NCBI GenBank assembly: GCA_018675335.1
Contig: JABGYH010000009.1
Span: 1 to 64,000, forward strand
Direction of reading: 5' to 3'
Origin: Candidatus Woesearchaeota archaeon
Lineage (GTDB): Archaea > Nanobdellota > Nanobdellia > Woesearchaeales > UBA11576
Length of the DNA stretch: 64,000 nucleotides
Position numbers and translations under genes: made by a program. Numbering within the stretch: position 1 is the stretch's first letter; each line of letters begins with the position of its first letter. Shown here one piece after another: positions 1-64,000 of the stretch. The notes beneath the pieces are model-generated. The model ran no database searches. It worked only from the letters and a program-made list of their open reading frames with translations, and had not been told where the DNA came from.

Positions 1-720
1 ACAAATGTTGTTATTGCATACTTCGTAAGTTTCACAATCAGGATTACTAAAGTCACATCCAGGTTTTAGTGTGCATTCGTTATTTGTGCATTCGTGATCA
101 TCAGCGCAGTTGTCGTCAGTATAGCACATGTTATTTTCTAATTCACAAATGTTGTTATTGCATACTTCGTAAGTTTCACAATCAGGATTACTAAAGTCAC
201 AACCTAGTTTCAAAGTACAAGCGTTATTTGTGCATTCGTGATCATCAGCGCAGTTGTCGTCTGTGTAGCACATGTTATTTTCTAATTCACAAACGTTGTT
301 ATTACATACTTCGTAAGTTTCACAATCAGGATTACTAAAGTCACAACCTAGTTTCAAAGTACAAGCGTTATTTGTGCATTCGTGATCATCAGCGCAGTTG
401 TCGTCAGTATAGCACATGTTATTTTCTAACTCACAAACGTTATTATTACATACTTCGTAAGTTTCACAATCAGGATTGCTAAAGTCACAACCTAGTTTCA
501 AAGTACAAGCGTTATTTGTGCATTCGTGATCCTCAGCGCAGTTGTCGTCTGTGTAACACATATTATTTTCTAACTCACAAACGTTATTATTACATACTTC
601 GTAAGTTTCACAATCAGGATTACTAAAGTCACAACCTTCTTTCAAAGTACACTGGTTATCAACACACTCATTATCCGCAGCGCAATTATTATCAGCGTAA
701 CAACCATCCCCAAAAAGAAC
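1..720 (-). repeat. Tandem 144-bp coding repeat (48 aa) in subtilase tail
   Basis: The same segment beginning ACAAA(T/C)GTT recurs at 1, 145, 289, 433 and 577, exactly 144 bases apart. The first four units differ at only a few positions; the fifth (577-~700) is more diverged towards its upstream end. The period is a multiple of three, so the reading frame is kept. Copies may continue beyond the window. Confidence 0.95.
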
Positions 721-2346
721 ACAAGAATTATCAGCACATGATTCAAACCATAAACAACTAGGATTATTAAATTCACAACCATCATTTAAAACGCATTCGC
801 CCTCACCACAGTGAAAATCAGAGTCACAAGTTTCAATTACTTGCACGTCCCCCGATTCAATACATTCTGCTTGTGCAGTTCCAGGATTAACACATTCAAA
901 AGAAAAAAAAGTATCATAAACATTTTCAGAATCTAAATCATCACAAAATAATTGATTTTCAAAATAATCAATTCCACAATCTAAATCCACAGAACAAACC
1001 GGTTCTGATTCTAATAATAATTGAGATAAATCTAAAAATCCACTTCCGTATTGAACGTCTTTTCCAGGCGCACCTAAATCAAGTGAATTATTTTCAAGAA
1101 TCTCTTTAACATCATAATGATTAAGTGTCGAATCTTGTTCAAGAATTAACGCAATTGCTCCTGCAACAAAAGGAGTTGAAAATGAAGTTCCAGTTTTTGA
1201 TGCTAAACCGCCCGTATTTGATGCAGAGTTAACATTTTTACCAGGTGCGGAAATATCAGGTTTAATATATGTGCCAAAATCATCTCCAGAACTAGATGAA
1301 TGCCAAACCATAGAATCATCTGTCGCACCAACACTAATTACTTCTTCAAAATGTCCAGGCAAGGTAACTCCCTCATAACCACCACAAAAAGAAGATGATG
1401 ATCCTCCAGGACCACAATTTCCAACAGCAACAACTACAGGAATGCCATCATTAATTGCTTTGTTTAATACATTTCTTAAAACAGGATCATTATTTGATGT
1501 TGGAGCACCCAAACTTAAACTAATAACATCCGCAGAATCATCAGTATTAACATCATTATCAGGATTTCTAACCCAATTAATTGCCTTATAAATTTTTGAT
1601 GTTGATGTTGAAAGTGAAGAATCCATAATTTTAGCATTAATAATATATGCTCCAGGTGCAACACCATCATAACCATATCCAGTTACGTCGTGTTGTTTTC
1701 CAGCAGCAATACCTGCAATCGCAGTTCCATGACCATTATTATCATGAGCTGAATCTTCAATATAATAATTTTCTAAAATAATTCTTCCTTCAAACATAGG
1801 ATGATCATTATCAATCCCACTATCTAAAATTGCAATTCTCATTCCAGTACCATTAATTCCTTGATCCCACAAACTAGGCGCATTTACTGCAGGAATCGCA
1901 GCGTCAAGAAGACCAGTATATTCAACATTAGGATAAACTCTAACAACATTTCGATTTCTAGCAAAATTATTGATATCTGCAATATTCACAGTTCCAGAAA
2001 ATAAATTATTTTCAAGCGAATCCACATTTCTAACTCTATAATCAGTTAATGATTTTGAGTTAAACTCAATTATAACATCAACCTCAGCAATTCCTTTTTT
2101 TTGATTATTAGTTATTGAGTCTAAAAGAGACTTATCAATTTTAGAATTAAATTTAATTTGATTTAATTGAATAATTTCATTTGAAACTTTAAAATTGGAT
2201 TTTATTAAATTTGATTCTCTTTCAATAGAAAATTTTGGTGCAACTGGTAAAGCCAACACAGGTAAAGATACAATCAAAATACAAAGAAGCAAACTTAGAA
2301 AAAAATAACTAATCCGTTGAAATTTATTTTTAGTTTTTTTAAACAT
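1..2346 (-). CDS. Secreted subtilisin-like (S8) serine protease with Cys-rich tandem repeats, 3' end outside window
   Basis: A 782-codon open frame runs from ATG at 2346 off the window's left edge, so the C-terminus is missing. Residues ~10-35 form a hydrophobic signal segment. A prodomain-like stretch follows, then the S8 catalytic domain with Asp in ILDSGID (D175), His in NGHGTA (H206), the oxyanion Asn in AVGNCG, and Ser in GTSFSTP (S390). After ~residue 460 the protein becomes Cys/Asn/Asp-rich and ends in near-identical 48-residue units (CNNNVCELENN, CYTDDNCADDHEC, GCDFSNPDCETYE). The start has a GAGGG Shine-Dalgarno 8 bases upstream. It is presumably exported and acts on proteins outside the cell; the repeats may be a disulfide-rich stalk or binding region. 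S8 assignment is firm; substrate unknown. Confidence 0.92.
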   Translation of the reverse strand, partial: MFKKTKNKFQRISYFFLSLLLCILIVSLPVLALPVAPKFSIERESNLIKSNFKVSNEIIQLNQIKFNSKIDKSLLDSITNNQKKGIAEVDVIIEFNSKSLTDYRVRNVDSLENNLFSGTVNIADINNFARNRNVVRVYPNVEYTGLLDAAIPAVNAPSLWDQGINGTGMRIAILDSGIDNDHPMFEGRIILENYYIEDSAHDNNGHGTAIAGIAAGKQHDVTGYGYDGVAPGAYIINAKIMDSSLSTSTSKIYKAINWVRNPDNDVNTDDSADVISLSLGAPTSNNDPVLRNVLNKAINDGIPVVVAVGNCGPGGSSSSFCGGYEGVTLPGHFEEVISVGATDDSMVWHSSSSGDDFGTYIKPDISAPGKNVNSASNTGGLASKTGTSFSTPFVAGAIALILEQDSTLNHYDVKEILENNSLDLGAPGKDVQYGSGFLDLSQLLLESEPVCSVDLDCGIDYFENQLFCDDLDSENVYDTFFSFECVNPGTAQAECIESGDVQVIETCDSDFHCGEGECVLNDGCEFNNPSCLWFESCADNSCVLFGDGCYADNNCAADNECVDNQCTLKEGCDFSNPDCETYEVCNNNVCELENNMCYTDDNCAEDHECTNNACTLKLGCDFSNPDCETYEVCNNNVCELENNMCYTDDNCADDHECTNNACTLKLGCDFSNPDCETYEVCNNNVCELENNMCYTDDNCADDHECTNNACTLKLGCDFSNPDCETYEVCNNNICELENNMCYTDDNCADDHECTNNECTLKPGCDFSNPDCETYEVCNNNIC

Positions 2347-2471
2347 ATTTCAGACCCTCAACACTTTTTAGGAACTTAAATGACAACACAATCAACCAAG
2401 CACCCATTTTTGAAAATGATTTAATTATTTAATAAATATTACTATTACCTAATGGTGTCGACCAACTCATC

Positions 2472-2500
2472 ATTTATAAACTTTTCGGTTTATATAAATA
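2472..2500. promoter_or_regulatory. Divergent BRE/TATA promoter pair
   Basis: On the minus strand CCGAAAAG (2487-2480) is followed by TTTATAAA (2480-2473), a textbook BRE/TATA pointing to the subtilase. On the plus strand TTTATATAAATA (2489-2500) points to the small membrane protein. The two cores are adjacent, so the divergent genes may share control. Both would leave leaders of about 100 bases. Confidence 0.5.
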
Positions 2501-2636
2501 GCAATAAATTAAAAACAATAAAACTTATATTGTTTCTTTCTTTAAATTATGAAAAATAGGTAAAAGAGAGGGTGCTAATTGTTTTAAAGTGCTCAAATAA
2601 ACTCTTTAAACCAAACTTAAATGAGGTAATTATAAA

Positions 2637-2993
2637 ATGGCTAAGAAAAAACCAGGTTTAATGGAAAAAATTGGAAGTTGGGCTTTTATTATTGGCGTAA
2701 TCATTGCAATTGTTGCAGGATTTTTCAGTATTGGAGCGGTAATGACTTCAATCCTAATAGTATTAGGACTTATTGTAGGTTTCTTAAATGTTACATCAAA
2801 CGAAACAAACAATTTTCTCTTTGCAGCATTAGTACTAGTTGTAGTCTCAGGATTTGGAGGCGGAATGCTTGGTAATGTTCAAACAGTTGGACCCTACCTA
2901 CAAAGAATTTTCGCAGCATTATTAACATTTGTTGTTCCGGCAACAGTTATCGTTGCACTAAAATCAATCTATGCTTTAGCAAAAGATGATTAA
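2637..2993 (+). CDS. Small conserved-looking membrane protein, function unknown
   Basis: 118 residues with a basic N-terminus (MAKKKPG) and about four hydrophobic segments near residues 13-32, 34-52, 62-78 and 90-110. The loop around residues 52-58 has NVTSNETN, and GFGGGML occurs near 72. The start has a GAGGT Shine-Dalgarno at 2622-2626. I do not recognise a family. The gene stands alone between the divergent promoter and a convergent TVP38-type gene. The overlapping frames here are shadows. It is clearly a real gene by its promoter, ribosome site and consistent hydrophobic pattern, but no role can be read from the sequence. Confidence 0.8.
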   Translation: MAKKKPGLMEKIGSWAFIIGVIIAIVAGFFSIGAVMTSILIVLGLIVGFLNVTSNETNNFLFAALVLVVVSGFGGGMLGNVQTVGPYLQRIFAALLTFVVPATVIVALKSIYALAKDD

Positions 2994-3024
2994 AATTTAA
3001 ATTTTTTATTTTTTTTTAAATTTT
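2994..3024. terminator. Bidirectional T/A-tract terminator
   Basis: Between two convergent stop codons lies an almost pure A/T stretch with runs of six to nine T on the plus strand and matching A runs that read as T on the minus strand. Archaeal RNA polymerase terminates at such U-tracts, so this could end both transcripts. Confidence 0.45.
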
Positions 3025-3738
3025 TTATTTTCTCATTTTTATCGTTTTAAGAAATTTAGTAATTATTTTTTCTAAGTGCGCCCTTAAAAAATAAACAATA
3101 ATTCCTACAATTAAACTAATTCCTAAAATACCAAATGAAACCATAAAATTATCAGTTGCAACACCTGATCCTACCAGATTTAAAACAAAAAACCCCGGCA
3201 AACGTCCAAGAAATGCAATTAAAACAAGTCTTGAAATCCTAATTTTAGTAAGACCCCCAACAAAGCAAATTGCATCATCAGGAAGCGCAGGTAACAAAAA
3301 AATCAAAAATAAAGTAAAAAGCCCTTTTTTATGTGCTAATTGATCACATTTATGTAATGTTTCAGAATCAATAATTTTTTCAACAAATGGTCTTCCCAAC
3401 CACCTTGCCAAACTAAATGCAATAAACGATCCAATAGTAAGACCAATCATACTGTATAATGTTCCAAACCAAGCCCCAAATAAATATCCACTAACAAGAC
3501 CTGCCAATTGACCGGGAATTGGCGCAATTAATACTTGAAGAATAATAGTTCCAATCAAAATTAACGGAGCCCAAACCCCATAACCTTGAACAAAAAGTAT
3601 CAACGATTCACGACTGTTAAACACACCAGATAATGGCTCCCAAAAAAATAAACATAGAATTATCAAACTAACTATAAGCAGAACAATTTTAGCTAAAGTT
3701 ACGTCAAAATGTGATTTAATTGTTGCTTTACTCACCAT
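3025..3738 (-). CDS. TVP38/TMEM64 (VTT/DedA-like) family membrane protein
   Basis: 237 residues from ATG at 3738. A TTG nine bases upstream would add MGD, but a TATA-like TTTAAA at 3763-3770 lies 27 bases before the ATG, which favours a leaderless start there. Transmembrane segments alternate with the VTT-domain signature: PGQLAGLVSGYLFG in the middle and FLLPALPDDAICFVGGLTKI later, with the conserved GR and FLGRLPGF. Family members are polytopic proteins linked to lipid scrambling and membrane homeostasis; the substrate in archaea is not established. The promoter region (3739-3800) is shared with the divergent Dph2-like gene. Confidence 0.85.
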   Translation of the reverse strand: MVSKATIKSHFDVTLAKIVLLIVSLIILCLFFWEPLSGVFNSRESLILFVQGYGVWAPLILIGTIILQVLIAPIPGQLAGLVSGYLFGAWFGTLYSMIGLTIGSFIAFSLARWLGRPFVEKIIDSETLHKCDQLAHKKGLFTLFLIFLLPALPDDAICFVGGLTKIRISRLVLIAFLGRLPGFFVLNLVGSGVATDNFMVSFGILGISLIVGIIVYFLRAHLEKIITKFLKTIKMRK

Positions 3739-3800
3739 ATCACCCAAATTATAAAGATAAACTATTTAAACATTAGTATGTTTTCCCACATCGAAATAAC

Positions 3801-4442
3801 ATGAAAGTTAAATTTATTGAAGCAAAAACAAGTATTAACTTAACTAAGTTTAATACGTCTAAATTACCTAAAAAAATCGGATTACTTACAACAGTTCAAT
3901 TTTTAGATGAAATAAATCAAATCAAAAAATATCTTGAATCTCAAGACAAAAAGGTATTTCTCGGAGGTCAAGTATTAGGTTGTGAATTTTGCAATGCTAA
4001 CAAACTTGAATCAAAAGTTGATGCTTTTTTATATGTTGGTTCAGGGAGATTTCATCCAGTTGGTATTGGACTTAGCACTAAAAAACCAGTTTTTACATGG
4101 TATCCAGGAGACAATCAACTAAAAGTTATTTCCGCGCAAGATATTGAAAAAATTCAAAAAAAGAAAAATGGAATGCTTTCAAAATTTCTAGTAAGCAAAA
4201 TAATTGGAGTATTAATTTCTACTAAAAATGGACAGATAGGAGTTCAAGCAACAATGAAGAAAATTTTTGAATTAAATAAAAAATATCCTAAAAAAGAATT
4301 TTACTTTTTTATGTGTAATACTCTTGAATTTAATGAATTAGAAAACTTTAATTTTATTGAGTGTTGGATTAATACTATGTGCCCTAGAATTAGTGAAGAC
4401 ATACGTGTTCTAAACTTCTCGGATCTAAAAGAAATAGAATAA
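3801..4442 (+). CDS. Short Dph2-like diphthamide synthesis protein lacking the first domain
   Basis: 213 residues matching the second and third domains of Dph1/Dph2 enzymes. These enzymes transfer the 3-amino-3-carboxypropyl group of SAM to a His of elongation factor 2 using a [4Fe-4S] cluster held by one Cys from each of three domains. Seen here: KKIGLLTTVQF and GQVLGCEFC (C61, C64) for domain 2, and INTMCPRISED (C194) for domain 3. Domain 1 with its cluster Cys is absent. Only about 60 bases separate this gene from the divergent neighbour, and TTTAAA at 3763-3770 sits ~30 bases before the ATG. The short form is therefore the intact transcript and not a truncated ORF call. Activity with two of three ligands is uncertain. 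Confidence 0.75.
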   Translation: MKVKFIEAKTSINLTKFNTSKLPKKIGLLTTVQFLDEINQIKKYLESQDKKVFLGGQVLGCEFCNANKLESKVDAFLYVGSGRFHPVGIGLSTKKPVFTWYPGDNQLKVISAQDIEKIQKKKNGMLSKFLVSKIIGVLISTKNGQIGVQATMKKIFELNKKYPKKEFYFFMCNTLEFNELENFNFIECWINTMCPRISEDIRVLNFSDLKEIE

Positions 4443-4484
4443 ATAAATATTAAAAAAATTTAATTTTAAAAAATAAAAAATATT

Positions 4485-7400
4485 TTAGTTTTCTTTTCTT
4501 CTAATTACTACAAATCCCCCAACAGTTAATGCTAACAATAACATTATTGCATAGTCAGAAAATTCAGGAACTTGAGCAGGAGGATCTTCACCTTGACCAC
4601 CTAATTGTCCGTCAATACTATAATTAGAAAAACTACTAACATCAAAAATAGCATATGAACTACCCCAATCAACTATTTCACAATCAGGTGAAAAACAATA
4701 ATCCAATTCATTCTTTAATAAATCAGGCTCAATAGACAAATCTAAACCCCAAAAAGTAATACGTGCCGAACCATTTAATTCTAAAGCATCAGAATCATCA
4801 ATCAAACCAAGAAGATTCTGTTGAACAAAAACAGTATTATCAATACTTAAATTAATATCAGTAGTTAAATTCATACCAGTCCAGTTAATTTCACCATAAG
4901 AATTATTATAAATCAAAGTATTATTAAAAGATGAAGCATCCATCAAAGTATAATCCGCAGATGAAATATTATTATTTCGAATTACATTAGACGAGGTATT
5001 TTCATCTAATAATATCCCATATGCTCCCAGCGCACTTAAAGTAATAATTGAATTATTAAAAATATTTGATAAAGACCCCCCCGCTAAACCAATTCCTGCC
5101 GCAGCAGATCCTGATGTATTAATTGAATTATGCGCAATATAAAAATAAGATTCATTAGCAGGCAAACCAATCCAAATACCATCTCCAACATTACTTGAAG
5201 TAGTAATTATATTATTAGTTATGTTAATGTAACTTCCTCCTTGAACTGCTTTGATTCCCGGACCTGAAATTGTATTTACAATATTATTAAAAACTAAATG
5301 ATTTATGCCCTCGTAAAGATATATTGCAGATCCACTATCATAATCAATTGTAAAAGAATTATCATTAATTTCTACATTATTGCCGTAATCAATATAAAAA
5401 CCATAATCATTATTCTCAATTGAATTATTGTAAATTAAAGAATTATTAACTGAATCTAAATAAATTGTGCTTGCTTCTGATGAAGTTTCATTATAAAAAT
5501 TACAACCTCGAACAGTTAAATTATTAATATTACTTGCAGTCATCGCACGTGATAAACCATTACCTGAATGAGTTATATTATAATTATCACAATTAATATC
5601 CACATTAGATATTAAAATGTTAAAACAAGAAGATCCATTTGTAGACCAAACTAAATTTTGAGATAAATGATATTCCCCATTTTTTGTCAAACCTGAACCA
5701 GGACAAGCTTCAATCGTAAAATAACCAACATCAAGAGTATCGTTCGCAAACAAAGTAGTAAATCCAGTTTTATCACAAGTAACATTCCAATCATATTGTC
5801 CTTGGTTTGAAAATCCTCCTGATTTATTATAATAATAATATTCTCCTGATTGTTCATTCATCACATAAGTATTATTTGAATCAGTTATATTACAACTTGC
5901 ACTTGCAATATGCGCACCACCAGTTGCATTAATATAATAAGCATAATAAACAAAATCTGAATCAGCACTAACATAATTTTCTTCATCAGTATTGTTTATT
6001 GTTAAATTTGCATTTCCCTCATAAGCATACCCTGAGAAACTAGTTACATCAATGGTGCAGTTAGTTCCAGAACAAGACGGGTTAAAACATTTATTTTCTA
6101 AAATACAACTTTTACCCTCTGATTTAAGTTGATTTTTATTTGAATTGGATCCATAAATAACTTTATTAATATCAAAATTATTAATTCCTGAAAAAGTTAA
6201 ATACGCAGGATTAGCAAAAGCATTACATTCAGAAGAAGTATTAACAAAAATAAAATCTTCTTCCATCACAAAACAATCATCTAAATCAGTTAGCCCGGAT
6301 AAATTAACAGGTACACGAAATTTAACTTTTGAAACATTAAAATCATACGTGTATTCAGGAATAAAAGCTAATTGAGACTCATCAGAGGCATTAAATAAAA
6401 AAGATACTTGTAAATAAGGTGCTTTAGAAATATCTCGATATTCTTTTGAAGCTAATTCTGCAAATCCGTATCCTATCTGCGTTTCTGTAGCTCGTTTAAG
6501 AGCAAGAGTAATTCTTGAATTTGCCAAAGCAAGCTCAAGGTTTAGGGCCTCAGTTACATCCCAACAATGAACTCTATTCATCGATCTTGAAACCATATCA
6601 ACACTATCTAAATTTGTTAAATTGCAATTAAAACTATTATCAAAACTAGTTCCACAAGGTTGATTATTCCAAGTTATATTTTCTTCAGAAACAAATGCTG
6701 CACCATAAACATGATATGCATTAACAGAAGATACAACATTACTTATTCTATGTTCATAAGCACACAATTGAGCTTCATTCGCAGTAATAGAAGAAGTTAA
6801 TGAAGGAGGAAAATTAAATGTTAAATATGCTCTTGATCTCCGACTACCTCGTTCATAAAGTCGCATAAAATCCCTCGCGCCATAATTCGTATCAGGACTA
6901 TACTCCCAAACAGACGCATCATCTGCCAAATCAGAATAAGTTAAATTAACAGTTCCATTATATGCAGAAGATAAATTTGTAGCACTACTTCCAATATTAC
7001 TTGATTGATCTGGAGGAGAATAAGATGAAGCAGATACATGAGTAATATTCAAATAAGGTCTTAACGCAGCAGTTGCATATTCTGAACTTGCTACTGTTGC
7101 TCTACCAAAACCTAAATGAGATTCAGACGGTCTTTTTAAAACAAAAGAAACTCTATCATTTCCTGGAACATGTTCTGCATTTATTATATCAGTTACATTC
7201 CAACACCTCCATTCATTTATTTCTCCAGAAATAATATCTGTAGTATCTGACGCTGTTAAATTACAATTAGCACTCGCCGAAAAAGTAGTTCCACAAGGTT
7301 GATTATTCCAAGTTATGGAAGATTCAGAAACATAAGCATCATAATAAACATGATAAACCCCTACATCACCAACAACATTTCCAGTAGTATATTCGTATAA

Positions 7401-7667
7401 ACAAAGTTGTGCATCTTCTGCAATATTACTATCCGAAACAGAACTAATATCAAAACTGATATAACTTCGAGAATATCTTGTACTTCTTTCGTAGAATGTT
7501 AACAATTCTGAAGAATAATAGTTAGCATCCTTACTATATTCCCAAACATAAGAATCTTCAACAATATCATTATAATCTAATTGAGTAAATTCTGCAGAAA
7601 CAAGTGAAATCATAGAAACAATTAAAATAAACATCATAAATATTGTAGCAGAAATTTTTACTTTCAT
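4485..7667 (-). CDS. Secreted DNRLRE / beta-helix surface protein with PEF-CTERM-like anchor
   Basis: 1060 residues. A signal peptide (1-25) is followed by two DNRLRE-type domains (~30-210 and ~235-420). Both carry the same pattern: D-S-V/WEYS at the front, F/LYERxSRxSRxY, a Cys near LCLYE, and ITWNNQPCG. A Cys-bearing linker and a parallel beta-helix region (~690-960) follow, with repeated NN-S-I-NN rungs as in NosD/PbH1 proteins. The end has VPEFSDY, a hydrophobic segment and RRKEN, resembling archaeosortase-recognised PEF-CTERM tails. Many N-x-S/T sites suggest N-glycosylation. GGTGATGCATTAA precedes the ATG. It is likely a cell-surface adhesin or polysaccharide-binding/degrading protein; the ligand is unknown. 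Confidence 0.85.
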   Translation of the reverse strand: MKVKISATIFMMFILIVSMISLVSAEFTQLDYNDIVEDSYVWEYSKDANYYSSELLTFYERSTRYSRSYISFDISSVSDSNIAEDAQLCLYEYTTGNVVGDVGVYHVYYDAYVSESSITWNNQPCGTTFSASANCNLTASDTTDIISGEINEWRCWNVTDIINAEHVPGNDRVSFVLKRPSESHLGFGRATVASSEYATAALRPYLNITHVSASSYSPPDQSSNIGSSATNLSSAYNGTVNLTYSDLADDASVWEYSPDTNYGARDFMRLYERGSRRSRAYLTFNFPPSLTSSITANEAQLCAYEHRISNVVSSVNAYHVYGAAFVSEENITWNNQPCGTSFDNSFNCNLTNLDSVDMVSRSMNRVHCWDVTEALNLELALANSRITLALKRATETQIGYGFAELASKEYRDISKAPYLQVSFLFNASDESQLAFIPEYTYDFNVSKVKFRVPVNLSGLTDLDDCFVMEEDFIFVNTSSECNAFANPAYLTFSGINNFDINKVIYGSNSNKNQLKSEGKSCILENKCFNPSCSGTNCTIDVTSFSGYAYEGNANLTINNTDEENYVSADSDFVYYAYYINATGGAHIASASCNITDSNNTYVMNEQSGEYYYYNKSGGFSNQGQYDWNVTCDKTGFTTLFANDTLDVGYFTIEACPGSGLTKNGEYHLSQNLVWSTNGSSCFNILISNVDINCDNYNITHSGNGLSRAMTASNINNLTVRGCNFYNETSSEASTIYLDSVNNSLIYNNSIENNDYGFYIDYGNNVEINDNSFTIDYDSGSAIYLYEGINHLVFNNIVNTISGPGIKAVQGGSYINITNNIITTSSNVGDGIWIGLPANESYFYIAHNSINTSGSAAAGIGLAGGSLSNIFNNSIITLSALGAYGILLDENTSSNVIRNNNISSADYTLMDASSFNNTLIYNNSYGEINWTGMNLTTDINLSIDNTVFVQQNLLGLIDDSDALELNGSARITFWGLDLSIEPDLLKNELDYCFSPDCEIVDWGSSYAIFDVSSFSNYSIDGQLGGQGEDPPAQVPEFSDYAIMLLLALTVGGFVVIRRKEN

Positions 7668-7894
7668 TTAATGCATCACCTTTTTTAATAATAATTTATT
7701 ATAAATTATAATTTAATTTATAAACATTTCTAAAAAAAAATTAAATTTCAATTATTAATAATTATTTTAAAATTTACGATGAGTTTTAAAATTTTTTCAA
7801 ATTATGCAACTTAAAATTTGTCAAAAAAAATATTCAATATTATTACTTTCAAAAAATTGATCAATCCCAATTCATATGTTTCAATCACAAAACA

Positions 7895-7902
7895 TTTATA
7901 AA
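7895..7902 (+). promoter_or_regulatory. TATA box of S6e gene
   Basis: TTTATAAA preceded by AAAACA; transcription would begin near 7925, giving a ~60-base leader that holds the structured element at 7929-7975. Confidence 0.55.
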
Positions 7903-7928
7903 CACTAGATCATTTCACTAAACTGAGC

Positions 7929-7975
7929 TGAGATACCGTTTAAAGGGTGTTGGATTACCAACTTTGGTCTCGGGA
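7929..7975 (+). promoter_or_regulatory. Structured 5' leader of S6e mRNA
   Basis: The leader can form an outer stem GAGA(ta)CC with GGTCTC and an inner perfect hairpin GTTGG-ATTA-CCAAC, ending directly at the GGGAGG Shine-Dalgarno (7971-7976). This would suit autogenous control of a ribosomal protein gene. The pairing is read by eye; covariation is not tested. Confidence 0.35.
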
Positions 7976-7985
7976 GGAAAATAAA

Positions 7986-8438
7986 ATGGCTGAATTTAAA
8001 ATAGTACTTTCTGACCCTAAAACAGGGAAATCATATCAAAAAGAAGCAAAAGATGACTCTGCTAAACTTCTAATAGGTAAAAAACTTCGTGAATCCATAA
8101 AAGGAGAAGTTTTAGACATGACTGGATACGAATTTCAAATTACTGGTGGTTCTGACAGTTGTGGATTTCCTATGAGAATTGACGTTGTAGGACCTGCTAG
8201 AAAAAAAATCCTTGCAGTTAAAGGAGTAGGAGTTAATAATGTTAAAGGACTTCCTAACAAAAACAAAAAAGGAAGACGTAAAATGAATGGTATGCGTTCT
8301 AAAAAAACTGTTGCAGGAAATGTAATTCATGAAAAAACTGCTCAAATTAATATGAAGATTCTTAAGTATGGTAAAGAACCTTTAGAAAAACCAGCAGAAC
8401 CTGCAGAAGGCGACGCAAAACCTGAAGAAAAAAAATAA
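7986..8438 (+). CDS. rps6e: 30S ribosomal protein S6e
   Basis: 150 residues from ATG at 7986, chosen because GGGAGGA ends nine bases upstream; a longer frame from 7947 would run through the structured leader. The core matches archaeal/eukaryotic S6e: MAEFKIVLSDPKTGKSYQ, GKKLRESIKGEVLDMTGYEFQITGGSD, CGFPMRID and KGRRKMNGMRSKKTVAGN. The Glu/Lys/Pro-rich tail (~135-150) replaces the long basic extension of eukaryotes. Part of the small ribosomal subunit. Transcribed alone with its own TATA box and terminator. Confidence 0.95.
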   Translation: MAEFKIVLSDPKTGKSYQKEAKDDSAKLLIGKKLRESIKGEVLDMTGYEFQITGGSDSCGFPMRIDVVGPARKKILAVKGVGVNNVKGLPNKNKKGRRKMNGMRSKKTVAGNVIHEKTAQINMKILKYGKEPLEKPAEPAEGDAKPEEKK

Positions 8439-8449
8439 TCTTAATTAAT

Positions 8450-8500
8450 TTTTGATTAATTATTTTATCTAAATTTTTTATTTTTTTAAAATTTATTTCT
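8450..8500 (+). terminator. T-tract terminator after S6e
   Basis: Several runs of five to seven T (TTTTTTATTTTTTT near 8476-8489) follow the S6e stop, as in archaeal U-tract terminators. The AmrS-like gene converges from the other side. Confidence 0.4.
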
Positions 8501-8523
8501 ATTCTTACAAAATTAAATCAGAA

Positions 8524-9561
8524 TTAATACCAAATTCCATCTGCGTGAGTCCCGCATGCTTTACACTTCCCCATAAAAACATTATTCGATGTAATATTAA
8601 ACAAATTTCTTCGAATTAATACACAATCACAGTTTTTACAAAAAGTAGTATCATACTTATCCGAAGGAATATTTCCAATGTATACATGTTTAAGCCCTGC
8701 ATTTTTTGCTATATGATATGCTTCTTCTAATTTTTTTGGATCTGTGGGTGCAATATCAGTTAATTTATATCGAGGAAAAAATCTAGAAAAATGAATGGGT
8801 GTGTCGTCACCAACTTGTCTTACAATCCAATTACACATTTGTTTTAATTCTTGTAAATCATCATTAAGTCCAGGTATTAGTAAATGCGTAATCTCAATCC
8901 AAACTCCTCTTTTTTTCAACAAACGAATTGTTTCAAGTACTGGTTCTAAATCTCCACCACAATATTTTTTGTAAGAATCAGGATTAAAAAATTTTAAATC
9001 AATATTTGCACCATCAATATATTTGTAAATCTTTTTTAATGGTTTAGGATTAATATATCCATTAGTCACAAGTAAGTTTTTTATTCCTGCTTTTTTTGCG
9101 AGTCTCGCAACATCTAAAACATATTCATAAAATATAGTAGGTTCAGTATAAGTATATGAAATTGATTTAGATTTTGTTTGTTTTGCTTTTTTGATTACAT
9201 CCGCAGGACTCACAAACTGAGTCTCATCTTTTGATTCTCCTTTTTGAGATATTTGCCAATTTTGACAAAATGAACAATGTAGATTACAACCAAATGTTGC
9301 AATTGATAGTGATTGAGTTCCAGGAATAATATGATAAAATGGTTTTTTTTCTATTGGATCTTGAGTAAATGAAATTAAATTACCATAAGATAAAGAATAA
9401 AGCGTTCCTTCTTTATTTTCTCGAACGTTACAACGCCCAAGTTTTCCAGGAAGAATTAAACAATAATTAGGGCATAATTCACACAAAACTATATTTTCTT
9501 CTTTTTTATAATAAAATTGTGCTTCTTTCACGTGTGATTCGTTCATTTGTGATTCTTCCAT
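8524..9561 (-). CDS. amrS: AmmeMemoRadiSam-type radical SAM enzyme (AmrS-like)
   Basis: 345 residues. The N-terminal CELCPNYCLILPGKLGRC is the family's extra Cys motif. The radical-SAM cluster motif is CNLHCSFC in FGCNLHCSFCQNW (near residue 92-99). It is followed by YTYTEPTIFYEY, the LVTNGY strand and IDGANIDLKFF. The C-terminal CKNCDCVLIRR and CKACGTHADG form a zinc-ribbon-like end. The family (also annotated pyruvate-formate-lyase-activating-like) is named for co-occurrence with AMMECR1 and Memo. An AMMECR1 gene lies 10 kb away at 19300, but no Memo gene is in this window. The substrate is not assigned here. BRE/TATA at 9584-9601 puts the start of transcription on the ATG. Confidence 0.88.
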   Translation of the reverse strand: MEESQMNESHVKEAQFYYKKEENIVLCELCPNYCLILPGKLGRCNVRENKEGTLYSLSYGNLISFTQDPIEKKPFYHIIPGTQSLSIATFGCNLHCSFCQNWQISQKGESKDETQFVSPADVIKKAKQTKSKSISYTYTEPTIFYEYVLDVARLAKKAGIKNLLVTNGYINPKPLKKIYKYIDGANIDLKFFNPDSYKKYCGGDLEPVLETIRLLKKRGVWIEITHLLIPGLNDDLQELKQMCNWIVRQVGDDTPIHFSRFFPRYKLTDIAPTDPKKLEEAYHIAKNAGLKHVYIGNIPSDKYDTTFCKNCDCVLIRRNLFNITSNNVFMGKCKACGTHADGIWY

Positions 9562-9583
9562 ATATGAATATAAAAGAATTTAG

Positions 9584-9601
9584 TATTTAAATATTTTCGG
9601 G
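9584..9601 (-). promoter_or_regulatory. BRE/TATA of AmrS-like gene
   Basis: Minus strand CCCGAAAA then TATTTAAATA, centred about 27 bases before the ATG at 9561; this predicts a leaderless mRNA. Confidence 0.6.
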
Positions 9602-9652
9602 TAAAACCAGACAAATTAAGAAAAATAAAAAAAAATCAATAAACAAAAAAAA

Positions 9653-11167
9653 TTAGTCATCTCCATTCATCATTCCTTTTGCAGCAATAATGCCAGTTGC
9701 CGCAGCTCCAACAATATTTCCTGCAACTCCTGCACCATCCCCAGTCATGAATAAATTTTTAACATCCAAAGATTCAAAATACTTATTCGTATTTACTTTA
9801 CTACTCCTAAATTTTATTTCTGGAGCATATAATAAAGTATTATCACCGTCAAGTCCAGGCAGTGCCTTATCAAGTTTTGCGATTCCTTCTTTGATATTTT
9901 GAACTACTCTGTAAGGTAAAGCCATCGAAATATCTCCAGGAACTACATCCATAAGAGATGGCGTAATAAAACTTTTTTTGAGTCTTGCCCAAGTAGATCT
10001 TCTTCCTTGCTTTAAATCAACAAGTCTTTGAAGTATAGGTTTTCCCCCTCCAATTGTCGTCGATAATAATGCTATTGATTTCCCATAAAGAGTTGTGTTC
10101 TCAACAGGTTCTGTTAATTCAATTTCGGTTACAAACGCGAAATTAGAATTTTCTGACGCATGATCTGAATCCGAATGTCCATTAACACAAATAAATCCGT
10201 CATATTCTTCGGTTGCAACTTTTCCTCTTGGACACGGACAAAAAGTTCTAATAGGATCATCAAATGTTTTAGTATGCACCCTAAATATTGCTTCATACAT
10301 AGCATCAGCATATTTTTTCATAATAATACTTGGGAATTCAACTCGCACTCCAACTTCTACTTTCTCATATGAAAAACTAATGTTATATTTTGAACAAACT
10401 TTTTGTAACCATCGTGCATTATAACGTCCTGGCGCAAGCATCACTTTTTTTGCATAAATTTTTTCTCCAGTGCCATTAATAATTACGCCTTTACAAGAAT
10501 TATCTTCAACAATTATATCAGTTACTTCAGTTTCACATCTTAATTCAATATCTTCAGAGGTTAAATAATCTTGAAAGTTTTTAATAATACTTGGTAAAAC
10601 GTCACTTCCAACATGTCTTGTTTTTCTTACAAATAGTTGTATTGAATTTTTTTTACATTCATTAACATAATAATTAACTTCATCCATATTTTTTGGATAG
10701 TAAGGGGCATTAACTCCAAATTCAGTAAATATTTTATCCACATAGTCTAAATATTCTTGACATTCATGAGGTTCGTATAAATGAAATATTTTTTCATGAC
10801 TAAGAACTGGTGTAAAATGTAATTTTCCATCAGAAAATGTTCCTGCGCCACCAACACCACACATAACTTCAGATTTTGGCCTATGTTCTATTGATTTTCC
10901 TTTCTCAATTAAAAGAATTCTTTTTTTAATTCCTTTCTGTTTACAAATTTTTATGAGTTCATACGCTGCAAACAAACCAGCAGGTCCTGCTCCAACAAGA
11001 ATTATATCATATAGTTCATGAGTTAAATTTGTTTGTATAGTGGAAGTTTCTTCAATAGCAGGTTTAATATCTGAGCTACCATTTTTAATAGCAGGCATAG
11101 AGTTCAACGTATTATTTTCTATTTGAGAATTTTGTTCACTTTCGCTTGGGAAATTCTGCAAAAGCAT
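9653..11167 (-). CDS. FAD-dependent dehydrogenase, COG2509-like
   Basis: About 504 residues. After a Ser/Asn-rich N-terminus (~1-50), YDIILVGAGPAGLFAAYEL is the dinucleotide-binding GxGxxG motif near residue 57. MCGVGGAGTFSDGKLHF, the APGRYNARWL segment, CPCPRGKV and the C-terminal FMTGDGAGVAGNIVGAAATG (second FAD contact) match the uncharacterised COG2509 family, related to thiazole/BaiN-like flavoproteins. It should bind FAD; the substrate is unknown. Start choice is unclear: AGAGGTG overlaps GTG 11170 and abuts ATG 11167. A TTG at 11161 would have better spacing. Confidence 0.85.
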   Translation of the reverse strand: MLLQNFPSESEQNSQIENNTLNSMPAIKNGSSDIKPAIEETSTIQTNLTHELYDIILVGAGPAGLFAAYELIKICKQKGIKKRILLIEKGKSIEHRPKSEVMCGVGGAGTFSDGKLHFTPVLSHEKIFHLYEPHECQEYLDYVDKIFTEFGVNAPYYPKNMDEVNYYVNECKKNSIQLFVRKTRHVGSDVLPSIIKNFQDYLTSEDIELRCETEVTDIIVEDNSCKGVIINGTGEKIYAKKVMLAPGRYNARWLQKVCSKYNISFSYEKVEVGVRVEFPSIIMKKYADAMYEAIFRVHTKTFDDPIRTFCPCPRGKVATEEYDGFICVNGHSDSDHASENSNFAFVTEIELTEPVENTTLYGKSIALLSTTIGGGKPILQRLVDLKQGRRSTWARLKKSFITPSLMDVVPGDISMALPYRVVQNIKEGIAKLDKALPGLDGDNTLLYAPEIKFRSSKVNTNKYFESLDVKNLFMTGDGAGVAGNIVGAAATGIIAAKGMMNGDD

Positions 11168-11360
11168 CACCTCTGATTAGTTAGTATCTGTTAAGTCCCA
11201 ATAACTGTTCAGATCCTATAAATCAATAAGCGAGTACTATTTAAGAATTACTATAGTATACAATATTCAACTTACTTTGTTTAAAAATAAACAAATATAC
11301 TAAATAGTGATAACTAAAAAAAGAAAAATACTTATAGATACAAAAAATTAAAGTTAAATT

Positions 11361-12275
11361 ATGACAAGAAAAAGAAAGCAAAGTTGGATTTGGAAATCAA
11401 TTAAATTTTTAGCTAAACTTATTTTTGTCTATCCTGTAAAATTCATTCTTTGGATCATTAAAAAAATTTGGGAATTACTACAAAAAATTAAAATTTTCAA
11501 AAATGATAGAAAAAAGACTAAATCATTAAATAAAACTGAAAAACCAACAAATGACTCTGATAACGCTGAAATCAAAAAAGAATCTACAATCAAAAAATTA
11601 AAAACAAAGTTTAACATAAAAAATGGTGAAGTAAATTTTGATCCATTTGATTTAGTTAAAACAAAAAAAGGAAATTTACAAAAATTCGAAAACAAACTTT
11701 TTTCAAATAAAAGCATGATAGGTTTAATTCTAGGCGCAAGAGGAACTGGTAAAAGTGCAATTGGCATGCGACTTCTTGAAAATTTTAAAGAAAAAAGTGA
11801 AAAAAATATTTATGCAATTGGATTTAAACAAGAATCACTCCCCGAGTGGATTACTGTAGTGCATGGAATTGATGATGTCCAAAATAATTCAGTTCTCTTA
11901 ATTGATGAAGGCGGAATTGAATTTAGTAGTCGTAAAGCAATGACTACTGCAAATAAACTTCTTTCAGAACTTTTGCTTGTTGCAAGACATAAAGATCTAA
12001 GTGTCATGTTTATTACTCAAAATTCTTCAAATCTCGAAGTGAATGCTATTCGCCAAGCAGATTTTTTATTGTTAAAACCAAGTTCATTATTACAAAAAGA
12101 TTTTGAAAGAAAAAAAATAAAACAAATTTATGAATCTATCGAGGAGGAGTTTGAAGAAATTAAACATACTCTCGGAATAACTTATCTTTTCTCAGACAGT
12201 TTTCAAGGTTTTGCAACTAATTCTCTTCCAAGTTTTTGGAGTGACAAAGTAAGCAAAGGATATGCAAAAAAATAG
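11361..12275 (+). CDS. Membrane-associated P-loop ATPase (Zot/HerA-FtsK-like)
   Basis: 304 residues. Residues ~10-40 are basic and hydrophobic (WIWKSIKF, FVYPVKFILWIIKKIW), probably a membrane anchor; ~45-85 is a Lys-rich linker. The ATPase core has Walker A GARGTGKSA (~residues 128-136), Walker B VLLIDEGG (~180), and a sensor-like FITQNSS strand (~220) after LLLVARHKDLSV, the order found in Zot and FtsK/HerA-type additional-strand ATPases. I do not recognise a specific family. TATA-like ACTTATAG at 11330-11337 sits ~28 bases upstream, so it is probably leaderless. A role in moving DNA or protein at the membrane is an inference from the fold only. Confidence 0.7.
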   Translation: MTRKRKQSWIWKSIKFLAKLIFVYPVKFILWIIKKIWELLQKIKIFKNDRKKTKSLNKTEKPTNDSDNAEIKKESTIKKLKTKFNIKNGEVNFDPFDLVKTKKGNLQKFENKLFSNKSMIGLILGARGTGKSAIGMRLLENFKEKSEKNIYAIGFKQESLPEWITVVHGIDDVQNNSVLLIDEGGIEFSSRKAMTTANKLLSELLLVARHKDLSVMFITQNSSNLEVNAIRQADFLLLKPSSLLQKDFERKKIKQIYESIEEEFEEIKHTLGITYLFSDSFQGFATNSLPSFWSDKVSKGYAKK

Positions 12276-12364
12276 TGGGACTAAGCGAAATAATTAAGCG
12301 CAAGTCGAACTTCTTTGAATGATAAACTTTGTAAAGTTTATTAAGTGAAGGATATGCAAAAAAA
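12250..12364 (+). repeat. Direct repeat of the ATPase gene end with a hairpin between
   Basis: TAAGCAAAGGATATGC plus seven A (12250-12272) recurs as TAAGTGAAGGATATGC plus seven A (12342-12364), 92 bases on and in another frame. Between them lies ATAAACTTT-GT-AAAGTTTAT (12322-12341), a 9-bp perfect stem. It looks like the scar of a local duplication or insertion, or a structured 3' end of the mRNA. Confidence 0.6.
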
Positions 12365-12430
12365 CACAAATATAACTAAGAATTTATCACAACTACCAAA
12401 TAAAAAATATCATAAAACTACTAAGAACAA

Positions 12431-14041
12431 TCAAAACATTGCAGTTTTTCCATTTCCGAACTTAACTATTCTTCTTGAACGCCCATTCAATACACGAGAT
12501 TTTGTTCCAGCATATTTTACTGATTTTTGAGTTAGTGAAGGTGCATAAAATAATTTTGAGCCCCAATGAAATGCTTTACACTGAGGAGCACCAGAAGAAT
12601 CTAAATAACAAGTACCATTTTCATAATCAGTTATTGAAGGAATTTTAGTCGTATATATGCCCGAACCTTTAGGCGGTTCAACAAAACTTCCCACTTTAGA
12701 AACATTCAACCAAGAAACTGGAGAAACTTTAGTTCCAACAGCAACATCTTTTACACACGGCTTATTATGATCATACCCCTTCGCAGTTCGATCTAACACG
12801 CACTGAGAAATAACTCCCATTATATCCCCAGTACCCATATCTACAACAACGCCACCACTATTACCATGATAACCTGGAACATCAATAAGAAATTTATGCG
12901 AATTAAATTTTCCCGAATCAGCATAAACTGAACCGTATCGTATTTCAACATTAGGTTTGTGATTACCCGTCATTCGAGAAGAAATCAATGCAACTTTCAT
13001 GCCAGCATTAATTTTACCCTCATATAATTTCAATCTTTTTATTCCACTAACACTTTGAGGCAAAGTCAAAACTGCCAAATCTTTATTCCAATCAAAACTA
13101 TAACTTCCACCCGCAATTTTTAATCTATTATTAAGATGCTCAACCTCACACCCTGCTAATTTTTTTTCATCATCTTTTTTAGTTACTACATGTTGCGCAG
13201 TTAATACTTGTTGAGGATTAATAAAAATTCCAGTTGCAGTGGCATTCCCAAATGAGCCACATTGATAAAAAACTAAATTATGCACGACATCCGAGTAAAT
13301 TGAAAAAGTATCAGTAAATTCTTTAGGTAATTTAATACTTGCATTTTCTAATTCAGGATTTGCAGAAACTTTTAAATCCAGCCCATAGGGGTTAAAAAAA
13401 GGCAAAGTTGTGGGATGTTCAAGTCGTCTTTCTAAATCAGGAACTTTATTTGGAACAGGATTAGGTGTATGATTTGGCTCAGGTGCAGGAACTTGAGGAG
13501 CAGAATGTGAACTTAAATGATTCCACATATAAGCAAGTTTTCTTGTTGAATCTCCCCCAGTTAACATATTTGCACCCAAAAAAATAAGTGCTAAAGATCC
13601 TAATGTAGCAGCAGTTGCATTTAAAAAATTACCAACCCTGCTAGCACCTTTACCAACAGATTTAGCTTCGCGCACAACTGGCTTAGGAGCATAAACTGGC
13701 TTGGGAACAATAACTGGTTTTGAACGTCTTGGCAGCGGTTTAGATCTACGAACTGGTTTTGGTCGCATATGATCTGGCTCTTGAACTGGTGGCCTATAAC
13801 CAAATTGAATTTCGTCAACAGGAGCTACAAGGTCCACAGGAGAATAATCAAAATTAGGTTTAACAGAAGGTTTTTTTTGTTTTTTTCTTTTCTTTCGTTT
13901 TTTTATAGGATCTGCAGATACAATTCCTTGCCTATCTAAATCAGCTAATAACGCAATAGATCTAGCTAATGGATCATCTACTGGCAATTCCTCAACACTA
14001 ACTGGTTTATAATCAAACCTATTATCTTTTCCTTTACCCAT
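12431..14041 (-). CDS. Trypsin-like serine protease with membrane segment and long basic/Pro N-terminus
   Basis: 536 residues. The N-terminal ~145 residues are Lys/Arg/Pro-rich with PKPV-type repeats. A hydrophobic segment (~148-165, LGSLALIFLGANML) is followed by a Pro-rich linker and a chymotrypsin-fold protease. The catalytic motifs are TAQHVV (His), DWNKDLAVLTLP (Asp) and GYHGNSGGVVVD (Ser). The N-terminus is probably cytoplasmic and the protease outside. No PDZ domain is evident, unlike HtrA. Minus-strand TTTATATAC at 14064-14073 lies 27 bases before the ATG, giving a leaderless mRNA. Its 3' end approaches the convergent ATPase gene across the repeat at 12250-12364. Role is probably protein quality control or surface processing (inference). 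Confidence 0.82.
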   Translation of the reverse strand: MGKGKDNRFDYKPVSVEELPVDDPLARSIALLADLDRQGIVSADPIKKRKKRKKQKKPSVKPNFDYSPVDLVAPVDEIQFGYRPPVQEPDHMRPKPVRRSKPLPRRSKPVIVPKPVYAPKPVVREAKSVGKGASRVGNFLNATAATLGSLALIFLGANMLTGGDSTRKLAYMWNHLSSHSAPQVPAPEPNHTPNPVPNKVPDLERRLEHPTTLPFFNPYGLDLKVSANPELENASIKLPKEFTDTFSIYSDVVHNLVFYQCGSFGNATATGIFINPQQVLTAQHVVTKKDDEKKLAGCEVEHLNNRLKIAGGSYSFDWNKDLAVLTLPQSVSGIKRLKLYEGKINAGMKVALISSRMTGNHKPNVEIRYGSVYADSGKFNSHKFLIDVPGYHGNSGGVVVDMGTGDIMGVISQCVLDRTAKGYDHNKPCVKDVAVGTKVSPVSWLNVSKVGSFVEPPKGSGIYTTKIPSITDYENGTCYLDSSGAPQCKAFHWGSKLFYAPSLTQKSVKYAGTKSRVLNGRSRRIVKFGNGKTAMF

Positions 14042-14063
14042 ATAAAAAATTCTAAAATCACTA

Positions 14064-14075
14064 GTATATAAAGGT
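14064..14075 (-). promoter_or_regulatory. BRE/TATA of trypsin-like protease gene
   Basis: Minus strand AACCTTTATATAC, centred 27 bases before the ATG at 14041. Confidence 0.55.
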
Positions 14076-14172
14076 TTCTATTAAGAACTACTACATAGTG
14101 GTTAAAATAAACAATTTGCAACTAAATTCTACATACAAACCATTAAATAAAACAAAATAACCCTAAAAATTA

Positions 14173-15000
14173 ATGAGATTTAAACAAAAATTCAAAAAAG
14201 AGACAGTTCTAATTACTGGTGCTTCAAGCGGAATTGGCTTAGAACTCGCAAAAATATATGCCAAAAACAATCACGATTTAGTAATAGTATCCAGAAACAA
14301 ACTTAAACTCAATGAAATTTGTAAAGAATTAAAAAAACAAAACAACATAAATTGCCACATCATTAGTGCAGACTTATCAAAAACACAAGAAATCACTCAA
14401 CTTCACCAAAAAATTAAAAGACAAAAACTTCCAATATCAATTCTCATAAACAATGCAGGGTTTGGAACCTACGGATTATTTCACCAAACTAAACTAGAAA
14501 AAGAGCTTAACCTAATTGATCTTAACATAAAAGGATTAACTCATTTAACAAAACTTTTCACTCAAGATTTTTTAAAAAAGAAACGAGGCAGAATTTTAAA
14601 TGTTGCATCAATGGCAGCATTCCAACCAGGACCTTACATGGCAGTTTATTATGCATCAAAAGCATACGTCCTAAACTTTAGTGAAGGAATCGCAGCAGAA
14701 CTTGAAAATACTCAGGTTCAAATTTCAACTCTTTGTCCTGGAGCCACCAAATCAGGGTTTCAAAAAGCATCGCATTCAGAACGCGCAGGAGTCATGCAAC
14801 AAAAAATTATGTCAGCTCGTACCGTTGCAAAATATGCATATAAAAAATTCATGAAAAAAAAAGCAACAAGAATTATAATTCCTGGATTCAAAAATAAACT
14901 TATGGCAATTGGTTCAAAACTAACTCCAAGAAAAATGATAACACGAATTATTAAAAAACTTCAAAAACCAACAAATAAAATAAAAAATAAATTTAATTAA
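14173..15000 (+). CDS. Short-chain dehydrogenase/reductase
   Basis: 275 residues. TGASSGIG (residues ~16-23) is the SDR NAD(P)-binding motif. SADLSK, INNAGFGTYG, the catalytic Ser in NVASMAAFQPG and YYASKAYV (Tyr-x3-Lys) complete the classical active site, and CPGATKSGF follows. The protein is closest by motif to the DltE-like COG0300 group (short-chain oxidoreductases acting on lipid-like carbonyls). The last ~40 residues are Lys-rich. Arg in VSRNK, after the second strand, suggests NADPH preference. It is monocistronic, with no clear Shine-Dalgarno. Substrate unknown. Confidence 0.9.
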   Translation: MRFKQKFKKETVLITGASSGIGLELAKIYAKNNHDLVIVSRNKLKLNEICKELKKQNNINCHIISADLSKTQEITQLHQKIKRQKLPISILINNAGFGTYGLFHQTKLEKELNLIDLNIKGLTHLTKLFTQDFLKKKRGRILNVASMAAFQPGPYMAVYYASKAYVLNFSEGIAAELENTQVQISTLCPGATKSGFQKASHSERAGVMQQKIMSARTVAKYAYKKFMKKKATRIIIPGFKNKLMAIGSKLTPRKMITRIIKKLQKPTNKIKNKFN

Positions 15001-15078
15001 AACCAAAATAATCAATATTCTTAAAGCTATATATTTCAATCAACTTAACTCAATCAACACATTAGAAAATGCTCATTC

Positions 15079-15086
15079 TTATAAAT
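15079..15086 (+). promoter_or_regulatory. TATA box of the 15111 gene
   Basis: TTATAAAT centred 28 bases before the ATG, so the mRNA should be leaderless. Confidence 0.5.
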
Positions 15087-15110
15087 TAATAAAGCAATCT
15101 CCGCGACACT

Positions 15111-15560
15111 ATGAATAAATTTTATGCAAAAATCAATTTATATCAAAAAGGTAGAAATGATCAGGTTCCACCAGGAATAATTAGAATTGCAGTAGCTCAA
15201 GCTAACGAAATTTATGTTGCCCAATTTGAAACACAATTAACAATTTCCGAAGATACAACTATCCAAGGAATTGCAAGTACTGGACCAATCGAACCATTAA
15301 TTGAAGCAATGCGTCATGTAGAACTTGCAGAATATTATGAACGAGCTCAAGATCCAGAATATGATATGGACCTTAACCCATTAGAACGACTCATACATGT
15401 AGATGTTAATGTAGACCAATCATATTTGAATAGAAGAGGAATATCACTTGCTGAAGAAGCAAAATTCCAAGAGCGCCTTAAATATGTGAGTGAAGTATTA
15501 TCTAAACCCGAAGATATGATGGTTTGTTTAATAATGAAAGGAACAAAATATGTATTTTAA
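15111..15560 (+). CDS. Hypothetical protein, 149 aa
   Basis: No family recognised. The sequence is soluble and mixed alpha/beta, with TGPIEPLIEAMRHVELAEYYERAQDPEYD in the centre and a VDVNVDQSYLNRRGISLAEEAKFQERLKYVSEV helix region later. There is no signal peptide, membrane segment or Cys cluster. The start is supported by the TATA box at 15079-15086. It stands alone between the SDR gene and the convergent K+ channel gene, 12 bases apart at their 3' ends. Confidence 0.7.
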   Translation: MNKFYAKINLYQKGRNDQVPPGIIRIAVAQANEIYVAQFETQLTISEDTTIQGIASTGPIEPLIEAMRHVELAEYYERAQDPEYDMDLNPLERLIHVDVNVDQSYLNRRGISLAEEAKFQERLKYVSEVLSKPEDMMVCLIMKGTKYVF

Positions 15561-15572
15561 CTAATCATTTAC

Positions 15573-16490
15573 TTACCCCAAATATTCTTGATAAATAACT
15601 TTACCACAAGCTTTGCAATGAGATGCATCTTCATCATGATATACTAAACCACATTTTTTACAAATTGCTTTTTTCTTTTTAGTTTGCAACCATTCTTTTA
15701 TCACCTGACTTGCTTGCCAAGGAATTAACATAATTCCAGATATAATCATCAACACTGTTGCCCATTTTCCCGCATCAGAAACAGGAGTTATATCCCCAAA
15801 ACCAACAGTTGTCAAGGTAACAACTATGAAATAAAAAGCATCACCAAAATTACTAACGTTTGGATTAACACCATTTTCTATTGTAAAAAATACGCCTGAT
15901 GCAACAAAGAAAATTAAAAATATAGTAACTACCAATCTAATCACTTTAAGAACATGCCAAGTTATTTTTCCAAAGAAAAAATATGGGTCTGCAGTAAATC
16001 TCAAAAATCTAAATATTCTAAATGTTTTTATTATTCTTAAAATTCTCACAAAAGCTATATTAAAACTTTGTTCAGGATTAAACATAATCAATAATGTTGG
16101 TAAAATCGCAACAAAATCAATAATACTATACAAATCAGTTATTTGTTTAAATCGCTTTTGTGATGCATAAATTCTTGCAAAATATTCAACAATAAAAATT
16201 ATTACTGTAATAACTTCAATTTTCCAAAGCAAAGCTCTCATTGCTTGAGAAATATCATATGTTTCTATGACAAATATAATACAAATTAATAAATTTAAGA
16301 ATAAAATAAATGCGTCAATTGATTTTCCAATCCGAGTTTCACAATCGATTAAGTAGAATCTAAGTTTTTCTCTAAATGAATTAGGAATTTTAATCGAATC
16401 ATCATTTTGATTAGATTCTCGATTAGATTTTTGTTTAGAAAACTTATTAATTCGCTTATGATTTAATCTGCGCTTAGATTTAGTTGCCAT
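15573..16490 (-). CDS. Voltage-gated-type potassium channel with C-terminal zinc ribbon
   Basis: 305 residues. Residues 1-30 are basic. Six transmembrane segments include a charged S4-like helix (RILRIIKTFRIFRFLRF, ~135-155) and a pore with the K+ selectivity filter TVGFGD between S5 and S6 (~225). After S6 there is a short cytoplasmic tail with two CxxC knuckles (CKKCG and CKACG, ~275-297) forming a treble-clef or zinc-ribbon-like motif instead of RCK/TrkA domains. Channel identity is firm. The zinc ribbon is seen directly but its role in gating or redox sensing is only a guess. Confidence 0.9.
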   Translation of the reverse strand: MATKSKRRLNHKRINKFSKQKSNRESNQNDDSIKIPNSFREKLRFYLIDCETRIGKSIDAFILFLNLLICIIFVIETYDISQAMRALLWKIEVITVIIFIVEYFARIYASQKRFKQITDLYSIIDFVAILPTLLIMFNPEQSFNIAFVRILRIIKTFRIFRFLRFTADPYFFFGKITWHVLKVIRLVVTIFLIFFVASGVFFTIENGVNPNVSNFGDAFYFIVVTLTTVGFGDITPVSDAGKWATVLMIISGIMLIPWQASQVIKEWLQTKKKKAICKKCGLVYHDEDASHCKACGKVIYQEYLG

Positions 16491-16533
16491 TTAACACTTA
16501 AAAATTAATTAACCAATTTAAATCTTTGCATAT

Positions 16534-17160
16534 CTACTTCAAAACTTTTCCTGTTTCTAAAAACCAAAGGTAAAGATCAAGTTCTGCCATATTTAATTTG
16601 GATTTCTCACCCAACCTCAAAAGAACAGATTCAATTACTAAATAATTTTTTGGAGTGATGGTTTTTGGTCGTTTAATTAATTCTTCTCGCTCCAACAAAT
16701 CAATTATGTGAAAATCAAGTATTGCTAAATTTTTATATCCAATATTTCTTAGAAAATGACTTGATTCTTTCATCCCCACACCTTTAACATTTTGTCGGAT
16801 CCAATCACGAGCATCAATTTCAGAATCAAACTCCAATAACTTTTTTTTAATAACTTTCAGATATTTTCTTGCTTCAAAAATATATTTCGCTCGAGTATTT
16901 GGAAACCTATGCCCTAACTCTTTTAATTTTTTTGCAAGTTGAGTTTCTGATAAAGTCAAAAAACCTTTTCCAATTTCTTTTTGGATCTGAATGCTTTTCT
17001 CTGCTTGAAAATTTGCAGTCATCAAACAAAAACACAATTCTAAAAATATTTGTGAATCATTACCACGTCCAATTTGTTCAAATTCAGAAAGTCTAGTTTC
17101 AACTACGGTTTTAATATCTGAATTTTTCAACTCTTTTATTTTTTTTAGAACTTGTTTCAT
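16534..17160 (-). CDS. ogg: 8-oxoguanine DNA glycosylase/AP lyase, archaeal Ogg2
   Basis: 208 residues from ATG 17160, preceded by GGTG. The 32 extra codons up to 17256 encode only Phe/Leu/Val from a low-complexity leader and are rejected. The helix-hairpin-helix GPD motif is VKGVGMKESSHFLRNIGYKNLAILDFHI, read in two parts: hairpin with catalytic K131, and strand with D149. This matches the K129/D147 spacing of the Methanocaldococcus enzyme. The protein ends in TGKVLK; in the Ogg2 family the C-terminal Lys contacts the 8-oxoguanine base. It removes oxidised guanine from DNA. It is last in an operon with desulfoferrodoxin and rubrerythrin, fitting oxidative-damage defence. Confidence 0.92.
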   Translation of the reverse strand: MKQVLKKIKELKNSDIKTVVETRLSEFEQIGRGNDSQIFLELCFCLMTANFQAEKSIQIQKEIGKGFLTLSETQLAKKLKELGHRFPNTRAKYIFEARKYLKVIKKKLLEFDSEIDARDWIRQNVKGVGMKESSHFLRNIGYKNLAILDFHIIDLLEREELIKRPKTITPKNYLVIESVLLRLGEKSKLNMAELDLYLWFLETGKVLK

Positions 17161-17256
17161 TTCAAAACACCAAAAATAAAAAAAACTTAAAACAACAAAA
17201 ACTAAACAAACAAAAACAAACAAAAAAAATAAAATAAACAAAAAAAATAATCTCAA

Positions 17257-17802
17257 TCAGGAAAGTTTAAACACTATTTTAAACATTTTAACAAAATATT
17301 TCCAATGCCAAGCGATATGAAATACAGAAATTATAGCCATCGCAATTCCCGTTTCAACATGCAACCACAATGCATTAAATGAAAAATTCATGGGCCAACC
17401 ATAATTAATTCTAGTAACAAGTAAAATTCCAATCAATCCAGATATTAGAAAAGTTATTAACAATAAAAAATTCCAAATTCTTTGATGTGTTACTAAACGT
17501 ATGAATTTTATTTTAACAAGAGATCTAGTCATACCATAAAAAACAACCAATAATAAAGTCAGAGGAATAAAATTATATTTGTTTCTAGTTGGAATAAATT
17601 GTTTCGGTTCTTCAGATCGTACTAATTCCACACTCGTTTCTTGAGATAATTCGCAAAGTCCATTATGATTTGAATCAACAAATGCACCGCATTTTCCCAC
17701 ACAGTCAACTTCACCGAACGGACAATCAACTGCAAAAACAAAACCTGTACAAAATAAAATAAGAAATAAAAATAAATTTAAAATAAAAATTTTTGTTTTC
17801 AT
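17257..17802 (-). CDS. DUF4405/cytochrome b561-like membrane protein with Ca-loop ectodomain
   Basis: 181 residues from ATG 17802 (a TTG at 17811 would add three residues). A signal/anchor (1-24) precedes a small ectodomain with four Cys and an EF-loop-like DSNHNGLCE. After a hydrophobic segment near residue 75 come transmembrane helices with His in RLVTHQRIWNF, LWLHVETG and FHIAWHW, the pattern of b-type haem-binding four-helix bundles such as DUF4405. It lies between desulfoferrodoxin (21 bases upstream) and Ogg2, so it may pass electrons at the membrane to the superoxide-reduction system. Haem binding is inferred from His placement only. Confidence 0.65.
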   Translation of the reverse strand: MKTKIFILNLFLFLILFCTGFVFAVDCPFGEVDCVGKCGAFVDSNHNGLCELSQETSVELVRSEEPKQFIPTRNKYNFIPLTLLLVVFYGMTRSLVKIKFIRLVTHQRIWNFLLLITFLISGLIGILLVTRINYGWPMNFSFNALWLHVETGIAMAIISVFHIAWHWKYFVKMFKIVFKLS

Positions 17803-17823
17803 AAAGTTCAACTCAAATTCAAC

Positions 17824-18204
17824 TTAATTTTCTGTTTTCCAATGCCCATGTAAATTACAAAATTCTCTTGCAACCACTTTTTCAGCATCAACACAAAATT
17901 CAGCTACAGGCTTATCTCCAGGTTTTAAGTATTGTCTATAAACTTTCCCATCTGCAATAAGCTCTATCCATTCAATTAAATGTTCTTCTTGCATTGGATG
18001 TTCTACAGATCCAACAGTCACCCTATAGCCATTTTCAATTTTTTCAATTACAGGTACGTGTTTTTCTTGCGCTGCATCAACTGTATTTTCTGCAAGCATT
18101 TGCATTTGTTGTCCACAACAAACAAGTTCTCCTGCACCTTCATGTAAAACTTCAACAATATTTCCGCAAACATTACATTTGTATACTTGATTTCGTTCTG
18201 TCAT
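17824..18204 (-). CDS. dfx: Desulfoferrodoxin (superoxide reductase)
   Basis: 126 residues, full two-domain form. Centre I (rubredoxin-like Fe(Cys)4) has C10, C13, C29 and C30 in YKCNVCGN and LVCCGQQM. Centre II, the superoxide-reducing Fe(His)4Cys site, has [26 protein letters not shown] and the C-terminal CNLHGHW. It reduces superoxide to peroxide without making oxygen, in the cytoplasm of anaerobes. GGAGGTTTTTTT precedes the start. It is the second gene of the oxidative-stress operon. Confidence 0.96.
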
Positions 18205-18273
18205 TTTAAAAAAACCTCCATAAAAATTAATTTATCATCAATTCAAATCACATCTAAGACAAATAATAATCAA

Positions 18274-18798
18274 TTAGTCCAATCTTTGTTCAGATAATTG
18301 TAAATGATCAGTTTCGATTTGAACTAATGCACCAAAAATTTGTCTTAACCGAGGATTATCTGATTCTTTTGCACACTCAGCATAAAATTTTATTGCCCTA
18401 TCTTCTCGTTCGTGTGACTCTTGCAAACAATCTTGCGTTGAAACTTGACAAGTTTCTTCAACTTTTTTCAAATCTTCTTTTGAAAGTTTTAGAATTTTAC
18501 GCCAAATCGATGCATGTTCTGATTCTACTTTTTTAAGTATTTTAAACAATTGCCTAGCTTCAGAATCATTTGCTTTTTCTGCAGCACAAGCATAAAACGC
18601 AGCATTTGATAATTCAATTTCAAGTGATTTTTCAACATTTGCTCGATCTTTAGAACTTAATTCTACATCAAAAGTTTCATCATAATCTTTTGCTTCAATC
18701 ATAAATCCATGTACTGCACCGCAAAATGGACATCTTGAAGGAACTTCTTCGCCAATATAAGAATCTCCACATATTTTACATCTGAATAATTTTATCAT
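18274..18798 (-). CDS. Rubrerythrin-family protein with N-terminal rubredoxin domain
   Basis: 174 residues. An N-terminal rubredoxin-like knuckle pair (CKICG and CPFCG, residues 7-25) is fused to a four-helix ferritin-like domain with the di-iron ligand pattern E-x-E/AAF (SLEIELSNAAFYACAAEK), KKVESEHASIW, HEREDRAIKFYAECA and VQIETDHLQL. The rubredoxin-first order is that of reverse rubrerythrins, which reduce hydrogen peroxide and thereby consume the product of desulfoferrodoxin. It is first in the operon; the Shine-Dalgarno GGGGTAAAATT precedes the ATG. Confidence 0.92.
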   Translation of the reverse strand: MIKLFRCKICGDSYIGEEVPSRCPFCGAVHGFMIEAKDYDETFDVELSSKDRANVEKSLEIELSNAAFYACAAEKANDSEARQLFKILKKVESEHASIWRKILKLSKEDLKKVEETCQVSTQDCLQESHEREDRAIKFYAECAKESDNPRLRQIFGALVQIETDHLQLSEQRLD

Positions 18799-18953
18799 AA
18801 TTTTACCCCTTTATTCTTTTTTATCAAAAAATTTACTAAAAAACATATTAAAAAATATGAAAACAATATAAATACTAAATTTATTCTTTTTATAGTTTAT
18901 TGTTTTAACTGAAAAGTAATTTAATCCATAAACAAGAGAATTATAGCACAATA

Positions 18954-18961
18954 TTTATAAA
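18954..18961 (+). promoter_or_regulatory. TATA box of rpoL
   Basis: TTTATAAA; transcription near 18985 gives a short leader carrying AGGTGG (19003-19008) before the ATG at 19013. Confidence 0.55.
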
Positions 18962-19012
18962 TAGGTCCGCAATTCTGTAGTAGTTATAATTAAACATATA
19001 ATAGGTGGTCCC

Positions 19013-19291
19013 ATGGAAATAAATATTCTTGAAGATTCAAAAAACAAACTAGCTTTTGAGATTATTGGAGAATCTCACTCATTGTGTAATTCTCTTAAAA
19101 GTGCATTATGGAAGGTTAAAGGCGTAAAAATCAGCGGATATAATATCAGCCATCCCTTAGTTGGACAACCCAAAGTAATTGTAGAAACTGAATCTGGAAC
19201 AGCTCCAAAAAAAGCAGTTGCTGAAGCTTGTAAATTAATGAAAAAAGATAATGATGCATTCATCAAAGCATTCAACAAATCTTTTAAATAA
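19013..19291 (+). CDS. rpoL: DNA-directed RNA polymerase subunit L (Rpb11-like)
   Basis: 92 residues, typical length for archaeal RpoL. The motif GESHSLCNSLKSALW is the family's N-terminal alpha-like motif (usually GEDHTLxNLLRxxL), followed by ISGYNISHPLVGQPKVIVET and an amphipathic C-terminal helix. RpoL pairs with RpoD to form the assembly platform of archaeal RNA polymerase. AGGTGG Shine-Dalgarno and a TATA box are in place. It heads a run of three genes with AMMECR1 (8 bases on) and a transglutaminase-like protein. Confidence 0.96.
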   Translation: MEINILEDSKNKLAFEIIGESHSLCNSLKSALWKVKGVKISGYNISHPLVGQPKVIVETESGTAPKKAVAEACKLMKKDNDAFIKAFNKSFK

Positions 19292-19299
19292 TTTTTAAA

Positions 19300-19887
19300 A
19301 TGCTTTCTAAAGCAGAGGGTCAAGAATTAATTAAATCTGCACGTTCTGCCATTTTTTTTGAATTAAATTCAACAGATCCTTATCTAAAAGTTTATGAAAC
19401 TAAATTTGAAGAAAAACAAGGTCTTTTTGTAACATTAAATAAAAATAATGAGCTTCGCGGATGCATAGGTTTTCCACAACCAATTCTTCCTCTAAATCAA
19501 GCAATCATTGAAGCTGCAACTGCCGCAGCATTTGAAGATCCACGATTTCCCCCAGTAACAAAAGAAGAACTTGACAAAATTCAAATCGAACTTAGTGTTC
19601 TTAGCGTTCCAGAACTAATTAAAGTTAACAGTCCAGAAGAATATTTAGACAAAATAAATATTGGCATTGATGGATTAATTATTCACGCACAATTTACTTC
19701 AGGACTTTTACTTCCTCAAGTTTTTACAGAACATAATTGTTCTCCACTGCAAGCGTTACAAATGCTTTGTCAAAAAGCAGGGTTAGGAATCAATTCTTGG
19801 AAAGACCAATGGAATAAAGAAGAAGAGTCCATTCAAATTTTTAAATTTCAAGCTCAAATTTTTGAGGAAATACAAAATGAGTCCTGA
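19300..19887 (+). CDS. amrA: AMMECR1 domain protein (AmrA-like)
   Basis: 195 residues covering the whole AMMECR1 fold. The six-residue signature LRGCIG (~residue 47-52) is followed by EAATAAAFEDPRFPPVTKEEL, IELSVLS, IGIDGLIIH, SGLLLPQV and the C-terminal FKFQAQIFEE. The family partners with Memo and a radical SAM protein; an AmrS-like gene is at 8524. The function is not settled. It starts eight bases after rpoL and its stop overlaps the next gene's ATG by 11 bases, so the three genes are probably co-transcribed. Confidence 0.93.
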   Translation: MLSKAEGQELIKSARSAIFFELNSTDPYLKVYETKFEEKQGLFVTLNKNNELRGCIGFPQPILPLNQAIIEAATAAAFEDPRFPPVTKEELDKIQIELSVLSVPELIKVNSPEEYLDKINIGIDGLIIHAQFTSGLLLPQVFTEHNCSPLQALQMLCQKAGLGINSWKDQWNKEEESIQIFKFQAQIFEEIQNES

Positions 19888-20593
19888 AGAAATCCACAAT
19901 CAAATTCGTGAAGATGCTAGAAAAGAAATTGAATTAGAAGACCACACACACAAAAAAGTTCATACTCGACTCAGTTATTTTTCTAAAATAATTATGGGTT
20001 TGCTTCTTGTTTTATTACTTATTTTAATGATTCTTCCATACTACAGCATAAAACTTAATCCAGAACCAAAAAATATTCCAAGTATTTCTGAAGTTACGCC
20101 TTCAAACATTCAAGAATTTGTCACCAATTCAACAATTTTTGCAGATAAAAAAAACATTTTTAAAAATTTTCAACCATCAAATCCCTTAATCAAACAAATT
20201 GCTAGTAAAGTAGTTAGTCAAAGTTGTCCGTCAGGAAATAAAATTTGCCAAGCAAAAGCAATTTATTATTTTGTTAGAGATAATATTAATTATGTTAGCG
20301 ATCCTCAGTCAGAATATATTGAAGATCCATTAGAAGTTATTTACACAACCGGCGCAGATTGCGATGGAATGGCAGTACTCCTTGCATCACTCGAAGGCGC
20401 TATTGGAATTAATGCAGGTTTTGTTTTTATTCCCAATCATGTTTATGTTCAAATTTATCTTCCTGATGCTTCTTGGAAATATAAAGATTCGGATGGTTGG
20501 ATTAATCTTGATGCTACTTGTAAAAATTGTGCATTCGGAGAAATTCCTGTTTCTTCTCAAAAATCAGATAAAGATTATTTTAAGAATATATAA
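19877..20593 (+). CDS. Membrane-anchored transglutaminase-like cysteine protease/transferase
   Basis: 238 residues from the ATG at 19877, overlapping the AMMECR1 stop. A basic/acidic N-terminus is followed by one transmembrane helix (~36-57). The transglutaminase-core triad is visible: Cys in TTGADCDGMAVLLASL, His in FIPNHVYVQIY and Asp in DGWINLDATC, with the preceding KAIYYFVRDNINYVSDP helix. The domain should lie outside the cytoplasm. Family members act as peptidases or crosslinkers; which applies cannot be told. The ORF may be translated by coupling. Confidence 0.85.
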   Translation: MSPEEIHNQIREDARKEIELEDHTHKKVHTRLSYFSKIIMGLLLVLLLILMILPYYSIKLNPEPKNIPSISEVTPSNIQEFVTNSTIFADKKNIFKNFQPSNPLIKQIASKVVSQSCPSGNKICQAKAIYYFVRDNINYVSDPQSEYIEDPLEVIYTTGADCDGMAVLLASLEGAIGINAGFVFIPNHVYVQIYLPDASWKYKDSDGWINLDATCKNCAFGEIPVSSQKSDKDYFKNI

Positions 20594-20615
20594 AAAAAAT
20601 CTATTTATTTTTTGT

Positions 20616-21269
20616 TTATTCATTAACACACACCACAAATCCATTTTTTCTAGGAGTCCCATTTATTGTTCCTGCTTTTATTGTTGCAGCAGTCGTAGGA
20701 TTTGTTTTTTCAAGTGCTCTTAAATAACGCATATGCTCTATTGGCGATGGCCCAGTTCCATTTTGTAAAAAATACCAATCAATTCTAAAATCAGTTATAT
20801 CAACATCTAATTTTCCAACAACAAATGAATCCACTTTTGCCCTAAATTCAGGCGTTTGCAAAAAAGTTTGATTAGTATCTTTATGTAGCCCTTCAGTCAA
20901 ATAAAATGCAGCAATCTCGGAGGCTACAAATCCATAAAATGCAGAATCACTTAAACCAAGTGCTAGCAAGGGAGGAACTAATAAATCTAAAGTTACTAAA
21001 TTAATCAACTTTTTATATTCAATAGACCCCGTTTCTAACTCATCACACACTAATTCAACTTCAGGCCTGTCAGGATCAACATAAAATGCTTCAAATATTT
21101 GCTCATCTGGAAGTTCAAAGCCCAATCTAACAATAGGAAATTTAAGTTTAGAATCTAAATCATGTGCAGATATGCTTGCAACTAAGTCTTCTAAATAGCC
21201 CATAGTTAAGTCTAGTTTACGATCATAAAAATCGATAATATCAACGCCCATTTCTACAAAAAATACCAT
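20616..21269 (-). CDS. Hypothetical protein, 217 aa
   Basis: No family recognised. The protein is acidic and soluble, with the phrases FEAFYVDPDRPEVELVCDELE and LVPPLLALGLSDSAFYGFVASEIAAFYLTEG in the middle. The C-terminal end has AATIKAGTINGTPRKNGFVVC. There are two Cys and no membrane segment or signal peptide. An A/T-rich TATA-like stretch at 21290-21300 on the minus strand lies about 27 bases before the ATG. It converges with the transglutaminase gene. Confidence 0.65.
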   Translation of the reverse strand: MVFFVEMGVDIIDFYDRKLDLTMGYLEDLVASISAHDLDSKLKFPIVRLGFELPDEQIFEAFYVDPDRPEVELVCDELETGSIEYKKLINLVTLDLLVPPLLALGLSDSAFYGFVASEIAAFYLTEGLHKDTNQTFLQTPEFRAKVDSFVVGKLDVDITDFRIDWYFLQNGTGPSPIEHMRYLRALEKTNPTTAATIKAGTINGTPRKNGFVVCVNE

Positions 21270-21449
21270 CTTATTTAAAAAATTAAGTATTATACTTATT
21301 ATATAGTAGAAACATACAATAAAATAAATTAAAATAAATTAAACTATTAAAAATAGGATAAAGCACCAATATCATTCTAAATAAAATAGCAACACCTATA
21401 AACGAACCTGGCCTCAATCAATCACAATCAATTTCTGGAGGAATTTAAA

Positions 21450-21857
21450 ATGGAATGTGACAATTATCACAAATGTATAAATAATGCTAGCCCATACTTG
21501 TATTCATCATTTAGAATAATTATCGGTGTTTTGTTCTTTTTACACGGCGCAAAAAAACTATTCGGACTCGGTGGAGATCCTATTGGTGCAATCAACTTAT
21601 TTTGGTTTGCAGGATTATTTGAAGTTATTGCAGGATTGTTTTTAGTTTTTGGATTTTTTTCTCGTATTGGAGGAGTTCTAGGAGCTGCAACAATGTTAGT
21701 CGCATATTTTATGGTCCACATAAAAAACGGATTACACCCATTTACGAATGGAGGAGAATTAGCTCTTGTTTTCTTTGCAACATTTTTAGTAATAATTGCG
21801 CAAGGTAATGGAATCTGGAGTTTAGAAAAAGCCATTTGGAAAAAAGAACATTGTTAA
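21450..21857 (+). CDS. DoxX family membrane protein
   Basis: 135 residues with four transmembrane helices. The DoxX pattern is clear: RIIIGVLFFLHGAKKLFG, FEVIAGLFLVFGFFSRIGG, AATMLVAYFMVHIKNGLHPFTNGGELALVFFATFLVI. Related proteins include the small subunit of terminal quinol oxidases and many orphan redox-linked proteins. The N-terminus has two Cys (CDNYHKC). GGAGGA at 21436-21441 fixes the start. The flavodoxin-fold reductase follows 135 bases later on the same strand. Confidence 0.9.
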   Translation: MECDNYHKCINNASPYLYSSFRIIIGVLFFLHGAKKLFGLGGDPIGAINLFWFAGLFEVIAGLFLVFGFFSRIGGVLGAATMLVAYFMVHIKNGLHPFTNGGELALVFFATFLVIIAQGNGIWSLEKAIWKKEHC

Positions 21858-21992
21858 AAAAAAATAAAACAAAAGACTACTAATTCAAAAAAAAAACAGA
21901 TTACAAAAAAATTACTGTTATAATAGCGACAAGTCAAACCAACAGGTTTAAATTATTTAATTTTTTATTATTTCTATTAGGAGGAAATCACC

Positions 21993-22574
21993 ATGAAAAC
22001 ATTAATTATTTTCGCACACCCAAACACAAAGGGCCATTCTAAAACCATATTAACTGAAATTAAAAAATACTTCAAATCACACAAATTAGAGTATGAACTA
22101 TTAGATCTTCACAAAATAAAATATGATCCAGTCCTGCACGAAGAAGAACACTACACTGCAGGAAACAGAAACATAACCAAACAAAATAAAGAATTCCAAC
22201 AAAAAATTAGTGATTCAAACAATTTAATTTTTATCTATCCCATTTGGTGGGGCACAATGCCTGCAATCTTAAAAGGTTTCTTTGATAAAATTTTAACTCC
22301 AAGATTCGCATATGAGTACAAAAACAAAATTCCTACAGGCCTATTAAAAGGCAAACAAGCAACAATATTTATGACTACAGGCGCCAAACGTTGGATGACT
22401 AGAATATTTATGGGTGATCGATCAAAAAAACACATCGAATCAGACATTCTAAGATTTTGCGGAATTAAATCTAAAACTTACTATATAGATAATTGCACTA
22501 AATTAACAGAAGATCAAGAAAATAAAATCAAAACAATAGTTAAAAAAGGCCTAAATAAGCTATATAATACATAA
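21993..22574 (+). CDS. NAD(P)H-dependent FMN oxidoreductase, flavodoxin-like fold
   Basis: 193 residues of the NQO/KefF/MdaB type. MKTLIIFAHPN, the phosphate-binding GHSKTI, EYELLDLHKIKYDP, IFIYPIWWGTMPAILKGFFDK and MTTGAKRW are the family's FMN- and substrate-site motifs. It likely performs two-electron reduction of quinones or other electrophiles. TAGGAGGAAATC gives a strong Shine-Dalgarno. Placement after DoxX suggests a redox pair, but the 135-base gap may hold a separate promoter. Confidence 0.9.
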   Translation: MKTLIIFAHPNTKGHSKTILTEIKKYFKSHKLEYELLDLHKIKYDPVLHEEEHYTAGNRNITKQNKEFQQKISDSNNLIFIYPIWWGTMPAILKGFFDKILTPRFAYEYKNKIPTGLLKGKQATIFMTTGAKRWMTRIFMGDRSKKHIESDILRFCGIKSKTYYIDNCTKLTEDQENKIKTIVKKGLNKLYNT

Positions 22575-22617
22575 AAAACACAAATTACTTGTTTTTTCTT
22601 TTATTTATTTTAAACCA

Positions 22618-22625
22618 TTTATAAA
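22618..22625 (+). promoter_or_regulatory. TATA box of cupredoxin-like lipoprotein gene
   Basis: TTTATAAA with transcription expected near 22650; GGGGGTT at 22694-22700 is the ribosome site before ATG 22707. Confidence 0.5.
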
Positions 22626-22706
22626 CTATACAACCACAATCTTTTTAATTAGTAGTACTATTGTTAAGTTTATACAAATTCAATCATAATATTGGGGGTT
22701 ATAATT

Positions 22707-23174
22707 ATGAAAGAACGAAGCAGCAAATCACGTTTAATTGAAATTATTGCATTATGTTGTTTAATGACAGTTTTATTGTTTGCCACAGGATGTAATGAAG
22801 CAGCAAAAGACACAGAGTCAACTCAACCAATTATTGCAGAACCAATGCAGACTCAAACTACAACAATTCAAGAATCTGTTGAAGTAATTACACCTGCAAT
22901 TAAAGAAGTCTCAATGATTATTACTGAATCTAGATTTGATCCAGAAACAATTACTGTTAATCTTAATGATTTAGTAAGATTAAATGTTTATTCAAAAGCT
23001 AATGATACTATGAGTCTTGCAATAACCACATTTGATGTTGATGAATTAATAAATCCTGGCGAAGATTTAACAATCGAATTTAAAGCAGACAAAAAAGGAA
23101 CATTTGAATTATATTGCAACCATGATTGTGGAAAAGCAACAGATGCTCTAAAAACTGAGATTATTGTTAATTAA
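22707..23174 (+). CDS. Lipoprotein with degenerate cupredoxin domain
   Basis: 155 residues from ATG 22707 (a start at 22692 lies on the Shine-Dalgarno side). A signal peptide ends in a lipobox, LLFATGC. A Thr/Gln-rich linker leads to a cupredoxin-like beta sandwich: VSMIITESRFDPETITVNLNDLVRLNVYS, then INPGEDLTIEFKADKKGTFELYCNHDCG. In copper-binding relatives a His follows the first strands (HGFxI) and a Cys-x-x-x-Cys/His-x-x-x-Met loop ends the domain. Here the first position reads MSLAI and the loop is CNHDCGKATDAL, so usual ligands are missing. It may be a structural or altered metal site. Cell-surface location is likely. Confidence 0.75.
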   Translation: MKERSSKSRLIEIIALCCLMTVLLFATGCNEAAKDTESTQPIIAEPMQTQTTTIQESVEVITPAIKEVSMIITESRFDPETITVNLNDLVRLNVYSKANDTMSLAITTFDVDELINPGEDLTIEFKADKKGTFELYCNHDCGKATDALKTEIIVN

Positions 23175-23273
23175 TAATTATTGATTAAATAAACCAAATA
23201 ATAATCTAAATTTTTTACTTATTTTCTTAAATTACACTAAAATTTAAACATAGTTGCGCATTATACCAAAATA

Positions 23274-23281
23274 TTTATAAA
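23274..23281 (+). promoter_or_regulatory. TATA box of the L1-L10-P1 operon
   Basis: TTTATAAA; start of transcription near 23305 gives a ~65-base leader containing the stem at 23322-23357. Confidence 0.55.
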
Positions 23282-23321
23282 TCATTATTTTTTCTTAAGA
23301 ATTATTCGATATCACAGAAAT

Positions 23322-23357
23322 CCCGTTAACTATTGTCTTCGTAGGCGAATAGGAGGG
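23322..23357 (+). promoter_or_regulatory. Leader stem that can mask a GGAGGG in L1 mRNA
   Basis: CTATT (23330-23334) pairs with AATAG (23348-23352), and CCC (23322-23324) with GGG (23355-23357), enclosing TTCG. L1 is a known autoregulator of its own operon in methanogenic archaea, so this may be its mRNA target or simply a fold over the ribosome site. Pairing seen by eye. Confidence 0.3.
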
Positions 23358-23370
23358 TGGAGTTGATCGT

Positions 23371-24030
23371 ATGAATAAAGAAAACGTTAAACAAGCTTTA
23401 AAAAAGTTAAATGAAAGTTCTAAAAAGCGTAATTTCAAGCAGAGCCTTGATTTAGTCATAAATCTAAAAGGTTTAAATCTAAAAAAAACAGATAATCATG
23501 TTGATATGTTTGTTCCGCTTCATTTCTCAAAAGGTAAAACAGCTAAAATTTGTGCTTTAGTAGGTCCTGAATTAAAAGATAATGCTAAAGAACACTGCGA
23601 TTTAGTAATTGCTGCTAAAGATTTTGGAGAATACCAAACAGATAAGAAAAAACTCAAAAAATTAGCTCAAAATTACGATATTTTTATTGCTCAAGCAAAT
23701 ATCATGCCAAAGGTTGCTCAAGTTTTTGGGAAAGTATTTGGTCCTAAACAAAAAATGCCAAATCCTAAAGCAGGATGTGTTGTTCCTCCTAATGCTAATG
23801 TATCTGCACTAGTAGAACGACTTAAAAAAACTGTTAGACTAAAAGCAAAAACTGCTTTAAACATTCAAACAATTATTGGTAATCAAGATCAAAAAGAAGA
23901 AGAGATCATTGATAATATAATTACAGCTTACAACGCACTTGTTCATGGACTTCCTCAGGAAGAGAACAATATCAAAAACGTGTTAGTGAAGTACTGCATG
24001 TCAAAAACTGTTATAGTTCCACATAGATAA
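23371..24030 (+). CDS. rpl1: 50S ribosomal protein L1
   Basis: 219 residues. Archaeal L1 features are seen throughout: the N-terminal KRNFKQSLDLVINLKGLNLKK, VDMFVPLHFSKGKTAKICALVG, the domain II segment with LAQNYDIFIAQANIMPKVAQVFGKVFGPKQKMPNPKAGCVVP (the family signature), and the C-terminal return of domain I. It binds the L1 stalk of 23S rRNA and assists exit of deacylated tRNA; in some archaea it represses its own mRNA. First gene of L1-L10-P1, 12 bases before L10. Confidence 0.97.
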   Translation: MNKENVKQALKKLNESSKKRNFKQSLDLVINLKGLNLKKTDNHVDMFVPLHFSKGKTAKICALVGPELKDNAKEHCDLVIAAKDFGEYQTDKKKLKKLAQNYDIFIAQANIMPKVAQVFGKVFGPKQKMPNPKAGCVVPPNANVSALVERLKKTVRLKAKTALNIQTIIGNQDQKEEEIIDNIITAYNALVHGLPQEENNIKNVLVKYCMSKTVIVPHR

Positions 24031-24042
24031 GGTTAATAGAAA

Positions 24043-24891
24043 ATGGCATACGTAAGCGAACAAAAAAAAGAAACAGTGAAAGAGTTAGTTGAACTTATCA
24101 AAACTTATCCTATTATTGGAGCTCTTAACATGTCCGATCTTCCAGCAAGACAAATCCAAAAAATGCGTGAAAATCTTCGTGGTCAAGTTGTTATTAAAAT
24201 GACTAAACGAAGACTCATGAAAATTGCATTTGAACAAGCTGAAAAAGATAAAAAAGGCATTTCAAAGTTAAATGAAAAACTTATAGGGATGCCCGCACTT
24301 TTATTTACTAAAGATAATCCATTTGCAATTTTTAAAACTCTTAATAAAAATAAATCATCCGCACCTGCAAAAGCAGGTCAAATTGCACCTAAAGATATTA
24401 TTATTCCCGCAGGACCTACAAGTTTTGCACCTGGCCCAATTATTGGTCAACTTGGTGCGTTAGGAATTCCAACTGGAGTTGAAAATGGAAAAGTTGCCGT
24501 TAAAAAAGATGCAACAGTTGCAAAAGAAGGAGATAAAATCAAAAGTGAACTTGCAGGAATCTTAACAAGATTAGGTATCGAACCTATGGAAATTGGTTTA
24601 GCACTTACTGCAGTTTATGAAGATGGAATGATTTATGATAAAAACGTCTTAAATATCGATGAAGATGAATATATCAACAATATAACTCAATGTCATACTT
24701 GGGCTTTCAATTTATGTATGGAAGCTGGAATATTTAATAAAGAAACAATTGGTCTTATGCTTACTAATGGAGCTTCAGACGCTAGAGCATTGTCTATCGG
24801 TCAAGGAATTATGACTAAAGATACTGCTCAAGACATTCTTGCGAAAGCAGAACGTCAAGCAAATAGTTTGAAGAGTCAAATTAAAGTTTAA
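24043..24891 (+). CDS. rpl10: 50S ribosomal protein L10 (acidic stalk protein P0)
   Basis: 282 residues. The N-terminal rRNA-binding domain (VKELVELIKTYPIIGALNMSDLPARQIQKMRENLRG, KMTKRRLMKIAFE) and the archaeal insertion domain (IIIPAGPTSFAPGPIIGQLGALGIPTGVENGKVAVKKDATVAKEG) are intact. Spine helices that carry P1 dimers follow. The tail ends at SLKSQIKV and lacks the GLGALFG peptide found on many archaeal P0 proteins. P0 anchors the P1 stalk that recruits elongation factors. It sits in the standard order L1-L10-P1. Confidence 0.96.
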   Translation: MAYVSEQKKETVKELVELIKTYPIIGALNMSDLPARQIQKMRENLRGQVVIKMTKRRLMKIAFEQAEKDKKGISKLNEKLIGMPALLFTKDNPFAIFKTLNKNKSSAPAKAGQIAPKDIIIPAGPTSFAPGPIIGQLGALGIPTGVENGKVAVKKDATVAKEGDKIKSELAGILTRLGIEPMEIGLALTAVYEDGMIYDKNVLNIDEDEYINNITQCHTWAFNLCMEAGIFNKETIGLMLTNGASDARALSIGQGIMTKDTAQDILAKAERQANSLKSQIKV

Positions 24892-24915
24892 TGATCCTTA
24901 CGGAGGTTTTACAAA

Positions 24916-25218
24916 ATGGAATACGTATACGCAGCAATGTTAATACATAAAGCAGGCGGAAAAGTTGAAGAAGCAACTTTGAAAAAAGTTTTAGAAGCAG
25001 CTAATGTAACCGTTGATGAAGCTAGAGTTAAAGCAGTAGTTGCAGCTCTTGACGGTGTGGATATTAATGAAGCTATTGAAAAAGCAGCTATCGTTGCAGC
25101 TCCGGCAGCAGCACCAGCAGCAGACGCTTCAGCAAGTGCACCTAAAGAAGAAGCAAAAAAAGAAAAGGAAGAACCTAAAGAAGAAGCAGCTGCAGGACTT
25201 GGCGCTTTATTTGGTTAA
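24916..25218 (+). CDS. rpl12: 50S ribosomal protein P1 (L12)
   Basis: 100 residues, typical length. The N-terminal dimerisation domain ([45 protein letters not shown]) leads to an Ala/Pro hinge and a charged [15 protein letters not shown] stretch. The conserved end GLGALFG recruits elongation factors and also binds archaeal GTPases. GGAGG at 24901-24905 precedes the ATG. Last in the L1 operon, followed by a T-tract. Confidence 0.96.
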
Positions 25219-25227
25219 ATCTAATAA

Positions 25228-25262
25228 TTAGCTTTAAATTTTTTTTATTTTCAAAATTTTTA
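25228..25262 (+). terminator. T-tract terminator of the L1 operon
   Basis: TTAAATTTTTTTTATTTTC followed by AAAATTTTTAAA directly after the P1 gene; consistent with archaeal U-tract termination. Confidence 0.45.
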
Positions 25263-25315
25263 AATAATTTATATGGGTGTTTTTAAACGCCTCACTACAA
25301 AGTTAAGTGTAAAAA

Positions 25316-26269
25316 ATGGGAAACGAAGAAGATAAAAGTAAACTAATTGAAGACGTTAGCAAACAAAAAGCTGAAGTTAGTGAAGTAAAGACCGAGTTAA
25401 ATCAACTTAATGAAGAAAAAGAATCTTGGTTTTCTAAAAAAAGAGATTTATCTTCTAAAATTCTTGATATTTCTAAAAAAATTAAAGAACTAAGAAATAA
25501 AAGAAACAATTTAACTAAGTATGTTCGTGAATCGAAAGAAAAACGAAGAGAATTGAATTCTAGTTTACAATCAAAGCGAGATGAAATTAAAAAACTTGCT
25601 AAAGATAAAAAAGACGCTCAGAAAAAATTAGGTTTAAAAGAAGATCCTTCAAAATTAAAAAAAGAAATTGAAGGTCTTGAATTTAAAGTAGAAACTGAGG
25701 GTATGCCTTTTTCTAAAGAGCAAAAAGTTATGAAACTTATCTCTGAAAAGAAAAAAATATTAAAACAATTTACTCAAATTTCAGGAGTATTTAATCAAAT
25801 TCATGAATTCGGCAAAGATTTAGATAAGACTAAAACTAAAGCTGATGAAACTCATAGAAAAATTCAACAAAAAGCTGAAGAAAGTCAAAAGTATCATGAA
25901 GAACTTATTGAATTATTCAAAGAACTTGATGAATTAAAAATTAAAGAACAAGACGCTTTGAAAAAATTTGTTGACGCTAAAAATAGATATAATGAAATTG
26001 CATCTAAATTTAAAGGTAAAATTAGCGGTATGCGAGAAGCTTCAGGCAAAATGTATGAAATGAAAACTAAAGAAAGAGCTAAGAAAAAAGCTTCAGATGC
26101 AAAAAAACTTGAAATTAGCGAAAAAACTGTTGAAGAAAAAATTAAAAAGCGACAAAAACTTACTACAGAAGATTTACTTGTTTTCCAAGCATCAAGTATT
26201 AAAGAACCAAAACCAGTTAAAAAAACAGTGTCTAAATCTAACTCAGAAGAAAAAACATCTAAAGAGTAG
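25316..26269 (+). CDS. Archaeal coiled-coil protein, COG1340-like
   Basis: 317 residues, almost entirely Lys/Glu-rich coiled coil (~5-270) with a low-complexity basic tail. The segments KKIKELRNKRNNLTKYVRE, LKKEIEGLEFKVETEGMPFSKEQKVMKLISEKKKIL and KFKGKISGMREASGKMYEMK match the uncharacterised archaeal family COG1340. The phrase E(T)xxLSxEkEkxLv is a hallmark. The function is unknown; an RNA or ribosome link has been suggested from gene order, and here it follows the ribosomal stalk operon. TATA-like TTTATATG at 25268-25275 precedes it. Confidence 0.85.
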   Translation: MGNEEDKSKLIEDVSKQKAEVSEVKTELNQLNEEKESWFSKKRDLSSKILDISKKIKELRNKRNNLTKYVRESKEKRRELNSSLQSKRDEIKKLAKDKKDAQKKLGLKEDPSKLKKEIEGLEFKVETEGMPFSKEQKVMKLISEKKKILKQFTQISGVFNQIHEFGKDLDKTKTKADETHRKIQQKAEESQKYHEELIELFKELDELKIKEQDALKKFVDAKNRYNEIASKFKGKISGMREASGKMYEMKTKERAKKKASDAKKLEISEKTVEEKIKKRQKLTTEDLLVFQASSIKEPKPVKKTVSKSNSEEKTSKE

Positions 26270-26369
26270 ATTTAACAACACAATTCTTAATTCTATTAAA
26301 AATATACCAAACTTTTAAAAAAGTCAATCATTAATAACCAATAATATACTATTTTTATGAGGTTAAAAA

Positions 26370-26573
26370 ATGAACAAAACTATTGTTTTATTAATTTCTG
26401 CACTTGTTTTAGTACTAATTTTTGTTACAGGCTGTAGTGAACCTTCTTTTTGCGGCAACAATATAGTCGAGAAAGGAGAAACTTGTGAAAAAAACGAATG
26501 TAGTTCTAATGAATTTTGCAACAATTGTCAATGCACGCCAATTCCTGCAGTACCAGGATTTCCAGAGGAATAA
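26370..26573 (+). CDS. Small Cys-rich lipoprotein
   Basis: 67 residues. The signal sequence ends with the lipobox FVTGC at residue 22. The mature part has nine further Cys in ~45 residues (FCGNNIVEKGETCE, CSSNEFCNNCQC), like the CGNGxxExGExCD repeats of myxobacterial and archaeal surface proteins, and is probably disulfide-linked outside the cell. AGGTT precedes the start. The next gene begins three bases after its stop, so they form a pair. Confidence 0.75.
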   Translation: MNKTIVLLISALVLVLIFVTGCSEPSFCGNNIVEKGETCEKNECSSNEFCNNCQCTPIPAVPGFPEE

Positions 26574-26576
26574 AAA

Positions 26577-27287
26577 ATGAAAAAAATAATATTTTTACTA
26601 CTTACTTTAACTATCCTATTAGCAACTATCGTTAGTTCGTATGAATTAGTTCAAGTTAAACCAAATAAATTTGCAACTGAATCTTTTCCTTACAATAAAA
26701 TTTCAGTTGAGTATCAAAAAGGATGGAATTTAATTCCTGCATCAACGCTGCATTATAGTTTTTATGATGGAGAAGATTATAATAATTATGATTCAGTTCA
26801 ACAATGGAGAAAATCTTGGAAATATATTTATCTTCCAATAACTAAATCATATATTGGAGTAAAAGATAACTCAGAATTTGTAGGTGTTAATTCTATGGAA
26901 GAAGCAGGTCAATTATTAAAATCTAATTATGAAAATAGAATGACCTTAAGTCTAGCTGCTCAATGGATTTTTTTTACTGAAAATACAAAACTTAATTATT
27001 ATACTTCGCCTAATGCAGATTTAAAATCGGGAGGAGAATATGCTCAATATGAAAAAGGTTGGAATTTTTTAGTAATCCCAATAGAATTATCTGAAGGAGA
27101 TATTGGTTTAGAAGATTGTGAATTTTCAAAAATTTATCAGTGGGTCAGTTCAACTCAGAGTTGGCAAACATCATCAACAAACCAAATGCTTTCAAAAATC
27201 GGAAAAGGATTTGCAGTTTATGTTAAAAATGATTGTGCACTGGGTTCGGGTTTAAATCCAGGAACTCCACCATCTTTTCCAAACTAA
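26577..27287 (+). CDS. Secreted protein with GWNLIP/GWNFLVIP-type repeats
   Basis: 236 residues. A signal peptide (1-21) is followed by two similar halves: YQKGWNLIPASTLHYSF with WKYIYLPITKSYIG, and YEKGWNFLVIPIEL with FSKIYQWVSSTQSWQ and KIGKGFAVYVKNDC. The motif 'GWN(L/F)(I/V)-P' with a later 'GxGFxVYVK' resembles the small beta-rich surface domains found in secreted proteins of DPANN archaea and candidate bacteria. No catalytic site is visible. Co-transcribed with the small lipoprotein; the pair may form a surface complex (inference). Confidence 0.75.
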   Translation: MKKIIFLLLTLTILLATIVSSYELVQVKPNKFATESFPYNKISVEYQKGWNLIPASTLHYSFYDGEDYNNYDSVQQWRKSWKYIYLPITKSYIGVKDNSEFVGVNSMEEAGQLLKSNYENRMTLSLAAQWIFFTENTKLNYYTSPNADLKSGGEYAQYEKGWNFLVIPIELSEGDIGLEDCEFSKIYQWVSSTQSWQTSSTNQMLSKIGKGFAVYVKNDCALGSGLNPGTPPSFPN

Positions 27288-27366
27288 ACATATAATTAAG
27301 TAGAATTTATCAAATAAAATTTTTTATTTTTTTATTATATTTTTAACAGAAGTTAATTAATAAAAA

Positions 27367-28458
27367 TTATTCTATTTTCATTATTTCTTTTTTAACTTCA
27401 ATAATTCTTTTTTCTTCATCAATTTCAAACTTAACATCTAAGAATTTTTCACAAACATAAATATTTGATCTAGTATGATTTGTTATTTCACTACAATTTA
27501 TTTTTCCACCAAATACGCCAAGAAATGGAATTAAATTATCTGCTAAATAACTATCAACCGAAGATCCGGATTTAATATTTTTATCTATTTCTTTGGCAGC
27601 GTTTTCTCCTACTTCTTCAGCACGAATTCCTTTCTTACCAAGAGCTGATCCTCCAAGTCGAATAGGATTAATAACATCAACATCATCATCACATTTAGAA
27701 AATACTGCCCACAAAGTAATTCCACTTCCAGGACTTAATGTTTTTCTATATTCTGAACGTATAGTTATTGGACAATGATATTTTTTAGATAAAAATGAAT
27801 GTGCCGCCCTTGCTTGTCTTTCTGCAACTTGAGCATTGGATAATTCTTGAGATGCATGACTAATTCCTTTTATTTGCATAATAATTCCTTGAGCCTCACA
27901 AATCAATTGTGGTGCTTCTTTTAATTTTTCTAAATCAAACTCGTATTTTCCTTTAATTTTTAATTCAATTTCCCCATTTCCTTTTGGAAAATATCCTCTA
28001 TTAATTAATTTACATTCAATATCTGCATATTTTTTTAAGTGAGGTAATACTAATTGATTAAAATAATCATAAGGCATACTCCAGTTAACATCAGTCCCAC
28101 CAGTAAGTTTTAATTTAACTTTTCCACCTGATAATATTGAAGGTAACAGTATTGATTGAAGAAGTAAGGTCATAGCACCAGCTGTTCCAATATCTTCAGT
28201 AATTGTAATTGGTACTTTTATTTTACCAGGTTTAAATGTTAATGATTCCACTCCAAGTTCACAGGAATCAATTTTAGCAGAACATAGTTTTTGCAATGCA
28301 TGTATACAATGCAAGTGTTGTGCTTTAAGACCGGGTTTTTTTCTTCCAGCACGTATGTTATTAGCACTAAATTCTTTGCCTGTAAGCGCAGATAATGCGA
28401 GTGCCGTTCGAATTATTTGCCCTCCTCCTTCTAAATGATTCCCGTCAATTTGTATCAT
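27367..28458 (-). CDS. rtcA: RNA 3'-terminal phosphate cyclase
   Basis: 363 residues from ATG 28458 (MIQIDGNHLEGGGQIIRTALALS is the normal N-terminus of RtcA). An upstream ATG at 28479 adds seven residues, but minus-strand TTTTTAAAT at 28480-28490 fits leaderless initiation at 28458. Conserved segments include AGRKKPGLKAQHLHCIHAL, DIGTAGAMTLLLQSILLP, KLTGGTDVNWSMPYDYF, and GGSALGKKGIRAEEVGENAA. The nucleophilic His occurs near the end (NHTRSNIYVCEKFL). It converts RNA 3'-phosphate to 2',3'-cyclic phosphate via AMP. Confidence 0.95.
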   Translation of the reverse strand: MIQIDGNHLEGGGQIIRTALALSALTGKEFSANNIRAGRKKPGLKAQHLHCIHALQKLCSAKIDSCELGVESLTFKPGKIKVPITITEDIGTAGAMTLLLQSILLPSILSGGKVKLKLTGGTDVNWSMPYDYFNQLVLPHLKKYADIECKLINRGYFPKGNGEIELKIKGKYEFDLEKLKEAPQLICEAQGIIMQIKGISHASQELSNAQVAERQARAAHSFLSKKYHCPITIRSEYRKTLSPGSGITLWAVFSKCDDDVDVINPIRLGGSALGKKGIRAEEVGENAAKEIDKNIKSGSSVDSYLADNLIPFLGVFGGKINCSEITNHTRSNIYVCEKFLDVKFEIDEEKRIIEVKKEIMKIE

Positions 28459-28514
28459 ACAATATAAAGAAAAATTCATAATTTAAAAATTATCCGGGTT
28501 TTAACCTAAAATAT

Positions 28515-28660
28515 TTCATCAAAAAGTCAAAAAAAGCTACAAATACTCAAAAAGTAATTCAAAGCACAAAAAATGCTCAAAAATCAATAAAACATAGCTC
28601 TAAAGTATCTTAAAGTGTTAAAAAGTGTTTTAAAGTCTTTAAATTTATTCTAAATAAGTT
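28515..28660. repeat. Phased A-tract region with 10-bp AAAGTNTT repeats
   Basis: Between rtcA and the next gene the sequence has repeated CAAAAAGT blocks, then four units at exact 10-base spacing: CTAAAGTATC, TTAAAGTGTT, AAAAAGTGTT, TTAAAGTCTT (28600-28639). This is helical-repeat spacing, suggesting intrinsic curvature or a regulator array. Confidence 0.5.
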
Positions 28661-28729
28661 TGTTTTTAAACAAAATTCAATTTATTAGTTTTAGAGGTGA
28701 AGATAATAATAAACCCAAAAGGTGATAAT

Positions 28730-28981
28730 ATGACTTCAATTGCAAATTTAGCACAAACATTATCTATTGATGATTTACTTAATGCAAGTCCAATAGCAAC
28801 TCAACCTGCAACTTATGTAATTTACAAACCAGCAGTTATTGAAACTCCAAATCTTGCGCAAACAAAATTAGAAAAAGCTTGGTTTAAAGAAGGAGAAAAA
28901 ATGAGCACTGCAAAATATTGGAAACAATTATTAAAACGAGATCCAAATAGATACCAAAATTTAATTTATGATATGGACTAA
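28730..28981 (+). CDS. Small hypothetical protein, 83 aa
   Basis: Begins at ATG 28730, with GGTGATAAT immediately upstream; a GTG at 28697 would add 11 residues from the leader. The protein has a disordered N-terminal half (LAQTLSIDDLLNASPIATQPATYVIYKP) and a C-terminal helical half (KLEKAWFKEGEKMSTAKYWKQLLKRDPNRYQNLIYDMD). No family recognised. It lies 76 bases ahead of the kinase/receiver-like gene but separated by its promoter, so it may be an independently controlled accessory gene. Confidence 0.6.
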   Translation: MTSIANLAQTLSIDDLLNASPIATQPATYVIYKPAVIETPNLAQTKLEKAWFKEGEKMSTAKYWKQLLKRDPNRYQNLIYDMD

Positions 28982-28992
28982 TGAAAGACATA

Positions 28993-29035
28993 AAGTGACC
29001 ACTTAAGAGTGACAAAGAACCGAAAACTTTATATA
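28993..29035 (+). promoter_or_regulatory. Promoter of 608-aa gene with upstream palindrome
   Basis: BRE CCGAAAA (29020-29026) and TATA TTTATATA (29028-29035) lie 27 bases before ATG 29058, predicting a leaderless mRNA. AAGTG-AC-CACTT (28993-29004), a 12-base palindrome, sits just upstream of the BRE and is a possible operator; AGTGAC repeats once more at 29008-29013. Confidence 0.6.
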
Positions 29036-29057
29036 TCAGTAAAATCCATCAAAACAC

Positions 29058-30884
29058 ATGTCACTTGATGATATTTTATTAGGAATTATGCAATCTAAAG
29101 AAGGTTCAATCCTAATAGTTGATGATTTCTGCGATTTTAATCTTTTTGGAGATATAGCTTATGATCACGTTCCAAACGAAGAAGAAATCGAAAAATTTGC
29201 AAGAGAAAAATTAGGAATCGATCCACTATCAATGGATTCCAATAGCAAAGGAAACACAATTTTCATAAGAGATTTTACTCATGATCAGATCCACCAAGAA
29301 AATTCAACATATAAAACATACAAACAAATCAATCCAAATCCAGATGTTATCCTAGTTAATGCAAATCAACAAACATTTGTGAATTTAGCAGATTTACTTA
29401 AATCAATTTCAACATTTAAAAAACTTGAAAAAGAATTTCCAGAAAGCGAAGTAATTTTATATTTCCCAAATTATGAACATGAGGCCCTTAACAACACAAT
29501 AAAACACGTAACAAAAACATTAGGCTTTGACTTAGATGAAATGAATGTGAAATATTTTAGTCAAAAAACATATCCAACTCTAATGCACATGCTTTGCTAC
29601 GAAATAACAGGAACTATGCATGGAAGACACGGACGCGAATCATTATCAGCATTACAACACGAATATAAAAATCAAATGTGGGACAACTATGTGAACTTCA
29701 TAGATACATCATTAAATAATGGAAATCAACAAACCCATATGCCTTATCAATTTCTAATTTTAAGTGATCGTGAAAAAATTCTCCTAGGAGAATACCAACC
29801 AAACAATCGCAAAGTAACAGTCGCAGCATTAGACGAAGAAGTCAATCAAGATTTGTTAGATAAATGTGCTGCAATTTTTGTAGATAATTCTTGGGAACCA
29901 AATCATCCCACTGCAATGGGAAACGGAATAGAACGATTAAGAAAACTGCGAACACAATTAAGAGATAGACAAGTTCCAATTATTTATCAAACAGGTCATC
30001 CACTTAGCAAATTTAGTGAACAAGAAAAACAAGAACTTAAGGATCTTGGAGCAATTCTCGCAACAAAAGATTTATTTCCAAAAGTTTGTAGAGGACAAAC
30101 TAGCGCACAAAAAGAAAGTAACATAGGCGAATTAGTTAAACACAACTCCCAATTAAAAAAATATGTTTCTCAAGTTTATGATTTTAATAATGGCAATTTA
30201 TTAGGCGAAAACGAAACTTTCGTAGTTTGCTCAAAAATTGTTGATGAAACAAAAGAACCAAATCAAGATAAATTAGAATTATTTAAAAAATTAGGAATAA
30301 CTGACGGAATTTTTTCTCACAGAATGTATGTCCTATCAATGCTGCATACAGAATTAAAAACAGAGGTAAATAATCCAACATTTAAACCAACAGTGAAACA
30401 ATTTTTTTCATATGACAGAATTAAAGAAGAATTAGGCGACCTAGTCGAACCATTCGAAAAAGTCTACACAAACATAACAAAAAACAAAGCGCATTACGAA
30501 AAAAGAACCATCACACATAATGATGCCAAAGAAGATAATTGGTTTGCATCCCAAGTTTTAGGAGATTTTTCAGGAGCAGCGCCAGGACCAGAATACAAAG
30601 ACTTAGCTAGATCAATGTTAGATGAAGAAGACGAATTTACTTTTGCAACAGACATATCAAAAGTAGATGAACAAATAAATAATTACTTTAAATTAAGAAC
30701 TCATGCAGATTCAGAATTCACCCTAAACAGCACCACATTTAGAAGACGAGTTCATGAAGCTATGTTAACTGAAAGTTTAAGACTAGCATGCTTTATGAAA
30801 AAAGATTATAAAAAACGAGAAAAAGTAGAAGGTTATCTAAAAGTAGCTAAAACATATCATGAATCACTCCAACAAAATTCCTAA
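29058..30884 (+). CDS. Receiver-like segments fused to an APH/choline-kinase-type phosphotransferase
   Basis: 608 residues. Near the N-terminus SILIVDDFCD looks like receiver strand 1 with its acidic pair, and DVILVNANQ like strand 3. Residues ~255-345 again look receiver-like: AAIFVDNSWE, VPIIYQTGHPLS and LGAILATKDLF, the order of strands 3, 4 and 5 with conserved Thr and Lys. The last ~170 residues carry H487-N-D489-x4-N494 (THNDAKEDNW) and a following GDFSGAAPGPEYKDLA with D503. This is the Brenner-type catalytic loop and metal Asp of aminoglycoside/choline kinase-like enzymes. I do not recognise this combination. The two domains are read by eye. The gene's last 21 bases overlap the convergent PhoU/AbrB gene. 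Confidence 0.6.
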   Translation: MSLDDILLGIMQSKEGSILIVDDFCDFNLFGDIAYDHVPNEEEIEKFAREKLGIDPLSMDSNSKGNTIFIRDFTHDQIHQENSTYKTYKQINPNPDVILVNANQQTFVNLADLLKSISTFKKLEKEFPESEVILYFPNYEHEALNNTIKHVTKTLGFDLDEMNVKYFSQKTYPTLMHMLCYEITGTMHGRHGRESLSALQHEYKNQMWDNYVNFIDTSLNNGNQQTHMPYQFLILSDREKILLGEYQPNNRKVTVAALDEEVNQDLLDKCAAIFVDNSWEPNHPTAMGNGIERLRKLRTQLRDRQVPIIYQTGHPLSKFSEQEKQELKDLGAILATKDLFPKVCRGQTSAQKESNIGELVKHNSQLKKYVSQVYDFNNGNLLGENETFVVCSKIVDETKEPNQDKLELFKKLGITDGIFSHRMYVLSMLHTELKTEVNNPTFKPTVKQFFSYDRIKEELGDLVEPFEKVYTNITKNKAHYEKRTITHNDAKEDNWFASQVLGDFSGAAPGPEYKDLARSMLDEEDEFTFATDISKVDEQINNYFKLRTHADSEFTLNSTTFRRRVHEAMLTESLRLACFMKKDYKKREKVEGYLKVAKTYHESLQQNS

Positions 30885-31784
30885 CATAGGAGATGTTGTT
30901 AAATAAATTAATCGGGATAATTCTCCAAAATAATATAATACAATTGTTCCTTCACCTTTAGATTTTTTAAGCAAAGAATACACTTCACCATAAAGCACCT
31001 TACGACAAGAATTATTAACTTTTTCTAAACCACTCAAATCTTTCTTAAAAAATGAAGAATATAATAAATCAAATTCTGATTCTAACTTATTAAAAAGTTT
31101 TAAACTTTCTTTAGAAATAACCAGACTTTTTTGTTTAGCCAAAAATTTACATAAATGTTTTAAACTACTTTGAATCAAAATTAAATAAGTATAAACTCCC
31201 CAATGAAAATTTATTCTTTCTTCAGTAAATTTCTTTTTTGAAATATTTCGCCTACAAAAATTATTGTACTGCCCAACTTTTGAAGTTAATTTCTCAACTC
31301 GCTTCAAATTATTAACTTGTCCCTCTGCCAAATCTAATTTTACTAATTCAAATGTTTCTTTTATCAACAAAAACATTCTTCTAACTAAAGTTTCTTGTTT
31401 TTTTCCACTCGGTTCTGCAACATTTTCAAGAATCAAATAATCAGTACCTTTCCCAGTAATTTCCACCCCCAATAAAAATTCTTCAACAGAAGTTTCAACA
31501 TATTCAATTTGTTCTTTATTTACTCCCACCAATTTAATTTTATCATAACCCAACCTATACAAATCACTTAATTGAGTTCGTATAATTTTTTTCTCACTTG
31601 ATTTAAGATCAATTGTAATTTCTTTTTTATCCAAAATAGTTTCAGCAGAAAATAACAATCCCTCGCCAACTTCGAGAATATCTATTTCATTACCTGGCTT
31701 AAGGTTTTTCAAATCTATCCATTTTTTAGGTAGATACACAGTCATTCCCCCTCCACCACCTTGTTTTATGAGTTTACGCTTCAT
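30864..31784 (-). CDS. AbrB/SpoVT-type DNA-binding plus PhoU-like regulator
   Basis: 306 residues. The N-terminal MKRKLIKQGGGGGMTVYLPKKWIDLKNLKPGNEIDILE is the swapped-hairpin AbrB/MazE fold as found fused to PhoU in archaea. The rest (~95-300) is helical with VRRMFLLIKETFELVKLDL and LTSKVGQYNNFCRRNI, resembling PhoU-type three-helix repeats. Such proteins are annotated as phosphate-uptake regulators, but no Pst transporter is in this window. The divergent region leads to the receiver operon at 31948; the 3' end overlaps the 608-aa gene by 21 bases on the opposite strand. Confidence 0.7.
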   Translation of the reverse strand: MKRKLIKQGGGGGMTVYLPKKWIDLKNLKPGNEIDILEVGEGLLFSAETILDKKEITIDLKSSEKKIIRTQLSDLYRLGYDKIKLVGVNKEQIEYVETSVEEFLLGVEITGKGTDYLILENVAEPSGKKQETLVRRMFLLIKETFELVKLDLAEGQVNNLKRVEKLTSKVGQYNNFCRRNISKKKFTEERINFHWGVYTYLILIQSSLKHLCKFLAKQKSLVISKESLKLFNKLESEFDLLYSSFFKKDLSGLEKVNNSCRKVLYGEVYSLLKKSKGEGTIVLYYFGELSRLIYLTTSPMLGILLE

Positions 31785-31947
31785 AATTCTTTACTTAGAG
31801 CTCTTCTTATTTAAATTTTACGTTTTTCATATCCCGAATATGATTAATATGAGAAAGATATTAATACCTAAATTTTTTACTATATAGTAACAATAAACCT
31901 TGTGTTGAGGTTGAATTAGTATTTAAAATTATGTTGGAGGAATTAAC

Positions 31948-32571
31948 ATGACAAAATTAGAAATCTTAGTTATTGATGATAAATTAGAGAATCGTGAATC
32001 TGCAAAACAATTACTTGCAGAACATAATGTTGATGTCGCAAGCAATTTAGTTGAAGCATTGACTTTAATGGGACATAAAGTAAATTATGAATCAGACATT
32101 GAACCCAAAAAATATGATGTTGTTTTGACAGATATGATGTTTCCAATGGGTGGAAGAAGATCACAAGATATTGTAAACATGAGTCAAGAAGGAGAATGGC
32201 AAAGACATGAAGACCAACCTTTAGGATATTCAGTGGTTCTTTTTGCAGCAAAACAAGGAATAGCTTATGCAGCAGTTCTTACAGGAATGAATCATCACAC
32301 AGGACCAATATCTGCAACTTTTGATTTATTCTATGATCGAGACAATGAGCATCAACGACAAGAGTTCACAATTAATGGAACTAAATGCATCATGTTTGAT
32401 GAAAGAGATCACTCTTCTATTTACACACTTACAGATGGAACTCTAACAGACCAAAGCCCATACAGAGTTTCAGAAGATCAAAGATCTCAATATGTGCAAG
32501 AAGGAAAACATGGTTTCAAAACTGCAAAAAATTGGAAAGCAGTTCTTGATGCATTAAATGTTGAGAAATAA
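31948..32571 (+). CDS. Stand-alone receiver-domain protein
   Basis: 207 residues. LEILVIDDKLE gives the acidic pair D10-D11, YDVVLTDMMFPMGG the phospho-acceptor D62, and AAVLTGMNHH the Thr-type residue T113. A long insertion between strands 3 and 4 and an extra NHHTGPISATFDLF segment set it apart from CheY; I have the impression of a receiver subfamily seen in candidate-phyla bacteria and DPANN archaea. There is no output domain and no histidine kinase nearby. TTGGAGGAATTAAC gives a strong Shine-Dalgarno. First gene of the apparent operon 31948-35454. Confidence 0.72.
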   Translation: MTKLEILVIDDKLENRESAKQLLAEHNVDVASNLVEALTLMGHKVNYESDIEPKKYDVVLTDMMFPMGGRRSQDIVNMSQEGEWQRHEDQPLGYSVVLFAAKQGIAYAAVLTGMNHHTGPISATFDLFYDRDNEHQRQEFTINGTKCIMFDERDHSSIYTLTDGTLTDQSPYRVSEDQRSQYVQEGKHGFKTAKNWKAVLDALNVEK

Positions 32572-32572
32572 T

Positions 32573-32630
32573 TTTTCAAATTTTTTTATAAATTTTTTTG
32601 TAATTTTTTTATAATTTTTTTAAAATTTTT
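32573..32630 (+). terminator. Repeated T-tract array
   Basis: Five runs of five to seven T separated by AAA/ATAA/GTAA at ~12-base spacing fill the gap between the receiver gene and the next gene. It fits an archaeal multi-U-tract terminator and would attenuate, not end, the operon if the downstream genes lack their own promoter. Confidence 0.5.
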
Positions 32631-32646
32631 ATTGGAGGGCGTAAAA

Positions 32647-33204
32647 ATGAATGAAACAGATGGAGACAAAAAAAGAATTATTGTAGGACTATTTAGTCCA
32701 TATTTATATGAGAACATGTCTGAGCGTTTTGATAGCAAATATATCACAATGCAAAAAGAAAAGTTCGGATACGAATCAGAAAATCTTAATGGAACAAAAA
32801 CTCTTTCAACAGACAAATTTATTGTTAGACTTGATCGTCAGGGAGATCACGAATCTAGAGGGCCAGATGATCTTACACTAGGAATAATTGGATCTACTGA
32901 TGCTGCAGAAGATGATGTGAGAAGTTGGAAAGGTTCAGGATTAGTAGTTGCTAGATTTAGTATTTTTTATGGCAACCCAAGTCAATATACAGGAAACTAT
33001 CCTGAAGAATCAGGTTATTCACTAGACTTTCCAAAAGATATTGCAACTGTAAGAGAATTTTTACATGATGATTCAGTGCTAGATGCTTTAGTTGCTAGAG
33101 AAGAATCACAAATTAGAAGCGCAATTGAATCATTTAATTCAGGCGTTGCAAATCCAGTATTAGTTACTGATTATTTACACTATGCTTTGAGGTGTAGAAA
33201 ATGA
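32647..33204 (+). CDS. Hypothetical protein of the receiver operon
   Basis: 185 residues from ATG 32647, preceded by GGAGGGC (32633-32639); the TTG at 32632 overlaps the ribosome site and is rejected. No family recognised. Visible features: KKRIIVGLFSPYLYENMSERFD, DDLTLGIIGSTDAAEDDVRSWKGSGLVVARFSIFYGN, and a helical acidic C-terminus ending in HYALRCRK. Predicted soluble alpha/beta. Its stop overlaps the next start as ATGA, so translation is coupled to the degenerate receiver protein. Confidence 0.72.
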   Translation: MNETDGDKKRIIVGLFSPYLYENMSERFDSKYITMQKEKFGYESENLNGTKTLSTDKFIVRLDRQGDHESRGPDDLTLGIIGSTDAAEDDVRSWKGSGLVVARFSIFYGNPSQYTGNYPEESGYSLDFPKDIATVREFLHDDSVLDALVAREESQIRSAIESFNSGVANPVLVTDYLHYALRCRK

Positions 33205-33812
33205 GTTATAACAAAGACAACTCAACAAATCAAACTCCTATTGATGACTTAATAAACGCAATGTATAGCTCAACAGGATTTTTAAAACCAGGAGAAAAAA
33301 TTGATCCGTTTGCAGCAACTATGATTGATAAGGGTGGGATAAGATCTTTATTCAATCCAGGAGTCAGTTACCAAGATTTTAGAGATGGAAGAATATCAAA
33401 ATCAATTTTGATTGTAAATAGTGCTTCTGAAGTTAGAAATAGATTACGAAAATCATTAGATGGAACAGTGTTTACAGTTCATGCTGCTGCAAACTATCAA
33501 GATGCATTAAAAATTATTGAATCGCATCCTGGGTTTAGGTATGCAGTTATTGATAATATGCTTCCAGTTTCTAGAGGAGCACAACCAGAACCATTTGCAG
33601 ATGTTTTGTATGACAAAATTACAGAAAAATCTTCTGAGGCTAGAGTTTTTGTTGTTGGTGAAAATGTCGAACAATTAACTAGAGATTATATCCAAAGAAT
33701 GCCAATTGATTCAACGTCAACTAGAGACATTTGGAAAACCCTGATCAAAGATTCTGAAACATATGTTCGACCAAAAGACAATGACGCAGAACCTAAAAAT
33801 AATGGCGAATAA
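33201..33812 (+). CDS. Degenerate receiver-domain protein
   Basis: 203 residues. After ~65 residues without known motifs, KSILIVNSASEVRNRLRKSLDGTVFTVHAAANYQDALKII reads as receiver strand 1 to helix 2, and YAVIDNMLPVSRG as strand 3 with acceptor-position D118. The acidic pair that holds Mg2+ is replaced by N73-S74, so normal phosphotransfer is doubtful; it could be a pseudo-receiver or phosphorylation-independent partner. ARVFVVGENVEQL matches strand 4. Overlaps the gene before by ATGA, and the phosphoesterase gene starts one base after its stop. Confidence 0.68.
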   Translation: MSYNKDNSTNQTPIDDLINAMYSSTGFLKPGEKIDPFAATMIDKGGIRSLFNPGVSYQDFRDGRISKSILIVNSASEVRNRLRKSLDGTVFTVHAAANYQDALKIIESHPGFRYAVIDNMLPVSRGAQPEPFADVLYDKITEKSSEARVFVVGENVEQLTRDYIQRMPIDSTSTRDIWKTLIKDSETYVRPKDNDAEPKNNGE

Positions 33813-33813
33813 A

Positions 33814-35454
33814 ATGAAAATAATAATTACTTCAGACACTCATAAAGAAAGAGAACAAATTGAAATGGTTAAACAATATGCTATTGATAATGGCATTAAA
33901 ACCATTGTTGATTGTGGAGATCTCCACGGAGAAATTGATGCATTCGCAGGAATTAATCTTCATTCTGTTTTTTGGGATGAAGCTTCTGGCGGAATGGATC
34001 GATGGGAATTTTCAAGCGAAATGAGATCAATTGATGCTACAATGCATGAAAATGGAAGTACTTTTGTTTTAGATAATACTGCAATTTATATTAGACACAA
34101 CTTAGCAGATTATGAATCTCAAATTCCTCAAATAAGATTTAATCAAGCAAAAACTGCGCTGGATGATCTCGTGACAAGAGAAGAACAGGATCTAAAAAAA
34201 TTAGTTTTATTTGGGCACACCCACAAGTTTCATTTACATAAAGATGAAAATGTATTGGCATTAAATCCAGGATCACTAGGATTATCTGAACCTAATGCAT
34301 TTATTGTTTTTGATACAGAAACAAGAGAAGTTGAATACAGAACTAAAGACACAACAATACTCAAAATTAATGATTACGAAAACACAGACGTAGTACAAAT
34401 AAGAGATTTGATAGTAAATGATAATGGAAGTATCAATAGTTATATTGCAAGATCTAATGATGACCAAGAAAGATTAGTTTTTCAAGAAACAAATTCACCC
34501 AAGTATAAACGAATCAATCATGTGCACGCAATTATTGATGATTATGATACTCCAAGAACTCTTGAAGAAAAAGCATTAGGTGTAACAAAAAACAATGGAA
34601 AAGAAGTAGTTGTTTTTGAAGGTAAAGAAACTGCAGAATATGATTCAATTATAAAAATTACTGATGTGCATGATGCAATAACTAAAAAAAGAACTGTTAT
34701 GTTTTTAGCAGAAAAGAATGGTCAACAAGTATGGGCAACTCTGAATGGAAAAGAAACAAATGCTTATGGACTGTTTGATGAAACTCCCAAATTATTTGAT
34801 GGTGAAGTATTTTATATTGCAAAGCGAGAAAAAGAAGATGACAACGTCAATCACACACGAAATAGAAAAGAACAACCAAGTATTTTAGTTAGAGGATGGA
34901 GTGATGAATCAACCGAATTAATGGAGTATAAAATAATTAATTTAAACAAACTAACTGTAACAAATTCAGATATTGCAATAGTTGCAGGAAATAGTTGGGA
35001 TTCATCTTGCGTCAACCATAATGGTCAAGAAACAGAAACATATGATTCAATTAGAGATGTTACTTTTTTAGACAATAAACTAGCATTTGTAGCTCGAAAC
35101 GGAGATGAAGAATTTGTTGTTTATGATGGCTGCGAACAAGATCATTACCAAACACCAAGTAAATGGGATCGAGCGATTAGCAATATTACATTAGTTGATG
35201 GAAAACTTACTTACAGCATTATTGAAAACAATGAAGAAAGAGTTATTTGTGATGGTGAGATGGTTGCAGGTCCTTTTCCTAAAACAGATTATTATGCACC
35301 AATCAAAAAATTAGATGAGTTGGATGGAGAATTAATTTGTTTAACAAAGAATAATGGAGTCGTGCAAATTCACTACAAAGGTCAAACAATTTCATTTGAC
35401 AAAGATAGCTACAAATCACACAGAGAACAACTAGAAGTAATGTTTGCGAATTGA
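33814..35454 (+). CDS. Calcineurin-like phosphoesterase with C-terminal repeat (propeller-like) region
   Basis: 546 residues from ATG 33814, one base after the previous stop; a longer frame from 33763 would overlap that gene by 50 bases. Residues 1-175 are a YfcE-like metallophosphoesterase: ITSDTHK (D8, H10), VDCGDLHGE (D36, H38), AIYIRHN, and FGHTHKFH with NPGSLG. The usual GNHD/E motif is not seen. From ~220 to the end there are about six repeats of ~50 residues with the theme strand-DGKLxYxxxxNxxxxVxxxGxExxxYDxI, likely a beta-propeller or similar beta repeat. Possible roles include phosphatase of the operon's receivers or a cyclic-nucleotide enzyme. Both are inference. Confidence 0.75.
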   Translation: MKIIITSDTHKEREQIEMVKQYAIDNGIKTIVDCGDLHGEIDAFAGINLHSVFWDEASGGMDRWEFSSEMRSIDATMHENGSTFVLDNTAIYIRHNLADYESQIPQIRFNQAKTALDDLVTREEQDLKKLVLFGHTHKFHLHKDENVLALNPGSLGLSEPNAFIVFDTETREVEYRTKDTTILKINDYENTDVVQIRDLIVNDNGSINSYIARSNDDQERLVFQETNSPKYKRINHVHAIIDDYDTPRTLEEKALGVTKNNGKEVVVFEGKETAEYDSIIKITDVHDAITKKRTVMFLAEKNGQQVWATLNGKETNAYGLFDETPKLFDGEVFYIAKREKEDDNVNHTRNRKEQPSILVRGWSDESTELMEYKIINLNKLTVTNSDIAIVAGNSWDSSCVNHNGQETETYDSIRDVTFLDNKLAFVARNGDEEFVVYDGCEQDHYQTPSKWDRAISNITLVDGKLTYSIIENNEERVICDGEMVAGPFPKTDYYAPIKKLDELDGELICLTKNNGVVQIHYKGQTISFDKDSYKSHREQLEVMFAN

Positions 35455-35552
35455 ATTAAATCTAAAATTTTTTATTTTGTTTTTACTTTTTATTAATTAT
35501 TTCTAAGTTATAACCAGAAATTTTATTAATAAAAACTAATTTAATCAAATTT

Positions 35553-36074
35553 ATGAACTACAAAGTAATTGGATATGGAAGCTTAATCAGTCACGAATCA
35601 TTAAAAAAAACTATTTCGGACAAATGTTTTACACCAGTAATTATTAAAGGGTATAAACGAATTTTTAATTTAGCAGTTAAAAGCGATCAAGGACCTAATG
35701 TTCTTAATTTGGCTAAATCAAAAGATCATGAGTTTAATGGAGTTTTATTTGAATTAGATGATTCCGAATTAAATGCACTTAAACGCAGAGAGTACCATTA
35801 TAATTTAGAAGAAACAAAAGCTTATGATTTTACAACTAAAAAATTACTTGGCATGAGTTTAGTAGTTATTGATTATTATGTGTGCATAGATCATTTGCAT
35901 CGTTGTCCTAACAAACCATATTTTATTTTATGTCGTGAAGCAGCATATGAAATTAGCGAAAAGTTTGGTAAATTTTGGGATGAAACAACCTACACATCGG
36001 GAAATGAAAAAATATCTGATTGGATTAAAAAAAATCCTAATTATGATACAATAAAAAAAGAAAAAAAGAATTAA
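35553..36074 (+). CDS. Gamma-glutamylcyclotransferase-like (AIG2/GGCT fold) protein
   Basis: 173 residues. NYKVIGYGSLIS has the YGSL substrate loop. GYKRIFNLAVKSDQGPNVLNL, FNGVLFELDDSELNALKRREYHYNL and VVIDYYVCIDHLHRCPNKPYF match the fold, with the Glu in RREYHY at the catalytic position. Relatives cleave gamma-glutamyl or gamma-glutamylamine bonds. A/T-rich TATA lies ~30 bases upstream and no Shine-Dalgarno is seen. The next gene starts one base after its stop. Confidence 0.8.
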   Translation: MNYKVIGYGSLISHESLKKTISDKCFTPVIIKGYKRIFNLAVKSDQGPNVLNLAKSKDHEFNGVLFELDDSELNALKRREYHYNLEETKAYDFTTKKLLGMSLVVIDYYVCIDHLHRCPNKPYFILCREAAYEISEKFGKFWDETTYTSGNEKISDWIKKNPNYDTIKKEKKN

Positions 36075-36075
36075 A

Positions 36076-36966
36076 ATGCTTGAATTCCTCGACTCAAATA
36101 AACAAGAAATTCTTTCAAACTATCCTTTTACTAAAAAATATTTACAAGGTAAACTAAGTTCTAATGTATTCTTAGATGATGTTTTTGCATTTCGAAATGA
36201 GTTAGAGGGCAAAGGATTCACCCCTGAAGATTTTAAAAAAATTCATGAAGAAGTTTCCAAAGTAAAACCTAAAAAACGAAGTTGGTTAACTAAGTTACTT
36301 GAATTTTTATTTCCCCCATTAATTACTAAACAACTAATGAATAGGATAAGACAAGATGTGCACACACCACAAGCAGTAATTAAACATCCTAGAACAAAAT
36401 TAAGTATTGTAGAAGCTCAAAAAATACAAAATGATTATCACACTCTAGCAGAAACTCTTCATAAAAGTCCTTGGATGAAAAAAATAACTATTGAACAAAT
36501 TCAAACTTGGTCTTCTCAATTTTATTGGACTGCTTTTGACAATGCAGAAAAAGAATTAAAAACGAGTCCCACAAAAAAAGTACACAAAATTGTTGCGTTG
36601 CATTTATTCAGAGAATTAGAAGGAAATAAAGATCCTAAAAATACAATTAAATGGATGGCATTTAATTTTGGTCAAGCAGGAGGTAGAGTAAAAAAAGCTC
36701 ATCCTGGAATGGTTTCTGAATACATTCGTCGTTTTGAAAGAGGAGATTACTTAATAAAAGGTTTTGATAAATTACTTCATTTTATGACTAGTGCAGCAAT
36801 CACCATTTATTATGGCCCTAAAAGAGCTTGGAGCGTTGGAGTATTTAGAGAAGCATTAGGAATCATAAAATGGATAAAACCTGAGAATTTTCACGACACA
36901 ATTCACGACCACAAAGCAAATCAAGATGGAATTGAATTTGCAAAAAGTTTTCTAAAAAACAAATAA
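36076..36966 (+). CDS. Hypothetical protein, 296 aa
   Basis: Coupled to the GGCT-like gene (1-base gap). No family recognised with confidence. The N-terminal half is helical and basic, with one hydrophobic stretch LTKLLEFLFPPLITKQLM (~75-92). The C-terminal part has FDKLLHFMTSAAITIYYGPKRAW and later FHDTIHDHKANQDGIEFAKSF. DK-x2-HF-x-TSAA together with D-x-x-AN-x-x-G resembles the short membrane-edge motif of YfiM/DUF2279-type proteins, a weak likeness. Membrane association is possible. Confidence 0.6.
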   Translation: MLEFLDSNKQEILSNYPFTKKYLQGKLSSNVFLDDVFAFRNELEGKGFTPEDFKKIHEEVSKVKPKKRSWLTKLLEFLFPPLITKQLMNRIRQDVHTPQAVIKHPRTKLSIVEAQKIQNDYHTLAETLHKSPWMKKITIEQIQTWSSQFYWTAFDNAEKELKTSPTKKVHKIVALHLFRELEGNKDPKNTIKWMAFNFGQAGGRVKKAHPGMVSEYIRRFERGDYLIKGFDKLLHFMTSAAITIYYGPKRAWSVGVFREALGIIKWIKPENFHDTIHDHKANQDGIEFAKSFLKNK

Positions 36967-37009
36967 CTAATAAACCCTAGTTTAGAAAAACTCACTGGAC
37001 ATTGGACTT

Positions 37010-37019
37010 CTACGCGTAG
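37010..37019. promoter_or_regulatory. Perfect 10-bp palindrome CTACGCGTAG
   Basis: A GC-rich palindrome in an AT-rich gap, 33 bases before the KilA-N gene. Possible operator of that gene; no other evidence. Confidence 0.3.
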
Positions 37020-37051
37020 CACTTATAATTAATATTCAATTTATTAAATAT

Positions 37052-37879
37052 ATGAAAAAAACAATTAATGTTAAAGGAAAAGAAATTAAAATTTTTAGTC
37101 AAAAAGAAGACGAATACATTTCTTTAACAGATATTGCAAGATATAAAAACCCAAAAAGAACAGATTACTTAATTTCGAACTGGATTAGAAATAGAGAAAC
37201 GATTGAATATTTAGGTCTGTGGGAAAAACTTAATAATCCTCAATTCAATCCCATCGAATTCAATGGGTTTAGAATCAAGTCAGGATTAAACAGTTTTATA
37301 CTATCATCCAAACAATGGATTAAAAAAACTGGAGCCATAGGGATAATATCCAAAAGTGGCAGATATGGCGGAACCTTTGCCCATAAAGATATAGCATTCG
37401 AATTTGCTACTTGGATTTCTATCAAATTTAAACTTTATTTAATAAAAGAGTATCAAAGATTAAAAATTGAAGAAAATGAAAAATTAAAGTTAGGATGGAA
37501 TGTTAAACGTGAATTAGTTAAAATTAATTATGCAATCCACACAAATGCAATCAAAGAGAATTTAATACCTCCTGAGATTTCTTCAAAAGAAGCAAAAATC
37601 GTATATGCTTCAGAGGCAGATATTTTAAACAAAGCATTGTTTGGTAAAACTGCAAAAGAATGGTCAAAACAAAATCAGATTCATAAAGGAAATATAAGAG
37701 ATTATGCAAACATCACTCAATTAGTTATTTTAGCCAATTTAGAATCCTTAAATTCAGAGTTTATCAAACAAAAAATTTCTCAATCAAATCGATTAATTAA
37801 GCTAAACCAAATAGCAATTTATCAAACAAAAATTTTAATAAATACTTATCAAATAAAAAAACTAGAAAACAAAGGGTGA
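37052..37879 (+). CDS. KilA-N domain DNA-binding protein
   Basis: 275 residues. The N-terminal ~135 residues are a KilA-N domain: DEYISLTDIARYKNPKRTDYLISNWIRNRETIEYLGLWE, GRYGGTFAHKDIAFEFATWISIKFKLYLIKEYQRLK. This DNA-binding domain, related to APSES factors, is usual in large DNA viruses, phages and mobile elements. The C-terminus has a second conserved block (EADILNKALFGKTAKEWSKQN) as in many bacterial KilA-N proteins. It may be a captured virus gene. It forms a pair with the GyrI-like gene, which starts four bases after its stop. Confidence 0.88.
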   Translation: MKKTINVKGKEIKIFSQKEDEYISLTDIARYKNPKRTDYLISNWIRNRETIEYLGLWEKLNNPQFNPIEFNGFRIKSGLNSFILSSKQWIKKTGAIGIISKSGRYGGTFAHKDIAFEFATWISIKFKLYLIKEYQRLKIEENEKLKLGWNVKRELVKINYAIHTNAIKENLIPPEISSKEAKIVYASEADILNKALFGKTAKEWSKQNQIHKGNIRDYANITQLVILANLESLNSEFIKQKISQSNRLIKLNQIAIYQTKILINTYQIKKLENKG

Positions 37880-37883
37880 TAAT

Positions 37884-38336
37884 ATGAAAGTAGTTGAAAA
37901 ACCAAATTTTAAAATTGCAGGAATTGGAATTATTACAACAGTTCAAAAGTGCAGTCAAGATCTAAAACCAGGTTGGGATAAGTTTATGAGTCGAATTTCT
38001 GAAATTAATCAAGTTGATCCTTCAAAAGTTTTAGGCTTTTGCAAAGCAACAGATAAAGATGATTGTAGTTTTAAATATATTGCTTGCGCAGAGGTAGCAG
38101 AGGAATTTATAGCTCCGGAAGGAATGGAAATCACCGAAGTTCCTAAAAGTAAATATTTAGTTTTCACACACAAAGGCCCAATTGAAAAAATTGGAGAAAC
38201 TTATGGCGAGATTCAAATGTGCGGAGTTCCAAAATCAAACATGAAACAAAATGGTCTTTGGTTAGAAGTTTATCCTCATAACTATGATCCCTCAAGTAAT
38301 GATTCTGAAATGGAAATATTAGTCGGAGTAAATTAG
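37884..38336 (+). CDS. GyrI-like / AraC effector-binding domain protein
   Basis: 150 residues. MKVVEKPNFKIAGIGIITTV, PGWDKFMSRISEINQ, VLGFCKATDKDDCSFKYIACAEV and ITEVPKSKYLVFTHKGPIEKIGETYGEI follow the GyrI/SHS2 two-fold layout that binds small hydrophobic molecules. The end LEVYPHNYDPSSNDSEMEILVGV is the typical last strand with Glu/Tyr at the pocket. It has no DNA-binding domain; the KilA-N partner upstream could provide one. GGGTGATAAT is both the neighbour's end and its Shine-Dalgarno. Confidence 0.82.
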   Translation: MKVVEKPNFKIAGIGIITTVQKCSQDLKPGWDKFMSRISEINQVDPSKVLGFCKATDKDDCSFKYIACAEVAEEFIAPEGMEITEVPKSKYLVFTHKGPIEKIGETYGEIQMCGVPKSNMKQNGLWLEVYPHNYDPSSNDSEMEILVGVN

Positions 38337-38411
38337 TTTTGACCAACTAAGAAAATTCAGATTGTAAAAACTATTTAAAAATATAGAAATAAAATCATTT
38401 TTTTTAAATAT

Positions 38412-39893
38412 TTATTTTTTACAACACTTAACTGAAGTCTTAGACCCGTGAAGTGCCATACCAATTGCGATAACTAATGGTATTATTACAACTAACCATC
38501 CAACTTCAAGTGCCCATATAGGATATCCTTCGTAAGGCACAGTAAATTCATGATACATTTGAACTACGAGTAAAATAATTAATACAGCAGGCATGAAATA
38601 TTTAATCACATAATCCCACCACGCGCCAAGATGCCAATCACTTACCGAATTAATATATGTTCTCAATTTCTCAGGTCCATAAATCCAGCCAATTGCAATG
38701 CATTCAAACAGTCCAACCAGCACAAGCCCAAAATGAGATAAGAAATGATCCACAATATCTAAAAAATAAAGTCCTGCTCTGGTTGTAAAAATAATTCCTA
38801 AAACAAATGCAGATCCACAAACAATCATTGCAAGTTTTTTATGAGTTGCTTTAAAAAAATCGCCTAACACTACAATTATTCCTTCAACCATAGAAAATGC
38901 ACTATCGAGTCCAAGAGTTAGAAGAGTTAAAAAAAATAAAATTGAAAACAACCAAGGAAGTGGCATCATAGACAATGCTTGAGGAAATACCACAAATGCA
39001 AGTCCTGGTCCTGCAGTTGCAACATCTGCAACAGTCGAAGCAGTTGAGTGTGCCATGTAACCTACAATTGCAAAAACAACAAATCCTGCAAATAAACTTA
39101 TTGCAGCATCAGAAATTGAAGTGATATAACTATTTTCAGTTATATCTTGTTTTTTATCATTATAACTTGCGTATGCAATCATTATTCCAAAACCAATACT
39201 CAAAGTAAAAAATACATGTGATGCTGCAGCCAACCAAAGATCAGTACTTAATAGTGCATTAAAGTCAGGTCGAATATAATAATAAATTCCAGTAAGAGAT
39301 CCTTCAAGTGTTAATCCCCTAATAAGTAAAACTCCTAACAAAACTAAAGGTAAAGGAACAAGTATTTTTAGGGATTTTCCAATACTATCAACACCTTTTC
39401 TAACACAGTAATAAATTGCTAACCAAACAACTCCTAATGCTAAAAAAAGCCACCAATTAACTCCACCTATTTGAGATATGGAATCAGTTAATTGCAAAAC
39501 ATTCCCAAAAAAATAACCTTCTGCATCTCCAACCCAAGGAAGATTAAATGTGAACGATTTAACAAAATATACAAGTGCCCATGCAAGTATTGCCGCATAA
39601 TAAACAACTACAATAAAACTGGCAGTAATAGCTAAAAATCCTATACCTCCAAGTCTATGATGTACATGTTGAAATGCATGAATTGCGCCTTTTTGTAGTT
39701 TTTGTCCTAATGCAAATTCTAGAATTAATAAGGGAGTTCCAAGAACCATAAGCGCAATTAAAAATGGTATTAGAAATGCGCCCCCTCCAAATTTATAAGT
39801 TAAATATGGAAACCTCCAAACATTACCAAGTCCTACTGCACTTCCAACTGCTGCAAGGATAAATATTGTTCGACTACTCCAACGATCTCTCAT
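38412..39893 (-). CDS. Sodium-dependent transporter, NSS/SNF (LeuT-like) family
   Basis: 493 residues with about eleven to twelve transmembrane helices. The N-terminal WSSRTIFILAAVGSAVGLGNVWRFPYLTYKFGGGAFLIPF is the family signature with the unwound helix 1 (NVWRFPYL). FTLSIGFGIMIAYASYNDKK is helix 6, and ATAGPGLAFVVFPQALSMMP and LLTLGLDSAFSMVEG lie further on. Members import amino acids or related compounds with Na+. It follows the H1-like gene by 21 bases; GGTGTTAAT is the Shine-Dalgarno. Substrate unknown. Confidence 0.93.
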   Translation of the reverse strand: MRDRWSSRTIFILAAVGSAVGLGNVWRFPYLTYKFGGGAFLIPFLIALMVLGTPLLILEFALGQKLQKGAIHAFQHVHHRLGGIGFLAITASFIVVVYYAAILAWALVYFVKSFTFNLPWVGDAEGYFFGNVLQLTDSISQIGGVNWWLFLALGVVWLAIYYCVRKGVDSIGKSLKILVPLPLVLLGVLLIRGLTLEGSLTGIYYYIRPDFNALLSTDLWLAAASHVFFTLSIGFGIMIAYASYNDKKQDITENSYITSISDAAISLFAGFVVFAIVGYMAHSTASTVADVATAGPGLAFVVFPQALSMMPLPWLFSILFFLTLLTLGLDSAFSMVEGIIVVLGDFFKATHKKLAMIVCGSAFVLGIIFTTRAGLYFLDIVDHFLSHFGLVLVGLFECIAIGWIYGPEKLRTYINSVSDWHLGAWWDYVIKYFMPAVLIILLVVQMYHEFTVPYEGYPIWALEVGWLVVIIPLVIAIGMALHGSKTSVKCCKK

Positions 39894-39914
39894 ATTAACA
39901 CCTAGTTTTAAAAA

Positions 39915-40484
39915 TTATTTTTTACGTCTAACTGCTTTTTTCTTCACAGTTTTCTTTTTAACAGCCTTTTTCTTTGTAGCTTTCTTCTTCACAACTTTTT
40001 TCTTCACTACTTTTCGTTTAACAGCCTTTTTCTTAACAACTTTCTTTTTAACAGCCTTTTTCTTTGTAGCTTTCTTCTTCACTACTTTTTTCTTAACTGC
40101 CTTTTTCTTTGAAGCTTTTTTCTTAACTGATTTTTTATCAACTCGAACAGTTCCAGTTTTACTAAGACTTGATCTTGCTTTTCTTAATTCTTCAATGGAT
40201 TCTGTTGCTACTTCTTTCACTAATGCTTCAACTAAATGAGCACTTTGTTTAATTAACGGTTTTGCTTTTTTCATTCCTGATTTAGCATGCCTTTTTAATT
40301 CTTTTTTTGCAATTACTTTTTCTTTGTTAAACTGTGCAACAACTTCATCAATTTTTTGTCGAGCTAATTTTTCATCCACTCCTGACTTTTTAACTATTGT
40401 TTTCATTTCTTTGAAGAATTTTTTTCCTTCAACTTTCGCAGTACTCAAACCTTCTTGTAAAACATGTTTTAATCTTTTTTTCAT
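39915..40484 (-). CDS. Histone H1-like / phasin-like protein with KKAVKKK repeat tail
   Basis: 189 residues. Residues 1-110 form amphipathic helices (KFFKEMKTIVKKSGVDEKLARQKIDEVV, HLVEALVKEVATESIEELRKARSSL) as in phasin-like or antitoxin-like helical proteins. Residues ~115-189 are the repeat (K)KKA(V/T)KKKVV, like bacterial/chlamydial H1 homologues. Net charge is very high, so binding of DNA or RNA is likely. The order UbiB kinase, this gene, transporter suggests an operon; helical phasin-like proteins beside UbiB kinases occur elsewhere. GAGGTGTG precedes the start. Confidence 0.75.
   Translation of the reverse strand: MKKRLKHVLQEGLSTAKVEGKKFFKEMKTIVKKSGVDEKLARQKIDEVVAQFNKEKVIAKKELKRHAKSGMKKAKPLIKQSAHLVEALVKEVATESIEELRKARSSLSKTGTVRVDKKSVKKKASKKKAVKKKVVKKKATKKKAVKKKVVKKKAVKRKVVKKKVVKKKATKKKAVKKKTVKKKAVRRKK
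39918..40140 (-). repeat. Degenerate coding repeat of Lys-rich tail
   Basis: Minus-strand units of ~30 bases encode KKAVKKKVVK-type blocks; several 30-50-base stretches around 39950-40110 are identical (for example the segment from TTCTTTGTAGC to TTTTTAAC recurs), suggesting slippage or unequal exchange. Confidence 0.75.
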
Positions 40485-40523
40485 CTCTACACACCTCTTT
40501 TTTAAATTTTAACCTAAATAAAA

Positions 40524-42176
40524 TCACATCAAGTGACTTTTTTCTCTCAATATACTTATTGATAACAATAAAAATAAAACTAAAGATATACTAAGTCCAA
40601 AAAATGAAAATGCATTTATTCCAAACATTTGTGGGCCTGGTTGACTAATCATTATGGCTGATGCGATAACCAGTGCACTTATCAAGATACCAAAACTCAA
40701 TCTATTACTGGATCGATCCATCTCTCCAGTTAACACTTTCACATTATTATCAAGCACAACAACATCTTGCTCCATTTTATGCATGAGTTCCTTAACTGCT
40801 CTTGCGTCTTGAGGAATATCATCTAATATTTCTTTGAATTCCATCCCTCTTTGCATTAACTTTTTCTTAATATGTTCTGGATTTAATTTTTGTTGTTTTA
40901 ATTCTGCAACTAATGGTTTTGATCTTTGCACTAAATTAAATCGAGGATTCAATTCTTTTCCAAGTCCTTCTATTGTCACTAAACTTTTTGCCAACAACAC
41001 AAAACTTGATGGTAACTTTAATTTATTTCGCCTAGCAACAGAAATAAGTTTTGAAAAGAATTCTCCAACATTAAGTTTACTTAATGGAGTATTATGATAA
41101 ACTCTTAAATTTTCACGAAGATCATGTTTTAATAAATCTTTGTCACATCCGGGTCCAGCAATACCCAGTTTTAAAATATGTTTTACAATCCCATCAAGGT
41201 CTCCTTCAATCATAGAAACATAAAGCATGCCAATTTTATCTTTCATTACTTCGTCAATTTTTCCAACTATTCCAAAATCGAGCATTGCAAGTTTACGGTT
41301 TTTTAACAACAAAAAATTTCCAGGATGTGGATCTGCATGAAAATAACCTTTAAAAAATACTTGCCGAACTACATTATCAAACAACTTATTTGCTAAATCT
41401 CTTTTGGTTTTTGGTTTTAACCGAGAAACATCAGTTAATGGTTTTCCTTCAATATATTCCATCACGACAATATTTGCAGTCGTGTATTCCCAATAAACTT
41501 TAGGTATAATTATATCTTTTGTATTTTCAAACATTTGATAAAAATTTTGTAAATTCTTTGCTTCATTTAAAAAATCTAATTCTTTCATAGTATACTGTTC
41601 AAATTCAGATATGATTTGATGAGGATCAATAAGTTTTGGTTTGTGATTTTTTAAATATATATTCACGAGTTTTTTCATAAGACCAATATCTGATGAAAAT
41701 TGTTCAAGTGCATCAGGTCTTTGAATTTTAATTGCAACCTTTTCTCCACTTCTTAAAACTGCATAATGTACTTGACTAATTGATGCTGCAGCAATTGGTT
41801 TTGGAACAAATTTTCTAAAAAGTTTATTTGGTTTTTTTCCAAGTTCTCGCTCAATTATTTGTTTAGCACACTCGCAAGAAAATTCAGGTACGTGATCTTG
41901 TAATGATCTAAGCGCAATAGTATATTCTTCAGGGATAAGATCAGGCCTAACACTAAGTAGTTGTCCTAGTTTAATAAAAGCCCCCCCTAGTTCTTCAAAT
42001 ATTTTAACGAGTCGTTTTGGACCAATATGTTTTGGTAAAAAATTTGATTTATTTAATTTAGAACTTAAAGGCGCATATTTTTTTGCTTTAATTTTATCTA
42101 GAATAAAACCTAATTCATGCTTAACTAGCACAGTAGAAATCTGTTTAAGTCGTTTAATTTCCTGTTTTGTAAACAA
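40524..42176 (-). CDS. ABC1/UbiB-family atypical kinase
   Basis: 550 residues if translation starts at TTG 42176, which has AGAGGGG five bases upstream; another TTG at 42236 extends it by 20 residues, and no ATG lies in this part of the frame. The family hallmarks are all there: the KxGQ motif in FIKLGQLLSVRPDLIP, the Ala-rich loop AAASISQVHYA, Lys in KVAIKIQRP, HADPHPGNFLLL as catalytic loop and AMLDFGIVG for metal binding. Two transmembrane helices close the C-terminus. UbiB proteins are membrane-associated ATPases that support quinone/lipid metabolism. The archaeal target is not known. The coiled H1-like protein follows. Confidence 0.9.
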   Translation of the reverse strand: MFTKQEIKRLKQISTVLVKHELGFILDKIKAKKYAPLSSKLNKSNFLPKHIGPKRLVKIFEELGGAFIKLGQLLSVRPDLIPEEYTIALRSLQDHVPEFSCECAKQIIERELGKKPNKLFRKFVPKPIAAASISQVHYAVLRSGEKVAIKIQRPDALEQFSSDIGLMKKLVNIYLKNHKPKLIDPHQIISEFEQYTMKELDFLNEAKNLQNFYQMFENTKDIIIPKVYWEYTTANIVVMEYIEGKPLTDVSRLKPKTKRDLANKLFDNVVRQVFFKGYFHADPHPGNFLLLKNRKLAMLDFGIVGKIDEVMKDKIGMLYVSMIEGDLDGIVKHILKLGIAGPGCDKDLLKHDLRENLRVYHNTPLSKLNVGEFFSKLISVARRNKLKLPSSFVLLAKSLVTIEGLGKELNPRFNLVQRSKPLVAELKQQKLNPEHIKKKLMQRGMEFKEILDDIPQDARAVKELMHKMEQDVVVLDNNVKVLTGEMDRSSNRLSFGILISALVIASAIMISQPGPQMFGINAFSFFGLSISLVLFLLLSISILREKSHLM

Positions 42177-42324
42177 TTTTTCCCCTCTTTTTCTAAATAA
42201 ATAATTATTAATATAATAAACTAATATTGTAAACAAGTATCATTTAACCATTAATTTATCATAAATTACCTGATTTTATTTAAAAATGATTTTATCATAT
42301 TTAAAAGTTTTTATAAATACACTC

Positions 42325-43095
42325 TCATTTAAAAAACGGTAACAAAGTTATCATAAAATCATAAAACCCATGTGCAATAATTGGAGCAAGTATTTTTCTA
42401 CCTCTAAATAACCAAAGTAAATTATATGCTAAGCCCCCAATAAATGCATTTAAACTTTGAAAAACTGATCCAAACATATGCATAATCCCAAAAAGAAATG
42501 CACTCAAAACCACTGCAACAAAAAGATTGCTAACTTTCTCAAGCTTAATCAACAAAAATAATCTAAAAACTTCTTCAGCAGGACCTACAAAGAAAAAATA
42601 CAAAAAGAAATTTAAAAGTAAAAATTGAATATTGAGTCCACTAGGAGTTAATTCTCCACTAGCAGCATATCCAGTTATATCTGAAATACTTAAATGATAA
42701 TCTAACACTTGTTCTGGAATATAACTTGTAGTCACATAAATTACGAGCCCTAACAAAACCAAATCCACTAAAAAAAATAAAATTCCAATAATCGCATCTT
42801 TTTTGATTTCACTCAAATCAAATCCAAAATCTGAAAATGAAACATCAGTTAATAAAATCAACAAGACTGCAAATAAAATAATGTATAAATCCCAAATATA
42901 ATTTCGAACATATTTTTCTATTTCATCGTCACCAAGACCCAAATAATCCCTGCTTGGTTCTTCAATATATTCAGAATAAACTCCATTAATTGATCCTCCT
43001 TCATTAAATATTTCTGGAGCTACAAAAAAGCCATAACTAAGAAAAAGCATTATTGGCAATAATACAATAATTATAATCCAAGTTTTATTTTCCAT
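42325..43095 (-). CDS. CPBP-family intramembrane metalloprotease
   Basis: 256 residues, about seven transmembrane helices with an acidic loop (~35-60). Motif 1 is GPAEEVFRLF, motif 2 FGIMHMFG (FxxxH), motif 3 AHGFYDFM (HxxxD). Motif 1 has two residues between the second Glu and Arg, where the family usually has three (EExxxR), so its active-site geometry may differ. Relatives cleave prenylated or membrane-bound proteins, and in bacteria protect against bacteriocins. It is 31 bases from the upstream gene's extended frame and upstream of UbiB on the same strand. Confidence 0.82.
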   Translation of the reverse strand: MENKTWIIIIVLLPIMLFLSYGFFVAPEIFNEGGSINGVYSEYIEEPSRDYLGLGDDEIEKYVRNYIWDLYIILFAVLLILLTDVSFSDFGFDLSEIKKDAIIGILFFLVDLVLLGLVIYVTTSYIPEQVLDYHLSISDITGYAASGELTPSGLNIQFLLLNFFLYFFFVGPAEEVFRLFLLIKLEKVSNLFVAVVLSAFLFGIMHMFGSVFQSLNAFIGGLAYNLLWLFRGRKILAPIIAHGFYDFMITLLPFFK

Positions 43096-43126
43096 TTAAT
43101 TAATACTCCACATTAACATTCACTCA

Positions 43127-43777
43127 TCAACTAAAATCAAATAACTCAAGTACCCTACTCATATCAGTTTCTGAAACAACAATAAATGTATCAGTCCAAC
43201 AACTCAAAGTATGATAAACATTTATTCCCGCATCACTTAAAACCCCATATAAGTATGCCATAACTCCCGGTGTTGTTTCAATTTCTTTTGGGGATTTTAC
43301 AATTAAACTTACTAGCCCTTTTATTTCATGAATAATTGAACTTTTAAAAGTTTGTTTTATCTCGCCCGAATATTTTTCAGTAGTAATTATAGTAATTGAA
43401 TTTACTCCCTCAATTGCATTAAATAATCCTTTTTTTCTTTTAATTATTTTTTCAACTTCAATTAATTTATCAGGATAAAGTTGTTTTTCTAAAACCAATA
43501 CAACTGATTTTGTTTTAATTTCAATTTCACTTTCGCGTAAAACCTGCAATATTTGTTTTTCACTTGATTTTTCTAATTTCAATTTGTGTTTGTAACGTCT
43601 AGCAGCAATTAGTACTGCCTCCATTCCAACTCCTCTTGGAAGTGATTTTTTAGTTTTCAACTCTTTAAAAACTAATCGCGCAAGCGCAGAATAATTCAAT
43701 AAGCCTGATTTCAAACAATCCTTAATACTTTTATGCTTACGAATATACTCTTCAGTAAGCTTTGTTACACTAACCAT
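43127..43777 (-). CDS. ACT-domain-like regulatory protein
   Basis: 216 residues from ATG 43777. The 37 codons further upstream (to 43888) run through the promoter: minus-strand TTTAAATA at 43800-43807 puts transcription at the ATG. The N-terminal part is a helical DNA-binding-like segment (TEEYIRKHKSIKDCLKSGLLNYSALARLVFKEL). The C-terminal ~120 residues look like two ACT-type repeats (SITIITTEKYSGEIK; GLVSLIVKSPKEIETTPGVMAYLYGVLSDAGINVYHTLSCWTDTFIVVSE). This suits binding of a small ligand such as an amino acid. Archaeal families of this kind exist; the target is unknown. Confidence 0.72.
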   Translation of the reverse strand: MVSVTKLTEEYIRKHKSIKDCLKSGLLNYSALARLVFKELKTKKSLPRGVGMEAVLIAARRYKHKLKLEKSSEKQILQVLRESEIEIKTKSVVLVLEKQLYPDKLIEVEKIIKRKKGLFNAIEGVNSITIITTEKYSGEIKQTFKSSIIHEIKGLVSLIVKSPKEIETTPGVMAYLYGVLSDAGINVYHTLSCWTDTFIVVSETDMSRVLELFDFS

Positions 43778-43817
43778 GCACTCACTAAAACAATTCAAGT
43801 ATTTAAACTTATTGATT

Positions 43818-43856
43818 TTTGTTCGAAATAGAACATAATTGTTTAATTTGTTCGAA
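43818..43856. promoter_or_regulatory. Two TTTGTTCGAA repeats in divergent promoter region
   Basis: TTTGTTCGAA occurs at 43818-43827 and 43847-43856, 29 bases apart, each centred on the TTCGAA palindrome, upstream of the ACT-like gene. Likely regulator sites. The rest of the 313-base gap holds the leader at 43948-44037. Confidence 0.35.
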
Positions 43857-43947
43857 TTCAGTCGATAAATATTTAAATTAAAAACCATTCACATACACAT
43901 AGTAGTGATTGAAATGAAATATTTAAAAAAACAAAAACAAAAAATTA

Positions 43948-44037
43948 TGCCAATTAGACGGCAGTAGTTCTTTCTCATAGTCTTTAATCCAGAGACAATA
44001 ATACTAAAACAGTCTCTAAATTATTTTCCAAAATAAT
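43948..44037 (+). promoter_or_regulatory. Three tandem hairpins in leader of 44091 gene
   Basis: TGCC-N8-GGCA (43948-43963), AGAGAC-N15-GTCTCT (43991-44017) and ATTATTTT-CC-AAAATAAT (44020-44037) follow a TATA-like ATATTTAAA at 43919-43927. The ~140-base leader ends in AAAGGAG. A structured regulatory leader is possible. Confidence 0.4.
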
Positions 44038-44090
44038 TACAAAATAGTTCAAAAAATAATAATAAATAAATTTCGAAAGGAGATAAAAAA

Positions 44091-44939
44091 ATGAAAAAAC
44101 TAAATTTAGAAACAATAAGTGAAGATTATGTAGTTTATGTGCTAACCACACCTCAAAACGCAAACCATCTAAATACAGAACCTCTAGGTCTTGAAGCGAA
44201 AATAATTGATGCGACCAATCTTGAAAGTTCAACATTTCTCGAATTATTACATCAACTAGATGGAATATCTTATGGAAATAAAGAAATGGCAATGGATAAA
44301 TGGGTAACACTAGATTGCGGAATATTACCTTCTGCATTTATCGGGTTAGCACTGCCAGCAGATAAATTGCCCCCCGAACTAAAAGCACAATATGACCTGC
44401 CTCCAAATTACACAGGCCTAGTACCAATTTCCGAATTTTGCGCAATTCCAACTGCAAATCCAGAAACTTGGATAACTCATACACTAGCATCAGCAATACC
44501 AAACATAGGAGTTGGAACTTATACTGAAGCCATAGGTTTTTCAATAATTCCTGCAAAAAATATTTTGATTGTTGCACAGTATGACAACCACAGTTTAAAA
44601 GTTCACTCAAAATTTGGAGTATTAAAATTAATAAGTGCTACGACTCCTGCACATTCTCAAGCAGACATGACTTGCATTTATGAAATTCCAGCACCATCAG
44701 ATCAAGAAATAACACAAGTATTAGAAACAAACAAACCATTAACAACTCCCTCTCCAAGTTATTATTTGGAAGCAAACGATACACAAACAAAACAGGCAAT
44801 GCACCAAGAAATTAAACAAGGAACTGCAACCCATTACATAGTGTATCCAGGGATAATTACTGGACCAGAAACATTAGTTCCAATACTTAAAAAACAAGTG
44901 TCAACTAAATTAGAACTTAAATTCGTAGAAAATACGTAA
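44091..44939 (+). CDS. Hypothetical protein, 282 aa
   Basis: No family recognised. The protein is soluble, Thr/Pro/Ala-rich, with LDCGILPSAFIGLALPADKLPPELKAQYDLPPNYTGLVPISEF and IGVGTYTEAIGFSIIPAKNILIVAQYDNH in the middle. It has three Cys and no signal or membrane segment. AAAGGAG (44077-44083) is a strong Shine-Dalgarno. The leader is long and structured. It converges with yvcK across a T-rich terminator. Confidence 0.68.
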   Translation: MKKLNLETISEDYVVYVLTTPQNANHLNTEPLGLEAKIIDATNLESSTFLELLHQLDGISYGNKEMAMDKWVTLDCGILPSAFIGLALPADKLPPELKAQYDLPPNYTGLVPISEFCAIPTANPETWITHTLASAIPNIGVGTYTEAIGFSIIPAKNILIVAQYDNHSLKVHSKFGVLKLISATTPAHSQADMTCIYEIPAPSDQEITQVLETNKPLTTPSPSYYLEANDTQTKQAMHQEIKQGTATHYIVYPGIITGPETLVPILKKQVSTKLELKFVENT

Positions 44940-44982
44940 AAAAATCTTTTTTATTTTTTGTTTTTAATTATTATTTTAATAT
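44940..44982. terminator. Bidirectional T/A-tract terminator
   Basis: TTTTTTATTTTTTGTTTTTAATTATTATTTT fills the gap between convergent genes, with A-tracts readable as U-tracts on the other strand. Confidence 0.4.
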
Positions 44983-44985
44983 AGT

Positions 44986-45936
44986 TTAATTTATTAAAGA
45001 ATAAATTAAATCAGATATTTTTTTAGGATCATGTCTTAATAGTTTTAAATTAGATAATAAATTTTTAGAAATAATATTAATACCATTAAATTTTAATTTT
45101 TCAAAATCAACAACCACAGGGTATGCTTTTTCTTTAGCATATTTATCCAAAGTTTCTCTAGGTAAAATTACTTGTGAAAAATCATTACAAATAACATGAT
45201 CAAATCGCACTCCTGAATGTAATTTTACAACTCGCAAAAAATCACTCGCACAAAAACCAGTTGACTCACCATGTTTTGTCATCAAATTACAAACATAAAT
45301 TTTTGTAGCTGAAGATTTTTGTAACGCATCAGAAATTCCTTTTACAAGCAAGTTAGGAACTAAACTTGAATATAAATCTCCCGGACCAATAACTACTAAA
45401 TCAGCATATTCAATTGCTTTAATTGCACCATAATGAGCATTTGCTCCCGGTTCTAAAAACATTTTATCAATTTTAAGATTTGGATCATGTTTCGGAACAT
45501 CGATATTTGTCTCTCCCTTAACAACCGCACCATTTTCGAGTTCTGCACACAAATTACATTTATCAAGCGTTACTGGAATCACAAGCCCTTTAATTTTTAG
45601 AACTCTTCCAGCTTCTAAAATTGCTTGTTCTTCACTTCCCGTCAATTGTGTTAAAGCAGTTAAAAATAAATTTCCAAAACTGTGACCCTTGAGTCCACCT
45701 ACAGGAAATCGGTATTGAAATAAATCTTTCATAAGTTCAGAACTCTCAGATAATGCAACTAAACATTTTCTTACATCTCCAGGAGGCAAAATACCATATT
45801 CATCCCTTAAAACTCCCGTGCTTCCACCACTGTCCATCATAGAAACTATTGCAGTTACTTTACACTCTTTTTTTTTCAATCCTCTAAGCAAATTAAAGAT
45901 TCCGCTCCCTCCTCCGATTACAACTATTTTTTTCAT
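44986..45936 (-). CDS. YvcK/CofD-like (UPF0052) protein
   Basis: 316 residues. MKKIVVIGGGSGIFNLLRGLKK, IVSMMDSGGSTGVLRDEYGILPPGDVRKCLVALSE, HSFGNLFLTAL, ADLVVIGPGDLYSSLVPNLLV and YVCNLMTKHGESTGF are the YvcK motifs, closer to bacterial gluconeogenesis factor YvcK (UDP-sugar-binding) than to the F420 enzyme CofD. Here GGG-S-G replaces the usual GGGTG. In bacteria it binds UDP-GlcNAc and supports cell-envelope balance. An archaeal role is not established. Confidence 0.88.
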   Translation of the reverse strand: MKKIVVIGGGSGIFNLLRGLKKKECKVTAIVSMMDSGGSTGVLRDEYGILPPGDVRKCLVALSESSELMKDLFQYRFPVGGLKGHSFGNLFLTALTQLTGSEEQAILEAGRVLKIKGLVIPVTLDKCNLCAELENGAVVKGETNIDVPKHDPNLKIDKMFLEPGANAHYGAIKAIEYADLVVIGPGDLYSSLVPNLLVKGISDALQKSSATKIYVCNLMTKHGESTGFCASDFLRVVKLHSGVRFDHVICNDFSQVILPRETLDKYAKEKAYPVVVDFEKLKFNGINIISKNLLSNLKLLRHDPKKISDLIYSLIN

Positions 45937-46215
45937 AACGCACTTAAAAGTATAATATATTTTTAAATAGCACTAAAAAAATATTTGTAGAAGTCTAAAT
46001 AAATTAAAACTAAACCATACTAATAACCCTGCAAAAATACTCCAAAATACACTAAGAACCAATCAAAACACACCAAAAAACAACCAAGAATTCTTAACTT
46101 CTATAGTATATAAGCCTCTGATCCTTTTATAAAACTGCGTATTCTGTAATATATATTTACAAACCCACATTTTACAAAATATAAGTTTAAAAATCTAGCT
46201 ATCTTAATATATCCA

Positions 46216-47958
46216 ATGGAGCACAAAACCTATAGCTGGACTGCTTTTTTCCAAGATTATTGGAAAATGCTCAAAGGAAGAAGGGCAAAATTCTTTTTGT
46301 TTACAGGATTTAGTGCATTATCAAATCTTATCGTATTTGCAAACACATTCGTATTAGGATTAATCATAGACTACTTTACAACCTACAATTTACAAACGCC
46401 AAAAACAGAATTCTACATTTTAATTGGCATTTTAATTTTTTTAGGTGGCTTTCAAGTTTGGCTAAGATTATTTGGAAAAATTAGAATTCAAGCAATTGGA
46501 GCAGAAATTAGAAAAGAAGCAAGACTAAATGCATTAACAAATCTTATGGACAATGATTTAGCATGTCATGAAAAAGAAGAAACAGGAAGTAAAATACACA
46601 AAATAAATGATGGTGGAGAAAATATTTTTGATGGAATTCGCACATTTTCAAACCAAGGATTACACATAATAACCAGATTAGTTGGATGCGCAGTCATGTT
46701 TTTTGCATTAAACATCAAATACTTAGCATTTGCAACAATTTTTTCCATAATTTATCTTGCAGGAGAAACCTACTACAACAAACAACTAATAATTTGCAGA
46801 GATCAATTAAATAAAATTAAAGAAAAAGTTAGTGGAAAAATTCATGAATCTACATCAAACATGTTAACAGTCAAATCATTAGGACTTAAAGATATTTTAA
46901 CAAAAAAAGCCACAAACTTAGAAAAGATTTACTACACAACTTGGTTAAAAACAAGAGATGTTAGCCAAAATAAAAATAAAACAATCAAAATATTTTCTGC
47001 AATAACTTATGGATTATTTATACTAATGCTCGGACTAGACGTGATGAATCAAAAAATAACAGTCGGATCAATTTATGTATTTGCAAGTTATTTTAATCAC
47101 TTAAAAAATGGACTTCACGACTATAGTAATAACATCAACATATTTATCAAAGTAAAAAGTGCCATTGGAAGATTTATGACTTTATTTAACAACCAAACAA
47201 ATAACAACAACGGCAAAAATAACATCACTAAAAATTGGAAAACAATTGAATTCAAAAATATAACCTTCAAATACAAAGACAAAACAGTTCTAAAAAACTT
47301 CAATCTAAAAATTAACAGAAATGAAAAAATTGGTTTAGTGGGAAAGTCAGGATGTGGAAAATCAACACTTGCAAAACTTTTACTTCAACTATACACTCCA
47401 AATAAAGGAACAATTCTTATTGACAACAAAAACCTAAACAGTTTTAGCAAAAAATCAATCACAAACGAATTTAGCATAGTACTTCAAGACTCAGAAGTAT
47501 TTAATTTATCCCTGCAAGAAAACATAGCAATTGCAACAAAAAATAAAAACAACAAAAAATTAAAAGAATCACTGCAAATTGCTCAACTCAACAAATTAAT
47601 TAGTCAACTACCCAAAGGAATCAATAATTTAGTCGGTGAAAAAGGATATCAAGTAAGCGGCGGAGAAAGACAACGAATTGGAATTGCAAGAGCAATCTAC
47701 AAAAATACACCCTTATTGATTTTAGACGAAGCAACCTCTGCACTCGACAGTAAAACAGAATCTAAAATACAAAAAAGTCTTGATAAAATAAACAACCAAA
47801 CATTATTAGTTATTGCACATAGACTTTCAACACTAAAAAATACGGATAAAATAATAGTGCTTGACAAAGGAAAAATAGTTGAGAATGGAACATTTCAACA
47901 ACTCATTGACAACAAACAACAATTTTATCAATTACACAAAATACAAAATAGAAATTAA
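46216..47958 (+). CDS. ABC transporter, fused permease and ATPase (exporter type)
   Basis: 580 residues. The N-terminal membrane domain has about six helices (residues ~20-310). The ATPase has Walker A GLVGKSGCGKST, Q-loop SIVLQDSEVF, signature VSGGERQRIG, Walker B LLILDEATSALD and H-loop IAHRLST. Half-transporters of this type work as dimers and export lipids, peptides or drugs. TTTAAAAA at 46185-46192 lies ~28 bases before the ATG, so it is probably leaderless. Codon use shows more AAC/CAA runs than neighbours. Substrate unknown. Confidence 0.93.
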   Translation: MEHKTYSWTAFFQDYWKMLKGRRAKFFLFTGFSALSNLIVFANTFVLGLIIDYFTTYNLQTPKTEFYILIGILIFLGGFQVWLRLFGKIRIQAIGAEIRKEARLNALTNLMDNDLACHEKEETGSKIHKINDGGENIFDGIRTFSNQGLHIITRLVGCAVMFFALNIKYLAFATIFSIIYLAGETYYNKQLIICRDQLNKIKEKVSGKIHESTSNMLTVKSLGLKDILTKKATNLEKIYYTTWLKTRDVSQNKNKTIKIFSAITYGLFILMLGLDVMNQKITVGSIYVFASYFNHLKNGLHDYSNNINIFIKVKSAIGRFMTLFNNQTNNNNGKNNITKNWKTIEFKNITFKYKDKTVLKNFNLKINRNEKIGLVGKSGCGKSTLAKLLLQLYTPNKGTILIDNKNLNSFSKKSITNEFSIVLQDSEVFNLSLQENIAIATKNKNNKKLKESLQIAQLNKLISQLPKGINNLVGEKGYQVSGGERQRIGIARAIYKNTPLLILDEATSALDSKTESKIQKSLDKINNQTLLVIAHRLSTLKNTDKIIVLDKGKIVENGTFQQLIDNKQQFYQLHKIQNRN

Positions 47959-48044
47959 ACAAAACCAAAAAAAAAGATAAAAAAAGTAAATAACAACCAA
48001 TCAAATTATTTTTTTATTTTTCTGAATTTATGATTAATCAAATA

Positions 48045-49001
48045 TTATTTCAAAAATACATTGCCAAAGTCTTTATGATATATTGTTTCATCTTCAGTAT
48101 TTGCATCCTTAATCAAAGTCTCAATTTGAGTTATTCTTGAATCCATTTGATCACAATAATATACTGCAACCGCTTCAGGAAATGATGGAGTTTTACTACT
48201 GCCATATTCACCCATGTGAGTTATAATCATATGAATTAATTTCATTTTTAATTCATCCGCAATTCCAACAGAAGTGCAAGCTTTCTCAACTATATCAACA
48301 CCAATACTTACATGTCCAAGTAACATTCCTTTTTTTGAAACTCTAATACTTGTTTTTACTTCAAATTCTTCTAACTTTCCAATATCGTGAAGAACTGCTC
48401 CCGCAATTAGTAGATCTAAATCAAGGTTAGGATGAACTTTATGAAGTCCAACAATTAATTTAACTACAGATAAACTATGTTCAAGTAATCCACCAAGCCA
48501 ACCATGATGAACATACATTGCAGCAGGGCTAAATTTAAATTTTTTTTCAAATTCAGAATCATTAAAAAAATAATCGAGCACACTTTTAATCTCAGAATTT
48601 TTTACCAAACCAATAATTTGTTTTAATTCAGAATACATTAAATCAACATCTTGTTCAGTTACACGAACAAAATCTTCAGAACTATATTCATCAGAACTTA
48701 AAACTTTAATTTCGTTATGTTCATTGGTTGCAATTTCTAAATTATTATTCCATTCAGATACTCTTCCTTGAACAAAAACAACTTCATCTTTTTTAATTGA
48801 ATCATATAATGTCTGAACTACTTGCTCATCATTTGGCCCCCAATATTTTAACATAATTTCTTTTGTTCGATCTCCCAATCTTAATTCAAATTTATACCCA
48901 TTTTTATATTGTTCAACTGGTTTTTTGAATTTAACAACAAACACATCATTAATTACATCATCTTTTTTCATTTCTTGAATAAATTGATTTTTTCGGTTCA
49001 T
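48045..49001 (-). CDS. YhaM-like 3'-5' exoribonuclease (OB fold plus HD domain)
   Basis: 318 residues from ATG 49001 with GGTGTGATAATT upstream; a GTG at 49010 adds three residues. An OB-fold nucleic-acid-binding domain (~10-110: DVINDVFVVKFKKPVEQYKNGYKFELRLGDRT, VFVQGRVSEW) is followed by an HD domain: HHGWLGGLLEHSLSV, LLIAGAVLHDIGKLEEF, LLGHVSIG and IITHMGEYG. This is the bacterial YhaM layout. It should degrade RNA or ssDNA 3'-5' with metal. DPANN archaea often carry such bacterial-type genes. Confidence 0.87.
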   Translation of the reverse strand: MNRKNQFIQEMKKDDVINDVFVVKFKKPVEQYKNGYKFELRLGDRTKEIMLKYWGPNDEQVVQTLYDSIKKDEVVFVQGRVSEWNNNLEIATNEHNEIKVLSSDEYSSEDFVRVTEQDVDLMYSELKQIIGLVKNSEIKSVLDYFFNDSEFEKKFKFSPAAMYVHHGWLGGLLEHSLSVVKLIVGLHKVHPNLDLDLLIAGAVLHDIGKLEEFEVKTSIRVSKKGMLLGHVSIGVDIVEKACTSVGIADELKMKLIHMIITHMGEYGSSKTPSFPEAVAVYYCDQMDSRITQIETLIKDANTEDETIYHKDFGNVFLK

Positions 49002-49179
49002 AATTATCACACCATAATTTAAACACTCAAAAGTTTAAAAATTTATCCCTAATACCTCATTTTTAAATCATCCAGCCATTTAAAAGTAATAATACTAAAG
49101 ACCCCAAAATTTTATAAAAAATACATCTAAAATATAATAATATAAGACTAATTAACAGCATCACCAAATAAGAATTATA

Positions 49180-50529
49180 ATGGGGGCAACACATATGCAT
49201 GACAGATTATTCACCGGAGTTACAAGACTAACTAATGAAGATAAAAGGCATTCTTTAGAAGATGTTTTACAAGGAAGACCTGAAGCAGAAGTGGCAACAG
49301 CATTAAAAGCTGCAACAAATACAGGCGAAATCGCAAGAGTTTATATGGCAATGCCAATAGTTCCAGGAGTTACAAATCCAATTTTTAATACTGCAGGCCA
49401 AACCTTATTTGCACACCCAATTGGTGCGGAAAATACATCAGGAGTTTTAGAAGTTAGAGAAGGAATTTTTCCTTTAGAACAAGCAGGTTTTTCTTTTATT
49501 GATCACGGCCCATTATATGGTGATGGAGTTTTTGAAGGAGTTCTTCATTTTGCCAAACCAGGATTACCCGAATTATTAAGAAATGATGAAACCATTTTTT
49601 TATTCAGAGAACATGTCAATAGACATTACAAAGGATTAACCCAATGGGGAATAAAACCATATCTTTCCCAGGAAGAATTCGGATGGAGAATTTTACAAAC
49701 TGCCCTTGAAGTAAAAGAACAAGCAGCATCCGATCAATCATTATATTTTAGACCTTTAGTTCTCTCAGGTATTGGCGATCTTGGCGCAGGAAGAACAAAA
49801 TGCGTCTTACCAACAATGGGAGCATTAGTTGCAACAATCCAATTATACCCCTCAGAAACGTATAGAACAGGCATTAAATTAGGAATCTCTTCAGTAGTTG
49901 CAAAAGATCCACGCTCACTCGATCCAAATGTTAAAGGAACCCAATATGCACAAAATATTCAAGCATTTCTTCATGGAACAAATGGGGGAGAATTTAAAGA
50001 AGCTTTAATGTTTAATGGGGATGGATATTTAACTGAAGCAACTGTGGATAATATTTTCTTTGTTATTAAAGAAAACGGCTGGGAAACAGATCCAAACAAA
50101 GTTGAAATCATAACACCACACCCAAAAATCTGCCTTAATGGATTAACAAGACGAATGATTTTACATCTTGCAGATCACGATCCAATATTAAAATCAGAAG
50201 CAGAAAAACTAGCAAATCATGATTCTGCAATTTATGCATCAACACATAAAGGATATCAAATTGTAAATGATGCTATGCTCACCGCACAAGATATGTGGGC
50301 ATTAATTGAAGATCCCAATACAGAAATGTTTATGACTGGAACTGGTTGTGGACTCATGCCAGTTATTGGAATTAAAGATAAACAAGTAGGTGATGGGCAA
50401 GTGGGACCAGTCACAAAAGGTTTTTTAGCAGATATTACTGTTGCCATGAGACATAGAGATTATGGATTAAGACTAGATGTAACTGAATCCGAATATTTAG
50501 ATTACATGCGACAACCAGATTTATTTTAA
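49180..50529 (+). CDS. Branched-chain-type (class IV) PLP aminotransferase, enlarged
   Basis: 449 residues against the usual ~300 of IlvE-like enzymes. FIDHGPLYGDGVFEGV (near residue 107) is the family N-terminal motif. Lys of PNVKGTQYAQNIQAF is in the PLP Schiff-base region, and GYLTEATVDNIFFV is the E-x3-N-x-F signature. The C-terminal ~90 residues (TAQDMWALIEDPNTEMFMTGTGCGLMPVIGI, AMRHRDYG) carry the closing part, with insertions. ATG 49195 is an alternative start since GGGGG lies seven bases before it. It may act on branched-chain amino acids or a D-amino acid/ADC-lyase substrate. Confidence 0.82.
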   Translation: MGATHMHDRLFTGVTRLTNEDKRHSLEDVLQGRPEAEVATALKAATNTGEIARVYMAMPIVPGVTNPIFNTAGQTLFAHPIGAENTSGVLEVREGIFPLEQAGFSFIDHGPLYGDGVFEGVLHFAKPGLPELLRNDETIFLFREHVNRHYKGLTQWGIKPYLSQEEFGWRILQTALEVKEQAASDQSLYFRPLVLSGIGDLGAGRTKCVLPTMGALVATIQLYPSETYRTGIKLGISSVVAKDPRSLDPNVKGTQYAQNIQAFLHGTNGGEFKEALMFNGDGYLTEATVDNIFFVIKENGWETDPNKVEIITPHPKICLNGLTRRMILHLADHDPILKSEAEKLANHDSAIYASTHKGYQIVNDAMLTAQDMWALIEDPNTEMFMTGTGCGLMPVIGIKDKQVGDGQVGPVTKGFLADITVAMRHRDYGLRLDVTESEYLDYMRQPDLF

Positions 50530-50633
50530 ATTACTTCAATAAAATAATCACAAATAAATCTAAAACACAACTCTAAATTACAAATAATTCTAAATTTTTT
50601 ATTTTTTTCTTATTTATTGATAATATTAAGAAA

Positions 50634-50645
50634 ATAATATAAATA
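50634..50645 (+). promoter_or_regulatory. TATA box of cysteine desulfurase gene
   Basis: AATATAAATAAC centred ~27 bases before ATG 50667; predicts a leaderless mRNA. Confidence 0.45.
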
Positions 50646-50666
50646 ACGACCTCCTCCTAATAACAT

Positions 50667-51884
50667 ATGAACCTTAAAAAGATACGTGCAGACTTTCCTT
50701 TGTTTGAAAGAAAGATTAGAGGAAAACCCGTTGTTTATTTTGATAATGCATGCATGAGTTTAAAACCTCAGCAAGTAATTAATGCACAAAACGAATATTA
50801 TGAAGACTTTCCTGGCTGTGCTGGAAGAAGTGCACACAAAATTAGTGGCGAAGTTAATGATGCAGTTTACAAAGCAAGAAAAAGTGTTCAAAAAATTCTA
50901 AATTCAAAAAAATCTGAAGAAATTATTTTTACAAGAAACACTTCAGAATCAATTAATTTAATAGCACATTCACTAGAATTAAAAAAAGGAGATATCGTAA
51001 TTCAAACTGATAAAGAACATAATTCTAATCTTATGCCTTGGCTACTAAAAAGCAAAGCAGGACAAATAAAAAAGATAGTTATGAAATCAGACAAAAATAA
51101 TGAATTTAATCTAGATTCATTTCAAGAAAAAATGTCTAATCTAAAAAATAAAGTTAAACTAATTTCTATGGTTCATTCATCAAATCTTGATGGGACTACA
51201 ATTCCTGCAAAAGAAATTATTAAAATTGCACATGAAAATGGAGCATTAGTTCTTTTAGATGCCGCGCAAAGTACACCACATAAAGAAGTTAATGTAAAAA
51301 AACTCGATGTTGATTTTTTAGCTTGTTCAGGACATAAAATGCTTGGACCCTCAGGAATCGGCGCCCTTTATGGAAAAGCACACCTGCTAAATAAACTAAA
51401 ACCATTTATTGTTGGCGGAGAAACTGTTAGTGAAACAACTTATGATTCTTACGAACTTGAACCAATCCCTGAAAAATTTGAAGCAGGTTTACAAAATTAT
51501 TCTGGAATGATAGGATTTGGTGCAGCGTGTGATTACTTACAAAAAATTGGATTTAGAAGCATCCAAAAACAAGAGTTAAAATTAAATAAATTAATGACTG
51601 ATTCACTTCTGCCTGAAATTAAAGAGCTTACATTAATTGGACCTAATGATCCTAAACTGCGAGGTGGAATTTTTAATTTTAATGTTAAAGATATGGACCC
51701 ACACCAAATTGCAATTATTATGGATCAATCTGAAAATATTATGATGCGTAGTGGTGCTCATTGCGTTCATAGTTGGTTTAATGCGCACAAACTTAATGGG
51801 AGCGCTAGAGCCAGTATGTATTTTTACAACACAGAAGAAGAAGTTGAATTATTTTGTGAAACATTAAAGAAAATTTTATTCTAA
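50667..51884 (+). CDS. Cysteine desulfurase / class V aminotransferase (SufS/CsdA-like)
   Basis: 405 residues. RADFPLFERKIRGKPVVYFDNACMSLKPQQV is the SufS-type N-terminus. VLLDAAQSTPHKEVNV binds PLP, and ACSGHKMLGPSGIGALYG holds the Schiff-base Lys. MMRSGAHCVHSWF holds the catalytic Cys loop of the group II enzymes (R-S/G-x-H-C). It transfers sulfur from cysteine for Fe-S cluster or thio-modification; no SufBCD gene is in the window, although several Fe-S enzymes here (AmrS, Dph2) would need clusters. Confidence 0.9.
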   Translation: MNLKKIRADFPLFERKIRGKPVVYFDNACMSLKPQQVINAQNEYYEDFPGCAGRSAHKISGEVNDAVYKARKSVQKILNSKKSEEIIFTRNTSESINLIAHSLELKKGDIVIQTDKEHNSNLMPWLLKSKAGQIKKIVMKSDKNNEFNLDSFQEKMSNLKNKVKLISMVHSSNLDGTTIPAKEIIKIAHENGALVLLDAAQSTPHKEVNVKKLDVDFLACSGHKMLGPSGIGALYGKAHLLNKLKPFIVGGETVSETTYDSYELEPIPEKFEAGLQNYSGMIGFGAACDYLQKIGFRSIQKQELKLNKLMTDSLLPEIKELTLIGPNDPKLRGGIFNFNVKDMDPHQIAIIMDQSENIMMRSGAHCVHSWFNAHKLNGSARASMYFYNTEEEVELFCETLKKILF

Positions 51885-51908
51885 ACCCAATTAAAAAAAT
51901 CAGCACAC

Positions 51909-52790
51909 CTAAAAAAAATCAAGAACATATTCTGGCACTGCCAACGTCCCTAGTCTATCACGTTCAGCATCACCAGATAAATTTCCATGATGATCAGTTC
52001 CACCAGTAACGATCATCCCCAGAGATTTTGCAAATGCCGCATATTGTTCAGATTCTTGAGGAGTATGATCCCAATAAAAACATTCTACTCCGTCAATATG
52101 ATCTCGCATAGAATCAAGAATTGCAAAATGAACATTAAAATCAGAAGAAATTTTTCTAAAAGAATATGCACCTAAACCATTGGGGTGTGCCACGACTAAT
52201 TTTCCTCCTGCAGATCGAATAAGTTCTGCAGCAGTTTCTAACAGTAAATCTCTTTTGGCAACATCACATTTTTTTAAATATCTATCAAATGCTTCTTGCA
52301 TTCCAGTAACAATTCCTTTTTGTAAAAGAACTGCTGCTAAATGGGGTCTTCCAATAGCACCATCAATACTTTGTTTCATCGCAGCAAATTCTGCTTCAGC
52401 AATTATTGATTCGCCATCTTGATGTAAAGCCGCATTTAATCGAGAATAAATCTCACCCGCTCTCCATTCTCTATGTTTTTGATTTTTAGAGAGTTCATGA
52501 ACAAGTGTTTTATTAGTATGATCAAACCCATATCCTAAAAGATGTAATTCAAAACCTTTTTGTCCATTTTTATAAAGTGGATGTCGATAAATTACACTCA
52601 ATTCAGTTCCAGATATAAACTTCAATCCAACTTTTGAAGCTTCTAATAATCCTTCAGCAACTGCATCAATACTATCATGATCAGTTATAGAAAATAGTTT
52701 TAATTTTTTTTGGTGTGCTTGCAAAACTAATTGTTTTGGAGTTTGAGAACCGTCAGATTTTGTTGAATGCGTATGTAAATCAATCATCAT
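51909..52790 (-). CDS. PHP-domain phosphoesterase, COG0613-like
   Basis: 293 residues. MMIDLHTHSTKSDGSQTP (His-x-His metal site), FSITDHDSIDAV, the GTELSV strand, GRPHLAAVLLQKG and the C-terminal TGGTDHHGNLSG carry the metal ligands of the PHP fold. Relatives hydrolyse 3',5'-nucleoside bisphosphates (RNase AM / pAp phosphatase type). GAGGT lies before two consecutive ATG codons (52790 and 52787). Divergent from the inositol-phosphatase-like gene, which may act on related 3'-phosphoadenosine substrates. Confidence 0.9.
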   Translation of the reverse strand: MMIDLHTHSTKSDGSQTPKQLVLQAHQKKLKLFSITDHDSIDAVAEGLLEASKVGLKFISGTELSVIYRHPLYKNGQKGFELHLLGYGFDHTNKTLVHELSKNQKHREWRAGEIYSRLNAALHQDGESIIAEAEFAAMKQSIDGAIGRPHLAAVLLQKGIVTGMQEAFDRYLKKCDVAKRDLLLETAAELIRSAGGKLVVAHPNGLGAYSFRKISSDFNVHFAILDSMRDHIDGVECFYWDHTPQESEQYAAFAKSLGMIVTGGTDHHGNLSGDAERDRLGTLAVPEYVLDFF

Positions 52791-52925
52791 TTTTACCTCA
52801 TAAAAAACGATTTTATCACAAATATTTTACAACCACAATAATTGTAGCTTAACTCTAGCAATCATATAATACTAACAATCTCAACTATATAAATTTAACG
52901 CACATACCTACGGACTAGTGGCGAC

Positions 52926-52946
52926 AAAACCGAAAAGGTTTTAAAT
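52926..52946 (+). promoter_or_regulatory. BRE/TATA of inositol-phosphatase-like gene, within an inverted repeat
   Basis: CCGAAAAG (52930-52937) and TTTTAAAT (52939-52946) sit ~26 bases before ATG 52968, so the mRNA is leaderless. AAAACC (52926-52931) and GGTTTT (52937-52942) form an inverted repeat over the core promoter, a possible repressor site. Confidence 0.5.
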
Positions 52947-52967
52947 TCCCTTAAATAAATAAGAAAA

Positions 52968-53801
52968 ATGAATCTTTACAAAGAACTAACTTTTGCAAGA
53001 GAAGCCATTCTAAGAGCCGAAACAGAGATCCGACAAGTAAGAAAAAGCGGAAATTTTGATGTTCGATTCAAACCAGATGGTAGCCCATACACTAAAGCAG
53101 ATCCTTTAGCAGAAAGATTAATTCGAGATTATTTACTCACAGAATTTCCAGGAGATGGATTTGAAGGAGAAGAATTACCAAAAATTCAATCAACAAATGG
53201 CAGAATTTGGCGTTGTGATCCCATTGATGGAACTTGGAGCTTTATCAATTTTGAAGATACAGTTGCAACCGCACTATCTCTTCACCAAATTAATCCAGAT
53301 GGTTCTGAAAAAGTAGTTCTAGCTTTAATTAATAATTTATTTAGTGCAGAAAAATTATACATTGCAGGAGAAGGAATAAAAACAACTCTTGATGGAAACC
53401 AATTACCCGACATATCAAGAGATCCTTCAAAATTAATTGTTAATTATAATATTTCGCCAAATCACTCTTCAGATATTTCTGAAATAATGAAATTATGGAC
53501 TCCAAAAGGACCAATAGTAAAAGCAGTTTCGATACTGGGTTCTGCAGCATATTCACTATCCCACATCGCAAAAGGATCACACGATATTTACGTAACAAGT
53601 CTTGCAAATCCATTTAAAGTTTGGGATGTTGCAGCAGGAATTTATTTAATTCAAAAAACAGGCGGAGTCGTAACAAATTTAGACGGAGACCCAATAACTC
53701 AAGATGAAACAGTTATTGTTGCTGCAAAATCTCCAGAACATCACGCTCAATTCTTAGAACACATTACAAAAACAGAATTTGGTAAAAGATATCAAAGATA
53801 A
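52968..53801 (+). CDS. Inositol-monophosphatase-family phosphatase
   Basis: 277 residues. The metal motifs are present: Glu in FEGEELP, DPIDGTWSFIN (D-P-I/L-D-G-T/S) and the later WDVAAGIYLI with Asp. TKADPLAERLIRDYL and GSAAYSLSHIAKGSHDIYVTS are family positions. Substrates of archaeal members include inositol-1-phosphate, fructose-1,6-bisphosphate and pAp. Which one applies here is unclear. The divergent PHP enzyme makes nucleotide 3'-phosphate turnover one possibility. Confidence 0.9.
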   Translation: MNLYKELTFAREAILRAETEIRQVRKSGNFDVRFKPDGSPYTKADPLAERLIRDYLLTEFPGDGFEGEELPKIQSTNGRIWRCDPIDGTWSFINFEDTVATALSLHQINPDGSEKVVLALINNLFSAEKLYIAGEGIKTTLDGNQLPDISRDPSKLIVNYNISPNHSSDISEIMKLWTPKGPIVKAVSILGSAAYSLSHIAKGSHDIYVTSLANPFKVWDVAAGIYLIQKTGGVVTNLDGDPITQDETVIVAAKSPEHHAQFLEHITKTEFGKRYQR

Positions 53802-53886
53802 AAAAAAACTCAAACTAAAATAATCACAAAATAATACAATTACTAATTCTCAATTAAACTTTCAATAAAAACTAAAATCACCCAAC

Positions 53887-55239
53887 TCAAACAATCATAA
53901 ATATACAATAAAAAAATACTGCAATAATCGAAAAAATTGTTGGCAAAATTCCAGCTTTTATGAATTCTTTCACACTTATTCCAGTCGCATTATATACCAG
54001 CGCATTAGGTGCAGTTCCAGGAGGTAACAAAAAAGTCATCGATACTATAAGTACCATAGGAATAACTAATACTTCAGGCCTAACTCCAATTGTTGCAGAT
54101 ATCCCAATTAAAACTGGAGTGAGAATTCCCGCAGTTGCAGTATTAGAAATAAATTGAGTAATAACCATCGCCAATAAAACAAAAGCAAATGCAATCCACA
54201 AGGGATTTTCAAATCCAGTAATTTGCAAAAACTTTTCAGCAACCCACGTTGCAGCACCAGTAGTTTCTAATGCTTTGCCTAAAGATACAGTTCCTGCAAG
54301 TAAAATTAGAACACCCCAATCAGTTTGTTTTTGAAAAAATTTCCAATCATAAACAAATAAAAACATGAGAACTCCACCAATAAGACCAACAGTAATTGTT
54401 GATAAACTATGCAAAAAACTTGTAAGCCACAAAACAACAGTAAGAATTGTAATTGAACATGCAATTTTTTCTTTACGACTCCAAGGGCCCAAATGTTTTA
54501 ACTTAAATTTCTCGATTTCATGTTTTGGTTTAAAATATATTAAAAAAGAAATATATAATAAAAAAATCATAATTAACATAAATGGAAATCCAATTCTAAG
54601 CCATTCTAAAAATCCAAATCCTAAAGCCTCTGCCGCAATAACATTAGGAGGAGTTCCAATTAAAAAACCCACACCCCCAACATTCGCACCAAATGCAATT
54701 GATAAATAAATTGCAATTTTATTAAGATTAGTTTTAGAAGTAATCTGCTTAATAATTGGAAGCATCATAATAACTGTAGTAGTATTTGACATAATCATCG
54801 AAAGTCCAGCAGTTATAATTAAAACCCCCAATATAACAGATCGTTCAGTATGACAATATTTCAACACTTCATGTGCGACCCGCTCGTCAAGTCCTGATGC
54901 TTCCATACCAATTGCTACAAGAAACCCAATAAATATTAAGAAAAATGATTTTGACCCCAGCCCATAAAGTGCAACTGATGCGGGAACTGCAGAAGTTAAA
55001 AATAACATGAATATAATAATTATTGCAGTTATACTCATATGAGTAATCTCAGTAGATAACATGTAGGCTGCAATTAAAAAAATAATAACTGTTGTCCATG
55101 CTTGTTGACTTAAGCCAAGAGGGGGCGACTGAAAAAAATAAAGAGATACAAAAAAGAATATGGGAACTAATTTTATAAATAAAATAAGATTAGAATTACT
55201 AATAAATTTATCTAATATACTAAATTCATTCTTCACCAT
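53887..55239 (-). CDS. SLC13/DASS-type anion:sodium permease
   Basis: 450 residues, about twelve transmembrane helices in two inverted halves. Each half has the ion-transporter hairpin: IMSNTTTVIMMLPIIKQ with FGANVGGVGFLIGTPPNVIAAEALG, and FISNTATAGILTPVLIG with FLLPPGTAPNALVYNATG. The SNT and PP(G)T-P-N motifs are those of the DASS (di- and tricarboxylate, sulfate, phosphate) family. Likely couples import to Na+. It is monocistronic. Confidence 0.92.
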   Translation of the reverse strand: MVKNEFSILDKFISNSNLILFIKLVPIFFFVSLYFFQSPPLGLSQQAWTTVIIFLIAAYMLSTEITHMSITAIIIIFMLFLTSAVPASVALYGLGSKSFFLIFIGFLVAIGMEASGLDERVAHEVLKYCHTERSVILGVLIITAGLSMIMSNTTTVIMMLPIIKQITSKTNLNKIAIYLSIAFGANVGGVGFLIGTPPNVIAAEALGFGFLEWLRIGFPFMLIMIFLLYISFLIYFKPKHEIEKFKLKHLGPWSRKEKIACSITILTVVLWLTSFLHSLSTITVGLIGGVLMFLFVYDWKFFQKQTDWGVLILLAGTVSLGKALETTGAATWVAEKFLQITGFENPLWIAFAFVLLAMVITQFISNTATAGILTPVLIGISATIGVRPEVLVIPMVLIVSMTFLLPPGTAPNALVYNATGISVKEFIKAGILPTIFSIIAVFFYCIFMIV

Positions 55240-55298
55240 CTTTTTCCCCTAAAAAATTTAAAATAAAAATTTAATAAAAAAACAAGTTAAATTACTTG

Positions 55299-56057
55299 TT
55301 AACAATTAATTTTAGTTTCTTCACCAATAGTACAAACAATTTTACTGTTAGTTATCCTATATGAATCAACACTCCCATCATCAACTTTTGCTTTACAACA
55401 AATATTATTTGCAGAATTTTCAATTATAGATTGGTATTCTAATTCTAAATTATCAATATTAGAATCAACATTATTAAGTTCTGCTGGTACATCTGCAAGT
55501 TGAGTTTCAACTTCTACTAATTTTTTATCACTCTCAGTTTGAACTTCAGATAATTCAACTTCATGTTCTGCTTTAATTTGATCAACCTTTGAAGTTAACA
55601 AACTAATCTCGCTCGAACACTCCAATTGAGAAGTTTTCTCAGTAGAAATTTGAGAGATATAATTTTCATTTAATTTTTTACAAGTATCAAGTTCTGTTTC
55701 TTTAACTAAATTATCAGAATTTACTAAATCTAATTTTTGTAATAAATTGGATACAGTAATATCCATATCACTTAATTGAGATCTTGCTTCAAATCCAATC
55801 ATTGCAGGCCTAAATATAAACGCAATAACTAAAACTAAAACTCCAATTATAATTAACATAGGATAAAAATATTTTTTATTAGTTAATTTATTATCAGACT
55901 GAGTTGAAACAACGCCTCCAGAATATTTACGTTTAGCTTTTGTTCGCTTACTAGATTTTCTACTAGCGCTAGATTTTCTACTAGATTTAGAACCCGCATG
56001 TTTACGATCCATATGATCTTCTAATTCTTTTGACCAATTAGGTTTGTTTTTTTTCAT
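55299..56057 (-). CDS. Single-pass membrane coiled-coil protein
   Basis: 252 residues. Residues 1-60 are very basic with repeated SSRKSSASRKSSKR (nucleic-acid- or ribosome-binding type), followed by a transmembrane helix (~65-88). Residues ~92-210 form an acidic coiled coil, probably outside the cell. The C-terminus has four Cys (NICCKAKV, KIVCTIGEETKINC) that could pair as disulfides. Family unknown. GGGGTTACTA precedes the ATG. Confidence 0.72.
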   Translation of the reverse strand: MKKNKPNWSKELEDHMDRKHAGSKSSRKSSASRKSSKRTKAKRKYSGGVVSTQSDNKLTNKKYFYPMLIIIGVLVLVIAFIFRPAMIGFEARSQLSDMDITVSNLLQKLDLVNSDNLVKETELDTCKKLNENYISQISTEKTSQLECSSEISLLTSKVDQIKAEHEVELSEVQTESDKKLVEVETQLADVPAELNNVDSNIDNLELEYQSIIENSANNICCKAKVDDGSVDSYRITNSKIVCTIGEETKINC

Positions 56058-56242
56058 TAGTAACCCCTTTAAACATATTAAATAATAATTTATATTATAC
56101 TAATATTATAAGTGCTAATATATAAATATTATCAAATTAATATACAAATCTTAATATACTTACATATATCAATAAATAATAAGAATAATCTACAAACATT
56201 AATAAATAAATACTTCAATTAATACCTTGGTGATACTAAATT

Positions 56243-57217
56243 ATGATTAATCCACCAATCAAAACTCAAACTACTCAAAAAAAATTATTGAAACGATTAA
56301 TAATTGGAATATTTTTAACACTAATTTTATTCATACTACTAGGTTGCGAACAAAAACAAATTCTTAAAATTGATGATATGATTTTTGAAATTAAAGAAGA
56401 TCAAGTTATTCAAACAAATATTGATTCAGATCAAACTGCATCATTCGGAGTAATTTCTGACCCGCATGGAAAATCAGAAAACGTAGCTGCATTTTCAAGA
56501 ATTTTTTTACAAAAAAAAGTTGATGGAATCATTCTTCTAGGAGATTATGCAAACAATAAAGCAACAATTGATCCAAACCATTTATTTGATTTTGATGATA
56601 TTTATTTTTGCATAAAAGCCGCAGCTCAAACAAACCTGCCAATTTATGTCATTCCAGGAAATCATGAATATAAAAAAGATTATTTTCAAGCATTAGAAAA
56701 ATTAAATAATGAACACCCCAATGTTTTTGATATGACTAAAATAAGATTCATTCATGGAGAAGATTTTAATTTTATTAGTAACCCATACGGGAGTGATTTT
56801 ACTTATGTACTAGGACATTTTGAAGGAGACATAAAAAGTTTCGAAGAATACATTAATTTACTCAACAATACTAATCCAGTCATTTTATTATCTCATCAAC
56901 CTCCAAGATGCAATAACAAAGAGGGAATTGATAGAACCAATAAAGAAATTAATGTTGGCGATAATACAATTAATATTTTAATGAGAAATAATAATATTAA
57001 ATTTAGTCTTTCAGGCCACATTCACGAAGCAGGTCGAAAAGGAGTAGATTCTCAATGCCAATTAATTCCAGAAAATACTTTCTCAACTACTATGTTATTT
57101 AATCCAGGAACTGCAACCGAATGGACTTACAACAATAACGAAACATTATCGGCATCCGCTGCAATCATAACTATCAATGGTTCTCAAATGAGCTATGAAC
57201 TTTTTAAAATAGAATAA
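56243..57217 (+). CDS. Surface lipoprotein calcineurin-like phosphoesterase
   Basis: 324 residues. A signal segment ends in the lipobox ILLGC (~residue 35). The full metal motif set is seen: FGVISDPHGK (D, H), ILLGDYA (GD), IPGNHEYK (GNHE), ILLSHQPPRC (H) and FSLSGHIHEAG (GHxH), with FNPGTATEWTY at the end. It is closest to the MJ0037/SbcD-like small metallophosphoesterases but faces outside the cell. GGTGAT (56228-56233) is the Shine-Dalgarno. Substrate unknown. It differs from the phosphoesterase at 33814 in having all motifs and no repeats. Confidence 0.85.
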   Translation: MINPPIKTQTTQKKLLKRLIIGIFLTLILFILLGCEQKQILKIDDMIFEIKEDQVIQTNIDSDQTASFGVISDPHGKSENVAAFSRIFLQKKVDGIILLGDYANNKATIDPNHLFDFDDIYFCIKAAAQTNLPIYVIPGNHEYKKDYFQALEKLNNEHPNVFDMTKIRFIHGEDFNFISNPYGSDFTYVLGHFEGDIKSFEEYINLLNNTNPVILLSHQPPRCNNKEGIDRTNKEINVGDNTINILMRNNNIKFSLSGHIHEAGRKGVDSQCQLIPENTFSTTMLFNPGTATEWTYNNNETLSASAAIITINGSQMSYELFKIE

Positions 57218-57311
57218 ATTCTAAAAATAAATTTAACATATCGTCTCAGAACTGTGACAATAAATCAACACATAATTTTAAATATGTTACGCCTACAAAA
57301 AAATTGACATT

Positions 57312-58352
57312 ATGACAGATAAAAGTCAGATTATTAAAAAAAAGCACATGCCTTCAAATTTTGAAGATTGTGTAGAACTATTATATTCAAATTTATTTTG
57401 TGATGAACGTAGAATGCTCACTCTTTTATTTATGAATGGTGAATTTAGAACTGCTGCAAATATTAATTCTCAGTTAAAAACTCAAGGAATTGATTTTTGT
57501 CGAAGACCTCATGAATTTCAAACCAGAGTGCTAGATCATTTATTATCCGCAGGAGTATTAGATGTCAAAATTAATGGACAAGGAAAAACATACAGAGTAA
57601 ATGAAGCAGGCACACAATTAGTTCAACCATTAGTAGGGCATATTTTATGGGAAGTATACACAACACTCGATTTAAACATGAGACTCATTCTTGGAACATT
57701 TAAGGGGGGAAGAGGAACTCACCATTATGAAAGTGCAAGAATAATTACCGGAATTGGAGACTTAATAACTGCACAACCAATTACACCTGACACTCTCCCA
57801 CATACAGCTCATACAATCTCTCCCACCACATCACCAAATAAAGAAATTAGTCTTGATGCAGTTTGTGAACTCGTAGGAATTAATAAAGTTCGCGCAAGAT
57901 ATGTTACTCGCAGATTAAGCGATGATAATCTTCTTAAAACATCCGAAGTTGATGTAAAAAAAGCTTTTGTATTTTGTCAATGGACTGCAGCTCAAATTTG
58001 GTATCCTGAAATATCAACTATTCCCCCCAAAACTGTAAAAAAAATTGTTGATTATTTATTTTCAAGAAAAGATTCTGAAGAAATTGCTCAAACTGCAATT
58101 AGAGATTGCCTAGGAATAGAAGATCGAAACCAAGTTTATTATGTTGTAAAAAAATTAGTTCAAAAAGGTTGTGTTTCAAAAACCAAAGGAGAACGAGATA
58201 ACTTAAAGTTAATGCCAAGAGCAGCTTTACTTCAAACTTATGACGTTCTTAAAACTATTGAACAAGCAATTCAACAATATCTCTCATCAGATCCTAATCA
58301 AGCATTATTAAGAAAATTAAACCAAGGACAAACCAATTTGATGAGTCAGTGA
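57312..58352 (+). CDS. Multi-winged-helix regulator-like protein, ends at an in-frame TGA
   Basis: 346 residues to TGA at 58350. Three winged-helix-like parts are suggested: ~30-105 (DERRMLTLLFMNGEFRTAANINSQL, with VLDHLLSAGVLDVKINGQGKTYRVNEAG), ~180-225 (ISLDAVCELVGINKVRARYVTRRLSDDNLLKTS) and ~250-300 (SEEIAQTAIRDCLGIEDRNQVYYVVKKLVQKGCVS). This suits a DNA-binding regulator. Reading continues in frame past TGA for 49 further sense codons to TAA at 58500-58502, with protein-like content. TTTTAAATATG at 57275-57285 lies ~30 bases before the ATG. Confidence 0.65.
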   Translation: MTDKSQIIKKKHMPSNFEDCVELLYSNLFCDERRMLTLLFMNGEFRTAANINSQLKTQGIDFCRRPHEFQTRVLDHLLSAGVLDVKINGQGKTYRVNEAGTQLVQPLVGHILWEVYTTLDLNMRLILGTFKGGRGTHHYESARIITGIGDLITAQPITPDTLPHTAHTISPTTSPNKEISLDAVCELVGINKVRARYVTRRLSDDNLLKTSEVDVKKAFVFCQWTAAQIWYPEISTIPPKTVKKIVDYLFSRKDSEEIAQTAIRDCLGIEDRNQVYYVVKKLVQKGCVSKTKGERDNLKLMPRAALLQTYDVLKTIEQAIQQYLSSDPNQALLRKLNQGQTNLMSQ

Positions 58353-58502
58353 AAAGCAGGAAGCGACATAAGAGCAAAAATTGTGGCAACATATTTAGAA
58401 AACGCACAGTCTCAAACAAGACCAACTAGACCAACAACAATACCTAATTATTCCGAAACTTATGCAACTCAACAATCACCCACCAGAAGCAGACACCATT
58501 AA
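58353..58502 (+). pseudogene. In-frame 3' extension after TGA
   Basis: Directly after TGA 58350-58352 the same frame gives KAGSDIRAKIVATYLENAQ followed by a Thr/Pro/Gln/Arg-rich tail ending RSRHH and TAA. The first 19 residues look like a normal amphipathic helix with native codon use. Either a recent nonsense change split the gene, or TGA is read through. Confidence 0.5.
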
Positions 58503-58614
58503 TTAAATAATAAAAATAACAACATCAACAATAATAAATATAATAATAAACCAAACATAAAATGGTCAAAGAAAAAATACAAAAAAATATTTTAATTAAC
58601 TTTATATTTTAACC

Positions 58615-59010
58615 TTACTCTTTTTCAGCCTCAGATTTTTCTTTTTCTTCAGACATTTCTCGAGTTAATTTTTTTGCTTCTTGTTTTAATAAATTTAATT
58701 CTTTTAATTTTTCTTTCAAATGTTCATGAACTTCTTTTTTTGATTTTCCTTCAAATGTCTCAGAAGAAAATGCCTCATCACCATGTTTTTCTTTAAGCCA
58801 ATTTGTCATAGTTCTTTTTTTTTCACGAACAAATTTAGTGAATTCTTCTTCAGGTATTGTTTGAATATATTCGACAAGGTCCGCTAAATTATCCATTTTA
58901 GTTTCATCATTCACGACAAATGAATGTTCTTCAGAAGTTTCTACTGGCGTTGCACCTAAATTATCAGCCTCTTCAGAGGTAATTTCAAATACTTTTTTTT
59001 CTTCACTCAT
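58615..59010 (-). CDS. Hypothetical acidic helical protein, 131 aa
   Basis: Highly charged. A middle block LADLVEYIQTIPEEEFTKFVREKKRTMTNWLKEKHGDEAF resembles, loosely, DUF5752-type helical domains (mxxEF-x-H-V ... NDxxxW). A Lys/Glu-rich coiled tail follows. It begins seven bases after the double-HTH gene's stop, and GGGTGAG, formed by that stop, is its Shine-Dalgarno, so the two genes are an operon. The partner DNA-binding protein suggests a regulatory accessory role (inference). Confidence 0.65.
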   Translation of the reverse strand: MSEEKKVFEITSEEADNLGATPVETSEEHSFVVNDETKMDNLADLVEYIQTIPEEEFTKFVREKKRTMTNWLKEKHGDEAFSSETFEGKSKKEVHEHLKEKLKELNLLKQEAKKLTREMSEEKEKSEAEKE

Positions 59011-59017
59011 TTATTTC

Positions 59018-59764
59018 TCACCCATGTTTTAATCCTAATGTTTTCAATTTTCTAAGTAAGGTTTCATATCTCAACCCAACTTTTTTTGCAATCAAAGTTA
59101 AATTTCCTTCAGATTCTTTCAAAACTTTTTGAAAAAATTGAATCTCAAATTCTTTTTCAGCATCTTTTAATGAAAAGTTTCTAATTGGAATATCATCAAG
59201 TATATCTTTAGATAATTCATCAACATTTTGATATACTTCTTTTAATTTTATTGGATGAAGAACAGATTTATAATTATCAAGTACGTCTTCAATAACATTA
59301 CTAACTGCCTTTTGTTTTATTTCATACGGTTTAATCATATCTTCTCTTATTTTTGAAACATCAATACCTGCATCTTTAACAAGCCTATGTATTGATCTTC
59401 TATCAACACCTATTTTTTTTGCAACCTCAGATACATTACCATAACTCACTCGCAACATTCGTCTTAAAAATTGATTTTTAAAATCTTTTTTTGCTTGTTT
59501 AAATTTTTTTGAAGTATCAATGTCAAACTCAACTAAGGGATTTCTAAAAAGTTTTTCTGATATGTCTTGATTTAATTCTTCAATGCTCACACCTAAAAAT
59601 CTTTGCATAGTAATTTCTACTGCAGGTTTTATTTTTTTAGAAAGCACAGTTTCAAGTCCTTCTTCTAATCTAGGTTCTTTTTCTTGTCTAGATTCTTTTT
59701 CTTGTTTAACTGATTCAGAAACTAATTCTTTTTTAGTTTTCTTCATAGCATTGTCTTTAACCAT
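59018..59764 (-). CDS. Double Fis-type HTH (HTH_8) DNA-binding protein
   Basis: 248 residues. A Lys/Glu-rich N-terminus (1-40) precedes two Fis/NtrC-type helix-turn-helix units: NQFLRRMLRVSYGNVSEVAKKIGVDRRSIHRLVKDAGI (~95-135), and EIQFFQKVLKESEGNLTLIAKKVGLRYETLLRKLKTLGL at the C-terminus. This is the DNA-binding module of sigma54 activators without the AAA domain. Between them VIEDVLDNYKSVLHP is shared with the protein at 63298. TTATAAAA at 59785-59792 on the minus strand places transcription at the ATG. Probably a transcription factor or nucleoid protein. Confidence 0.78.
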   Translation of the reverse strand: MVKDNAMKKTKKELVSESVKQEKESRQEKEPRLEEGLETVLSKKIKPAVEITMQRFLGVSIEELNQDISEKLFRNPLVEFDIDTSKKFKQAKKDFKNQFLRRMLRVSYGNVSEVAKKIGVDRRSIHRLVKDAGIDVSKIREDMIKPYEIKQKAVSNVIEDVLDNYKSVLHPIKLKEVYQNVDELSKDILDDIPIRNFSLKDAEKEFEIQFFQKVLKESEGNLTLIAKKVGLRYETLLRKLKTLGLKHG

Positions 59765-59859
59765 ATCAATTGTATTAATTGAACTATTTTATAAGATTTA
59801 TGATATTTTAGTAAAACCCCGCGAAACATAACTACACTATTTGAGAATAGTCACAAACA

Positions 59860-59867
59860 TTTATAAG
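59860..59867 (+). promoter_or_regulatory. TATA box of MNT-HEPN gene
   Basis: TTTATAAG about 30 bases before ATG 59894; the divergent double-HTH gene's TATA lies 70 bases away. Confidence 0.45.
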
Positions 59868-59893
59868 CGCGTTTCTCTCTTTTTAGCCTTACA

Positions 59894-60712
59894 ATGGAGA
59901 TTAAAACTGAAACACCGATAAATCCCAACATAAAAAAGTATTCTAAAGAGGATTTTGATATTGCCCATAAATTTGCAGGCGAAATGTATAAAGAATTTGG
60001 CAAGTTTATTGCTTGTTGTGCTTTATTTGGTTCCACTGCAAGAGGTGAGAAAAAAAAAGGTGGAGATATTGATATTTTAATAATTGTTGATGATCTTAGA
60101 GTTAACATGAATGATGAAGTAGTTGAAGCGTATAGAATAATTACAGATCAACTTGTTGCAAAACTTAGTAAAGATTTGCACATAGTATCATTAAAACTTA
60201 CTTCTTTTTGGGAATATGTAAGAGCAGGAGATCCTATTGCAATAAACATTTTACGAGATGGAGTCGCATTAATCGATAATGGTTTTTTCGATCCTGTTCA
60301 AGCATTATTAATGCAAGGACGTATTCGACCAACAACTGAAGCAATCTGGAATTATTTTGCAAGAGCACCAAAAACAATTATTAATTCTAAATGGCACATA
60401 ATGCAAGCAGTGGTTGATTTATATTGGGCAGTTATTGACTCATCACATGCAGTTTTAATGAAAATGGGTGAAATTCCCCCAAGTCCAAATCATGTTGCAG
60501 ATTTATTAGAAGAAAGATTAGTCAAACATAACCTTTTGGATAAATCTTATGTCTCTACAGTAAGAGAATTTTATAAACTTCAAAAAATGATAACCCATAG
60601 AGAAATTAAAGAACTTAGAGGAGAAGATTTTGATAAATATCTCGTCGAGGCTCAAGCTTTCATCAAGGAAATGGAAAGAATAATTGAGATGGGCATGAAA
60701 CCTAAAAAATAA
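59894..60712 (+). CDS. Minimal nucleotidyltransferase (MNT) fused to HEPN-like domain
   Basis: 272 residues. The N-terminal domain has ALFGSTARGEKKKGGDIDILIIVDD, the GS...DxD signature of minimal nucleotidyltransferases. After ~residue 145 the protein is helical (WHIMQAVVDLYWAVIDSSHAVLMKMGEIPPSPNHVADLLEERLV, FYKLQKMITHREIKELRGEDFDKYL), typical of the HEPN fold. The RNase R-x4-6-H motif of HEPN toxins is not obvious. MNT and HEPN are usually separate antitoxin and toxin genes; here they are one chain. In toxin-antitoxin pairs MNT AMPylates HEPN. Role here is open. Confidence 0.75.
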   Translation: MEIKTETPINPNIKKYSKEDFDIAHKFAGEMYKEFGKFIACCALFGSTARGEKKKGGDIDILIIVDDLRVNMNDEVVEAYRIITDQLVAKLSKDLHIVSLKLTSFWEYVRAGDPIAINILRDGVALIDNGFFDPVQALLMQGRIRPTTEAIWNYFARAPKTIINSKWHIMQAVVDLYWAVIDSSHAVLMKMGEIPPSPNHVADLLEERLVKHNLLDKSYVSTVREFYKLQKMITHREIKELRGEDFDKYLVEAQAFIKEMERIIEMGMKPKK

Positions 60713-60740
60713 ATTAAATCAAACTCACATCAATTTTCAT

Positions 60741-60760
60741 TCTGACTTTTCTGTCTCAGA
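60741..60760. promoter_or_regulatory. GAC-N6-GTC operator-like element, copy 1
   Basis: TCTGACTTTTCTGTCTCAGA: TCTGA/TCAGA ends around GAC-N6-GTC. It differs at one base from the element at 61806-61825. It lies ~20 bases before a TATA-like TTTTTAA at 60784-60790. Confidence 0.55.
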
Positions 60761-60817
60761 TCTAATGTCCAAACCATGAATTTCTTTTTAAGTTCACTTA
60801 TCCTTATTAGATTCATT

Positions 60818-61762
60818 ATGACATATTTGAGTAATAGAGTGAGTAGTGGGGGATATTGTGGTGGTTGTTCTAAAACTTGCAGCCCATGCAAATCAACACA
60901 AACAAATCTAGAAACAGCCATTTCTAGTTCTTATGCCAATCCAACCAACACACCCATTTCTCACTCCATTTCTGCTCAAAAAAGTTTAGACACACTAACT
61001 TATTCAAATAACTCATCAAATTCATCAGGATATTTTATTTCTCTAGATGCGCGTCCCGAATTTATTCAACCAAGAATAGGTTATGCAGTTTCAAATCAAA
61101 CACAAACTCCGCATAATTCGTATCAACAAAATCAAGAACAAGAAATAACCCAATCGCCCCAATTAACTTATTCAAAAGGTCCAACAACTACTATTTTAAA
61201 ATCTAATCGCCCAACAACTCAATTTATTGATAGTTCAAAAGAAGTTAAACCATTAATTGAAGAAACATTTGAACTTTTAACCAATCAAAAACTTCCAACA
61301 AACATTGAAATTAATATTTGCACTATTGAAGAATTTAAAAAAGCACATAAATCATTTGGAGGAAAATGGACTCCAGGGATTCAAGGATTTGCAATAAATA
61401 ACTATCCTAAAACAAGCAAAATATTTGTCTTACAAAATCATTTAGATTCTTTAATGTTAACTTTAGGTCACGAAATTGGCCACGTCTTAACAACTCCTCT
61501 TGATAATTTGCATGATGAAGAAGCAAAAGCATTTGCATTTGAAATTGCATGGGTAAAAACCATCATAGAACATGATGTAGGAGATCTAACTCAATGTTTT
61601 AATCCAGAATTTAAACCTGCAAACAATGGTTTACACAATATTGCGTTTAATTTTGTAGTTAATTGTGTTAAAAAGGGAGAAAGTGCAATAACAATATATG
61701 AAAAATTAAAAGAAAAAGTTTTGACTGTGTTAAACTTAGATTTAACTCTTAAAACAAGTTAA
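60818..61762 (+). CDS. HExxH zinc metallopeptidase-like protein with Cys-rich N-terminus
   Basis: 314 residues from ATG 60818, ~30 bases after TTTTTAA; ATG 60776 would add 14 hydrophobic residues (MNFFLSSLILIRFI) that could act as a signal. Near the N-terminus GGYCGGCSKTCSPC has four Cys in eleven residues. A Ser/Thr/Gln-rich region (~20-150) follows. The C-terminal domain has LGHEIGHVL (HExxH, ~220) with Glu in DEEAKAFAFEIAWV as third metal ligand, the gluzincin-like layout. No family is recognised. It has no Shine-Dalgarno. The operator-like element at 60741 precedes it. Confidence 0.65.
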   Translation: MTYLSNRVSSGGYCGGCSKTCSPCKSTQTNLETAISSSYANPTNTPISHSISAQKSLDTLTYSNNSSNSSGYFISLDARPEFIQPRIGYAVSNQTQTPHNSYQQNQEQEITQSPQLTYSKGPTTTILKSNRPTTQFIDSSKEVKPLIEETFELLTNQKLPTNIEINICTIEEFKKAHKSFGGKWTPGIQGFAINNYPKTSKIFVLQNHLDSLMLTLGHEIGHVLTTPLDNLHDEEAKAFAFEIAWVKTIIEHDVGDLTQCFNPEFKPANNGLHNIAFNFVVNCVKKGESAITIYEKLKEKVLTVLNLDLTLKTS

Positions 61763-61805
61763 TAAAGCCTTAAAACCCTTTTAAATCCTAATTTCGACAA
61801 ATTTA

Positions 61806-61825
61806 TCTGACTTTTTTGTCTCAGA
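61806..61825. promoter_or_regulatory. GAC-N6-GTC operator-like element, copy 2
   Basis: TCTGACTTTTTTGTCTCAGA, 43 bases upstream of the TATA box TTTATAAA (61868-61875) of the 61945 gene. Confidence 0.55.
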
Positions 61826-61867
61826 AGATTATACGCAACCCAATAATCATTTAAATAGTTCTATGTC

Positions 61868-61875
61868 TTTATAAA
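61868..61875 (+). promoter_or_regulatory. TATA box of 61945 gene
   Basis: TTTATAAA; transcription near 61898 gives a ~47-base leader with TTGGAGGA (61930-61937) before the ATG. Confidence 0.5.
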
Positions 61876-61944
61876 CAACTATATGATCATACTGTCATAT
61901 AATAATAGTAAAAAAAAACATCCTAATTTATTGGAGGACTTAAA

Positions 61945-62235
61945 ATGGCTATGAAAGAAGTAAACGAAGCAGATGCTAAACAAGCAGCAGAAGACGCATT
62001 AAAAAATGTTTCAACAGATGAAAGAATTGGATTCCATAAAGGTGCACTTTCAACACTAGTTAAAGAAAGAGAAGAAATGGCAAAAATCCTTGGAATTGTA
62101 GAACAACTTATGCAAATGCATGTTAGTGCTTTAAAAGAACTTGGTGTAGATTTAGAAGCTATGGCAAAAGATGCTCAGCAAAGTCAACCTGCACAACCTA
62201 AAGTAAATGCGGCACCATTAGAAGACGTTATTTAG
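61945..62235 (+). CDS. Small helical protein, 96 aa
   Basis: No family recognised. It is almost wholly alpha-helical and Ala/Glu-rich (AKQAAEDALKNVSTDERIGFHKGALSTLVKEREEMAKIL, VEQLMQMHVSALKELGVDLEAMA), with a flexible Gln/Pro tail. GGAGGA at 61932-61937 gives strong translation. The strong Shine-Dalgarno and promoter suggest an abundant product. Preceded by copy 2 of the operator-like element. Confidence 0.72.
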   Translation: MAMKEVNEADAKQAAEDALKNVSTDERIGFHKGALSTLVKEREEMAKILGIVEQLMQMHVSALKELGVDLEAMAKDAQQSQPAQPKVNAAPLEDVI

Positions 62236-62520
62236 ATAACTAATTTTATTAAAATTTTTTATTTTATTATCATTATTTTTATTATTATCAAACATCAAAA
62301 ATATTATTCAAATTTATATCAAAAAATTAAACAAATTAAAATTATTAAAAAGATAAGAATGTCGTGTTGAGATCATATATACATTCTAAAAAAAGGTGAA
62401 AGGACAGTTTTGTCACAGTATTGATTATTGGACTAAAACAATGTTCATATGTTTGAAACCCATATATGTAATTAAGAAAAAAGTTGCGACGCATCGTGTC
62501 GCACAAATTAATTAACATAT
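62236..62520 (+). promoter_or_regulatory. Intergenic region with T-tract, operator copy 3 and hairpin
   Basis: After the 61945 gene there is a T-rich terminator-like part (62252-62285). GAC-AGTTTT-GTC occurs at 62403-62414, a TATA-like CATATATG at 62461-62468, and a GC-rich hairpin at 62485-62503. No gene longer than ~20 codons with a ribosome site is seen here. Confidence 0.45.
62485..62503 (+). promoter_or_regulatory. GC-rich leader hairpin
   Basis: TGCGACGC-ATC-GTGTCGCA forms an eight-pair stem (one G-U) with a three-base loop in an AT-rich context. It lies ~30 bases before the start codon at 62536, at or near the expected 5' end of the mRNA. Confidence 0.5.
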
Positions 62521-62535
62521 ACGAGGATGATAAAT

Positions 62536-63174
62536 ATGTGGGACTATAAACAAATTCCAGAAGTACTTCGCGACAAAATTCCTAAAAGAACAAATGACAT
62601 ATCACTTGCTATGCTTCATGAAATGACCAATTTTATGTATAGTGATTCAGTCGAAAAAAATCCTGATGGAACAGTTAAAGATCATAGACTTAACAAAGAT
62701 CAAGCAAAAGAGTTATCAGGAAAATTAATGCCTATTATTCAAACTGAAGTAATGGCGGCATTAACAAAAGGAAATTATGGTGGATCTGAAGGAGATTATG
62801 ATTCAGCAATGGTCGAACAAGTTGCAGGAATGTTAACTGGACTTAATGAATCAGTTGTTTTAAAAAATCTTGAAAATCAAGAACTAACTCCTGACTTAAT
62901 GACTGGTCTTGCAAAAGCTCCCGGTTCAAACTGGGGAAAAAACGATAAGCAAATGTATGAAACTGCATTAGATCACGCAATACAAGACGACGATCGAAAA
63001 ACAGAACTTGGAAGTTTTGTAAATGAACAATTAGGTCAATTCGGAGTTAAAGCAAATATGGACCGATACTTAAGTGGTTCAGAAGTTATGAGTGGACTTG
63101 AAGCCGCAGCAAAGGGTATTGGAGATCCAGAAAAATATGTTGCAGCAGCTCCTGAAGTTTACAGTTTAAATTAA
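62536..63174 (+). CDS. Hypothetical helical protein, 212 aa
   Basis: Start chosen at ATG 62536, nine bases after GAGG; ATG 62527 overlaps that site. No family recognised. The protein is soluble, mostly helical, with IPKRTNDISLAMLHEMTNFMYSD, DQAKELSGKLMPIIQTEVMAAL, GYDSAMVEQVAGMLTGL-like and YETALDHAIQDDDRKTELG segments. There is no Cys and no membrane segment. It lies between operator copy 3 and the second double-HTH gene, 123 bases before it, with a strong T-tract in between. Confidence 0.7.
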   Translation: MWDYKQIPEVLRDKIPKRTNDISLAMLHEMTNFMYSDSVEKNPDGTVKDHRLNKDQAKELSGKLMPIIQTEVMAALTKGNYGGSEGDYDSAMVEQVAGMLTGLNESVVLKNLENQELTPDLMTGLAKAPGSNWGKNDKQMYETALDHAIQDDDRKTELGSFVNEQLGQFGVKANMDRYLSGSEVMSGLEAAAKGIGDPEKYVAAAPEVYSLN

Positions 63175-63222
63175 ACTAAAATTTTTTAAAATTTTTATTT
63201 TTTTTAAATTTTTTTATAATTA
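63175..63222 (+). terminator. T-tract terminator
   Basis: AAATTTTTTAAAATTTTTATTTTTTTTAAATTTTTTT-like runs follow the stop at 63174, a multi-U-tract archaeal terminator. Confidence 0.45.
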
Positions 63223-63297
63223 ATTACTAACACAACTAAAAAAAACTAAAAAACATATCGCACAAAAAAATAACAAAACAAAAATAAGTGAAACACG

Positions 63298-64000
63298 ATG
63301 GGAAAATTATATCAATTAAGAACTGCAAAAGAAGATCCTGTTAAAGCGCTTTACAAAAAACCAGAATATGTTGCGCCAAAAGCAGAAGCAGATCAAACTT
63401 ATGAATCAGATGTAGGGTCAATTATTGAAACCGCAGTAAATAAAGTAATCCCATTTCCCTTTCAAGAACCAAAAGCAGTTTTAGCAAAAGGTTTAGAAGA
63501 TGTTGCTTATGAATCCGCTAAAGGAAAACCTTACACTCTAGACACTGCAAGACAAAGATTTGAAAACTATTTTTTTAAAGATCAACTAAGAGACAATTAC
63601 GGAAACATTTCTCAAGTTGCACGTCAAACCGGAGTTAATCGTAGAACAATTCACAGAAAAGTTAAAGAACATGGTTTAGAAGGTTTTGTTGATGCTTATC
63701 GTCCACAAAAAGATGATGAATTAAATTTAGAATCTCAAACAAAATCATTATTCGATGAACAAAAAGTTGCGTCAGCATTAAAACAAACTTTAGGAGATTA
63801 CAAAGGTAGTTTGCACCCTAATGTATATTCCCCAATAGAACAAAACGTATCAGGACTTGCAAAACAACTTACAACCGAATTAAATGGACAAAACTATGGA
63901 ATTACTCGTGATGAAAAAATTAGTTCAATATATTCAGGGATTCAAACTGCTGATTTTAAAGAAGCAAAAAATCAGTTTGAAAAAGAATTTATTTATGGCA
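63298..64000 (+). CDS. Second double-HTH_8-type DNA-binding protein, 3' end outside window
   Basis: 234 codons from ATG 63298 to the window edge, still open. QLRDNYGNISQVARQTGVNRRTIHRKVKEHGLE is a Fis-type helix-turn-helix (~100-132) closely matching the first unit of the 59018 protein (YGNVSEVAKKIGVDRRSIHR). LGDYKGSLHP matches its LDNYKSVLHP, and the last visible part (TADFKEAKNQFEKEFIYG) matches the start of its second unit, so a second HTH is expected just beyond the edge. Paralogue of that protein. GTGAAACACG precedes the ATG. Confidence 0.78.
   Translation, partial: MGKLYQLRTAKEDPVKALYKKPEYVAPKAEADQTYESDVGSIIETAVNKVIPFPFQEPKAVLAKGLEDVAYESAKGKPYTLDTARQRFENYFFKDQLRDNYGNISQVARQTGVNRRTIHRKVKEHGLEGFVDAYRPQKDDELNLESQTKSLFDEQKVASALKQTLGDYKGSLHPNVYSPIEQNVSGLAKQLTTELNGQNYGITRDEKISSIYSGIQTADFKEAKNQFEKEFIYG

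Follow-up and report, generated by a model that had tools for sequence, protein, structure and literature searches.

Described systems closest to the locus

YihE/SrkA of E. coli is a Ser/Thr protein kinase, which is reported to phosphorylate protein Ser/Thr in vitro (PMC2877116). This enzyme (1zyl) is the best structural match to the archaeal kinase described here, with which it shares the C-lobe fold and the catalytic residues; however, YihE lacks a receiver and possesses a separate N-lobe, and the identity between the two is 14%. APH(2'') (PF01636) likewise shares the HxDx4N...D core and the C-lobe helices, but the archaeal protein has neither an antibiotic context nor a Gly-loop hairpin, bears a receiver at that place and matches PF01636 below threshold. 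A different likeness is found in response regulators with enzymatic output, as these also combine a receiver and a catalytic domain in one chain. They usually consist of a complete receiver, a linker and a complete output domain. The main text of a census of archaeal two-component systems mentions no protein-kinase or aminoglycoside-kinase output (PMC5847659). Archaeal AbrB-domain PhoU-like proteins, in turn, are comparable to the convergently encoded partner of the kinase.

A single reading frame encodes an APH-fold kinase

The window (the whole stretch of 64,000 nucleotides that was analysed) comes from a Woesearchaeota-type archaeal genome of 1.7 Mb in 9 contigs. On its forward strand, positions 29058..30884 form a single frame of 608 aa, in which a receiver and an APH-fold kinase are recognised from homologues, AlphaFold2 (AF2) models and Foldseek comparisons. 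Codon-position GC of this frame is 45/29/19% in a window of 30% GC, shuffling the window 61 times gave no frame longer than 156 codons, and homologues of 27-37% identity are conserved along the length of the protein; therefore, we consider it a real gene.

A preliminary description, made from the sequence alone, had proposed that this gene fuses receiver-like and APH-type kinase parts. It placed a Brenner-type motif and a metal-binding Asp at H487, D489, N494 and D503, and these residues are indeed where it put them, in the catalytic loop HNDAKEDN (30516..30539, + strand) and in LGDF (D503; 30564..30566, +). They are also kept among homologues: D489, N494 and D503 occur in 10/10 aligned kinase domains and H487 in 8/10, and all four are unchanged across the six closest members. 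An N-lobe Lys, which the same description advised looking for, was found in LFPKVC as K342 (30081..30083, +), the putative beta3 ATP-binding residue; E353 (30114..30116, +) is the alphaC Glu expected to form a salt bridge with it. Neither varies among the six closest members, so that six catalytic residues in total are unchanged in this group.

Sequence profiles recognise this domain poorly. A Pfam and NCBIfam scan of the single 608-aa protein gave nothing above cut-off, and the one kinase family to which Pfam pointed was APH (PF01636), at 16.1 bits against a curated cut-off of 23.2. Structure prediction was more informative once homologues were supplied. While the full-length AF2 model, built from four sequences, was weak except for the C-terminal half (pLDDT 59.5), a model of residues 225-608 from ten sequences reached a pLDDT of 85.5 and a pTM of 0.83 and shows a two-lobed kinase. 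When it was compared with the PDB by Foldseek, the top match was YihE/SrkA (E 1.2e-5, probability 1.00), followed by APH(2'')-IVa and many APH-fold kinases, including macrolide kinases and maltokinase. TM-scores of the Foldseek matches were moderate, about 0.3-0.5, as is expected when a chimera is compared with single-domain targets. A search of the PDB by sequence yielded nothing but chance matches, to cytohesin and dihydrodipicolinate synthase. With the HxDx4N motif and metal Asp, the beta3 Lys/alphaC Glu pair and the two-lobed fold, the domain (residues 339-608; 30072..30881, +) is of the APH/choline-kinase (PKL) fold, and in the alignment, the AF2 model and the Foldseek comparison it begins at strand beta3.

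A receiver stands in the predicted place of the glycine-rich loop

Residues ~230-336 (29745..30065, +) form a receiver domain, predicted by AF2 in the order b-a-b-a-b-a-b-a-b and matched by Foldseek to the receivers of ArlR (6is1) and KdpE at probability 1.00. Two segments which had been read as receiver strands 4 and 5, VPIIYQTGH (307-315) and GAILATK (331-337), are strands in the AF2 models as well. As in CheY-like domains, an Asp is found at the end of strand 3 (D276, the putative phospho-acceptor; 29883..29885, +), a T or S after strand 4 (T312 in this protein) and a Lys after strand 5 (K337; 30066..30068, +); D276 and K337 are invariant, and position 312 is T or S, in all four receiver-type members. 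The acidic pocket is less regular. Position 237 is D, H, D and D across the four, and the second acidic residue after strand 1 is absent from each of them. Mg-dependent phosphorylation of the receiver is thus not assured.

In the model, the receiver strand at 332-336 is followed by a two-residue turn, the kinase strand at 339-345 (with K342) and alphaC at 347-360 (with E353). Further strands extend up to residue ~393, and a helical C-lobe follows. Given so short a turn, receiver strand 5 probably pairs with kinase strand 3 in one sheet. Receiver helix 5 is missing from this model and the kinase domain takes its place. Between receiver strand 5 and kinase beta3 no beta1/Gly-loop/beta2 hairpin is present, either in the model or in the alignment of the four receiver-type members, and ATP binding is uncertain for this reason. 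Two more distant kinases (L004 and L005) have extra sequence resembling beta1-loop-beta2 at this position. Neither of the two outcomes named beforehand as refuting the fusion, the lack of a predicted two-lobed kinase fold or poor conservation of H487, D489, N494 and D503, was observed. Hence the proposed fusion stands in that both parts are present, but it needs to be amended, as they are not two complete domains in series: in the model, the receiver is in the place of the kinase hairpin.

The N-terminal region (residues 1-229; 29058..29744, +) starts with ILIVDD and shows an alpha/beta pattern, which suggests a degenerate second receiver, although AF2 confidence is mostly below pLDDT 50 here. 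The preliminary description made no remark on the uncertain alpha/beta region at residues 1-185, nor on the gene which overlaps the kinase 3' end.

The family is rare and its architecture appears undescribed

Among 288 genomes of the order, relatives were detected in G162 (37% identity), G025 (31%), G107 and G172, and by sequence search the family is sporadic (5/288). A single-sequence scan of the genome collection gave nothing, whereas an alignment used as query gave four; with the alignment, G564 also came up, a Woesearchaeota genome which shares the class but belongs to a different order, together with more distant kinases, among them those of G321 and G263. The receiver-type architecture is found in four genomes, namely the source genome, G162, G025 and G564. 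In G107 and G172 the kinase part follows a different N-terminus and there is sequence at the Gly-loop position. G564 was the sole addition with the full architecture in a class-wide sample of 378 genomes, so the family is rare. No relatives of the 608-aa protein were found among viral contigs, plasmids or PADLOC models. A Hanks kinase from the same family (L015) matched just via the general kinase motif and was set aside.

The author of the preliminary description knew of no established family with this order of domains, and we agree: no family model in Pfam or NCBIfam describes such a fusion, nor does the searchable literature, and the arrangement appears undescribed. No paper was found on a tail-to-tail overlapping AbrB-PhoU/kinase pairing, or on a link between Woesearchaeota, PhoU and kinases, which is weak evidence, as many subscription papers lay outside the search.

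An AbrB-PhoU gene converges on the kinase gene

A gene on the reverse strand (30864..31784) encodes a 306-aa regulator with an AbrB/MazE N-terminus and a PhoU-like part, and it converges on the kinase gene with a 21-bp overlap. Its relatives match AbrB in 19/21 cases and PhoU in 5/21 (best E 2.3e-10; phoU_full in 3). The copy in the window has a weak AbrB/MazE match and no PhoU match, so that its PhoU label comes from homology to these relatives. Such a gene converges on the kinase at all four receiver-type loci (gaps of -21, 0, -21 and -86, that is, an overlap of 0-86 bp), and the same pair is found beside more distant kinases.

AbrB-PhoU genes as such are common, being present in 325/353 genomes of the order. 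The source genome has 16 paralogues (contigs C1, C2, C3, C4, C5, C7 and C9; L051-L065). Twelve of them have no recognisable kinase partner; a minority is paired with a convergent kinase-like gene, and the others lie in ordinary surroundings. In the kinase slot, C7 carries a Hanks-type kinase, and the two partners on C1 and C4 are divergent and only uncertainly kinase-like. Of 58 AbrB-PhoU genes examined, 51 have a downstream neighbour that converges on them; the downstream neighbour carries the strict HxDx4N...D motif in 28/58 cases and the upstream neighbour in 0/56. When 42 convergent partners were scanned with Pfam, 22 matched Pkinase and 8 matched APH. These pairing rates are not unbiased, because loci were ranked by how closely their AbrB-PhoU resembles kinase-paired copies and the 42 partners were picked from the 51 as plausible kinases. 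On the upstream side (38 neighbours), no kinase was among the 25 listed of 32 families, and 4 were receivers. Kinase-paired members cluster in the PhoU tree, with 10 changes versus 18.9 when shuffled, on a tree with few well-supported branches. Across the order, kinases of many types are found in this convergent layout.

A divergent operon of receiver-like genes lies beyond the regulator

Beyond the AbrB-PhoU gene and divergent from it, the forward strand encodes a 207-aa receiver-like protein (31948..32571; homologue in the G162 cassette), a 190-aa protein without a family match (32632..33204; homologues in the G162 and G025 cassettes) and a 203-aa receiver-like protein (33201..33812; homologue in the G025 cassette). 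G564 has receiver-like genes at this place, and each of the four receiver-type loci is accompanied by a divergent operon that includes receiver-like or co-conserved genes. At the end of the operon in the window lies a 563-aa calcineurin-like phosphoesterase (33763..35454, +; PF12850, E 7e-18), whose C-terminal region is long. It is possibly the phosphatase of the cassette; the other cassettes examined hold no homologue of it. A single canonical histidine kinase was found in the source genome, on another contig, and small phosphodonors are possible for D276.

A proposed receiver-gated protein kinase and its alternatives

The reading that we favour, in which we place about even confidence, is a receiver-gated signal-transduction protein kinase which acts on the AbrB-PhoU regulator. 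We infer its catalytic activity, the phosphorylation of D276, the coupling that gates the kinase, the protein substrate and the DNA target from the features above. The receiver (D276, T312, K337) would be a phospho-switch built in at the Gly-loop place of an APH-fold kinase, with its strand 5 passing straight into beta3 of the kinase. On phosphorylation of, or binding to, the receiver, strand 5 and K337 would shift; the two-residue turn would pass this movement on to K342 and the ATP site, and the kinase would be switched on or off. The kinase would then phosphorylate a protein, most likely the convergently encoded AbrB-PhoU regulator, which in turn would control the divergent operon of receiver-like proteins. 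Several points count against this reading: the Gly-loop is missing, the acidic pocket is incomplete, the single canonical histidine kinase found lies on another contig, the AbrB-PhoU loci were not an unbiased choice, 12 of the 16 paralogues lack a recognisable kinase partner, and the convergence of two genes may have other causes.

The main rival, to which we grant a minor but serious share of probability, is a pseudokinase or scaffold. Without beta1/Gly-loop/beta2 the kinase part would bind a partner (AbrB-PhoU or another receiver) non-catalytically, with the receiver as a protein-binding or sensing module, and this would agree with the lack of any strand between receiver beta5 and kinase beta3 and with the incomplete acidic pocket. 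However, six catalytic residues, of a kind usually lost in pseudokinases, are invariant at 27-37% identity, and the Gly-loop varies greatly across atypical kinases. An APH/choline-kinase-type enzyme, in which the receiver regulates phosphorylation of a small molecule, seems to us unlikely. Structural matches do include APH(2''), macrolide kinases and maltokinase, and APH is the sole kinase family that Pfam recognised, if below cut-off, but YihE, the top structural match, is a protein kinase, Hanks-type protein kinases fill this slot in other genomes, and the neighbours are signalling-type proteins.

The AbrB/MazE N-terminus of the partner, together with the sporadic distribution, could also indicate a kinase toxin of HipA-like action that is restrained by this partner. 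We find this quite improbable, as the genes are convergent at every receiver-type locus, while HipA-type systems form co-directional operons; moreover, the genome has 16 members of the PhoU-like family from which the partner comes, PADLOC gave no match, and it would be unusual for a toxin to carry a receiver. There is, finally, very little to recommend the view that the receiver is just a generic alpha/beta (Rossmann-like) N-terminal domain: Pfam Response_reg does not match the 608-aa protein and Ras-like folds are weak Foldseek matches to this part, yet D, T/S and K are at canonical positions in 4/4 members, Foldseek returns receivers at probability 1.00, and receiver-like genes adjoin.

If the receiver does gate the kinase, the two main prokaryotic phosphorylation languages would be joined in one protein, and a kinase N-lobe could be rebuilt from an unrelated domain. 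Only tentatively do we suggest the broader idea that, with a receiver in place of the glycine-rich loop, Asp phosphorylation would directly shape the ATP site, making the protein a one-chain bridge from Asp- to Ser/Thr-based signalling and one case of a large undescribed archaeal signalling layout, in which an AbrB-PhoU gene and its own kinase gene, of variable type, stand tail-to-tail. Through the recurring convergent pair, a signalling system open to experiment would become available in Woesearchaeota, a poorly understood group, and pairs of kinase and target could be predicted from gene order.

Other genes at related loci

The Hanks-type kinase of the source genome (L067:5258-7141 on C7; PF00069, E 4e-29) has a hydrophobic segment and a 58-bp convergent overlap with its AbrB-PhoU gene. 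Two kinase-slot proteins of the same genome (L072:5163-6548 and L077:5227-6420) are very divergent and may be degenerate kinases; L077 has CRDTVAKN...IIDGD. Convergent AbrB-PhoU partners at L100, L101, L120, L122 and L125 show no clear kinase motif and are possibly further kinase-like families. Large GHKL (HSP90/MutL-like) ATPase genes follow the divergent operons of two genomes, G162 and G564 (L017:11327-13803, L086:14654-16798). Weak TmtA matches to neighbouring GHKL ATPases of other genomes were rejected, as they reflect the shared ATPase fold alone. KilA-N domains are commoner in viruses and mobile elements; in the window, a KilA-N domain gene adjoins a GyrI-like/Cass2 effector-binding gene at 37052-38336.
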